From positions 27,037,987-27,101,986 of the forward strand of contig NC_132880.1 of assembly GCF_030463535.1 (NCBI RefSeq): 64,000 bases of DNA, in the 5' to 3' direction. Under the pieces are notes generated by a model, which searched no databases, was not told the origin of the DNA, and saw only the letters and a list, made by a program, of their open reading frames with translations. Of the stretch, positions 1 to 64,000 are shown piece after piece; the stretch's first letter is position 1; each line of letters begins with the position of its first letter. This DNA comes from Salminus brasiliensis (lineage: Eukaryota; Chordata; Actinopteri; Characiformes; Bryconidae). Both the position numbers and the translations under genes were made by a program.

Positions 1-436
1 CTGCAAGCAGTAAAATATTAATATTGCACATGTAACCATAACCATAGATGTGAAGGTTTCTGTAGTGTGATGAGAACAAAAGAGGTTAAGTGTGTCCTTT
101 TTCCTGTTTGAATCTAGGTGCTTTTCCCATGTCGCATGTGCTTTGGCTGGAAAATGTTTTAGTTTCAGTAATTTTTCAGGAAAGGTTTACATCACAGATC
201 TGGAATTGCAGTCTGTGCCTCATATAAAATAAACAAGACCACAGTCTGATAATGAAGATAAAATTATCTGATTTTATTGAGCACTTAATGAGATCCACAG
301 TAGGGATGCCTTCAATTTCTCAGTGATTTCTTAAAGCCCCTGTACTCGTCAATCTTAGTTCACATTTAGCTGCATGTGTGTAATATAGCTATATTGTCTT
401 TTTGTAATAACACATTTTTCCACCCTCCATCTTCAG
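1..436 (+). other. intron of pip5k1a-like gene
   Basis: No coding sequence is seen here. The segment ends in a polypyrimidine stretch and an AG at 435-436, directly before the first recognisable kinase exon. The start codon and N-terminal exons of the gene therefore lie upstream of the window. Confidence 0.7.
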
Positions 437-1595
437 ACTACATCATCTGCCCTAAAAGGTGCCATCCAGCTGGGCATCACGCACACAGTGGGAAGCTTAA
501 GTCAGAAGCCAGAGAGAGATGTGCTCATGCAGGATTTTGAAGTAGTGGAGAGCATATTCTTTCCCAGGTATGTTTGCACATGCTTGTGTGTGTGACTGCA
601 GAAATGTTTTAAAAGGAATGGTTTGTCAAAAATGTAACTTGATTAATCACTTTCCCCAAATACAGTTGATCAGCCAAGACCGATTTGGTATGTGAACTTT
701 GCTACTTGATGAAATGTCGTGAAATCATAATTACAAAACAAAGGGCTTTTAAGTTGAAATGATGTGTACAGAAAGTGAAGAAAAGATTCAAGTATCCCTC
801 TCTCTATGCACACAACAAGAGGGAGAGAGAAAGACATAGAAAGGGGAGAAAGGTAGATTAAACTACCTGATGTTACATTATACAGGTTTTACAGTTGAAA
901 GGAACATTCACAATGTAACCTACAGCCCGTTGCATACCAGACACGCTGCAGCGTGAAAGTGTTCTCAATAAGGCTTTAGTTTAATGTTGTACTGTCTCGA
1001 TATGGCGGACCTGCCTAGGTGAGATTTTTTTTTTTTGTCGTGTCTTTCCTAAAGTTAAAATGTTTGTTGGCTGAAATTGGGGGGTCTAGATTTAATCTGA
1101 TCTCCCATTGTAAACTTAACTTCTCACCCCAAATGCAGCAAGGACCCAAGGCATGTTATGTTAGTTAGATTTTGCACTGAATAATTCCTTTAAATCTAAG
1201 ATGGAGAATGCCACTCAACTTGGATTAAAGAAAATCACTTTCTAACAACCTTTCTTGTTTTCTCTCCTTCTCTCACTCTCTCTCACTCTAAGCGAGGGCA
1301 GTAATTTAACCCCAGGCCACCACCATGGTGACTTCAGATTTAAAACCTATGCCCCGATTGCCTTCCGCTACTTCAGAGACATGTTCGGGATTCGGCCTGA
1401 CGATTACCTGGTAACATTCTTCTTATACTCTGTGCCTTGCTGCTGTGTGCAAGTGCAGTTAGTTGATAAGATTAACGTTAGAAACGTGAAAGTGTGATGT
1501 CAGTATTCATAATTGATCCAGTTTTATTTTGATTGCAAAATTGACAACACTGCAGCATCTGAAAATCATTCAGAAAATCATTTATTGTTTGATTA

Positions 1596-1636
<41 letters not shown>

Positions 1637-3842
1637 AGTGTAACATATTAAAGATTCTGACCATACAATGCAGTAACAATTTATTTATAGGCAGAAACTT
1701 GACTGGGACATCCTGGAACTTTAGGTTATTTCATGATTCAGTAAATGCTGGCTTTTGAGGTCTGCTTTGCTGAAGACATTGCAGTCACTGTGGGTTCACT
1801 GTGTTGTGAATGTGCTTTTGTGTTTCGCAGTACTCTCTCTGTAATGAGCCTCTTATAGAGCTCTCGAACTCTGGGGCGAGTGGATCTCTGTTCTATGTCT
1901 CTAGTGATGACGAGTTCATCATTAAAACAGTCCAGCACAAGGAGGCAGAGTTCCTGCAGAAGCTTTTGCCCGGATACTTTATGGTGAGAGCGGTTTCCTG
2001 TCTATTTGGTTGTTAATCTCTTTGAACCTTCCTGCATTTGCTTGCTGTAATTATTTAACTTTCTTTGAATTTAAGACATTTGAGTTCATTAAAGAGTGAC
2101 ATTTCCCCCCTACATTACATTGTTGATGTTGATTCTTCTTCCAGAACTTAAACCAGAACAAGAGGACGCTACTGCCTAAGTTCTATGGGCTCTACTGTGT
2201 TCAGGCTGGAGGAAAGAACATACGCATCGTTGTTATGAACAACTTGCTTCCCTGTGCTGTCCCCATGCACCTGAAATATGACCTGAAGGGCTCCACATAC
2301 AAGCGCAGGGCCTCCCCCAAGGAGCGCACCAAAAGCCTGCCCACCTACAAAGACCTGGACTTTATACAGGACCTACCCGAAGGTTTGCTGCTAGAGAATG
2401 ACCACTACAACGCCCTCTGTAAAACCATCCAACGAGATTGTCTGGTAAGAGTAAAAGTTTGTATCTCTAAAGTTGTGGAAGGTGATGGGTGTGTGCATCT
2501 GTGCCATGGAGCAAAACCTGCCAAACTTGACATGTTAGGCTTCAGTCCAAACATGAAGGAAGTGTACCCTTAAAGGCACTGTATACAATTCTAGAGAACG
2601 ACTGTTCATATTTGATCTCAACAGCAAAACAGAACGCACCCCTTGTTTCAGTGCTTCTTCAGACGCTCTGTGCCCCAAATTCATGCTCACATTGCCATGG
2701 TAAAAGCATTAGGTTTGCAGGCCAAAAGAAATATGGCGGAAGATAGGTTAGCATTAGCTGGGTTGTGGGTTAGCTACAGTTACTGCTGCTAATTGTGATT
2801 GTCTATCACTGACATTCTCGGGACAAAACAGTACTGACCTATTTTGGTGAAACGGCAAAAATAAGTACATTTTATCGCCTGTTGAGCAAGAATAGAGCAA
2901 CATTCTCCTCTCTTTTTGAACCATTCAAAACCATCACCCATGTATTCGCTCTAGCCTGGCCTAAGAACTGTTTGTTCAGCTTTTGTTAGTCAGATCTTTT
3001 TCTCTCCTCGATAATGCGTGTAGTTCAACGTGTAACTGATACGCAGTCTCCCCTGCCCGTTCCCTCCCCTGACCTCTGCACGAGCACAAACACAACCTGT
3101 TGCTGATTGGCTGGAATAGTCTCCGGCTGAGTCTGTTTGTTTCTCATTTACTTGTCTGGGACTGAGTTCGAACACTGGACTTTTTTTTTTCCAGTGCGCA
3201 AATAGAGCTAGTGAACTGAAAGGAAACATTGTGCTGACTTTTACAAGATTTGTAATGGTTTGCAAAACTCTACAAATCTGGTAAGTCAGGGCATTGAATT
3301 ATGGTTGTAGCATGCTCTGTGTAGTAGATACTGCATTCCGATCCTGTGATGTGAGCCTTTTGTCTGTGCTGCAGTTGCTGCAGAGTTTCAAGATCATGGA
3401 CTACAGTCTACTTGTGGGGATTCACAATGTGGACCGGGCTGGAGAAGAGGCGTCTACAGCAGTACCTGACCATAAGAGGGCTCAGGGCCAGAAGGCCCTG
3501 TACTGCACAGCTATGGAGGCAATTCAGGGAGAGGTCAAGAGCAAGACTCCACTACAGCCCAATGAGAGGTTAGGCTATGCTTCTTTAGCAGCGTGCAGAG
3601 CTTTTTCTGTTTTGCCAGAAGGTTGATCTGATCTGTGGTTGACCAAATCCTTGCAGGTTTTCACATCAGCAACAAAGCTTCTTGAATGATATGGATAAGA
3701 ATTTCATTAGATGCACAGCTGGATTTCAGCAGTCTGTAACAAATCAAGCAAGCAATGCCATCCAATAGCAGTGTTCAGTCCTTTATTAAGAGCTGAGCTG
3801 CTGGTGGAACTGCACAAATCCATCCAGTGGCTGGAGTTCAGA

Positions 3843-3874
<32 letters not shown>

Positions 3875-6800
3875 CAGTTGATCCTAGTCAAGGAAACCAA
3901 CCTACGTGTATTTCACTGTCAAACTCTCTTGGAGATGGGTGTTTTAAATGGTTTCTGGTTTGCATATGACTTTTGCACTTTACTATACAAATGTTTGATC
4001 CTGCTTTTGCATATGTGCATTTTTTCATTACAGCTTGGGGGGAATTCCAGCACGGAACTTAAAGGGGGAAAGGTTGCTGGTCTTCATTGGCATCATCGAC
4101 ATCCTTCAGTCCTACAGGTGCTAGAGTTTAATTAATGATATTTTAGATGTCATGTGGTTTTATTTCTAACAACCAGATACTTTCTTGACATTTTTCTAGC
4201 TTGTGTAACACACTTGGTTTATGTTCTTTAGGTTTGTAAAGAGATTGGAACACTCATGGAAAGCCTTGGTACATGATGGGGTAAGTTTGTGGTTCAGATG
4301 CCTTTGAGAAGTGCTTACAGTATCGATGAGTGGTGAGAATAGACAGAATAATCTTTCCTATGCATTGATAGAAATGCGCATGCTTATAAATTACACAAAA
4401 ATGTTATCTATAATCTATCTATATAGATTAGATAAATCAGTAATACCAAAATGTAAAGGTTTGTCCATATGTCCTAGTTTTTATTTACTCTGGTGATTAA
4501 TTTTCTGCTTCAGGATACCGTGTCAGTACACAGACCTGGCTTCTATGCAGATCGCTTCCAGAAGTTCATGTGCACCACTGTCTTCAGGAAAATGTCAAGT
4601 AAGTATGGCACCTGGTGTCAACAAATATTCTGCTTGATTTTTATTTTATATTCTTTTTATAACACCGACTTTTACTCCTCCTTAGTTAAAACCTCTCCTT
4701 CAAAGAAGAATCGAGTAGGCGCAGTGCCTGCTGTGCGAAAAGCCAACACTGCAGTATCTGGACAGAATCTTCAGCCTCTACCATCAGCTGTAACACAAAC
4801 CGCTACAGTGGCACAGACAAATGCAGAACAAACCCATCCAGACCAGGACCCAACCCAGTTATCCAACAGCAGTTCTGTATCCCACAGTTTAGAGACAGAA
4901 AGAACAGGAGATGTAGGTAAGAAACTGAAAAGTCAGTGAAGGAGAATGATTAGTGGCATGAAGGTTTGTAGTAGAATTAGGATTAAGAGAAGATGCAGTG
5001 GCAGAACAGGCATCAGAATAAAAAGATTATAGTCTTCTGGATTAACATTTATAAGTATGTTAAAAAGGATTTGCATCATTAATGGAGAATTCTACTGTCA
5101 TTTCGAGTGCTTTGTTGTAGAGAAATGTGCTGGTTTCGATTTCAGACCCAGAGCTAAAGCACAGATATAGTACTTTATTATGCAAAATGACCAATGTTGT
5201 ACTGGGTTTTGCATGTATGTTAATGGTAAAACAGTGCTAAACTTGTGTGGGAATATATTATAAAAATTATTTGCTTTAAAAAAAATATTTACTTTAAAAT
5301 TAGGTTTTGGCCTGCAAAGTTTTTAGGAACTAATCGTAGCAAGTTCATTTAAAGCCTTTCTGTATATTAACTCCAAGTTGATTGTTTTGGTCAAGGGAGC
5401 GCTTGTATTGTGATCTTTATAATTACTGCTGCTCTTATGTTGCTAATGTAAAATCAGTCCATTTCTGAGCACTGTTGACCTGCCCTATTTTTTCCTGTAC
5501 TCCTGAAGATTTGCAGGCTCGCCCTGACCTGCTGCCTAGACCCCCAACTCAAGATGACGTCACAAGCAACTCTGCTGATACAACACTGTCGACATTTTCT
5601 CTAGGAAGCCTTGAACCCGTACTCGGCGCTCTGCCCCCCAGGTATGCAGGTGGTTGTGTGTGCAGTGTTTCCCCAAGGCTGTTGGGAATATGTCTATTTA
5701 CTTTCTCAATGTTTTCAGAGTGGAAGAGCAGAAGCCCTGCAATGTAGATCAGACAGAGAGCGTCCCAGAAAGGTGAGGGGCACACAGAGAAAATCAACTG
5801 CCCAACAGATTCATGCTCAGCTCACACACTCCCCTTATTTATGACGCTTATTTGTTCATCTTTCATTTGCAGCACTGTATCTGCTCGATCTTTAGAGGAG
5901 AGCCCAAATGTTGAGGTCATATCTCTCAGTGATGTCCTCCCTCGGCCGGACAGCTGTTATGTAAGTAGCATCTTTTGAAAAAATAAAGCTCCGGTTCCAG
6001 GAACAGACATAATTTATTATTGCTCATGGTACAACCCTAAAGCAGCTAAATTGCAGCTTATCTATTTTCTTCTAAGCTGTCCTTACTTTGTAGCTAATCT
6101 TAAATTATACTGACAAATTATATACTCCACTGTTGTGCTGATGCACACCGAGGAAACATCAGTCACACAGAAATGTGTCAAGACTTAAGAGAGTCAAGCG
6201 AAGCTTACATGTTCTTGATGGTGTGAAAATACACCCTCACTTGTGCTAACAATATTAGCTTTGAAGGTCTACATGACAAACACGCTAGTAAATAGCTGGT
6301 AAATATGACCACATTGACTGAAAAGATATTCAGATCGTTTCAGCACACGCAGCCTCTCCCGTAGCCAGAATTTGGTCCAGTAAACCTTTTAATGAAGTGT
6401 TAGTGTCAGTGTTCTGTGCTTTAACTCTGTGGCGTATGGTTCACTGGGTTACAATCAGACACTTTAAAATCTTATATCTTAGCAAGATGGCTGAAGCATA
6501 GATTGCAACTGACATTGTGTTTTTTCACACTGTGTAAGAATGTAAATTTGTGAACAGGTGCATTAGTATTGGTTTGTGCATCGCAGTAAAAAACATTTAC
6601 CATACTAGAGAGCAGCTGCTACTCCTACTGAACACAGAATTGGGCAAGTTTCACTTTCTTGGAGATGTCTCAACTCTCAGCTGAAATGGAGATTTCAATT
6701 GTTTCTGCCACAGAGTTTGGCTGTGTAGCTCAACCTTTCTTGCAGAGACATGCAAAGCTTGTCGATTTGAACACCCTGAATACAGTCAAAAGTGGTGAGC

Positions 6801-8381
6801 CATTGTTCCAGTACTTTAAAACTAGCTATGTAATTATGTAATTATATAATAATTGTGACTGGCTTTGTGTCTACAAACATGAGGTGATGAGGTGTGCATG
6901 CACTTCTGAGCTAAAGGTTACTAATCACCAACCAGAAGGTTTTATGTCAGATGGGCACCATGGTAAACAAACTATGTTGTATTGCTTTAAGTGCAATAAC
7001 TGTGCGCTTTCTGTGTTCGTTTCCTGATAAAATTGTGCCAATGGTGCTTACTCCCCTGCTGACTGTCTCTCACCAGGCGCTTTCTGGGCCCAAGCACACT
7101 TACATCATCACCATGTGGCTTTTTGGGTTGAAGAAAAGCACTGCTACCTGATCTGCATCGCCTGCTCGATTTGTACTGTGCATGCAGAGAACTTGAGCTT
7201 CGCAGATTTTATTTACTCTGGTGATTTATATGGAGTTGTTTTGGGTGCTCTGATGCACAGATTTATCAAATATGCAACACTGGATTTTCTTATTGTGCTG
7301 CACGTATAAGAATTTTATAGCGGCAGGCAGCACTGGGCAATCACGCTAGTCAAACGAACCTGGCTTGTTGGAGAGTTAACGTGCTTGGGCACAGTTAGGG
7401 TTGCAAAAGGGTGGAAAAATTCTGATACATTTCCAGTACATTATCTGTATCTTTCCATGGAAACTTGAGCTTGGGAACTTTTTGTTTTGTTTTGTTTTGT
7501 TTTCTTTTTTTTGTTAACAGCAGACATGAAGGCATAATACAAATAAATGTACCATGGGTTTCAAGAAATCATCTGTACATGTGATGGAGGAATGAGCAGT
7601 GCATGCAGGGGGTGTGGTCTCAATGGCAGCTTTGCTATTCAACTATTTTGGTTTCATGTCTATTTATATAATTTATATAATTATACAGATTATGCTTCAA
7701 TATATTTTTCACCAACTATATGTAACCTTTTCTCATTTAGCTTTGAATATTTCTGTTTAATTCCATGGTAAGTTTCCCAACTTTGGAAAATTCCAAAATA
7801 TTGCAACCCTAGGCACAGTACAAGGTGATCACACTAGTCAAATTAACTGGTCTTGGGGAGCAGTAACTGTGCATAGTCACGGTACAGAGCAACCAGGTTA
7901 AGTGCCTCCTTATATTCATTGATTTCCATATTAGCATGTGTGATCTCAGCCTGGGAAATGTTGACCAATCTAAGCTCAGAAATGCACAGGCAGACACCAA
8001 AGTCTACTTAAACATGCTTTATTCATACAGAAGTGCACACATTAACTTACACTTACATTGGGTGATCCTCCCCTAACTTACATTAGAGGAGGATCACCCA
8101 ACTGGTGACTCCACCATCCTCTAACCACACATGGTTGGATTACAATATAATCTTACAAAGTAAAAGATAAAACTAGATGTTACTAAAAAATGATTAATCG
8201 CTAATGCTAGTCAGCGGTCACTTTAAAACAGACCAAGGAGTAAGCAGCTAAATAGTGCTGTTCACTTGGTCACAAAGTGTCCACCATAAATTAAAAAGTA
8301 ATATTAACAAATCCCATGCATTCTTTTTTCTCTGTCTCTCTGTCTGTCTCTCTGTCTCTCTGTCTGTCTCTGTTACAGTGA
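437..8381 (+). CDS. pip5k1a: phosphatidylinositol 4-phosphate 5-kinase type I alpha-like (5' part outside window)
   Basis: Makes PI(4,5)P2 from PI4P at the plasma membrane and other membranes. Coding exons: 437-567, 1293-1410, 1831-1983, 2145-2444, 3375-3568, 4034-4117, 4232-4280, 4514-4598, 4686-4916, 5509-5641, 5719-5772, 5873-5960. All have AG/GT borders and consistent phase, giving 540 codons. Visible kinase features are the glycine-rich [10 protein letters not shown] loop followed by FIIKT (ATP-site lysine), [13 protein letters not shown], the catalytic-loop motif [15 protein letters not shown], and the specificity-loop segment [15 protein letters not shown]. The C-terminal tail is Ser/Thr/Pro-rich and divergent. 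Exon 12 ends in phase 0; the next good acceptor (AG at 8377-8378) is followed at once by TGA at 8379-8381. Reading through the donor would instead add five codons and stop at 5976-5978. The neighbour psmd4 supports the alpha paralogue. The kinase identity is clear, but the last exon is inferred. Confidence 0.9.
1596..1634. repeat. (TAA)n microsatellite
   Basis: About 13 perfect units of TAA/AAT in the kinase intron between the exons ending at 1410 and starting at 1831. Confidence 0.9.
2445..3374 (+). other. pip5k1a intron, no gene
   Basis: A 930-bp intron between the exon with the DLKGS motif and the exon with IMDYSLL. Open frames on either strand in this stretch do not resemble a known protein. 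Part of it (about 2575-3290) may be an old interspersed repeat, but no terminal repeats were found. Confidence 0.6.
5961..7395 (+). other. last kinase intron, first part
   Basis: No exon, RNA gene or clear transposon end was seen between the donor at 5961 and the hAT-type insertion at 7396. Short open frames here look like chance. Confidence 0.5.
7396..7811. mobile_element. hAT-type non-autonomous element (MITE) with 8-bp target duplication
   Basis: The element is 416 bp. It begins TAGGGTTGCAA and ends TTGCAACCCTA, so the terminal inverted repeats are perfect over 11 bp and imperfect further in (GGTGGAAAAATTC against GGAAAATTCC). It is flanked on both sides by the 8-mer GGCACAGT (7388-7395 and 7812-7819). 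An 8-bp duplication is the hallmark of hAT transposases. There is no transposase frame inside, so it would have been moved in trans. It lies in the last intron of the kinase gene. Confidence 0.88.
8058..8101. other. perfect 14-bp hairpin
   Basis: TTGGGTGATCCTCC at 8058-8071 is exactly reverse-complementary to 8088-8101, with a 16-base loop between them. It lies in the last kinase intron about 280 bp before the inferred terminal exon. It could be a MITE tip or a structured RNA element; nothing else supports a function. Confidence 0.8.
8326..8378 (+). repeat. (TCTG/TCTC)n microsatellite used as polypyrimidine tract
   Basis: A tetranucleotide-type repeat of TCTC and TCTG runs directly into GTTACAG at 8372-8378, the best acceptor before the inferred last kinase exon. 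The splice-site pyrimidine tract therefore seems to consist of a length-variable repeat. Confidence 0.75.
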
Positions 8382-9253
8382 CATCGGTTTAAAGAGGAGA
8401 GATAAGTCAAAGTAAGGTGGGGGCCGAGAGCATGCCGCTCTACCAGTGTCAGAAAATGGAAGCAGAAAGATGAGACTGCAGCCAGGTAAACTACAGAAAG
8501 GACTGGAAGGACAAAGACGTTTTACAGATGACTACTACATCAAGGGTCGCTGCTAAAGAGGTATTGTCAGTAGGAAACAAGATGCCTGCATTCTGTCAGG
8601 AGTTTCAAACCACTGTTCTCACAGCATTCAAGCAGAACAACTGTGCCTTAATTATCTTCAGCTCTCAAGAACAGGGATAGAACAAGACTGTTTCACAAGA
8701 TCCTTAGTAAACCAAACTACTCTCGCAAAGCAGACAGAACGGTAGTGTTTTTTAGTTTTTTTAAATAAATATAGAGACTTTGTTGACCACTGAGCCAGAC
8801 AAATCAATGCTGAAACAAAAGAGGCGCATACATAACACACAGGTCAAGTCAAAGCTTGTGTGTTTTTGGGTTGAGGGGCCAAAAAAAAAAATTGCCAGTT
8901 GAACTAACCCTAGCCACAGCATACGTTCCATACACAGTCGCCTATAATGTTAATATGCATTAAAACTGGCTGAATATCACGATGATTTTACGATTGAAGA
9001 AGCTACCAGCTATTTGAATCATTTAGGGTCAGTTTTCCCAATCATGGATTACATTTTCCTTTCAATGAGGAATCTCAATTCAGACTGATGTGCAACTGAA
9101 GACTAGATATAGCCTCTGTCTGGGGAAAATTACCCTTAGTGTTTAAATTTTGTTTTATAGCCCAAAAGCACAGTTGCAGTAAGTGGTAGGGAAAGCTAGC
9201 TTTTATACTGCAACAAAAAGAGGCCTTTAAACCAGGAGTGTACGTTAACCAGT

Positions 9254-9297
<44 letters not shown>

Positions 9298-11385
9298 CTA
9301 TATGGAGAACGTAAGGTATAGAGGCAGTATCTGCAGTTTAATAAAGCAGTATGCTTGGGTTATTAGACTGTACACATTCCAATGCCTGCAGGCTTGCTAT
9401 TATAGATAAAAGCATGTTTACTGTACCCTTAACTGTATTGTATATTTAGAGAGACTCCAAAGAAGCAAGATCCAGTGCTTTACTGACATTTAGCTTCAAC
9501 TTATTATTTATGAAGTGGATAATCTTAGAAAAACAAGAAAGGAAAAAAATGCAATAGTTGCTGAATTTAAATTTGAGAAAAAAGGGTGTGTAGTGTGGCA
9601 CATCCATTTTTGATGGTATTTCCTGAGTACAAATGACTCCATATTTTATATTTGTAGTTTGTAAACTGTACTTGTAAACTGTGCTTATGCTTTGTTTCTG
9701 ACTTGATACAATTCAACAGGCAACATTAAAAAAAAAATTAAAAAAAAAAATGGCTTGTATAAAGTATGTTGTGAAAATGACCAAATAATATTGCAGAAGT
9801 CTGTGTGAACACTAGTTGGCAGTACACTGATTTGATTTATAGTGACTGGTGAGTGTTGAGTACAACTGAAGAGAAACAATAGTTAAAACCTGGTCGCTGA
9901 AGCTGTGAAAAGTATATCAAACTAGGGCTAGAGTTATTTTTATTTGTCTGTTTGTAATATTCTATAATGGATAGCTAACAGAAGGTCATGGGTGCTCTTT
10001 AAGTGCCGGATTTGCCATTGGTGTCAATAGTACCTTCTTTTTGCCACCTTGGCTGACGACCTTTTTTCCTTTTTTTTTTTTTTTTTTTTTTTTTCTTTTT
10101 TTTTTTTGTTTTGTTTTGGGTTCTCTCTCGCCTACAACACGTTTACTTTGGGGATGCTCCACTATATTATAATGTAGAAATTGGGAACTACCTAGATTAG
10201 CATTGCAGTAAAATGGCACATTTATGCAGGTATAGTAAAAGGAATCCAATTAGAGGTCTTACCAAAGTGTCCCATTATAGTCAGTGTTCTGTTTTTCTGA
10301 AATTCAGTAAATACATCGAGTCACATTTTGGTTAAATCTAAACCAAGATTTAACCAAGATTTTGCGCATCCCTAACGGTATCTTAAGTTTGCCTTATCTG
10401 TTGAATGTGTTCATAGAGAATCACTCAGTTTAAAAAATGGTTCACTGAAAAATCTAATTTACAGTTTCCCCAGTTAATCAGCCACTACAGGTCTGGTGTA
10501 TGAAGTTTACTTCACTAGTTTGACAGTGGAGCTTTAGTATTAATCAAATAAAGGGGTTTAAAGATTTTGGGTGGCATAGACTCTTGTTGCTCGTTGTCTA
10601 CATTAATCTCGTAGTGTAAAACTAAGGGAGAGAACACCAGACTGAACATGTGTTGGCTGCTGTGTATTGGAGTAAGCGGGAGGTAAGCGCATGTACATTA
10701 GATATTTCTGTGAGCCATTGGAGGTCAAGTGTCCTTCAATAGAAATCAAATCATTACCATAAATATTTCTATGGTAAAATGCATTAGAGCTGCCGTTTTC
10801 ACTAGACAGTACAAGGTCAATGTGTCAACTGCCATGAAGACGGTTAAAAGACCTAAGCCTGTACAAATAACTATTTATTTTTTAAATGTAATTTATTTCT
10901 TTGTTTTACGTTTCCAAATGTGCATTTTGTCTTATGCCTGGGGTTATGCAATATATAAATATATATATAAAGAACGCTGATCTGTATTTCCTGCAAAAAA
11001 TGAAAATGTGTGGCGTCAGGGACCATGGGACTGTAAGAGTGGGGATCAACCAGACATCTGTTTTTGACCAGTGTTGTGTTTTGTTTTTTATTTCAGTATA
11101 ATACACTCAAAGATGGGTGTTGGAAGTGCTGGGTTGACCCCATGTTTTTTTGTTTTTGTTTTTGTTTTTGTTGTTTTTTGTCACTCCAAGAAATATTTGA
11201 AATACTAGGTTTTAGGTAGATTGATTCATTGTCTTTTACCCTTTGAATCAGGCTATGCAGATTTTATTTGCTTTCTATTATAGAGATCAAATGGGTTACT
11301 TTTGTATGTTTTCAGCTGTCCTTTTTTGTGCTTACAGATTTTCATACTGTATTCATTAAAAAATAAACACAAAAAAAACCCACAA
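8382..11385 (+). other. probable pip5k1a 3' UTR
   Basis: After the TGA at 8379 there is a long stretch without exons up to the transposon nest. AATAAA hexamers occur at 9340-9345 and 11362-11367; the second follows a TTTGTGCTTACAG-type region and is a plausible distal poly(A) signal. Long poly-T runs occur at about 9256-9286 and 10069-10107. Where the transcript actually ends cannot be decided from sequence. Confidence 0.4.
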
Positions 11386-11639
11386 TCTTGCGTTTCCTGT
11401 GTCCTGTGGTTCTGTGGTGTCGTGTTAATAATTAGGGCATGAGCTCTCCAACTTGGTATGTTTAATAATTGCCATTTATGGCAGGGGGTGTAACTTACAT
11501 GGCACATTTGAATATGAAATTACCCCACAAATCTCATTACTGTGCATTACACCAAGTCCTGATACTGTAGCTTCTACTCCCAAAAAGTGTGCTGTACGTC
11601 ACAGGGAGTAATGCCTAGTAATCAGCCTATAGGTGAATC

Positions 11640-12075
11640 TCGCAGAGCTTTCTATTAGATGTTCACTCACTAAACATGTACTCATTCATGCAGTTATCTA
11701 AGCAGCCAACCATGTAGCAGGAGTGCAGTGTATAAAATCATGGAGATATGGATTGGACATTAATGTTCACATGACCATCAGGATTATGGTTTCAGTGAAA
11801 CTGTGATTTCAGTGGTTTTGAATGTGGCATGATTGTGACAGATGGGCTGGATTAAGTATTTCTAGAACCAAGAAAACCATTTGGGTTGTGGCAGAACAGG
11901 AAGTGTAGAGCGTGAGAGTGCTCCTAAAAAACATGTGCTGGAATGTGTGACGTATTCCTGTCAACATGGACCAGAATCTCACAGAAATGTTGCCAACATC
12001 TTTTGGAATCCATGCCTTGAAGATCAGAAGCTATTTTGAGAGTAAAGGGAGGCGCCACCCATTATAATTATAGGG
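11640..12075 (+). mobile_element. internally deleted Tc1-like transposon relic
   Basis: The left part resembles the 5' end of a common fish Tc1-like family (the CATGATTGTGACAGATGGGC region). The right part resembles the transposase 3' end and its non-coding tail (the AACATGGACCAGAATCTC region, then ATCCATGCC). The middle of the gene is missing. No intact frame remains. Confidence 0.6.
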
Positions 12076-12199
12076 ATCCTATTGAAGAGATCAGTGAGCG
12101 TATTACCATCACTGTGTGAAAGTCATACGTAGTAGGAAGCCACAAGTGTTAAACCTTTGTCTTTTTTACAGACACAGAACCGGCCCAAGGCATACTCGA

Positions 12200-12500
12200 A
12201 TTACATGGTCACTTAGGGCCTGGTGCCACCAGGGGGCCCCAGAGAGCACCAAGATATCGTGATTTAAAAAACACATCTTTTAAAAATAACATAAAATAAA
12301 ACAAAATGGTATTACACAGATTAAAAGCCATTTCTGTATTAATTTATTGTCATAGTTGGCACACCAATACTAAGTTAATCAATTCTTGCTGTTTGCTGCA
12401 CAATATCTTTCTCCCTATGAATTGATGAAGCATCTGGTGCTGAGGTGGTGGTATGGAGGACCTCCATACAAAAATCTGCTTAGGGTCCCATAAAGGCTTG
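12200..12500. repeat. unclassified dispersed repeat-like segment
   Basis: The stretch is rich in GGGCC and GGGGCCCC motifs; a similar motif cluster occurs near 63180-63240 in this window. It is probably two fragments of one interspersed family, but no ends or coding frame are visible. Confidence 0.3.
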
Positions 12501-12524
12501 GGCCTGATCTGATCATTTAAGGCA

Positions 12525-12850
12525 GGGACTCCGAAAGACCTCTGAAGGTGTCCTCTGTGGTATCTGGCATCAAGTTAGCAGCAGATCCTTTAAGTCCTGT
12601 AGATGGATTGCATCAATGAGCCTTTACCATTTACAGTCCTTTCTTGAACCATTTTTGGTAGGTACTGACCACTGCATACCACAAAAAACCCACAAGACCT
12701 GCTGCTGTTTTGGAGATGTTCTGACCCAGTCATATAACCATCGCATTTGGTTCTGTTCCTGCTTTTAACACACCATCTAACTGTTCACTTGCTGCCACTG
12801 TAGATAAAGACAACCAGATGAAGACGGTCATATTTGTGTATCGGTCCACA
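12525..12850 (-). mobile_element. Tc1-like transposon relic, second family
   Basis: It carries the reverse strand of a well-known fish Tc1-like family: GACCTCTGAAGGTGTCCTC and the CAGCAGATCCTTTAAGTCCTG box, then a jump to the region near the transposase start (TTTTGGAGATG, TCTGACCCAGTCAT). Most of the transposase is deleted. It is separate from the relics on either side. Confidence 0.65.
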
Positions 12851-13030
12851 TGCTTCTTTCACTTTACTATTCTATAGCTTGTCAACAAATGCATGTGGAA
12901 AGCTGTTCATGAACAGGAGCTCACAGTGTGATTTGTATTCATGACAGTGGTGCAGAAGTGAAGGACACTTCACTTTTCCCTTTACATACAAATAGGTAAA
13001 CAAGACTGAAGAGTGGAAAAGTCAGATATA

Positions 13031-13480
13031 CACTATATGTCCAAATATTTGTTGACACACTAAGAATGCATTCAGCTACTTGAAGTTGCAGCTGTTGCTG
13101 ACAGATGGGCAAGTGCACACACACACAGCTTGTCTAGTGCCTGTTAAAAAGTGCTGCCAATAGAATAGGACTCTCTGAAGCGGATAAACCTGCCAGGCGT
13201 GGGCTATAGAGAAGTGTCAAGCCCCCCAGCACTGAGCAGTGGAGTGGAACTAAGGAGTTGGGGATGAGGTGGGGTGATGATCACCCAACATTGTGATCTC
13301 ACTAACGCTCTTGTTGCTAAATGCAATCAAATCCTCACAGCAGTGCTCCACAATCTAGTAGAAAGACTTCCCTGAACAGTAGAGACAATTATTCCAAGAA
13401 GAGCATGAGATGAACTCTTTTCAATAACAATTTAATAACAATGAGTGAGCAGGTGTCCCTATACTTTTGCCCATATAGTG
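13031..13480. mobile_element. Tc1/mariner-type MITE with TA target duplication
   Basis: A 450-bp element beginning CACTATATGTCC and ending GGGCATATAGTG on the complementary reading (right end CCATATAGTG), flanked by TA at 13029-13030 and 13481-13482. The interior keeps short pieces of a longer Tc1-like transposon (GCCAATAGAATAGGACTC; later AACATTGTGATCTCACTAA). Related pieces lie at 52605-52790 and 31765-31985. Confidence 0.8.
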
Positions 13481-13524
13481 TATGGGAATGGGATGGTTTT
13501 TGTGATGAAAAGAAATCTGTATGC

Positions 13525-13935
13525 CCAGCTCTTGACCAACATCGGGTGGGTTTTCAACTGAATTCAATGGCCTAACTGGTCCACCAGCATGATCAGACTG
13601 ACCAGACTGACCAAAGCAGTCAACCAGTAAGGGCAGTAAGGGTAAGGGTTGTCTATTTTGGTCAGTCTGGTCAAAAAGCTTGTTAATAGGCTACTGATTG
13701 CCCAGCTCTTGACCAACATTGGGTAGGTTTTTTGGTCAAGCTGGCCAACCAGCATGATCAGACTGACCAGACTGACCAAAACAGTTAACCAGTAGCCTAT
13801 TAACAAGCTTTTTGACCAGCATAATCATTCAAATTTTTCTTTTTTTTTCTGGGTGACCTTTTTCAACCGGCTTGGACCATTTGAAACCAGCTACCAGCAG
13901 AAGCTGGCCTTGGCCTGCATTTTCCAGCAGGGCAC
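13525..13935. repeat. palindromic/duplicated repeat rich in TGACCA
   Basis: The block GCCCAGCTCTTGACCAACAT occurs at 13529 and again at 13699, each followed by CAGCATGATCAGACTGACC. The segment near 13661-13697 (GTCAAAAAGCTTGTTAATAG) is the reverse complement of 13790-13820. The structure folds on itself and resembles fish MITEs built on ACCAGC/GCTGGT units. A weaker, related AGCTGGT-rich stretch occurs near 43800-43920. Confidence 0.7.
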
Positions 13936-14141
13936 AGTTTTAGTTGTTTGTTTTCAGTGTCCATATCTGTACAGGGGAGTGTTTGGTCTTCTTAAAGCTT
14001 TAAGATTTTTTTTTTTTTTGCTTCAAATGATTTCATTAAAAGGGTGATTTTTGTCTAAACATGCTCTGCTGCACTGCAGGATCTGCGCCAAGCGGCGGCG
14101 AGACTGAGGAGCTCTGACAGACGAAGAACTGCTGTCTGTAG

Positions 14142-14183
14142 CCAATCGCGTGCGTCGTTATGAATACCGCGGGGTCGGCCAAT
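14142..14183 (+). promoter_or_regulatory. psmd4 proximal promoter with two CCAAT boxes
   Basis: CCAAT occurs at 14142-14146 and 14179-14183, 38-79 bp upstream of the start codon, in a GC-rich, CpG-containing, TATA-less stretch. Paired CCAAT boxes (NF-Y sites) are typical of housekeeping and proteasome genes. The transcription start is inferred to lie between the second box and 14221. Confidence 0.6.
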
Positions 14184-14220
14184 CAGCGACGGCGTTGTTG
14201 AGGAGTACAAAGTTTCCAAG

Positions 14221-19891
<5,671 letters not shown>

Positions 19892-19937
19892 AACATTGTA
19901 ACCAAATGATATTGGTAGACAGCCTATTTCATAAAAA

Positions 19938-19943
19938 ATAAAA
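19938..19943 (+). terminator. psmd4 poly(A) signal
   Basis: AATAAA lies 47 bp after the psmd4 stop codon, giving a short 3' UTR as usual for this gene. Confidence 0.7.
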
Positions 19944-20420
19944 TGATTCCCCTCAGAAAAAAAGGTGAGCTCCATAAGTGTTACAGTATACAAGCTTCTA
20001 TAGTGACAGGCTGTAGAGCGAACGAAAGGTTGGGGCACTAAACTTTGTAAAACAGCTTTTGATGCTTACCAATTTGCTGAGAAATTCACAAATTGGTTAC
20101 CTCAAAAGTCACACACAGCTTGCTAACTACTTTTGTTCCTCTCGTGGTCGCTTGCTCTCTTTATGTTCACAGCTGACTTTGTTTATTTCGGTTTCCTTTT
20201 TCTTATTGCCATTAAAGGTTTGGTTTAAGAATAAGAATATTCTTCATTGCTCCTTTTTACCTCGCCATCTGCTGACTGACGTTTGTTTGTGTTCAGGCTG
20301 AAGTAATTCATTTTCCAGAGATTTCCACACTGCTAATAAAGAACAGCATCAACCTTTCTCCTAAATTCCACCCCCTTCCTCCTTCACAAACAAGTCAGTG
20401 CTGGGTATTACTGCTAGGTT

Positions 20421-20426
20421 TTTATT
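20421..20426 (-). terminator. candidate poly(A) signal of the zinc-finger gene
   Basis: AATAAA on the minus strand, about 660 bp after the stop at 21083. The two convergent genes would then end roughly 450 bp apart. Confidence 0.4.
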
Positions 20427-21082
20427 AGACCTTTTCAAAGAATTAACAAAGTTTGTTTCAGGAAAAAGTTTCAGAATGTACTTCTTGGTGAAAAAAAAAA
20501 AAGAAATCTACTATTTTCAAAGGACGCTGTCAGTGTTCCCAAAGTCACCAAGTGCTACAGTGAAATTTGCATCCTTTACTTCACAAGAAGTTTCCACTGC
20601 TTCCATCATGTATTTATGTAGGAATAGCAAATGTAACTTTTTTGTACTGATACAGTATTCAAAGTATGATAAGTTGAAAAAATATATGTCCATGTTGACC
20701 AGGATCGTCATGATATAAAAGCACAGTGTAAAATGTGTAGACAAGACTAACTTTGTAAAGGCACAGGTTTAGGGTCAGGTGCTCTGAACTGAAGTTGCTA
20801 ATGCACTTTATCCATATTTGACAATACATTCTTTTACAATATACAGTAGTGAGGCACAGTAAAGCAGCTCTAAATGATAAATCTGTCTGCTTCTAACAAA
20901 GTTTCCTACTGAGGTGTGTTTCTGTTCAAGCATAGACCACTTTCAGTAGGGTTTAGTTCCAGTGGGTTAGGCTATTTTACCAATGTGGAAACGTTAGCAC
21001 CAGGTAACATCAAACATGCTACGATTATGGGAGTGTAACATTCAGATTTTTGCAGCTACTGAAGATGCTCAGGAACCTAACA

Positions 21083-24000
21083 CTAGTCCCTTACATCAGA
21101 GATATTTTTTTCCATCTGTGGAGTCGGGCACCTATTCCCTAAAGCTCGCAGAAAGTAGTGTTCATGTAATCTGAGAATGCTGCTTGTTTTGTAGAAACAT
21201 TCTTGACATTCAAAGCTTTCATCTAGATCTCCATATAACTCTGACTTTGCAAAGGTGCTTGGGCCATCTAGAAATACAGTAGTTTCCACGAAATGAACTG
21301 CCTGGGTCACAGAATTCGGAATAGAGTTGTCCTCAGCTTTACTGGTTATTGCGCAGCATGTTGGCATGCGGTCATCTGGCAGAGACCGAACAGAAGTAGG
21401 TTCTGGGCCTTGCAAACCCTGAGGTAGGTGTGGTATGTCAGTCTCTGAAGAGGTCTGAGTACTTTCTGGCCTTCGTTGTGAAGGATGTCCACTTACAGGT
21501 GTGCTAATGTTTGGCAAGGCACAGGGACCGCTTGCTGGCAGTGGGTTCTCATCATCAGAGCCCAAGTTCATTGTTATTGGTGGACGTATTCTTGAGAGAC
21601 TGGGCATCACATAGAGCTTGTCTGGATGGGGGTAACTGTAAAGGCTCTTGTCATTTGGGACGGCGTCAAGATTAAGAGTAGATATTAGAGGCCTGGTAGT
21701 AGAAGGAAGTGTGTGAGCTTTCCCTCGTGACATAGACAGGGTGGGTTCATTGATACAGGCCGGAGAGACTTGGCGTCTAAAATGACACGTCTGATGCGCA
21801 TAGAGTAGATCCCCAGTCGAGAAGCTTGCCGTACATCTCTTGCACTTGTGTGGAAAGGCCAAGGGCTCTGACGGAATATCAGGGAGGGGAAGACCAAGGG
21901 AGGTACTGTGAGTTTTCAAATGTTCCAGAAAAATTTTGTTGTTTGTGAAGGACCGTTCACATGAGAGACACTGATGAGAAACCGCACCGTTGTGTAGGCG
22001 ACTGTGCTTGAGCAAGTTTCTCAAGTTACTGAAGGTCTTTGCACAAACCTCACACTGCAAGACTCTCGATGGTTTATGAACTTCACACTGGTGAGCATGC
22101 AGACCTTCTTCATGAACAAAGGTTTCAGGACAGAGAGGACAGGCCAAAGGTCTCTCCCCTGCATGGTTCAACATATGGTCTTTATAGGAGCCAAAGAAGC
22201 GGAACTGGAGGCTGCACTGTGAGCAAGAATAGCAACGGCCTTTCCCGCAGTGAATTCTTTGGTGCAACCAAAGTCTGTTCCACCTCTCAAAGGTCTGCCC
22301 ACAGTGTCCACAAACATGTCTGAAACCAGGGGCATGCGACTGCACATGGGCGCGTAAACTCCTGTATTGTTTGAAGCGCCGGCCACAGCGCGAGCACTGA
22401 AATCTCCAGAGACTTGGGGAGATTTCGGTGCACTCCAGAGAGTCATCTGAGGAGACGCAGGTTATCACAGACGGAGTGGGGGACGGGGGACCAACGTCTT
22501 GCAAAGGTGAAGCCTCCATAACCTCAGACGTTTGAAGAGTAAGGTGTCCGGTCCTTTGTGAAGGATTACCGGGAGTCTGGGAATTCTCTTTAGGCTTACC
22601 AGCATCTGTCACGGGCCAGCTTTTGCTTTCGGAAGTCGGAAGTAAAGAACCAGAGCAGCTATGGTATGAATTTCTCCGGAAAGTGGAAGCGTAGCTTTGG
22701 GCCTTGTTGTGAAAGATTTGAAAAAGCGATGCACCACAAGCCGTTTCTTCCCCACTTGACTGACAGCACACCCTACAATGCACACTAACCTCAGAATCCT
22801 TCTCGTAACTCTGCCCACAAGCAAAGCAAAGATATGGTGGTAACTTTGTGTGGGTCTGAAGGTGGAGAGTGTACTGGCACCACTTCCGATAGAGTTGTCT
22901 GCATATCCGGCATTTGAAGAAAACAGGTGTGTTCACTTGACCATCAACTCCTTGACTCACTAGAAAGCCTTCAATGTCCCCGTTGTTGTCCCCATCTAAT
23001 TCTCCTTTTATGCTGCATTGCTTGGTTACTTGATGCACTCGAAGCTCAGCAAGGTCACGAAAGGCATGGGCGCAGTTAGAACAAGAAAAAGGAGTCTCCC
23101 CGGCGTGCTCTCGGGAGTGCTTCTTCAGTGCCTTCAGTCCATTAAACCCTTTAGCGCAAACGGCACACGCGTATGGTTTAACAGGCCAGTGTGTTCTCTC
23201 ATGGATCAAGAGGCGTGAAGACTTCTCAAACTGCCTCCCACAGGTCCTACAGGACAGAGGCCCCTCGCGCTTATGCACTTTCAACCTACAAGAGTTGGGA
23301 AAGTTTTCCTCGCAGGTCTTGCAAACTAGACTGCTGTCACTTTGTACTTCGAGAGATGTGCTGGACCGTTTGCGATGGCCTTGATGCAACTCCTGGATGT
23401 GGATCTTAAAATGGGCTAGCAAGCAGTTTTTATGGGAGAATTTTTTACTGCAGCACGGACAACAAAGGGTAACCGTCTGGGTGTGGATTTTTCTGTGAGA
23501 TTTTAGGTTGGAGAGTTGAGCAAAGTTCTTGCCGCAAACTTTGCACCGGTAGGGTTTTTCGCCGGTATGAATACGCTGATGAATGGCGTATGCTGAGATA
23601 TGCCGGAAATATTGACCACAGTACTTACAAACAATACATTTCTTTGCTGATTCTTTGGACAGGGATTCCACTCGCTTGTTCTTAACATCAGCCTCCACAA
23701 TGCATGGGCCTTTGTTTAGTGTTGCTATGCAGTCTGCATTGCAATCCTGTGTAAATGCATTCACCTTCTCACTTGCAAAATTCTGGAGTGGCGCGTCCTC
23801 ACTGGCAACTTTTAGTCTAGATGAGGAGTTTTCCTTCCCTGCTTCAACACCTGTCCTTACGGCTTTCTCTAAACTTTCTTGCTTACGTTTTTTATCACAA
23901 ATCGCATCACTGGAGTAAAATTCGGTGGTATTCAGAAACGCCTCCAGAGCCAATTCAAAAGCCGATTTTCTCTCTTTTTTACCCCACCTTGCCTCACATT

Positions 24001-27000
24001 CCCTCCCCTTCACATCTCTGTCCTTCGACTCCGGAGATACGTTAGTATACAGAGCAAAGTGGACTTCTTCAACCGCTGTCCGCGGTAGCGTCTTCCTCTT
24101 ATCTGCACAATAATGTTCTGCTGAACTGATTTTGACATCGCTCAAACTGCGTTGCTCGTTAGGTGAATCAGTTTTGAGTGGACCTTCAAAGCAGTCCAAG
24201 AATTTGCCAGTTTCACTTGGCTCTTGCTGCCTTAACGCCGTCCTTTTGGACGCCTGTCTGGTGTCTGGTTCCGACATTTTCCTCTTAGTTTTTAGTTTTT
24301 TAGGTGTTTGCTTTAAACTGTGTCTGATTTGGTCACATTTTTCCTCTAGTATTTCTGCATGGCTACTCATCATCACTGTACTTGAGCAATTCTTCATAGG
24401 TTCTGGGTCTGCAACCAAAGCCTGATCGCAGATAATCACCTTGTGGTCGAGTTTTCTCCTTTTGGGAGAGACCTTTTTCTTAGACGTTTTAAGGTGGGGG
24501 CTACGCAGGGTGTGAGGAACTGACTGACAGCTGTTCATAAGGCCACAGCTACTCTTAGGCAGAGGAGTGTTGGATTTCTTTGTGCCCCTTTTTTTCTTTT
24601 TGTGCTTTCGTGGTTTCCTTGGAATTAATGAATTGGGGTCAACTGCTGCAGTATGACCACATTTTTGGAGCCTTCTGACACTGCCTAGGGTAAACCTCGA
24701 CAGTCTCCTGGAGTGCCTCACACTCAACACATATAAATTGCGTAGCTGCAATTTGGACATCTTGCCCTTCTTCTTTGTATGAGTCCGAAGACCTTGTGGC
24801 TTTGAAGTCCTGCGTTCCGCTGTTTGCGCTGCACTGGCTCCTGATCGTTTAGACTGCCTATGCTTTTTTGGTGGTTTTCCAAACAACCTTTTCCGACCAC
24901 CGTCAAAAGCATTAGAGGTAAAATGTCTACTTTCCACAGAGTCAACGGTAGCTACAGAACGGGTGAGAATTGTCTGCTCATGCTCAGGACACAGGTCTGA
25001 GGACACCGTGCCGATACTGGAATGGGTTGGCATACTGCCATCATTTTGTTTTGTGCACAGAGGTTTTCCAGAGGAGTCCACGGATACCTCAGTTTGTTCC
25101 TCTGCCTTTACTTCCTCCCTAACTAAATCTATAGGACGATAATTTTGAGAGATTTCTTGCGGATCTTGGGCAGTCATATTTTCTGACGTTTCCTGAACAA
25201 CTGATAACAGTTTGGTCAATTTCTGTTGCTTCCCTTTTCTAAAGGAACGACCAGTCCTTTTTCTCCTGATGACACAAGCTTTAATGCTCTTGAGACAATC
25301 CATTTTTTGGATTTCCACCTTAACAAGTTTGGGGGATTGGTCCTTAAGAGGCACATTTCCACAACCACTAACAGGAAATTCACCATGAGGGAATGTATCA
25401 GGTTCTAGCTTAACACTTTGATAAGACTGTGTTTTAGAGGTAGATCCTTCTTGATGCTTGAGCTTCTTTAAATAGTCTTTAGCTTTTTCTGGTTCGGTTT
25501 TAACGTCAGACACAGGTTGAAATGTATTCTGCAATTCACTGGAAGTGAATGTATTTTCGGGAGACAAGCAAGCATCATCTATTCTAGAATTCGCTGTGAT
25601 TTCGCTGTGAGGCTTTTTTACTTTCTGGTTGACTTCTTTCCCTTTCAGCCCAAATCTTTGTTCTTTCGCTGTTTTCAAAATACTCAGATCCTCCAAATCT
25701 GGTGTCTTGACTATTCCTTGAGGTACATCCGATCTATGTAAATTTGATTGCACAATAGTGGAAGCTTGTGGTCTTTGCACAGGGGTTTTCTTTAGCTTCT
25801 TTAAGTTTCTTGCCTTCTTTAGAGTATTTGAAACACTACATACATTCATTTGCACCTCGGATTTGGCTTGACTTGTTGCATTGATGCTTTTAGCATCTTT
25901 GTAGGAATACCTAGAACGTGGATTCTGGACATCTGGGGTTGACTGAACTTTTTCAAACAGAAAATCAGAAGATGAAATGCCGGTGTTTGATACAACTGAG
26001 CATTTCGGAGTACTGCTCGATGGTGGCATTGTGTTTTTTGAGTTTTTCCTGTTCTGAAATGTTTTGATGGTATTTTGTGAGCTTAGACTTTTGTCTGAGC
26101 TTGAATCTGAGCAACATGGACTGAAACTGAGATCTAATGACTTAGAAATGTCACAAGGAGGAGGCTTCTCCTCCACATTACTAGTTACATGACTGCTCGT
26201 TTTGCTTTTAGCTTTCTTCGCATAAGATTTGGCCTTTACAGACCCCTGCGCATCAGACATTGGAACCGAAGAAAGACGATCTTGGCTGACCGCAGACGGC
26301 CTGTTTCTTTTTTTGTGGCTTTCAGACTGCAAGCTTTCGGGCACAGGGTCCTTACTAACATGAACAGCGTTTTCTGTTGATATCTGATGCTTAATTCCAC
26401 TTTGCTCTTCATCTTTTTCTTCTTTCTCGGTCAAAGCAATAGCACTACATTTTTGTGCTGTGGTTCGGCTCTTAACCGCGCCAAGTAGTTGCTCCTCTGG
26501 TAGGTGGGATGCCTGTGGCGATCCACAACTTTTAACTGACTGGTCACAAGAAGTGTTCAGCATTTGGCCATTTTCTTTGTCTGGTACCAATTTCCTTTTC
26601 TTTGTTTTTCGTGTTTTTTTTCTTGTGCACTTTCTTGGGACCTCAGTAGCAGGACAAACTCCTTCATATTCAGCATTACCTTCCTTTTTTAGTGATAAGC
26701 TCTCAAGAGTAGTCTTAGAACTGTAATCACTGCTTTCTGTACTTTTGCAGGTGATCTTTTGGGATTGGCCATGCCCATTTTTGTGAGAATCAGGTTGAGG
26801 AAATTCATGAGTATTACTGTGGACTATTGTTTTCCTTGGAGATCTTTCCAGTATGTTTGACATTTGTGGTGGGTCTTCAGTAATCTGACTTGCTGAGTCC
26901 TGGAACAGAGTGTGTTCCTGAGCTATGCTGTGAGATGGCTGAAGACTACAGACATTAGCTATTTCTTCACTGTGACTAAATGAAGCTGTTTCCCTTTTGT

Positions 27001-30000
27001 TTGGCATTATTTGTTTTTTCACCTCCTCCTGAGGACTTCCAACAGCAGAGCAGACAGGGCGACGGGTTGATGTAGCTTCTTTTGCTGGTGTGCACTCAGC
27101 ATTTGATGTCATCCTGAAGGATCCATCTTGTCTAGGAGGTAGATTAGAGGCTTCACATTCAACTGCAGGCTCATTTGTATTGTCTGTTCCAAGCTGAAAG
27201 GGCTCTGTAGATTTCAGTGTCGGGGTAGGAGAGGCCACATGGCAAAGGTTATGTACAAGGTTCTTCAGCTTACTGACAGAGGTAGATGAACATACAGAGC
27301 TTGGTTCAGCAGAGGCACTGTTAAAGCTGTTGGAGAGGAAATGTTGTGAGCCACCTTTACTTGCTCGCTCAGTAATGGTTGAGCACTGTGTTTCTCCCTT
27401 TATAACCAATCCTTTGTGTGGCACACCAGCTTCCTGATTTTCTGTATTGCTAAGATTATTCTTCATTCCTGAGCCAATACGTTCATGTTGACCCTTTGGA
27501 TCAACAGCAGTGTGTACATTTGGGCTATGTTCAAAGTTTAGTCTTTGGGTCACTTGAAACTTCACATTCTGGCAAGATGCATGGAAATCATTAGGGAGTG
27601 TTGCATTATTGAATCCACAAAGCTTAGTCTGGCTGTCCACAGAGCTTCTAGAGCCAACATCTTCATAAGCATTAGCATGTTCCTTATGTGCCTGTCTCAA
27701 CAAGGGAGCAGCTGATGACAATGTGCCCTCTCTGTTCCCACTGATGTCTGATGAGGCTGAAGGAATCATAGACGTATGTTTAACTAAACTTTCAGATTGC
27801 CTTTCCATGACTGGATGTGATTCTAAAAGACCTGAAACTTCTTTCTGTTCTGTAGATACATGTGGCTCCACTGAAGAAATATCAAGGATATTGTGCCGCT
27901 TGAGTGTCCTAGAGGTAACTCTTTTGAGTACCTGGTCATCCATTGAGGAGACATCAGTCAAGGAATTCACCTCCTGGAAACGAAAAAAAGAAATACAAAC
28001 ACTACATTTGTCTTATTTTTCATGGCTTCTTTTAAAGCGATTTATATATTTTAGCAAAAAAAACTTACCATCAGGCTGACTTCCTGATTCGATCCAACAG
28101 GAGATACCTTAGTGCCATCAGATAGAACATTAACAGATGACTCTTGATTACCATTCATCTCTCCTGTCTTGGATTTTTCATGGCCATTTGGCCATTTGTG
28201 ATCTCCAGAACCAAAGTGGCCCTTCACATGTTCCATTCCTCTAGTCTCAGCATGAGGTTCTTGGTAAACCATCGGGGTTCTACGGGAGAGATCCTGTCCT
28301 AATCCATTACTCATCTCTAAAGCTTCTTTAATAACAGACATCCAGTTGGAAGAGCTGCCCTTTTCCATGTTCTGGTTCTGTTAAATAAAACACAGTCATC
28401 TTTTTTTTCCAAAGAAAATGGAGATTTAGTTTAGTTAATAGTTTAGTTAATAGTTTAGTTAATAAGAACAGCTGGACATACAGTGGTGCTTGAATGTTTG
28501 GGAAGCCTTTAGATTTTTCTAAATGTCTGCATAAATTTGGCCTAAAACTCCCCCCCTCCAACACAAGTCCTAAAAGTAGATAAGGAGAAACAAATCAAAC
28601 AAATGAGACAACATATTAGACTTATTAGGTAATTCATTAATTGAGGAAAATGATCCAATTTTGCTTTTATGTGAGTTCCAAAAGTATGTGAACCTTTAGA
28701 ATTAGCAGATCATTTGAGAGTGAAATTAGAGTGAAAGTGTTTTCAATTAATGGAATGACAATCAGGTGTGACTAGGCACCCTGTTTTATGTAAAGAAGAG
28801 GGATATGGCTGATTTTAACAACATGTTTGTGGAAGTGTATCATGGCACAAACAAAGGAGATTTTTGACGAACACAGAAGCACAGTTGTTGTTGGAGAAGG
28901 TTTCAAAACCACCTTTAAGGCATTTGGACACCACCAATCCAGTCAGATAGATTGTGTACAAATGGAGGAAATGCAAGACCATTATTACTCTTCCCAGGAA
29001 TGGGAAGCAAGGCGTGTAATAGTACGCAATGTCACAGAGGAACCCAAGGTAACTTCAAAGCACCTAAAGGACTTTGCCACACAGCCACCATGACCATAAA
29101 CACTCAAGTCATTCTACCAAAGAATAGTTAAATGGTGTTGGAATAGCCAAGTCCTGACAATCCAATACAAATGTTGTAGAAGGACCTAAAGCAAGCAGTT
29201 CATAAGGGGAAAAAAACCCACAAACATAACAGAGCTAAAGCTGTTTTGTACAGAGGGATGGGCTAAAATTCAGATGTGCAGGACTAATCAACAGTTAGAA
29301 ATGTTTCACTGCAGTTATTGCTGCACACCAGATACTGAAAGCAAAGGTTAACATACTTTTGCCACTCACAAATATGTAATACTGGATCATACCTAATATT
29401 TTTGTCTAATTTGTTTTATTTGGTTCTCCTGCTCTACTTTTAGGACTCGTGTGAAAATCTGATGAAGTTTTAGGTCAGATTTAGGCAAAAATATAGAAAA
29501 TTCTAAAGGGTTAATAAACTTTCAAGCACCAAGGAAGTCGTGATTTACCTTTTCTTGGCCCAGTATATGTGATGCTGTAGTTGATGCTGTAGTTAAATGG
29601 TCATTCACAAGATTGTATCCTTCCTTCCTTTCTCCATAATCCTCTGAATCATGATCCATGTTGGATCTCGTGGGACGATGAATGACTGGGTAACAGTGTA
29701 CTGAATCTTCAGCAGTTCCTGAAGGAATTCCTTGGCAATTAGGAGGAAAAGCCTTTGAGGCACAACAGGTGTATGATGATACATTTCCAGCAGACTGAAT
29801 GTCACTCATCATGTCTGGCTCCTGAAATGAAACAGTGTTTTAGGTTTTAAGTGAAAGATTTAAAGCCGCCTGAAGCTAAGGGTACTGAGTATTCATAAAG
29901 ACACTTCAACATACCTTCTGCTCCGATGCATGTGGCCAAATGGTGTGAGAGATGGTTTTTGATTCTTCTCCATAATTAACACAAGTGGTTTCTTCTCCAT

Positions 30001-30142
30001 GATGTTCAGAACCATTATTAGCGATAGCCAATCCTTGGCATTCCTGTGGAGTTTTAGACCCATGTACCACTTCATTGCTATAATCCCCGTGGGCATTCCA
30101 TGGCGGGTACTTGCCATTCATACTTTCAGAAATCTGGTTCAT
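21083..30142 (-). CDS. large C2H2 zinc-finger protein (about 2566 aa), family unassigned
   Basis: Coding exons on the minus strand: 30142-29915, 29821-29549, 28377-28069 and 27973-21083. All junctions are canonical and phase 0, giving 2566 aa. The first ~1700 residues are low-complexity, Ser/Lys-rich and presumably disordered, with basic clusters (RKKTRKTKKRKL; KPRKHKKKKRGTKK) that could act as nuclear signals. About 17 C2H2 fingers follow, some degenerate, in two groups near residues 1715-2015 and 2125-2335, including a classical HTGEKPYRC linker. A last imperfect finger (CQECFYKT...HEHYF) lies near the C-terminus. Probably a nuclear DNA-binding regulator. In mammals the gene beside PSMD4 is ZNF687, but I see no specific similarity, so no symbol is given. 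An in-frame TAA upstream of the ATG at 30142 supports this start. Confidence 0.88.
28481..29533 (+). mobile_element. Tc1-like transposon filling an intron of the zinc-finger gene
   Basis: The left end CAGTGGTGCTTGAATG matches the reverse complement of the right end (TTCAAGCACCA at 29521-29531). The similarity extends inward for about 80 bp, including TTTAGA.TTTTCTA and the CCTAAAAGTAGA box. TA precedes the left end; the right terminal bases are lost. Inside are decayed transposase pieces: a start-proximal segment near 28827-29090 and a C-terminal segment near 29100-29360, with the middle deleted. It is inserted antisense to the host gene, between the donor at 29548 and the acceptor at 28378. 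Confidence 0.88.
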
Positions 30143-30147
30143 ATGGC

Positions 30148-30165
30148 CTAGCTCTTAATTTCCAT
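30148..30165 (-). other. five-codon upstream ORF before the zinc-finger start
   Basis: On the minus strand the exon begins right after a CAG acceptor with ATG and reads MEIKS then TAG, stopping 5 bases before the main ATG at 30142. It is in a different frame. Such a short uORF could tune translation by reinitiation. That role is inferred; only the reading frame is seen. Confidence 0.5.
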
Positions 30166-30169
30166 CTGC

Positions 30170-31760
30170 TGGCAAAAATGAACATAGAGACACAAAAAAA
30201 ACATTAGATAAACATGAGTTGACATGACAGTCTTTGTAAATGGCAGTAAATGCTGTCTTCAATTAAGTTTTAAGTCTTTATAGTAAACAATGTCACAAAG
30301 CAGCTGTTAGAGGATAAAAAGTAATATGAATAATAACTGTTAATAAAAAGATTATGATTTTACTTAATGTGAATTTTACTAATGCCTAATGACTCAAACC
30401 CAGCCCTGAGGACCCAATGCACTTCATGTTTGTGAATGTCAGTCTAACAAAAAAGTCATTAGGTAAATAACTATTTATAACCTTTCAGAGCAGAACAAAT
30501 ACAAAAATCTGTATTAATTTTTCATTGAGGACCACTAGCCTAATCAACTGTCCAACAAAGAAACGGCATGCATGCTCCAAAGACTGACTCATTCAATTGT
30601 AACCTTGGTCCAGTTTTAAATGTATCAAATAATTTAATATTATGTAGCACGTATGTCAGGGCTGAGCAATACTGATACAGATAAGTTTAAGATCATGGTA
30701 TCAGAGGACACTAAAGATAGCGCTGATATAGTTAATGAGCCCCTGCTTACTAAGTACTCTAAGTACTAAAGTGTAAACCTATTGCTACTTCTGTAAAACA
30801 ATGACAACTTCTCAAAAACTACTTAAGTACTTATAACAAAAGAATTACAGTGAAAGAACTTCCATCCAGCACCTATCTGCATAGAAAGTGAAGTTTGTCA
30901 TTTAGGAGTAAATCTTTTGGTGTAAATGAAAAAGCTAATAAAATGCTCAAAATACAATAAAATAAATCAGCAACTAAACGTTAATGACTGACATCTACTT
31001 AATAAGCAGACAAAAGTACATTCCTTTAAAAATTACTTGAGAAAGTCAGGGTGGGTGGTATGGCAAATAAATAAATTGATTAATTAATTAATTTATTTAT
31101 TTAGATATATATATACTTTTTTTTTTATCTGCATCATCATATTTAGTTTGGTTTAATACACGCCTCTAATGCAAAAAGGGATGCTTCACAAGTTGAAAGA
31201 TAAACTACAAATAAACAACAAAGTACTGCATAAATTAACCAGACACAATCTTTACAAAAAATTTAAGGTTTTTTTTATGATTTACTTTATTTATATGAAT
31301 ATAAATTTAAATTTATAAGAATCTTAGTAACAAATGACACACATCACAGTCACTGGTGTCATGAGTAAATAGTACAATGGAAAATAAAAACAGGAATATA
31401 ACTACAAGAACATAGAAAGCTGCTACTACTACTTTAGGAGTATTCTAGCATGAATTTAATGCTTATCACTGTCAAATTAATTAGCCAAAAATATCTCCAA
31501 AGCTGACAAGCAATATAATTAAATGTTATTATCAGGGTACACACATACCACAGACATCTTACAGTACTGATCTACCAAATAAGAACACTGCTAACACTTA
31601 TATGTTAAAAATAACAGCAATGACTACTTTCAGAAAGGATACATCAGTATCTAGTCTTTAGAATTCTGCAAGATACAACCTGCAATGCCCGGGTGCACAA
31701 ACTGAAAAGAAAGGGTTTGCTGAGTTTGACGCAGAAAAAACTAGAACAATCAACTCAACC
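30170..31760 (-). other. 5' intron of zinc-finger gene, no gene seen
   Basis: AT-rich sequence between the probable 5' non-coding exon(s) near 32.6-33.0 kb and the first coding exon. No coding exon or RNA gene was recognised. A short AT-rich palindrome (AATTAATTAATT type) lies near 31075-31105. Confidence 0.5.
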
Positions 31761-31764
31761 CCAC

Positions 31765-31985
31765 TTAATTCATTTGGGATGAATTTGAACTAGGTCTAAT
31801 CTCCCACCATCAGTGCCCTAAATGACTTTACGGAGGCAAATGCCCGAAGGCATGTTCCAAAACCTAGCGGAAACCCAGTCTTCCTAGAAGAGCCCGGGGT
31901 GGCAGCAATAGAGGATCAGCTTCATATAAATGCTGATGGTTTTGGAATAACAATACGGGCATGTATGGATGTTGGGATATCTATA
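31765..31985 (+). mobile_element. 3' end of a Tc1-like transposon (relic)
   Basis: The GGGATGAATTTGAACTAG region, CCCACCATCAGTGCC, then CCTAGAAGAGCCC and a tail with CTGATGGTTTTGGAAT match the end of the same Tc1-like family seen as the MITE at 13031. The open frame starting at 31899 begins in this tail and is not regarded as a gene. Confidence 0.6.
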
Positions 31986-32587
31986 GGAGTCTGGTCTTTA
32001 CAAGGCAATTACAACTACCCTGAGCTTTCATTCATGAGTGCAGCAAGCGAAAGTGGTGTCCAAACTCCAAAGGACCTTTCCAGTGCAGTTCTGCACGGGA
32101 CTTCACAGACTCTCTTAGCTGGTGATTTCAGCTATAGCCAGTATGCTGCCCTGCCCTCGATCGGTATCGGCCCCCAAAACACTGCTGGGTCCATCTCTAT
32201 CACCCGAAATGCTTCCCAATGTCATGTTCTGCATCGTAACACGTCGTGATTTCAGGTTAATCGGCCAGACTTGGAGGACCTCAGCAAATAAAAGCACGTA
32301 TTGGCTCAGGACTGAAGACATGAGGTAAACCCGGATTTGGAGTTTACTTAGCTTGCCAGGTACAAAGCTTGCAAAGAGGCTAATCTAACATTAGCAGGGA
32401 TTTGGCGAAATCAGCGTCCTGTACTGTGCAAAACGATCAGTCAGAGGGGAAGACAAGTAGCTAGCTATATCTCCAATGTTCTGCAGGATTAGAGTAAACA
32501 TTACGAACAGCGCAGAAGTTGAGAGCAACTACCCCAGCACTTCCCTCACCAGCGACACTTCTCCTCCACGCGGCTCTGTTGACTCAC

Positions 32588-33050
32588 CTCAGCAGACTCT
32601 GCAGACAGCGGGCTCCGGGCTCCCACCACTAACACACAAACAGGCTGCACTGAGACTATCTGCAGTGTCCACTGAGCACACTGAGCGAGTGTCCACTACG
32701 TTAAAATCCAGTTGTTAGGTTCACTGAGCGCTGCAGCACGTCTTACTCCATATTGACCAACTCTGCAGCCCCTCAGAGTAAAGCCCCCCCCCCCAGCACA
32801 CTCACCGGTTGTGCTGCCGCCGCTCGCTTCTTACCCTCTTCAACTTTTAGCAGTTTAACTCGAACCACTCTTCGTTTCAGCTCGCTGTGAGACTCTGTTT
32901 TCTGACATGTGACACCAAAGTTAGTTTTCTCCGCGACTGCGTGTTCCCCACTAGTGCCCCTCCATCCCAACACAACATCCGCAGAGACCGGAAGACGAAA
33001 CCGGTCGCCAAGTAGCTGAACTCGTCCAAACTCTCCGACCACGAGTTGTG
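32588..33050 (-). promoter_or_regulatory. CpG-rich promoter and alternative 5' non-coding exons of the zinc-finger gene
   Basis: Unlike the surrounding AT-rich DNA, this stretch is GC/CpG-rich. On the minus strand there are two strong donors: AACCG|GTGAG (exon end 32806) and CTGAG|GTGAGTC (exon end 32588). Either could splice to the acceptor before 30165. No TATA box is evident. This is inferred as a housekeeping-type promoter. Confidence 0.5.
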
Positions 33051-33060
33051 TAGTTTTCAG

Positions 33061-34200
33061 TCTGGAAGTTTTTATATTTTTTAATATTTAAATGTACGGA
33101 TCCAGTAAAGAATTAACATAGAAAAATAATATTTAGAGACTTAAATCATTTCCTGAATTTAAAAAGAATAAATATTCCCCTGTTTTGACCATCGCGCTCA
33201 ATCTAAACTGAGGGATTCATAGGTAGCAGATTATTATTATTAGAAATTATAATTCTATTTTAACACCTTAAACCAGCTGTAAAACATGCAATTTACACAT
33301 GTAAATAAACCTAACGTCAAAATTAAACGTTTACTCGACGCAGTTATACGTTAGCACTAGTAAGAGCTCGTGGTGTTTCTCGACTCAATTTATAGGGAGG
33401 GGATTTAGCTTATTATTAAATGTAGGAACGTTTATTAAACGTTTGGTTATTAAATCAGTTATAACAACCGAATTCGCTGTTGTTGTGTAACATTTATGTA
33501 ATATGTAATTTTACCATGTAAAATTTTCATTTTTAAATGTGAAAATTGCAATTACACAGGTAATAATTCAGTTTCCACTAGTCATTTAATTTACAAATTA
33601 ATATAGAATTAATAAATAAATAATACATTATTAATTAAAAAAAACATTTTGTGAATTGAGAAAAAAACTAAAATAATTGTAACACTGTTACATTTAGTTT
33701 TTGTACGTCACGTCACTTTTGGGCTTCTTCAAATCCAATTTCTAATATCAAGAAGATGAAGTTTAGAAAAAGTGAACACATCTGGCAACCAATTATGAAT
33801 GATGTTTGGAAGAATCTCTAATTATAAATTTATAACATATATTTTCTAAAAAGGATGAATTCGAGAAAAAAAATTAAGAAGAGAAAAAAGAACATCTTTT
33901 TTTTTCCTTTATTTTAAAAGACAAACAAACAAACAAAAAACCTAATTGTGTCACCATAACTCACCAAAACGTGCCAAGTGTCATTGGATCACATTGTACA
34001 GTTTGTTGGTATAATGTACAGAGCCTAGGTCTAATCTGAACTGAACTGAAGTCAACAACACATTCCTGTGAGGCTTAGTTCTGTGTTGGGGATAATGACA
34101 AAGTGCTAAAGGCAAATCTTCTGTTCACAGGCAAACTGCTCTTAGCTTATTTCACTGAATGAGCTTAAATTGAATCCATTGTTTCCACTGTTTTCCAACA
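33061..34200. other. intergenic, nothing recognised
   Basis: AT-rich spacer between the zinc-finger promoter and the 3' end of apoE. The only notable item is a minus-strand AATAAA at 33908-33913, a possible distal apoE poly(A) signal. No open frame resembles a protein. Confidence 0.6.
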
Positions 34201-34222
34201 TAGAGAGTTTTTAAGCGCTTGG

Positions 34223-35550
34223 TTAAAAGGTTTTTGCGATGTTCTGCACCTTCTCCTGGATTTGGGTGGTGAGTTGCTGAAACCAGTTTATTTTATCCTG
34301 GATGGTGGCCCGCAGGTTCTCGTTGGTCTTCTCAATACGATTTCTTAGTTCTTCCAACTGAGCTTCCAGTTTCTCCTTCATGTCTTCAGCCTGGGTCTTC
34401 AGCAGCTCAGTGAGGGTGGTGAACTTGCCCTCGGCATTCTGGCGAACAACATCAAAGTAAGGTGCCAGGCGCTCTCTCACATCTTCCACACCCTGAGCAG
34501 TACGAGACTGGACCTCCTCAAAGTATGTTGCCATTTTCCTGTGTGCAATGCAAAGAAAATAAGGAGAATGGTTGAATAATTTAGTTAACATCTGCAAAAT
34601 ACCTTTTGTTGTTCAGAGTATTGCTATGGTTGTAAATCTTACAGAATCACCTGTTTCCTCACGAACTGGAGTAACTGTACTGGACTTACTTGTTGATCTC
34701 CTGGGTGTCCTTGCTCAGGCGCTTCTTCAGCTTGCGGACGTAAGAGTTAACCCTGTTTTTGACATCATCTGCGTTCTGCTCCACCATGGTCTGAAGCTCC
34801 TGGCCGTATTCAGTCACACGGTCCTTTGCCTCTTCCATATGCGTTTGGAGTTTATTCATCAGCAGCTTCAGGTCACCCTGAAATCTCTCAGCAGTCTCCT
34901 GGGCGTAAGGACCAAACTTGGACTGCATGTCATCACTGTACATCTGCAGCTCTGCCATGCTGTCACTGATCAGTGTGCTGGAACATGGAAATAGAGGATT
35001 TTGTAAGTGCTAAGCTAAAGACAATTTGCTAGGGAAATCATTAGTATACTGTGTGCGAGGTGTTCATCCACTGATACAGCTCTATGATGAAAGCACAGTA
35101 GTTTGTGTTACGAAAGACTGTGTGAGCTTTTCCTATACTCACTCGAGCTCTCTGCCAAGCTGGGTGCTCTTGATGTTGTCCCTCATCCCCTCAGCCTTGG
35201 AGCTCAAGTCAGCCACATACTCCCAAAACTGATCCACCGTTTCCTCCCAGCGAGCTTTGGGCTCATCCTGAAACAGGAAGCGCCCATGGCAGCCTACAAA
35301 GAAAAGATGTGATGTGTTATATTTTGAATGCAGACTGCAGAAGAGGAGAGAACTCAGAGGTTCAGACTGAGACATAGGACTGACTGACAGTGAAGAGACG
35401 GGCTGCTGATGCAGGGGCACAAACACCATCAATAAAAACCGAAAGCATAAAAAGGCCAAACAGCCTTTATTACTGCTGGACAACAACAAAGAAGGAAAGA
35501 ACCTCACCTGAGAAGACTGAAAGTGCAAGGATTACTGCAAGAAACTTCAT
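34223..35550 (-). CDS. apoe: apolipoprotein E
   Basis: Secreted lipid-transport protein and LDL-receptor-family ligand. Coding exons (minus): 35550-35508, 35293-35143, 34977-34690, 34538-34223. The phases match and give 265 aa, close to fish ApoE. A signal peptide (MKFLAVILALSVFSGCHG) is followed by RWEETVDQFWEYV. Amphipathic 22-mer-type repeats follow, and a basic segment near residues 143-157 (DDVKNRVNSYVRKLKKRLSK) that corresponds to the receptor/heparin-binding helix. A non-coding exon precedes it (35685 to about 35708), with a second piece of 5' UTR at 35551-35572. Exon 5 encodes the C-terminal lipid-binding helices and a coiled-coil-like EEVQSR..EKVQNIAK stretch. TOMM40 and apoA-IV nearby agree with the known APOE neighbourhood. 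Complete, with no lesion. Confidence 0.95.
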
Positions 35551-35735
35551 GATTACCCACCAGAGAGCACACCTGCAGAAAGCAGAAAAGTGGTAAGGGT
35601 TTTGACAGAGCTAAAATCCAGCAGAGAACCTAAATAGAAAGAGTAGTAAAATCCAAATAAGCTACAGTGAAATATCAGACTCACCTCACTGGGCTGAAGA
35701 TTGGCTATCTGTGACAGTTCTTTGAAACTGACTGG

Positions 35736-35743
35736 TATTTATA
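35736..35743 (-). promoter_or_regulatory. apoE TATA box
   Basis: TATAAATA on the minus strand, about 30 bp upstream of the inferred start of the first non-coding exon, which ends at the donor after 35685. Confidence 0.7.
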
Positions 35744-36139
35744 TGAGCTGAATCTAGTCAGATGACCCTGTTAATGGTCATAATGTGTTCAGGTGAAGCT
35801 GAAGTGGCAGGGCCTGTCCGAAGTTCTCACTACTAGTTGCTTTGTTAATCTGTTTTTTTTTTTTTTATTGCCATATTCCATTCCACGTTGCAGCACAGAG
35901 GTTCACAGAGGACATGCTAGAGTTATTGATAAAGGTATTAATAAAGGTATAAAAGTTCAAAGGATAAAGTTAAATCTGGTTACATATATATTGTATATAT
36001 ATGGATATTCAATGCAACTTTCTTGTATGGAAAATGTATCATTACTACTTTATTTATTACCCCACATTTATTACTGCTACAGCTGCAGGGATTCTTGAGG
36101 AGCCAGTCTTATTCAAACCTCAGACATTTAGTTTGGTTT

Positions 36140-36480
36140 GCGCTTGACTGAGCTTCTTGAGGCCTTCAGAAAGATGGTTGTAGATGCTGGACTCTGGGAA
36201 CAGACCTAAAGATCTAAAAAGATCTCAGAGCGCATATCAGACATTCCATGTTAATTTACGAGAACATTTAAAGGTCAGGCCATCCTAGCACGTTCAGTCC
36301 AAGAGCAGACCACAAGTCTGCCACTTCCGTCAAGAAGTCTCTGCGACAATTCTAAAACGTCATCACGGGACCTACAGGTTGCTCCTGCTGCAGGTGATGT
36401 CAAAGCGCAAGACTCGATATTCATCGGTCCAAAGCATGTTGTTCCAGACGTCCTGATCATTGTCTAGGTGTTCTCCGGTA
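36140..36480. mobile_element. probable Tc1-like transposon relic
   Basis: Short blocks typical of a fish Tc1-like family are seen in order: CTTCAGAAAGATGG, AGGTCAGGCCATCC, GGGACCTACAGG, CAAAGCGCAAGACTC, and TCGGTCCAAAGCATG. No ends or intact frame were found. The assignment rests on recalled family sequence, not on a search. Confidence 0.45.
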
Positions 36481-36489
36481 TCAGTAAGT

Positions 36490-37800
36490 CATGGGCTGAA
36501 GTTTTCTTTTATGGTCACATGAAACAAAGATTTAATTAATTTGCCAAATTGGCCACATGAATGTTTTTGTATGTGCACATGTACACATGAGATGCACCTC
36601 TATTCAAATGTCATGTTTTGTTGGTTTGCAAAAAGATCAAAAATGAGATTTGAGAATCTGCCTTAAATAGATATATATCTGACATTACCTTTGTACATAC
36701 TCTGTTGTGTTCCCCACCCATGCAGTAAAGTCAGCAAATAAACAGTAATTGCACATGAGTGTGTTCTGTGCATAAGATCTGATTGAGCTTAAACTTTTCT
36801 ATACAACTGTATATTCAGATCACCTCTGAATTAGTCATTTATTCATATGTGAAAAACAAACATTAGAAATAGAATAAAAATAATATTAAAGAGTAACGTG
36901 GACTTCTGGAGCATTGAGACTGCAGATTGGTAATCCCTCAATATCAGTTTCAGATTAGGTACATGTCAGCACATTATTATCAATGAGGCTGAAGTTCTTT
37001 TAGCTTTGTGCTTTCCTGACCTGCATGCATATATTTTACATAATGTGAAAGATACCGATGTGCCAGTGTCTATCAAGCTGCCCATAGCCAGTCTGAGCCA
37101 GAGTGGGAGACTGCCAGGTGGACTCAGCATTTTCAGCATTTGTCAAAGCAGACACAACGGTTTCACTTTGTTGTGAACCTTTCACTGAAGTAATAAAATC
37201 ATTAACGTCGTACTAGTTCAAGGTCAAGGTGCAGTATAATGAAATTTGAATCAGGCTTACCATTACAATAACATGATTGCATTGATGAGCGTTTGTTGTT
37301 TTCCAGGCTAGTGACCTCAATCCTATAGGAAATAAGTGAACTGTGCTTAAAATCAACCCATTTTTATTAATTCTGTCATTAAGGGTGGTCAAACAGCCAA
37401 CCAGAATTCAGCCAGAAGCTTTTTGATTGCTACTAAAAGCGTCTGGTCAAAGTTCATTTTGCTAAGTGTCATTTAAGCACAAATGAGAGGTGCTGGATGT
37501 ATAAATTAATAATAATAAAAATAAAAATAACATTAGCTACCATACAGCCAAAAACCTGCTTTTGTTTGTTTGTTGGTTCAGGATGCATATAAACAAAAAA
37601 AATGGCTGTTTTAGCGTTATAACACAGTACAGTAACCAACTGCATCTCTTGTAATTGTCTGGAGTGTAAATGTTTAAACCAGTGTACGAACAAGTCTTAT
37701 AGGATAGTATAATTACAGGCCACATAATATTATGTACAGTGTAGCCTATATATACACATATAACTATGAATAAGTACGGTATATTTTCAGTGTTTCTTTT
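36490..37800. other. intergenic, nothing recognised
   Basis: AT-rich DNA with only short chance reading frames. No transposon ends or RNA genes were found. The duplicated block shared with 45.73 kb begins at its right edge. Confidence 0.5.
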
Positions 37801-38232
37801 CCCAAGGAGTCGCCTCCTTGCCTCCAGAGGTCACTGTCATCACAGCACTGCTTTTATCTCTGATCAACTGTGTTTGGAAGTATAGTTATGTGATATATTG
37901 TCTTATATAAGTCCTGTTTTTGTATTTGATGGGATGTCTTGTTTGTGTTACATTCCAGGCCATTTGCTTTTAATCCTCTCCTTTACAACATGTGGCTCAA
38001 ATCAGCTCTTGTTTCTATTCTTCCAATCTGGTAATTGAAATAATAATAAAAAAAAAAAACAGGTTGCCCTGTCAAATCTTTCATGCCTCTATGTTTCAGG
38101 AAACAAAATGCTACAGTGCACTAAAGTTAAGTTGTAGCTACACTAATGATCAGTGCACTTAAAAAGTGGAAAAATGAAACAACTATTCTTGTACTTTAGA
38201 CTTAATTGTTTTTTCAGACTTAATTATAATTC

Positions 38233-38745
38233 AAAAGCCTACACCAGACGTAACTCTACAAAAGCCTACACCAGACGTAACTCTACAAAAGCCTACACCA
38301 GACGTAACTCTACAAAAGCCTACACCAGACGTAACTCTACAAAAGCCTACACCAGACATGACTCTACAAAAGCCTACACCAGACATAACTCTACAAAAGC
38401 CTACACCAGACGTAACTCTACAAAAGCCTACACCAGACGTAACTCTACAAAAGCCTACACCAGACGTAACTCTACAAAAGCCTACACCAAACGTAACTCT
38501 ACAAAAGCCTACACCAGACGTAACTCTACAAAAGCCTACACCAGACGTAACTCTACAAAAGCCTACACCAGACGTAACTCTACAAAAGCCTACACCAGAC
38601 GTAACTCTACAAAAGCCTACACCAGACGTAACTCTACAAAAGCCTACACCAAACGTAACTCTACAAAAGCCTACACCAGACGTAACTCTACAAAAGCCTA
38701 CACCAGACGTAACTCTACAAAGGCCTACACCAGACGTAACTCTAA
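38233..38745 (+). repeat. 27-bp minisatellite, about 19 copies
   Basis: The unit is AAAAGCCTACACCAGACGTAACTCTAC, written here as AAAAGCCTACACC + AGACGTAACTCTAC. Copies are nearly identical, differing by single bases (ACGTAAC to ACATGAC, AGACG to AAACG, AAAAGG). Because 27 is a multiple of three and two frames lack stops, it leaves two long open frames (repeating KAYTRRNST or QKPTPDVTL). There is no sign of a promoter, splice sites or a conserved protein, so it is called a non-coding repeat. Confidence 0.95.
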
Positions 38746-38960
38746 CAAAAGCCTACAAAAGCCTTTACGAAACCCTAAATTTAATTTCTACAAAAGCCTA
38801 CATTTTTTTTCTACGAAGCCCTAAATTTAATTTCAACAAAAGCCTACATTTAATTTCTACAAACGCCTACATTTAATTTCTACTAAACCCTAAATTTAAT
38901 TTCTACAAAAGCCTACAATTAATTTCTACAAAAGCCTATCTTTAATTTTGTAGCAACAGC
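38746..38960 (+). repeat. degenerate tail of the minisatellite
   Basis: The AAAAGCCTAC half-unit continues but is now joined to AATTTAATTTCTAC instead of ACCAGACGTAACTCTAC, with unit lengths near 24 bp and more substitutions. This probably shows an older, diverged or alternative higher-order unit next to the homogenised array. Confidence 0.8.
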
Positions 38961-40010
38961 TAAACTTTCATTTCTACTAAATCTTTTCTAATAAACTTTT
39001 ATAACTGCGCTAAAATGGCGCAATTTTAAGGATACTTAGGTATAGTTTAAACATACTACTGTATATGTACACACTGTATACCTAAACTTAAATTACACAT
39101 TTAATGAGTATTACTACTGCATTTCTGTATTTAGTTCTTGCTGGAAGTTAAGAAATCAGTTAATGTAATTGATTGGACACATAGTGTCACACCCACCAAG
39201 TCAGATTTAAAGACATGATTTAGAGTAGAGTGATAGCGTGCAGCCGACATGAAGCCAAAATTAATAGATTACAGGTGAACACATAGGAAAAGGTAGCTTG
39301 ATGGTGTGAGTGAATGGGGGAGGGGGCATGCCTAGTATTGGTGCCAGGAGCCAATGGGAAAGTTGTTAGTTTTACTCAAATAGGTTGTGCTCCACACACA
39401 AACCCACTGTATATTGTTGACCCAGCACAGCTGACTCAGTTACTGGACTTGTTGAGAAACATCAACATAATCAAGCTGAAATGGGCCAATCACTGTCCAT
39501 TTGCAAATGGCAACCGAATAAACTTAATTAGTTATTTCAACTCAAAGATCTGGAAAAAAGGTTAAAAATACTCAACACAGTTGAGTAATATGTGGGATAT
39601 CTCCCATTTTACAGCAAACATTTGGAATTACAGTATACTTTTTAGACTTTACTAATTTTATGTGACTTTCAAAAAAAGTCTATTTCAACATGTATTTAAG
39701 AAGTACATTATATTAAATTAAACTCATTTTAACTGAAAGTATACTTCATAGTAATGTATTTATTTAAAAAATCTATATTGTATTTTTATTAAACAATTGT
39801 TTTTTTCCCTGCTAGGGGTATATACCACATGTTTGTGGCTGACATCTCTGAGGTTGAATCAGCTAAATCTAGTTTAGTGTATTATCTCTATATAGTGGAT
39901 GAAAATCACTAATAAACTATGGTATTGCATAATAGACTTGTTTCCTTTAAATAACATCTAAATAAAATTTGTCATTACACAAAACACATTTTAAAACACT
40001 GCTGTGGACA
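38961..40010. other. no gene seen
   Basis: AT-rich DNA between the minisatellite and the apoA-IV copy A 3' end. The 83-codon open frame at 39314-39565 has no recognisable motif and is not called. Confidence 0.5.
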
Positions 40011-40017
40011 ATAATTT

Positions 40018-40023
40018 TTTATT
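40018..40023 (-). terminator. apoA-IV copy A poly(A) signal
   Basis: Minus-strand AATAAA about 145 bp after the stop codon; the same hexamer in the same context lies behind copy B at 45940-45945. Confidence 0.7.
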
Positions 40024-40167
40024 TCAGTTTCTTTAAAAATACAAACTGACCAACACTGATAAATATAAAGGAACACAAGTCAAACTTCATCTGTAAATCC
40101 AGCAGATCAGCTATTATTTAAGTCCTTTGTGTAACTGGAAAATGAGAATCTCAGCAGACAAGATGTT

Positions 40168-41418
40168 TTACTGGCTGCTCTTTGCAAACGACTCCCAGAG
40201 ACTGGTCAGCTGTGCCTTCAGGTCCTCAGCATAGGGGTCCAGTTGCCTCTGCATCTCTTGGCCTTTATGCACCAGCTGGTCTTGGAAATTCTCAGCCATT
40301 GGGATCATGATCTTCTGGAAGTCCTGCATGTGCTGTTCCAGTTTCTGCTTCAGCTCCTCAGTCTGGGGCCCAAGCTGAGCCTGCATCTCCTTCACGCTCT
40401 TCTCCAGACTGGCCCTCATCTCCTCACTCTTCTGCAGCAGAGTGGCTTTCAGAGCCTCAGAGTCCATTTCAGTGTAAGGGGCCACATCTGTCTTCAGCTG
40501 TTCCACTTGCTTCTGGAGATTCAGCATCAGCTCCTGGACGTAGGGATCCAGCTGAGTCCTCACAGAGCTCAGGTCCTGCTGCAGACGCACCTTCAGCTGC
40601 TCGGCCTCCTGGGAAATCTTGGCCATCAAGTCCTGAGTCAGTGGTGTCATCTGCCCACGAATGGCCACTGCATACTGACTGATGGCATCTGCACTCTCTG
40701 AGATCCTGGCACTGAGCAGAAACAGAAAGACAGATATGGAAATGGGGCCAAGTTTTTAACTTATGCCTCACACAAATTAAGTCCATCCATAGAGCTGAAG
40801 AATCCGCTAATGCACTTAGTTCGACTACTACTAGCAAAATAGCATTAGGGTTACTGACAGCTGAGGTTGTTCATGTTATTACAGTTGATATATCACAAAT
40901 CAGTGCTTTTTTATGCAGAAAAAAATAGAAGTTAGAAAAGAAATGAGCATAAGGTCATTAGACCTGCTGTGTTCTGAATATCTATCTATGTAGATAGCTA
41001 GCTAGTGTCATAGCATGATACATACTAAGATGTGAGCGTTTATGGCTGCATTTTTAAGAACTGCACCCTCTCTGAGTGTGACATGAGAGACTTCTGTTAT
41101 TTTATCTGACACTCACTTGACTTCTTGTCCCATTTCAGACTCTCTGATCTTCTGCAGAATGTCTGCAGTCGTTAGAGTCGCCTTTGCAACGTAATCCCAG
41201 AAGGCGTCCTTCACGATCTCCATACTGGGCCTGGCCTGGTCCTGCACCATGAGGTTGGCATGGCAACCTTTGGGCATTAAAATAACAGAATTCAGGGATG
41301 GTTTATGATGATGTTATGTTTTCATACTGATCTACATTTTCTGTTCAGGTCAACAGCGAACTATAAAAATGTGCTCACCAGCAAAAGCAGCAATAGCAAG
41401 GACAACAAGGACCTTCAT
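40168..41418 (-). CDS. apoa4: apolipoprotein A-IV-like, copy A
   Basis: Secreted exchangeable apolipoprotein of lipoprotein particles, expected from gut and liver. Coding exons (minus): 41418-41379, 41267-41117, 40711-40168, preceded by a non-coding exon ending at 41611. Protein 244 aa: signal peptide MKVLVVLAIAAFAGCHA, then the typical FWDYVAKATLT...ILQKIRESEMGQEV segment, then tandem amphipathic helices often starting with proline (LDPYVQEL, VAPYTEM, LGPQTEELKQK, LDPYAEDLKAQLTSLWESF). The 40/151-bp exon pattern and phases match the neighbouring apoE and the other apoA-IV copies. It differs from copy B at scattered residues (VRTQLDPYVQELMLNLQKQ against VNSQLDPYVQELTSNLQQQ). The apoA-I/A-IV/E families are close; A-IV is preferred from the sequence and the known fish cluster. 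Confidence 0.92.
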
Positions 41419-41674
41419 GGCTGGATGTGTAAGATACCCTGAAGAGGAAAACAAATGAAACCATGAAAACATTTTTTTTTTTACATAAAATTATGTCAAA
41501 CAGTCATAAAAAATAGATAAACAGAAATATTTCAAGTATATGCTTTAAACCATATAATGTTCCTGTACTGCATATTTCTTCTTTAATAACAGAACTGTCC
41601 ACCTACTTACCTAAATTGTCTCCTGTGTCCTTCTCCCAGAATGTGAATGAGTGTCAGCAGGCATCAGGTCTCAA

Positions 41675-41774
41675 TATATACAGATTACAGAGCTCTGATG
41701 AAGGAGACAAAGTCCAAAACTCCTGCCCTGCTGTCACCACTGTGCTGTTGCTCATGCCACATCACACACTCCAA
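41675..41774 (-). promoter_or_regulatory. apoA-IV copy A promoter: TATA, HNF4-like site, distal conserved box
   Basis: Minus strand: TATATA at 41675-41680 in front of the non-coding exon; TGGACTTTGTC at 41706-41716, matching the HNF4 half of a DR1 site (CAAAGTCCA on the other strand); and TTGGAGTGTGTGATGTGGCA at 41755-41774. All three elements recur in copies B and C. Confidence 0.7.
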
Positions 41775-42009
41775 CTCAACTCAACTGGACTGACCTCTAA
41801 ATCATCAGTCTTTTATCACTGTTTAGTTCAGCAGCAAGGCCTGCTTTGAAATCAACAACTGCAGCTGCAAAATGGTTTGATTTTAATAAGAGATGTTTCT
41901 ATAGAATTTTCACAGACGTTTTCTGTAGATATCAGCATAATGGAAGTGTATTCAGTTGTATTCTTTCCTATTATATGAATAAATTAAATACCAGCAAATT
42001 CTGGAAATA

Positions 42010-42340
42010 AACGTCACACCATGATCCTAAACACACCTTAAATACACAATGGACTTCTTCAAAAGAGCCAAGCTGGCAGTTTTGCCAGTTTTCCCCTCAC
42101 AGTCCCCCGACCTAAACATCGTAGAAAATCTGTGGATAGACCTCAAAAGAGCAGTAAAGTAAGACATCCCAATAATCTCACAGAACCTAAAGAATATAAA
42201 TCTGATGGAAGTAAAAAGTTATCTTACAGAAATGTTTAGAAATGTTTGGAAATCAGGTCATTAATTACTTATTTAACTATTCACAGTATTAGATAGAATT
42301 GTGCCTGATGGGTGCCCAAACTTTTGCATGCCACTGTACC
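42010..42340 (-). mobile_element. Tc1-like transposon relic upstream of copy A
   Basis: It keeps the end of a transposase gene on the + strand: TCACAGTCCCCCGACCTAAA (the Ser-Pro-Asp-Leu-Asn motif near the last catalytic residues), ATCTGTGGATAGACCTC, and the terminal tail GTGCCCAAACTTTTGCATGCC. The frame is broken. A homologous relic sits upstream of copy B. Confidence 0.65.
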
Positions 42341-42624
42341 TATTACTTGTTATGTATGAACTTGGACACTTAAAAAAGAGAAAAACATCTGAATCAGATT
42401 CTAATCAAATTTTCACAAGAAGTCTTTTGATCATCTTAAATTAAACAAGTAAAGTATTTGTGAAGTGAGAGTAAATTCAAGGACACAGTTAACACAGGTT
42501 TTCTTAAATGACTGTTTTTATATTAAATTAATATGAAGTGTTGATGTAGAAACAAACAGCTGAGCATGACAAACATTTGATGTTAACTTTTGTAATTATA
42601 ATATTTGTGATAGAACTGTAGATG

Positions 42625-42626
<2 letters not shown>

Positions 42627-42678
<52 letters not shown>
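42627..42678. repeat. (AT)n microsatellite
   Basis: 26 uninterrupted AT units. Confidence 0.95.
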
Positions 42679-42681
<3 letters not shown>

Positions 42682-43413
42682 CTTGAAAAACTAATTAGCA
42701 GATAATTGTCTTTTTATACATGGTGCCAAATGTTGTAGACTTAACTGGCATTCATTTCATGGAGTGACTCAACGCTTTTATGAACTTGGTTCCCATTTAC
42801 ACTGAAAGTGAACAGTGTATCATGTGTTTATCTGAGACTAAAACACTATGAAATACAGGCTAAATTGCACTTATCTGGGATTCTGCCTTAAATATGATAC
42901 CTAAACTGTTTTTAGTGTAGATCCCCTTATATTAATTCTGTTCAGTAAAACTACACTGTAAAAAAGACAACTCAACATTTTACGGCAACATGAGGCAGCT
43001 CCATCGGTAGTCATTCCTAAGAAGATCTTTTTGTTTATCTAACTTAGATTCAACTTAGATTTTTGTTCAGACTGCTTAGAACTTCAGATTCAGGCAACTA
43101 CAAGATTCCTGTTTTAGCAAACAGAAAGTTTTGTGCTAAAGTTGCATTAGCATTAATCATCTGCCAATAAAATGAACAGTATGCTCAGTGGTTATGCAAA
43201 AGTGAACACTGCAGTACTTGGCCAGGATAGTCACACTCACTAGCACAATGAAAATGGAAACTTGCTCTTACAGCCTACAACACTGAGGCCACACAGTCAA
43301 CCATTACATAAAATACAACTACATTGCTAAGAGAGTGTAGCCTGTGGGGAACGACTGCATGCTGACAGTGAGTGAAATAGATGATGTCATGAGCCTTTGG
43401 GAAAGTTTAAGGG

Positions 43414-44328
43414 GACGTCAGCTCCTGGACGTAGGGATCCAGTTGGGAATTCACTGAGCTCAGGTCCTGCTGCAGACGCACCTTCAGCTGCTCGGCCTCC
43501 TGGGAAATCTTGGCCATCAAGTCCTGAGTCAGTGGTGTCATCTGCCCACGAACGGCTACTGCATACTGGCTGATGGCATCTGCACTCTCGGAGATCCTGG
43601 CACTGAGCAGAAACAGAAAGATAGACATAAATTCCCAAACATCTTTGATAAATGGCAGGTGTTTGTTAATTTACATCCCACATTGGTTGAAAACGGGGTA
43701 ATTATTCAGACATCTAACATGTTAAATTACCTTTGGAGGTAATGAGAAAGGGCATTGAAAGGGCAGGCACAAATATATCTGCTAAAAATATTTAGCTAAG
43801 ACTAGCTTTAGCCGGCAGCTGGTTGGATAAAAATATACCCTCTGCTGGTCAATTAGCTGGTAAAGCTAATAGACTAGCTAAGCAATTTGACCAGTAAGGA
43901 TAGAACCAGCCTAATCAGCCTAATCAGATTAGTAAAGTGGGCTACCATTCAGCAAGTGAATTGATGGAAACTTCCACACAGAGGTGTCAAGTAACAAAAC
44001 ACAAATACTTTGTTACTTACTTAAGTAGAAATTTTGGTTATCTATACTTGAGTACCTATATTGAAATAATTACTTTTCAGCTGACTTTTTACCTCCCTTA
44101 CATTTTCACACAATTATCTGTACCTTCCACTTCTTACATTTTCAAAACAGTCTCATTACTCCTAATTCATTTCGATTTGTTTTTATCCTGGCTTGTTATT
44201 GCTCCAAAAAACAAAACAAAAAAATCCCCTAACCAGATCAATCGCGCTATCCGGAAAGTGTAAAATAGTGTATGTAGCTTAGTATGAAGATGTCTGTGGC
44301 AGAAACTCAAGTGTAATGTCCCAACGAA
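43414..44328 (-). pseudogene. inserted fragment of apoA-IV copy B (part of exon 4 plus intron)
   Basis: Nearly identical to 46445-47359 at a constant offset of 3031; I noticed only one or two differences in more than 900 bp. It contains the 5' part of exon 4 (43602-43414, reading ARISESADAISQYAV... to the QELTS region) with its acceptor, and adjoining intron including half of a hAT-like repeat. It has no first exons, no 3' end and no poly(A). The 13-mer GAAAGTTTAAGGG flanks it on both sides (43401-43413 and 44326-44338). It cannot encode an apolipoprotein. The open frame of 73 codons continues only into flanking DNA. Confidence 0.9.
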
Positions 44329-44339
44329 AGTTTAAGGGA

Positions 44340-45725
44340 CTGCATGTGGGGGCGCTGTTCAAAGCTCCTGGTGTGCAAGACTGAGAAACCCTGTAGCATT
44401 TCTCTGTGGGCCTCACTACACCATGTGCACACATTTAATCAACCAGCCACATTGGATACCACGAAACTGCTTGCTCAGGTAACACAGAGAATCTTGTTGG
44501 CACAATATCAGGGTGGAATCTGTTAACCTGACCTGGCAAAGTAATTTAGATTTCCTGATCTCAGTGACTTTTGACACAAGCTGTGACTGCATTTGATCAA
44601 AATCACAAAATTTCTCAAATATCCAACCTTAGATAAGGGTGGTGTAATTTTTAAATAGATGCACCCCATGTGAAAACCACCCAAAGGTCCCTGCATTGCA
44701 TTTAGACATAATAATATGGGCATAATAAGGGCATAATTAAATAAATAAATAAAACAGTCCTGCTATTTTGTTTTTACCAGGATGTATTTATGATATGTTT
44801 GTTCATCTAAAAGTATTATAAAAAATAATATAATACAATTATTATTAAATGTAGGCTACTCTACATTTTTTTATTTCTGTAAAATCTCCCATGTTTCGAA
44901 AAGTGGGACAGTAAAATTTGTTCTAAAACATTCTAAAAGCACTACAAGCATAAATGTGCTAAGGGGTAGAAATTGTGCTATGAATTTTCAGAGCTTAAAT
45001 CTTCTAATGGATTATTTGAAATGTTTAAATAGAAGAGCAAATGATGTTCATAACTGGGGGTGACTGCACCTCTGTTAAAAGAGTTTTTTCTAAATAATTT
45101 AATATTTTAACTTTGTCATTCACGACAGGTTTGAATGTTTAGCTGTGCTTGCAGCTCTTCTTTTTCATAATAATGGATATTCAGTGTCTTTCTAATAAAT
45201 CCTCTCTATCACACAAAAACTCAAAATATCTCCAAAACAGGAAAAAGGTCATTTCTTTTATTATTCTGAGTCATTTTGGAACATTTCTATTGGTCCTTTA
45301 CATTATTGTCATTCATCATGGAATTTTGACATACTGTGAAGATCAAGTGCCAGATTTACATTAGGTCAAAACGTGAAAAATGCCAGGAGGCCTATGAGGG
45401 TTTTGCATGACAGCAATACAATGCATCAAAACTATTACAGTGCTTCCTTACCTGATTTTGTAAGAGCAAAAATACTGAAAGTGGTCAATTTACTGAGCAT
45501 GAGATCGCACATTTAGCCTTCAGTGTTTCTGAGACAACCTGGCTTTAAGAAAACTGATATGTGTACCATTTTCTCTGTTGGTTTGATTAGGACTAATCAT
45601 TAGTTAGAGTGGTGAACTTAATGCATTGGCTTAAGAGGTCCATGTTAAGGCTCATTCACTCTACAGTATAATGTAATCCTGGTCAGACTGTACAATTTAG
45701 AAGAATCCCCAATCACATTTACCAT
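44340..45725. other. intergenic, nothing recognised
   Basis: AT-rich spacer between the inserted fragment and duplication unit B. Short open frames have no recognisable motifs. Confidence 0.5.
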
Positions 45726-46089
45726 CCCTTAATCTTTACAAGACAGGCTCCTTGCCTCCAGAGGTCACTGTCACCACAGTGCTGTTTTCCCCTGTGATCA
45801 ACTGTTTACTTTTAACCCTGTCCTTTACAATATGTGACTCAAATCAGCTCTTGTTTTTGTTCTTCAGCTCTGTTATTTCAAATTAAAACTAAAAAGATTC
45901 ACCGAAATGATTGAAAACACTGCTGTGAACAATACATTTTTTATTTCAGTTTCTTTACAAATACAAACTGACCAACACTGATAAATATAAAGGAACACAA
46001 GTCAAACTTCATCTGTAAATCCAGCAGATCAGCTATTATTTAAGTCCTTTGTGTAACTGGAAAATGAGAATCTCAGCAGACAAGATGTT

Positions 46090-48263
46090 TTACTGGCTGC
46101 TCTTTGCAAACGACTCCCAGAGACTGGTCAGCTGGGCCTTCAGGTCCTCAGCATAGGGGTCCAGTTGCCTCTGCATCTCTTGGCCTTTATGCACCAGCTG
46201 GTCTTGGAAATTCTCAGCCATTGGGATCATGGTCTTCTGGAAGTCCTGCAGATGCTGTTCCAGTTTCTGCTTCAGCTCCTCAGTCTGGGGCCCAAGCTGG
46301 GCCGGCAGCTCCTTCATGCTCTTCTCCAGGCTGGCCCTCATCTCCTCACTCTTCTGCAGCAGAGTGGCTTTCAGAGCCTCGGAGTCCATTTCAGTGTAAG
46401 GGGCCACATCCTTCTTCAGCTGCTCCACTTGCTGCTGGAGATTAGACGTCAGCTCCTGGACGTAGGGATCCAGTTGGGAATTCACTGAGCTCAGGTCCTG
46501 CTGCAGACGCACCTTCAGCTGCTCGGCCTCCTGGGAAATCTTGGCCATCAAGTCCTGAGTCAGTGGTGTCATCTGCCCACGAACGGCTACTGCATACTGG
46601 CTGATGGCATCTGCACTCTCGGAGATCCTGGCACTGAGCAGAAACAGAAAGATAGACATAAATTCCCAAACATCTTTGATAAATGGCAGGTGTTTGTTAA
46701 TTTACATCCCACATTGGTTGAAAACGGGGTAATTATTCAGACATCTAACACGTTAAATTACCTTTGGAGGTAATGAGAAAGGGCATTGAAAGGGCAGGCA
46801 CAAATATATCTGCTAAAAATATTTAGCTAAGACTAGCTTTAGCCGGCAGCTGGTTGGATAAAAATATACCCTCTGCTGGTCAATTAGCTGGTAAAGCTAA
46901 TAGACTAGCTAAGCAATTTGACCAGTAAGGATAGAACCAGCCTAATCAGCCTAATCAGATTAGTAAAGTGGGCTACCATTCAGCAAGTGAATTGATGGAA
47001 ACTTCCACACAGAGGTGTCAAGTAACAAAACACAAATACTTTGTTACTTACTTAAGTAGAAATTTTGGTTATCTATACTTGAGTACCTATATTGAAATAA
47101 TTACTTTTCAGCTGACTTTTTACCTCCCTTACATTTTCACACAATTATCTGTACCTTCCACTTCTTACATTTTCAAAACAGTCTCATTACTCCTAATTCA
47201 TTTCGATTTGTTTTTATCCTGGCTTGTTATTGCTCCAAAAAACAAAACAAAAAAATCCCCTAACCAGATCAATCGCGCTATCCGGAAAGTGTAAAATAGT
47301 GTATGTAGCTTAGTATGAAGATGTCTGTGGCAGAAACTCAAGTGTAATGTCCCAACGAAGCTCCACATTTACCTTCCAATAAAGGTTATTGATCACATGC
47401 CGCTGAAGTTTGTCTTTTTGCACCATTAGAATACTCATAGGCAACTACTCATCATATTTCCTGCTCCATGAAACACAAATTAATTCTCAGTAGTTCATGA
47501 CTAGTTACAGATGCTCCTGTAATATATCTGATATTACTAAAATGCATTTGTTTTTCAATGGGCAGATCTGCAGCTGTGGCATGGCCTAAGCTTTTGGCAT
47601 TTGTTTTCTTACATTACTTTTACTCTTATACTTTAAGTTGTTAAAAGCAGTGCTTTTACACATTTACTTGAGTAAAAAGCTTAAGTTGATCCTTCAACTT
47701 CTATTGAAGTCTTTTTAAACCCTAGTATCTACACTTCTACCTGAGTAATGAATGTAAATACTTTTGACACCTTTGGCTACTGACAGCTCATCATAACTCA
47801 GTGTGGAAAAGTGTTTAGTTAGAAAATACATGACCTTCAGGCACTAGACCTGCCATATTTTAAATATGACTGAGTGAGCTGACTGAGCAATAGGCAAGAT
47901 CTAATCAAGTCTGAGCAGAAGACCCACATGATGTTCACCTCTGTTATTTTATCTGACACTCACTTGACTTCTTGTCCCATTTCAGACTCTCTGATCTTCT
48001 GCAGAATGTCTTCAGTCGTTAGAGTTGCCTTTGCAACGTAATCCCAGAAGGCGTCCTTCACAATCTCCATACTGGGCTTGGCCTGGTTCGGCCACATCGG
48101 GTTGGCATGGCAACCTTTGGGCATTAAAATAACAGAATTCAGGGATGGTTTATGATGAATATGTTTTAACACTGATCTACATTTTCTGTTCAGATCAACA
48201 GCAAACAATAGAAATGTGCTCACCAGCAAAAGCAGCAATGGCAAGGACAACAAGGACCCTCAT
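46090..48263 (-). CDS. apoa4: apolipoprotein A-IV-like, copy B
   Basis: Coding exons (minus): 48263-48224, 48114-47964, 46633-46090, with a non-coding exon ending at 48461. Exon lengths 40/151/544 are identical to copy A, giving 244 aa. Signal peptide MRVLVVLAIAAFAGCHA, then NPMWPNQAKPSMEIVKDAFWDYV and the same helical repeat array ending in LTSLWESFAKSSQ. The main difference from copy A, besides point changes, is a longer last intron (46634-47963) carrying a hAT-like repeat. It is the source of the fragment at 43.4 kb. All reading frames are intact, so the gene is presumably functional. Confidence 0.92.
47010..47775. mobile_element. hAT-like non-autonomous element in the last intron of copy B
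   Basis: Left end CAGAGGTGTCAAG and right end TTTGACACCTTTG are imperfect inverted repeats. The interior shows the AC-TTAAGTA / TACTTGAGTA motifs of a common fish repeat. An 8-bp target duplication could not be identified. No transposase. Its left half was copied along into the fragment at 43.4-44.3 kb. Confidence 0.6.
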
Positions 48264-48522
48264 GGCTGGATGTGTAAGATACCCTGAAGTGGAAAACAAA
48301 TGGTCAGCAACAACACTGGTTATGTCCACATATCTTGTGTCAGAATGTCAAAATAAATGCACAAATAGAAATGGTCCAGAATTATTTAAAACACAAGCTT
48401 GTTATATTAACTTACACTGAAATGTAAGAATGTTTTTAACAGAACTGTCCACTTACTTACCTAAATTGTCTTGTGAGTCCTTCTCCCAGAATGTGAATGA
48501 GTGTCAGCAGGCATTAGGTCTC

Positions 48523-48624
48523 TATATATACAGATTACAGAGCTTTGATGAAGGAGACAAAGTCCAAAACTCCTGCCCTGCTGTCACCACTGTGCTGTTG
48601 CTCATGCCACATCACACACTCCAA
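48523..48624 (-). promoter_or_regulatory. apoA-IV copy B promoter
   Basis: TATATATA at about 48523-48530, TGGACTTTGTC (HNF4-like) at 48556-48566, and the distal box TTGGAGTGTGTGATGTGGCA at 48605-48624, all on the minus strand with the same spacing as in copy A. Confidence 0.7.
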
Positions 48625-49124
48625 CTCAACTTAACTGGACTGAACTCTAAATCATCAGTCTTTTATCACTGTTTAGTTCAGCAGCAAGGCCTGCTTTGAA
48701 ATCAACAACTGCAGCTGCAAAATGGTTTGATTTTAATAAGAGATGTTTCTATAGAATCTTTATATTATATAGATAGTTTCTATAGATATCAGTATAATGA
48801 AGGTTTATTAGATGAAGTTTTCCCTGGTAAAAACAATTGTAGACCATTTGAACAAGCCTGATACATTTTTGGATGCAATGAGCAAAGGCATGTTGACAGA
48901 CCAAAGGGTGCAACATTTCATTATAAGACAATAACATCTTTCCAACTGTTGAGCACTGTTTGGATTAATCAAGCTTTGGGGGTTGTGTTGCAGCTAGTGG
49001 CACTGGTACCGGTAGAGAAACAATAGATTTAATTAAATACCACCAATTCAGGAAGCAAACATTACATCAAATGTAAAAAAAAAAGAAAAAAAAAATCTGA
49101 ACATGAAACAAGGATGGCTTCTAC

Positions 49125-49460
49125 TATAGGATACTGGTCCTAAACACACTGTAAAATCCACAATAGCCCACTAGGCACAAGCTAGAGGTTTTGCTATCCC
49201 CTCACAGTCCTCCAATCTTAACATCATCTTAAAAATGTGGATAGTCCTTAAAAGAGCAGGGTATACAAAACTGCCCAAGAATTTCACAGAACTGGACATC
49301 TTTTGCAAGGAAGAATATAAAACTGTAAAAGATGGAAATGCAAAAGTAACCTTACTTAAAGTATTAAAGAAATGTGTTGCTATAACTTTAAGCTTAGCTG
49401 TTTACAGTAACCAAGGTTTTCATCAGGGGTGCTTAAACTTGTACCCCTCAGCTTAACTAA
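49125..49460 (-). mobile_element. Tc1-like transposon relic upstream of copy B
   Basis: Homologous to the relic at 42010-42340 (shared CCTAAACACAC, CCCCTCACAGTCC, AAAGAGCAG blocks in order). It retains a little more of the transposase end (AAGAATTTCACAGAACTGGA, TTTTGCAAGGAAGAATA). Non-functional. Confidence 0.6.
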
Positions 49461-49469
49461 ATCTACAGA

Positions 49470-50870
49470 GATGAACCGGGATACTCTAAATCAGTGTGAA
49501 GTGAAGGCAAACTGAACTCACATTCTAGACAAATCTGATTTACACTATTAGTTAAAAGTCTCCTGATAATCTACTGAATTATAATTATTGTATTGATATC
49601 ACTGCTGTCCAACGACAACCATGTTTCTCCAATTTTGTCAGTTTTTTGTTTTCTCCATTGTTTGAACCCTGTAGCTGCTTCTGTACACTGTGTAAATAAT
49701 TCTGGATGAACTGACCAATAGAAATGCTCTAAATTACTGGGAATAAACTTTTATTTTACATTGAATTCCATTCAAGGATGTGTAGTTTTGATGTAGAAAC
49801 AGCATCTAAACATGGCAAACAGTCAATGTTAAAACTACTAAATTATACTAAATTATAATATTTGAGATTTGTCTCTCATACATGGCATGTTGTACACTCA
49901 AATGGAATGACTTTTGACACTGTTATGAATGTGATTCCTATTTACACTGAAAGCACAGTTTATGTGTTCATCTTTTACACCAAAACACATACAGTATATA
50001 CCATATTTATAAATATATAATTTATGTGTAGTACTGTATAAATATACAAACCCCTCATTCAAATTCACCATAAAATTACAATTCACATGACAGACTTTGG
50101 TTACATTTGGTCAAAGCTTATTCCCCTCCTGGATGATGTATAACTTGGTTATCACATGAAACCCTGCATTCCAGTGAACTAAGCAATCTGTGCACTGAAC
50201 TCACTGATAAGCCTACAATTAGCATACAAAATGTAATGAATGACCTTAGCTCTTCTTTATCTTTGCATGTCACTTAATGAAACAATGGTAGAACTGGCCT
50301 GTGTTCTTATATTGATCCAGTGGTTTGCTCACTTATTAATGACATTAGATTAAAGAATAAACCCTGATGATCAATGGTAGGATCTTTTCTATTCAGGGAT
50401 CTGAATTGTCATGTCAAACCCTTGAACTGTGGCAACCTGGTCCAGTATGTAGGTTCACACCACATAGCATACATATTAGCATCATAAGAGTTAGCCCAAA
50501 TAAATAATGTGTCCATTTTACAGACTTAGAGTTGGTTTCTTAACTCTCCCTGGACAACAATGTCCTTGCCACGGAAAAAAAACAACAACAACCATTAAAG
50601 TTGACTGTTGACTCCGTCTTTGGTTTACTCCATGTACTTAAATGTTGTAAATATCCCTTTTAACTGAAAAAAAAACTAATAATACTAAGTAAGAAATATG
50701 TATAAAATATAATGTAAGGTTTAATTAAATCTAATATCATACTTAGCTCTTGTTCACCTTAAATTCGGTCTAGAAACGGAAGGTATGTGGACAATCTGAA
50801 CTGATACTGTATCATCAGGTATGCTTACAGGTATTTGAACAAATGTGTTGACGTATCTCTCCCATCTGAT
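49470..50870. other. spacer between divergent apoA-IV copies B and C
   Basis: No gene recognised. Left part belongs to duplication unit B; the rest is AT-rich. It must contain distal control DNA of the two head-to-head genes if any exists. Confidence 0.5.
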
Positions 50871-50884
50871 TCAGTTTAGCTGAG

Positions 50885-50994
50885 TTGGAGAGTGTGATGT
50901 GGCACAATTGATGGCACTGGGAGTGATGTCAGCAGACGGGAGATGAGTTTTGGACTTTGTCTTCTTTAACACAGCTCTCTGGTGCATATATATA
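50885..50994 (+). promoter_or_regulatory. apoA-IV copy C promoter
   Basis: TTGGAGAGTGTGATGTGGCA at 50885-50904, TGGACTTTGTC (HNF4-like) at 50951-50961, and TATATATA at 50987-50994. The first exon (about 51018-51060) is non-coding. Confidence 0.75.
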
Positions 50995-51178
50995 GAGCAC
51001 TGATCCCTGCTCAATTCACACTCACTCCGAGAGATACAAGGCAAAGGAAACAACTGAGAGGTAAGAAACTGGTTAACTACTAACAATAAACATCTGGAAC
51101 AACAGCAGAGAAACAGCGAAACCATGCCTAACCATGCCTTTTCACTTTTGCTTTGCAGGATTCCTAAGATATACAGAC

Positions 51179-52307
51179 ATGAAGGTCCTTGTAGTTCTCG
51201 CTGTTGTTGCTTTTGCTGGTGAGTGCTTTTCACTTTTGATCATTGAGTTGATGAAAATCATTACAGAAGAAACAACACAGTGACAATAATTCTGGTTTTT
51301 CCTGTCAAAAGGTTCCCACGCCAACGTGATATGGCAGGACCAAGCCAGGCCCAGTATGGAGACTGTAAAGAACGCCTTCTGGGATTACGTTGCAAAGGCG
51401 ACTCAAACAACTGAAGACATTCTGCAGAAGATCAGAGAGTCTGAAATGGGACAGGAAGTCAAGTGAGTTTCAGACAATGATTCGCTGATTTCTGACTGAT
51501 TGACCTTGTGTTCATCTGTCAGTCTGTATTGGAGAATGGCGATCAGTAAACCTATACTTTTAGACAAATGTACTTTGCAGTGAAGGTGTGAATAATGAGC
51601 AGTGAAATTTCAGCTGGAAGGGTAGTAGGGAACTGTAGGATTTAGCAAGCAGAACAGAAGATGTAATTGGGTTGAGCACATCATCAGAGCCTTCGACTGT
51701 GGAACTGTTTACTGAGAAGTTATTAAAGATACAGATATTGATACAATATTTCTTCTTTCTGCTCAGTGCCAAGATCTCAGAGAGTGCCGACGCCATCGGC
51801 CAGTATGCTGTGGTTCTTCGTGGGCAGGTGACACCTCTGACTCAGGAGACCATGACCAGGTTTTTCCAGGAGGCCGAGCAGTTGAAGGTGCGTCTGCAGC
51901 AGGACCTGAGCTCTGTGAAGTCCCAGGTGGACCCCTACATGCAGGAGCTAATGTCCACTGTCCAGAAGCAGGTGGAGCAGCTGAAGACAGATGTGGCCCC
52001 TTACACTGAAATGGACTCCGAGGCTCTGAAAGCCACTCTGCTGCAGAAGAGTGAGGAGATGAGGGCCAGCCTGGAGAAGAGCGTGAAGGAGATGCAGGCT
52101 CAGCTGGGACCCCAGGCCGAGGAGCTGAAGCAGAAACTGGAACAGCACATGCAGGACTTCCAGAAGACCATGATCCCAATGGCTGAGAACTTCCAAGACA
52201 AGCTGACCCAGAATGCTGAAGAGATGAAGAGGCAGTTGGACCCCTATGCCGAGGACCTGAAGGCCCAGCTCACCGCTCTCTGGGAGTCCTTTGCGAAGAG
52301 TCAGTAA
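51179..52307 (+). CDS. apoa4: apolipoprotein A-IV-like, copy C (inverted)
   Basis: Coding exons: 51179-51218, 51312-51462, 51767-52307, giving 243 aa. Signal peptide MKVLVVLAVVAFAGSHA; the usual Cys after the signal-peptide glycine in copies A and B is Ser here. The FWDYVAKATQTTEDILQKIRESEMGQEV segment and helical repeats ending LTALWESFAKSQ follow. The terminal exon is 541 bp, one codon shorter than in A and B. Orientation is opposite to the other apolipoprotein genes, with promoters of B and C facing away from each other. It is more diverged than A and B are from each other, so it is the older paralogue. The non-coding first exon ends at 51060; the 5' UTR resumes at 51159. Confidence 0.94.
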
Positions 52308-52457
52308 TCAGATGAATGAATACTGATCAGGAGAGTCTAAGTATTTGCATCAAATGGACTACAAGTTTGTCATATGTTTACAAGGTTCATTCTGGCCACA
52401 GATGATGCTGATGTTGCACTGCACTGTACTGTAAGCATTCCATAAATGTACTGTATT

Positions 52458-52463
52458 AATAAA
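52458..52463 (+). terminator. apoA-IV copy C poly(A) signal
   Basis: AATAAA 150 bp after the stop codon. Confidence 0.75.
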
Positions 52464-52604
52464 TACACACCCATCTGAAAACATTCAATCTCTCACTGTG
52501 CCTTTCATAAATGAGGTAAAGAGCTGTCTATTGACACTAGTATAGTTAAATGTTCTACTAAACTACTCAGGCAAGATGTTTTTCTCAGAGTCCCGGGCTT
52601 TTGA

Positions 52605-52790
52605 AGTATTGCCAATAGAATAGAAAACTCTGGGGCAGATAAACATGAAACTTTTGGCACCATGTCTAATGCCAATAGTGGGCTAGAGGGGTATAAAGCC
52701 CCCCAATGTATAGTTTCACTGAAACTGTGTCAGCCAAATCATACTATTTCCCTCTCTACTTAATGGCAATGGTCAAAACCCGATCTGTAC
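52605..52790 (+). mobile_element. fragment of the Tc1-like family of 13031
   Basis: TGCCAATAGAATAG, GGCAGATAAACATGAA, and GGGCTAGAGGGGTATAAAGCC match the interior of the element at 13031-13480 and its longer parent. Ends are missing. Confidence 0.6.
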
Positions 52791-52839
52791 TAAGAGCCCT
52801 CTGAGCTTCAAGTACCATCTTTAAGTAAGATCCACGGAA

Positions 52840-53150
52840 GACAAGCATCTAGACTTTTTTTCTGGCACCAAAGTAGTGGAACGAACTTCCCCTGGGTGTC
52901 CGAACGGCAAAGTCGCTCGCTCGCTGTCCTAAAGGTAAAGTTGCACGTATTTGTCACTGTTCTCTGTGCAGCGAAATGTGTCCTCCGCATTTATCCCATC
53001 TGTGGTAGTGAACACACACACACTAGTGAACTAGGGGCAGTGAGTACACACACACACCCAGAGCGGTGGGCAGCCAACTCCAGCACCCGGGGAGCAGAGA
53101 GGATAAAGGGCCTTGCTCAAGGGCCCAACAGTGGCAGCTTGAGACACAGC
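52840..53150 (+). repeat. high-copy fish dispersed repeat (SINE-like)
   Basis: Contains the familiar order GCATTTATCCCATC, AGTGAACACACACAC, CTAGTGAACTAGGGGCAGTG, GAGCGGTGGGCAGCC, and CCTTGCTCAAGGGCCC that recurs in many fish genomes. The class is not certain from sequence alone; no tRNA-like A/B boxes were confirmed. Confidence 0.6.
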
Positions 53151-53159
53151 ACTATTGTG

Positions 53160-54273
53160 TCAGACAGCTTCCTGCATCCCTGGCTGAGCCAAGGAGTCTC
53201 CCTGTTTTATGTTTAAACTGTACTGGATTTTCATTGATTATGATTCATACTGGCCTGGCAAGTCATCACGTACCAACCCTACTGTGTTTTTCAGTACGAG
53301 TGGTGACTTCGCCACAGCAGGACCACTCAACAAGAGACTTCAACCTTGTACATGACATACTGTTAAATAAGAATGTGCTTAACAGATAAGCCAGCTATCT
53401 GTGGCTGAGGGCTGAGGGACAGGCCAAAGGCTCTCAACAATGCACGTCCACAAAATCTCTTCAAATACCCACAGAAAACAAAATACACATGGTATTGTAA
53501 CATAATCTCTTACATAGCTTCTAAGGCATGTACAGGCTGTGGAGGTTTCCTACAGGGTTCCTGTACAGTTTAAATAATGGAGACTGCAGACAATAAGACA
53601 TTAAGATAGACTTGAGATATTTGAACATTGACCCAAAAGATGACATTCATCAATGTCAAACATTCATAGAGACTGTAGTCGTGGCTTACATTGTATTATG
53701 ACCTGTGTGGTGTATAGTGTGGTTAACCATATGTTACCATGCTTTTGGTCATTTTGTTGTATTTGTATAGTGTATCTTACATTTCTTACAGTATCTTCAA
53801 TATTACTTTAACTTAACTTTTTGGTATCTGTAACATAGCACCATTTTAAAATTTGTAAAGATCTGAGCCTCCACAGTACAGGGCTAGTTTTAACACAAAG
53901 AGTACAACACAATGGGAAGGCAAACTATGGGAGAAGTCTATACCCATATATATACACATTATATATGGAAAAATAAACCCGAAATATAAAATAACTATAT
54001 AATATAAATATAGTACTGTTAGATAAAATTGTATTTGCTGTCAAGCTAAATCTCAAAATTTTTGTTCACTTTTTGCTCCAAAACAATTTGGAATATAATC
54101 TTTTCACACTGACTTTAGACAACATGTATCAAAGAGTCTTTGAGCCACAAATAAATGTGCATTGTTTGAGCCCCCCCAAGTCTGTTGTACATAACCTCAC
54201 CTTCAGGGTAAGTTGCAACATTTGCATGTTGTTTCAGCTAAATTGTTCCCAAACAGCCTAGAGTTTCTTAAAA

Positions 54274-54355
<82 letters not shown>

Positions 54356-55080
54356 CATTTAAAAAAATCAATCTCACGCATACATGGTAAACAGCATCTA
54401 ATCATTTTATGTAGGAAACTGTGTTTATGCTCTTCCACACATACAGTTTACATACATATGATTTAGGACAGAACATAGAAGTACAAAGAAAATGAAAAAC
54501 ATGGACAAAGACTGAAAACTGAAAAGTACTGAACAAAAGAAATAAAACATAATTTAAATCAATACTTGTCATGAAACATCACAGATTTAAAAAGAGAACC
54601 GAGTGAAAAAGGAGGCAAAAAAATGGACTTCAACAGATTCTATAACTCATAACCCATATCAAAAAGAAACACAAAAGAGACAAGAATTACACAAACTACC
54701 TAAGTCACATAACCGGACTGATTCTCAATGATTGTGTCAGAGACGGTCTAGTTTCCACAGAGCTTCAGATGCTGTTCACATACCTTTTCCTCACCATTTC
54801 TTACACAATGAGCTGATGTAGGTTTGTTTTTTAAATGGGCATTTTTGGCTAGAAGGTAAGACTCTGTTCAGTACTGAATCAAAGGTCATTAAGCCTTCAA
54901 ATACTCCAATTTCTGGTCAAACAGAGACTAATACACATTCCTATATATTTTTTTTTTTTTAAAAAGAAAGAAAAAAGGATGTGGTGAAGCAATCTGACCA
55001 CTTGCTCTATGTTGTTCATCTGATCACTGAGGGTCCTTGTGTTCCAGCCCTGTCCCCTTTAATTAGGGTTCCTGACCCGC
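53160..55080. other. intergenic, nothing recognised
   Basis: AT-rich spacer between the convergent apoA-IV copy C and tomm40, with a long (TA)n run. It must include the tomm40 3' UTR; a minus-strand ATTAAA at 55058-55063 is close behind the stop, but no canonical AATAAA was found nearby. Confidence 0.5.
54277..54353. repeat. (AT)n microsatellite
   Basis: About 38 uninterrupted AT units (77 bp). Confidence 0.95.
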
Positions 55081-55081
55081 C

Positions 55082-58000
55082 TCAACCGATAGTCACACCG
55101 AATCCACACTGGAACTTGTTTTTGCGATGGTTGAGGAAGGAACAAAGCGCTAGCGACAGGGGTAGAGGGAGCAGCTTTTTCTCTAGCGTGGCTCCTACCA
55201 CCCAGTTACTGTCTATAGAACCTGGAGAGAAAGAAAAAAACACCAAGAAATCCATAATGATTTAATCTCTGTCAGACACAATAAACACAGACTGATCCAC
55301 AGATTGAATGGCTTTTTTTTTGTATGTACATGAATCTGAAGTGGCCAAACCTTTAAAGAGTAGATTGGCTTTGGGGACATCCAGCTGATAGCCAAACGAG
55401 ACGCTCGTGTCCTGCATGCGAGTGCTGGCCTCAAACTCTACACCAACCTGCAACTACAGAGCGCCAGAGGGGATACTGTGAATCTCTGACCACCTCCACT
55501 ATGAACATACAAGACAACAGTCCAGTGTCGAGTTACGGACAGCACCTTCTGTGTTATTTTTAATTAGAGCTGCACAAAGTATTGAAAGTTCATACTTCCT
55601 CCACAATAGCAAGCATTATATACTCTAACTTTCAATTTCTCTTTAAAATAAGCTAGCAGCAGGCTGACGTTGTATTGTTCCTGTATATGCATTGTAAAAG
55701 ACGTCGTGTTGAAGTTGTACAAAAATAAAATGCTACAATTTTAATATTCAATCCAACAAACAATGATGAGGCCATCGTATGGTTTGACTTTGAGAACTGT
55801 GAATCACAGTTCACTTGGTATTGACTGACAAATTCTGGTAGCATAACAAATGCACTTATAAATTCTACAGTAGGTCAGATTTTCAGGTCGAACACAACAT
55901 GCTAATAAAAATGTGAGCAGTGCAATATGAACTCTGTTAAAATTGCCTTTCTGGAATCCTGTTTTCACCAGATAATTTAATTTAATAATTTAAATAAAAG
56001 CAGTCCAACCTAGCGGCTCACAGAATTATTACATTATTTACTTATACAGAGTTATTTGAATTCTGTATTTACTTATACAGAATCTTAACACAGTCACCAA
56101 ATTAGACTTAAAAATGAGTTCCCGCAACCCAAAGAAAGACTGTTTCTGCTAGAGAAGCCGCAGTGCATGCCAAGTCTTAAGATGCAACACAGTCAGGACA
56201 TTATTTAAGTAAGAATGTAAATAAATAATTTTGGTAAGTGTCAAATATATTTAAAGTATTAGAATAAGCAAGTGTTAGTTTTTACATTTTTTTAATCATT
56301 TCCTTTTTTGTTTATTTAGGATTACTGTGACTTGATATGCTTTCAGAAAATGCTTTTTGAATCAAAAAAGATGAAAGTAACGTGTTCAAAAACCATGTTG
56401 GCTCAAATGTTAAGACAGGTTTATCCCCAGATGGTAAACAGCTTTTTTTAAAAGCTAAAAGAGGGCTTTGGATGAATGTTAGCAGACCTTCCCCCAACTC
56501 TTTCTGCCAGAGCAATTAAAGCAGTGAAAGGTTTCAATATTAGACAATTCCAATGTACTGCCTTCATAATCTCCATATGAAATTAGAGTCTTTACCTGGT
56601 CATTGGCTTTGTGGTAATATGAAGCGTGAGCACCAGCTCCTCCTAATGTCAGTGTAGCTATAAAGTTGGACCCTGAGCAAAAAAAAAAAAAAAAGTCAAA
56701 AACAATAGAAACTGGTTAAGACCCCATGAGACAGGGTGGGAGGCTCTTACATAAGAAGCCAAAGCCGTACCTTAAATGACAGTATGGGCTTTTAATTTGG
56801 TAGCGTACCTGTGTATCGTCCTGCCAAAGACATGACTGTGCCCTCCTCTCCTGGCCTTCGGTGATACACTAGCTCTCCTCCTAACGCCAAGGATGGAGTG
56901 ATGGACTGCAGATAGTGAGCCACAACAATACCTGTAAAAGAAAGAGATTTGATTTGTTTTGAAGATCAGGCAGATGGTTGTGTACACTTTAAATAAAAGA
57001 CTAAGAGCTTGTTCCCCAAATCCTTGATATAAAGTATATCTAGAAACACTGTTGTTGTGTGCTTTAATGCTATAAGTTTGGCATCTGCCGTTTGTTACTG
57101 TAGTTTTCGGAGCTACAAGGCTCATGGTGGACAGTTCATGAATGCTTATGATCCACCGATTAAAAGTGAAGTCACTTGATGTACAGGTGTGCTTGTTTGG
57201 TGTGCACCGGATTATGGGTGATTATGGGTGACCCTCGTTTCAAAGCAAACGGAACTAAAGGAACAGCTGGATAGGTAGACAAGGTATAACCTTGGGTCAG
57301 AATATGAATCTAACTATGATCTGACATTAATTACTCTGACATATTTGCAGAATTCAGCACCGGTGCCCACTAGAACAGCAGCTAGGGGATGGGGAGTTGG
57401 GTGTTGCATCACTTTGATTGGGTTTTAGTTCTGATTTGAAGCTTTTACATTTCGTCTAGACTTTCTTCCAATTTGTTTACAAGCTGAAAAGCACCTATTT
57501 ATTTAGTATGTAATAGTACACAAACAAATGTAAATGCAAAATATCAACAGTTGCTCACCAGATCCCATCATGACATCTGGGTTGCCGACAGTTACAGTAG
57601 CTGTGAAATCCTCTCCTCTAAACTCAGCGTCTCCTTGCCAGTTCACAAACTTCTGCTGTTGAGTCTGATTGAATGATAAGAAACGAGAGGCAAGTGCATT
57701 AGTCTAAACTTCAACATGAGATGGTATTAATCCTGTGTATGTTATCACCTTCTTACCTGGAAGGCTAGTTTGGAGCGCACTCTGTTGGTGACTTGGTGAA
57801 TAATCTGTGCATTGAGGCTGCCACTGTTGTCCATATCTCCAACCATGACTGGAAAAGCCTAGAAGAACCCCCACAAAAAAGTTATATTTGAAAATAATAA
57901 TAATAAATAAAGAAAGAAAAAATAATAATCATTTATTTTACAAAAAGGACACTGGCTTAAGTCATCTAATCCTCAACGCTGCCTAACAGTACACATTTTC

Positions 58001-61000
58001 GCTGCATCAGCCTTTAATAAAGATAAAATGCCTGCGGTAGACGCGTGGCATACTGCTGTCTTTTTGTTGGAGTTTGGATTTACCCGCTAAGCTCTGAAAG
58101 ACTCTGCAAGTCTCCAAGTGGTCCAGGGCAGTTTGTGGGTCTGTTTAGAGGGGTCTGAGGTTGTTTGACATGTTTACATATGCAAAACAAACCAAGACTC
58201 AGCAGCCAGAGATCACTTGAGAAGTGCTAAAACGGTACAGGTGTGAAAATCCTTGTAGAAAATCTGAAGGGTAAGAAAGCAACCACTAAGCCAAAACACT
58301 CATTCACAAAAATCAGGGTGTTATTGTATGGTGCTTTAAATACAGCCCAGATTTTCACCCTCAATCATTCACAGAATCCATTACATGGCAGTTACTGATG
58401 TCCAGCGCATTCAGCTGTCCAGTTATGTGTTAGTTAGAAAATATGCAGTGGCTGGTTTCACACATCCCAGAAAAAGCATACACTATCCCTCACCCTCAGA
58501 ATGCTGATAGCTATTAGATGGGAAATAATAATAATAATAATAATAATAAAAAATGTGTTGGAATGTATATCAGTATTTGCTACAGTTTAGTATGGCTGCC
58601 TTAATTGTGCTTGTACAGTCTGAGACAACAGCCCTGTTCAACGAGTGGTCTAATTACAGTGTTATTAGCTCTCGATAAAGTGCTGACGACAACTCTGTCA
58701 GCTGTACATTGCTGTACAGTGTAGAGAATCAAGAAGACTTCCAAGACAAGCAATTCTAAAAGAATGCAGTGCCAAAAATCATGACCCTCAAAAAATTAAA
58801 TAAACAAATAACTAACTTAAATAACTTCTCAAACTCATTCTTCCTGATTCATGGTTACCTCTTTTACCTTTACCTTTTTTTCCCTTCTTTTTAACGTGCC
58901 CTATATCCAACAGTCGTCTGAACGAACAAGTTCAATAACTGTTGTGCATGCCCAAAAGAGCAATGCCTCAAATTAACCATTTTCCCTTCTCCTCAGTGCG
59001 CATTTACAACAACTGTCGAGTTGGACTGACCTAAATTCGCATTGGAATTCCGATTTGGCTGTTCAGACTGAGTCACAGCGCATCAGATTCCAATACTACA
59101 TATGGAAGGGGCCTGAATCAGAACTGAAAAAGCAGCAGATTTATCGTGTTTTTTTGCACAAAGAGAACACATCTGCATCACAGATGTGCCTTATTAGCAC
59201 GTACCTCTCCAGGTCCTGTCTGCTTGGTCCCCACATAAGTAGCACCAAATCTGTACGTGGAATCTCCCATGGTACTCAGCATGATGTTGTGATTAACCTG
59301 TAAACAGGGCAGAAAATTAGGTGAGCAGCTTCATTTAGTTCTTAATTCTCATAAAACGCTGTGAAAGGCAATACACAGAGGTTGAAGCCAAATAATCATT
59401 TTAGACACCATTATTTAACAGATGACAAGTGCACCCAGTGCACCAATACCAGAACAGTCCACTAGCCAAATAATATCCCGAGGTGAGTACTTTTCACTGA
59501 TGAATGGGCTAGAACTGTGGTCCCAACCCGGACACCGGATTACATGCTATCCTGCACATTTGAGGGTGTTCATTGATCCCAACACACCTGATCCCACTAT
59601 TGAGTTATTAACAAGCTGATTATCAGAGCAGAAAGCATTCCAGTACCAGGTTTGGGAACCTGTGGGTAGGTGGGTTGCATTCATTAAAAGAGCTCATTTT
59701 CATATTTAATGTGCCTAATAAAATGGCCAGTGAGTGTAGGTCCAAAGAAGATGTACCTTTATTTATATTTATTTGAAGAAGAAAAAAACTGGAAAATCAA
59801 TGTCTTGGTCCTCATTACAAGGCCAAGAACACAGAATACAATACAATTTAAACTGACTGACCTGGAAATGGTTGCTGAGGCCTTTGTTGACGGTTAGCCG
59901 AACTCCTTCCATCTGTACGGGGAAAACCTCTGAAAGGCAGAGAGATTTATGAGACCTATGAAAACTACTGAAGCTCATTTGTAAGCAGGGTAGCTTATAG
60001 TAATATATAGGAAATTGATTTTACCTGGGCAGCTTATTGGTATCATCTAGAGCTGGGCAATAGGATGATATTTTATCATGTCATGGTGAATGTTATTATT
60101 GTGATACACATTATGCTTTTCTAAGCATTTAGAGGATCTTGTTACTTAATAAACACTGATAAGCTGCAGATTTCATTGCCAACAGCGTGATTAGACTGAT
60201 TTAATTAGATTAAGTGCGAGATGCTGAATAAAAGTCACTGAGTATCTGAAGAGTAGTTTTTAAGAATCTGCTGCTACTGCTGTTTTTAGTCTGTGATTAC
60301 ATGTATCATGAAAAATATTGTGATATAGTATTTTTACCATATCACCCTGCCCTAGTATCATCTACACACATTACTACTGTTTACTGTTTACATTCATTTG
60401 AATGTCCCAGAATCTTCAATTTAAGGTATGTATACAGTACACTTTATAAGCATTATATGTTAGATGTTTAACATTATGTGTTAAAATATCAGTGTTAGTC
60501 ACATAAAGTAACCAGAAATACAGTACAGAGTTCAGATACTGTATCATGGCAGCTCTGTAGTTCACAGGGAATACAAAAACAACAACAACAATAATAATAA
60601 TAATAACAATAACTACTACTTCTGTAAATGTTTGAGCCAACACAATATTAGCCCAATAGTTACAATGCTAATTAAAAGGTAACTAAATTCAGATGCTGTG
60701 CATAAAACATGCATCATGTCAGCTATGTACTTCTCAGGAAATATAAAATAAAAATACTACTACTACCACCACTAATAATAATAATAATCATCATCATAAT
60801 AATACTGTATGTATGTACTAAATGTTCAGTAACATTAGAACATAATAGTTAAAATATACATTTAAAAGTAACTAGACCACCTAATGTACTGTCTCATCAT
60901 ATCACACTGCAGTCTACTGTACTGTACTGTACTATTTTGACCAGCATGTTAGCTGTGGCTAATACTGGAAGACTATACAGCACAGCTGCAGCTTCAAACA

Positions 61001-61541
61001 TGATCCTTTATAATGCTGAAAGTCTTCATAATGCTAAATGTCTTTACAGTGCTAAATAATACAGTGGCAATAAGAGAGGATGATTTTAAATAATAAGAGG
61101 GATATTTTTAATATAAGCCATTTTCAGCCCCACTTTATCACACTGAATCAACCCTACATGAGGCCGCTTTGCTGCTTTTCTGTGCTGCTCATATCCAGGC
61201 CTAAACCAGGTGTAAAAACTAAAACCAAACTTGTAATAAAAATGTAATAATTAAAATCGGAGCATTTCTAATGATCACAACTCAACTGAAATCCCAGAAA
61301 CAAAATTCCAGAAATCTCCCTCACCTTTACACTTGCGGTGACATTCCTCGAAGGTACCCGGGTTGGGGAGCGTCAGTTCTGCCTCCTGTTGCCCGCCAGC
61401 GGCAGAACTCACAGCACTGCCAGCGGGCGAGACCGGCGAGACTGTGGGCATGGTGAAGCCAGGGGGCACCGAGGTCAACCCCGGGCCACCTGGCACTGGT
61501 GGGGGTGGACTAGGTGAACTGGCAGCCAATACACTTCCCAT
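55082..61541 (-). CDS. tomm40: mitochondrial import receptor subunit TOM40
   Basis: Beta-barrel channel of the TOM complex in the outer mitochondrial membrane, the entry pore for nuclear-encoded precursors. Nine coding exons (minus): 61541-61325, 59929-59862, 59297-59205, 57858-57757, 57664-57559, 56931-56809, 56672-56596, 55447-55351, 55221-55082. The total is 1023 bp, 340 aa (human 361), with all phases consistent. The N-terminus is Pro/Ser-rich ([15 protein letters not shown]); the conserved [15 protein letters not shown] follows, then [68 protein letters not shown] and the C-terminal strand [11 protein letters not shown]. The CAG acceptor ends one base before the ATG; an untranslated exon ends at 62000. 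The tail-end position beside the apoE/apoA-IV cluster matches the APOE-TOMM40 linkage of mammals. Confidence 0.97.
57865..59200 (-). other. tomm40 intron, no gene
   Basis: No additional exon, RNA gene or clear transposon. A short (AAT)n run lies at about 58527-58550. Confidence 0.5.
59430..59740 (+). mobile_element. probable DNA-transposon relic in tomm40 intron
   Basis: The stretch ends with CTAATAAAATGGCCAGTGAGTG, shortened here to TAAAATGGCCAGTGAGTG, a tail seen at the ends of common fish Tc1-like elements. The middle has the ACACACCTGATCCCACTATT and TATCAGAGCAGAAAGC blocks. No coding remnant or left end. Confidence 0.4.
60049..60355. mobile_element. hAT-type MITE with 8-bp target duplication
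   Basis: A 307-bp element in tomm40 intron 1. Its ends are (CT)AGAGCTGGGCAATA and the complement of TATCACCCTGCCCTAG. The 8-mer TATCATCT lies at 60041-60048 and 60356-60363. Ends can shift by two bases because CT is shared. No coding capacity. Confidence 0.8.
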
Positions 61542-61602
61542 ACTGAGAGAGGAGAGAGAGGTGGGGGGAGGGTAAATGGAAAGGGTAAATGGAGGGTTGG
61601 GT

Positions 61603-61625
61603 AAGGAAAGGAAAGGAAAGGAAAG
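61603..61625. repeat. (GGAAA)n microsatellite
   Basis: Four to five pentamer units in the tomm40 5' intron. Confidence 0.8.
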
Positions 61626-61993
61626 CTTTGATGAGGAGACAGAAAACCACAGAAGGCTAAAACCGAATGTGTTTACAGAACTGCGTGACTCGATTAATGA
61701 CTGAAGGATGCTCATCTCAGGTTTTAATGCAGGACAGCTGATCATTCACATGACCAGCATAAAACTCACTATTCACATTGCAGTCACAGACTACAGCTAC
61801 GGCCAAAATCCCAATCTCTCCCCCTCTCTCACACAGACACACGTGTGCCATTGAATGACATGCGGCGTTTATAAGCGCGTACAGTCACTGCATAAGCAGC
61901 ACGAGCGATCTGTCCTCGGAGACTCCAGGAGACATTGAGCACATCTATAACAGTCATCTATAACAACATTAAACCAGCAATGAATCGAGATTT

Positions 61994-62130
61994 ACTCACG
62001 TTGCACTTCACGCAGAGGACGAGTCCTCACCCGGTAATGAAAGGCACCCCGCAACCTCTTACGACCCGCCCACTTTAGCTGAGCTCCTCTGTGACTGGAC
62101 AGCAGAAGCTCTGGCGACTGTCAATCACTG
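61994..62130 (-). promoter_or_regulatory. tomm40 first exon and promoter region
   Basis: Minus-strand donor AAC|GTGAGT ends a non-coding exon at 62000. The DNA upstream is GC-richer with CpGs and lacks a TATA box. Only the donor is well supported; the transcription start is inferred. Confidence 0.5.
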
Positions 62131-62466
62131 AGCAGGCGGAACATGTGTGGGAAATGTAGCGCAATGTAAGAGCAGCGGGTTAGAGGTGATGCACGTCACA
62201 TTTTATTATATTTTTCAGCTTATTATGCTGTGCCAATAACCAAATGTGTTTCAAATCTTTCGATAAAACACGTGTTTTTTTCCTGTCCGTAGAAACACAG
62301 AACTACAGTTTTCGAGCATTTCTACAAAACGGACTACAAGTGTGTCGCTCGGATGACGTCACTTTCACACATCTTACGCAGCGGCGTCGAGACCCAAATA
62401 TGGGTTTTGTAGTTTAGCCGTGTTTTCATCTAAAAGCTATTATATTATAGTGGATTACGCTCACAG

Positions 62467-62471
62467 GCAAA

Positions 62472-62502
<31 letters not shown>

Positions 62503-62543
62503 AAATAATAAAATAAAATAAAATAAAATAAAATAAAATAAAA
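62467..62543. repeat. (AAATA)n / (AATA)n microsatellite
   Basis: Tetramer AAAT units followed by pentamer AAATA units. Confidence 0.9.
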
Positions 62544-62549
62544 TATAGT

Positions 62550-63470
62550 TTCAGCTTTCCGCAGTACTTTCAGCCATTAGATGGCATCTCCATTCTCTCT
62601 TCCGATTCTCAGACTGGCCAATCATTAATGTAAATGAAAAATATCCAGATTGTTAAAAATGACCAAAAGTCCATAAACAGGTCAGAAATGTGGTCAGGGT
62701 TTGCACAGCTCTTTACAGACAGCAGTGAGATCTTAATAGTAGGCAGCCTTGACCCTAACACTGAACTGTTAACTCTTGAATAACTCTCTCGAATGCCATC
62801 CATGCCTCACACGTGTGCTGCTGAATTTCTTAGCCTAACAGCCTATGTGTGCAACTTTTAGTTTTACTCACTGTTCACATCATTATAGCACTCTCTTTAG
62901 TATTTTCACAGAATATGTGTCTTGTAAAATGCATCTGTTCCTTGTTGTGATATTCCCTGTGGTATGGCAGTTGTTCAGGGTGTTGTTAAGGTGTTTTTGT
63001 GTAAAGAAAAATAAAGATATTCCGATTGGTTTTGTATCTTTTTGTTTTTTACAGTTCCCCTGCTTTCCTACAACCCATCTAAAAACTGAAGAACTGAATG
63101 AGGCTCTGTTAGTAGTAGTTTTGGTGTTCTTCTTGGGGTTCAGATTAGGTTGAAGTCCAGAGCAGGTGTGATTCTAAGGGCCTGTGACTGACAGGGGCCC
63201 TAAAATATATTAGTTGAGTTTGTGGGGCCCCAGTGCAATATCTTTTCATTGGGTCCAAAACATCTAGCAGCACCCCTGGTTATCCTGTCCTACACATGGA
63301 CTGCTCTCTGTGCCTGGAAGTGTCATGTTTTATAGGGGTAATCCTCAGATCAAACCAATGTGCTTTTCGAACCTCTGGATGCTATAACTGTATTAGCCGT
63401 GATTAATAGAGATAGGCTTTTGTTTTGGGGCTTTAAAAAAATAAAATAAAATCGGGATAATGTTGGTGCA
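62550..63470. other. intergenic, no gene
   Basis: No protein-like frame. A GGGGCCC-rich fragment near 63180-63240 resembles the repeat at about 12200-12500. Confidence 0.45.
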
Positions 63471-63478
63471 CATAAACA

Positions 63479-63990
63479 TTGGCAGTTAAACTATTTAACT
63501 ATTACCTGCTGAGGAGATTGAGGTCCTTTGGAGTGCAGGGAGCACTCCTGAGGACGTTCTTCGACACAGTGGTGGCATCTGCCATCTTTTATGGAGTGGT
63601 CTGTTGGGGCAGTAGCATCTCGACAGCAGATGAGAAGAGACTGGACAAACTCATAAAGAGGGCCGGCTCTGTCCTGGGGTGCTTCTTAGACCCAGTGCAG
63701 GTGGTGGGAGACAGGAGGATGACAGCCAAGCTGGCATTCATGCTGGAGAACAGCTCCCACCCCATGCATGAGACTCTGGCAGCACTGGGCAGCTCCTTTA
63801 GCGACAGGCTGCTTCACCCCAAGTGTGTGAAGATAAGATAAGATAAGATAAGATAGTCCTTTATTAGTCCCGCAGTGGGGAAATTCACAGTGTAACAGCA
63901 GAAAGGGATAGCAGGACACTCAGTTACAAAAATTTAGATAAATAAATAATTTACACTATATACACACAATATAGATAAGAATTAAAAAAG
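63479..63990 (+). mobile_element. LINE 3' end: C-terminal reverse-transcriptase frame and tail
   Basis: An open frame of about 117 codons resembles the region just after the RT domain of fish non-LTR retrotransposons (RLRSFGV..LLRTFFDTVVASAIFYG, then VCWGSS, LDKLIKRAGSVLG, HPMHETL). An (AAGAT)n run at about 63830-63855 and the very common fish segment AGTCCTTTATTAGTCCCGCAG follow it. The copy is 5'-truncated and probably dead. The clade (L2/CR1/Rex type) is not resolved. Confidence 0.8.
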
Positions 63991-64000
63991 CAATAAACAA

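Follow-up and report, generated by a model that had tools for sequence, protein, structure and literature searches.

How did an unspliced piece of an apolipoprotein gene come to lie, almost unaltered and framed by a short direct repeat, between that gene and its neighbouring duplicate? This question is raised by one locus in a 64-kb stretch of genomic DNA, referred to here as the window, in whose coordinates all positions are given (Table 1). We first establish the extent and direction of the copying, then examine the junctions, and finally weigh the mechanisms that could have produced the insert.

Extent and direction of the copying

Base-by-base alignment of 43414-44328 with 46445-47359, at an offset of exactly 3031, gave 914 identical columns of 915 (blastn: 99.891% over 915), the highest identity among the self-matches listed (20 of the 23 in the window). 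At the only mismatch the copy carries a T (43720) and the source a C in CpG context (46751). Beyond the block, identity at the same offset drops to chance level on the left (9/34, 43380-43413) as well as on the right (6/32, 44329-44360). An earlier note on this DNA had described a near-perfect copy whose similarity stops abruptly on both sides, and the alignment bears out both points. Within the window, the inserted copy has one identifiable donor, 46445-47359, which has the same orientation and is separated from it by 2116 bp edge to edge (44328 to 46445).

The donor is part of one of three apolipoprotein genes, here called A, B and C, which we take to be apoA-IV genes of a teleost; Pfam itself says only "Apolipoprotein A1/A4/E domain". 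The copy is placed between genes A and B and shares their orientation. These two genes are diverged duplicates (95.5% over 749 bp and 87.4% over 881 bp by self-alignment), far more diverged than copy and source, in keeping with the earlier claim that the insert is not part of the tandem duplication. The copied exon piece matches gene A at 199 of 214 positions, as does the source exon. Gene C lies on the opposite strand, and its last exon is 88.6% like that of gene A and 87.6% like that of gene B.

The block at 43414-44328 is the insertion and that at 46445-47359 its ancestral source, because the source exon continues past 46445 as it does in genes A and C, because the transposon-like element of the source has both its ends while the copied sequence breaks off within it, at 47359, and because the flanking repeat sits at the copy and not at the source.

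Table 1 Features of the insertion, its source and the surrounding genes.
Feature	Position	Strand	Evidence or remark
Inserted copy, 915 bp (912 bp if the right-end GAA is given to the target)	43414..44328	.	914/915 against 46445-47359
Source block, exon part and intron part of apolipoprotein gene B	46445..47359	gene on -	alignment, self-match, Pfam
Single difference between copy and source	43720..43720	.	alignment; T against C of the CpG at 46751
Left copy of 13-bp direct repeat (10 bp unambiguous: AGTTTAAGGG)	43401..43413	.	exact match with 44326-44338, unique pair in window
Right copy of 13-bp direct repeat, GAA common with insert end	44326..44338	.	exact match
5' part of last coding exon in copy, 189 bp	43414..43602	-	translation; putative exon start, placed by AG acceptor
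Intron part of copy, about 726 bp, intact 3' splice acceptor	43603..44328	-	putative boundary at CTGTTTCTGCTCAG/TGCC
First 350 bp of hAT-like element in copy, one terminal inverted repeat only	43979..44328	.	copied block ends inside element
hAT-like element in gene B intron, both ends	47010..47775	.	terminal inverted repeats CAGAGGTGTCAA (47010-47021) and TTGACACCTTTG (47764-47775), inverted repeat 92% of 12
Apolipoprotein gene A	about 39990-41952	-	self-alignment; Pfam PF01442, last coding exon E 6.2e-40
Apolipoprotein gene B	about 45911-48809	-	self-alignment; Pfam PF01442, last coding exon E 6.1e-40
Apolipoprotein gene C	about 50872-52307	+	self-alignment; Pfam PF01442, last coding exon E 2.4e-41

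The copy comprises the beginning of the last coding exon and the adjoining part of the preceding intron, and an A tract is found at neither end, as the earlier note had it. The frame of the copied exon is open up to the junction and then meets a TAA stop within the target repeat, its translation ending in ...PYVQELTSP*. The Pfam apolipoprotein match belongs to the source exon. The splice acceptor is identical in the copy, gene B and gene A, and nearly so in gene C. The element within which the copied block ends, at 47010-47775, presumably belongs to the hAT family; on inspection, no flanking 8-bp target repeat was seen. Between the blocks that gene A also has (46660-47936), the intron of gene B exceeds that of gene A by about 0.9 kb and contains, beside the element, a stretch with short internal inverted repeats. 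The copy is a truncated piece of exon and intron and is unlikely to have a function.

Several other features of the window were recorded. The A-B (41970-43176) and B-C (49066-50281) intergenic stretches are homologous over about 1.2 kb, despite the inversion of gene C relative to gene B (local alignment score 170, against 50 for the reverse strand and 28.5-50.3 for ten shuffles). The best-kept part (42092-42154 and 49197-49259, 81%) is, by its appearance, presumably a Tc1/mariner remnant. The B-C stretch was considered as a paralogous empty site and rejected, the alignment stopping at 43176, about 225 bp before 43401. Downstream of gene A lies a minisatellite (38232-38757) whose 27-bp unit is present in 19.4 copies (97% matches); a diverged array with units of 23/69 bp comes next (38766-38948). 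A minus-strand open frame at 21083-28012 encodes 2309 aa with C2H2 zinc fingers (PF00096, E 1e-23).

The flanking repeat and the junctions

The 13-mer GAAAGTTTAAGGG occurs at 43401-43413 and at 44326-44338, directly abutting both ends of the block, and neither strand of the 64-kb window has a further occurrence. Its first three letters on the right, GAA at 44326-44328, are at the same time the end of the copied block, where the source reads CCAACGAA/GCTCC (the slash marking the end of the block). As these three letters may be counted with the block or with the target, the target duplication measures at least 10 and at most 13 bp. Both the presence of the 13-mer at the copy rather than at the source and the sharing of the last GAA had been pointed out in the earlier note, and the source sequence at 47359 agrees. 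The junctions read GGG/GACG on the left and CGAA/AGTT on the right, with a microhomology of 3 nt (GAA) at the right junction and none at the left, and neither end of the copy has a poly(A) or poly(T) tract reaching 5 bp.

Exact matches at one fixed spacing are rare in the window, with rates of 1.8e-5 per position for 10-mers and 8.2e-6 for 13-mers (means over 50 spacings, every tenth value from 700 to 1190, with tandem arrays left unmasked), the uniform expectations being 9.5e-7 and 1.5e-8. A direct repeat abutting both ends of the block is therefore not due to chance.

Guidance of strand invasion by similarity between the target and the flanks of the source was tried as an explanation and rejected, since the best local scores in the four comparisons (20, 23, 22 and 20) were no better than those of shuffled sequences, being reached by 84, 27, 43 and 94 of 200 shuffles, respectively. 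A stretch of the source at 47284-47306, picked out post hoc from the third comparison, agrees at 17 of 23 positions with the target repeat and the letters that follow it on the right. By local alignment this likeness is not unusual, its score being reached by 43 of 200 shuffles, though among 69 blocks of 915 bp just three contain a likeness of 17/23 or better, one of them (22/23) presumably through the target site itself. Because it lies 53 bp from the junction, the likeness does not explain the latter, and it is possibly a chance match. Hairpins at the breakpoints were not unusual (z-scores of 0.89 for the target, -0.68 for the left and -0.16 for the right source end); at the site there was no Rfam match at gathering thresholds, and in the window no tRNA.

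Age of the copy

One difference in 915 positions corresponds to a Poisson 95% interval of 0.003-0.61%. Divergence in this range is within the ordinary polymorphism of many fishes. A T in the copy facing the C of a CpG in the source is the change expected from decay of methylated DNA, and the substitution, judged in this way, probably ran from C to T in the copy. The 13-mer is also unchanged, which likewise speaks for youth. The earlier note held that the insertion must be very recent; the single difference argues in that direction, and the copy is likely, rather than certain, to be young, on the assumption of no gene conversion, which could have reset the clock of copy/source identity.

Mechanism of the insertion

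Four properties narrow the choice of mechanism: the retained intron, the lack of poly(A), the repeat of 10-13 bp, and the microhomology of 3 nt on the right with none on the left. Taken together, they suggest that the insert is probably a repair-mediated duplication, produced when a break staggered by 10-13 nt was repaired from a template. The ancestral empty allele would have read ...CCTTTGGGAAAGTTTAAGGGACTGCATG..., with the 13-mer present once. A staggered break of 10-13 nt would have opened in it between genes A and B, and on its right-hand side the minus strand, whose 3' tip is TTC, may have paired with a GAA inside the intron of gene B. Extension of the primed end by about 912 nt would have run through half of the transposon-like element and the intron into the exon, after which the new strand would have come off its template and been joined to the left-hand side with no microhomology involved, and fill-in of both single-stranded ends would have duplicated 10-13 nt of the target. 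We infer here the use of DNA as template, the order of the steps and the enzymes (synthesis-dependent strand annealing or polymerase theta). The microhomology of 3 nt is weak evidence for repair-mediated duplication and, against this reading, a duplication of 10-13 nt fits LINE endonucleases as well.

The proposal in the earlier note of a templated or excised fragment taken up by a staggered break thus finds broad support, given the kept intron, the lack of poly(A), the repeat and a published class of such events. Its exclusion of a normal retropseudogene also stands, as a processed (spliced) copy would not have kept about 726 bp of intron. A cut-and-paste DNA transposon was rejected on inspection, as the insert, which runs from GACGTCAGC... 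to ...CCCAACGAA, lacks terminal inverted repeats, and so was a transduction, in which the right breakpoint would be a transposon end, as 47359 falls inside the hAT-like element.

The strongest rival to staggered-break repair is serial template switching at a replication fork (FoSTeS/MMBIR), which we nevertheless consider unlikely. The polymerase would have switched from the target to the source after GGG, copied the latter and then resumed on the target 10-13 nt short of where it had left off, and the flanking repeat would be re-copied target rather than a completed overhang. The final structure would be identical to the product of staggered-break repair, and the return junction does carry 3-nt microhomology; the departure junction, however, has no clean microhomology, a step back of 10-13 nt is more naturally a stagger, and the insert contains neither further jumps nor filler. 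Templated insertions of 50 bp-1 kbp in BRCA1-deficient tumours have been assigned a provisional MMBIR model (PMC10482687), but the duplicated target in the tumours described there measures 1-300 kbp, compared with 10-13 bp at the present locus.

Less probable still is a tailless retrocopy, made by a LINE endonuclease and reverse transcriptase on an unspliced gene B transcript or on an antisense RNA, in either case without poly(A). A retained intron is compatible with a pre-mRNA template, and a repeat of 10-13 bp suits copies made by LINEs, exceeding the at least 5 bp expected of a LINE retrocopy or a class 1 insertion (see below). The poly(A) tract following a polyadenylation signal that is also expected of these is absent from both ends, as is any simple 3' repeat, and on inspection neither nick position resembles the L1-type TTTT/A, the bottom strand reading CTTTC/CC (13-bp reading) or ACT/TTC (10-bp reading) and the top strand AAGGG/AC, although fish LINEs of other clades may differ. 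Moreover, use of the 3-nt microhomology as a priming site needs an antisense RNA ending inside the transposon-like element; otherwise, priming without microhomology is needed in addition to a non-L1 nick site. Copies of non-coding RNAs, usually 3'-truncated, are known of which 22 of 25 lack a poly(A) tail, and the L1 target-site duplication is reported to peak at 14-16 bp (PMC2912911). The donor here is only 2.1 kb away, and in the cases inspected by Pace et al. poly(A/T) accompanied 0 of 39 proximal and 17 of 29 distant insertions (PMC2671141), though a tailless copy escapes that test. The wider proposition, that LINE-driven tailless copying primed by 3 nt at a non-L1 nick is an RNA route scattering intron-bearing gene pieces without poly(A) in fish, is very unlikely.

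The insert could also have been a double-stranded fragment excised from the sister or homologous chromosome, for example by a SPO11 double-cut, and ligated into a second break, but we give this little credence. A SPO11 cut leaves a short overhang of 2 nt, so that a single cut fails to account for the 10-13 nt duplicated at the target. The length of 915 bp lies within the range of 15-967 bp reported for ectopic inserts in Atm-/- mouse spermatocytes, yet most of those inserts are much shorter (median 95 bp) and, as described, accompany deletions (PMC12918824). Finally, an assembly artefact is most improbable: the analysis covered a single assembled sequence, in which the copy differs very little from a block close by, but a perfect target repeat of 10-13 bp at the far end is hardly to be expected of an artefact.

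Comparison with described insertions

Repair-mediated duplication by capture of proximal chromosomal DNA is a class of events already described in vertebrates, zebrafish included, and is not new, a point that the earlier note had missed (Pace et al. 2009, PLoS Genet 5:e1000469; PMC2671141). As reported there, 824 proximal cases (donor within 5 kb) were found in human and 80 were counted in zebrafish; the 39 inspected proximal cases were free of poly(A/T), microhomology ranged over 2-9 nt, and six of the 39 had a target-site duplication, in the range of 4-21 nt. Five of the 39 combined microhomology with a target-site duplication (two with filler), and one more had filler, a deletion and a target-site duplication. 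The present insert shares with this class a single donor, as far as the window shows, at less than 5 kb (the class requires more than 50 bp, and the gap here is 2116 bp), the lack of poly(A/T), breakpoint features in the form of the GAA microhomology and the 10-13 bp repeat, both of sizes within the published range, and the presence of exons and splice sites among the copied sequences. It fits the minority of that class (6/39) with target-site duplication. At 915 bp it is longer than the longest proximal human case given, 619 bp, a length that is descriptive of the class and not defining. In a further difference, the acceptors in that study were by design interrupted transposons.

Human templated sequence insertion polymorphisms (PMC5110952) are likewise templated, with the donor left intact. 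According to that account, class 1 is marked by a target repeat, typically with poly(A) and TTTT/A, and class 2 by microhomology and no target repeat. The present insert has the target repeat of class 1 and the microhomology and lack of poly(A) of class 2, and so belongs to neither class as defined; it is also local, in contrast to the reported inserts from distant loci. A natural strain-specific insert of truncated MuERV-L in the mouse, with 10-bp target repeats, has been ascribed to a double-strand break event and not to integrase (PMC4516963). It resembles our case in the truncation of both ends, the microhomology and the target repeat, but it is a retroviral fragment with 27 bp of imperfect microhomology, compared with 3 nt and a local gene piece here. 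In mouse ES cells, short duplications were reported to arise preferentially at breaks with 3' protruding ends (PMC8355091). Such staggered-break tandem duplications have the same proposed origin as the 10-13 bp repeat, and 3' protruding ends are the geometry needed at our locus; their duplicated bases are adjacent, however, whereas an insert of 0.9 kb lies between them here.

Significance of the locus

This single insert does not by itself change views of the mechanism. As an example it is unusually clear and probably young: 4 kb of sequence contain the donor, the acceptor, the two junctions and the target repeat, and the empty allele may therefore still segregate. By repair, as we read it, a piece of an exon was moved together with its splice acceptor, and read-through transcripts might in principle make use of this intact acceptor, which now lies downstream of gene B.
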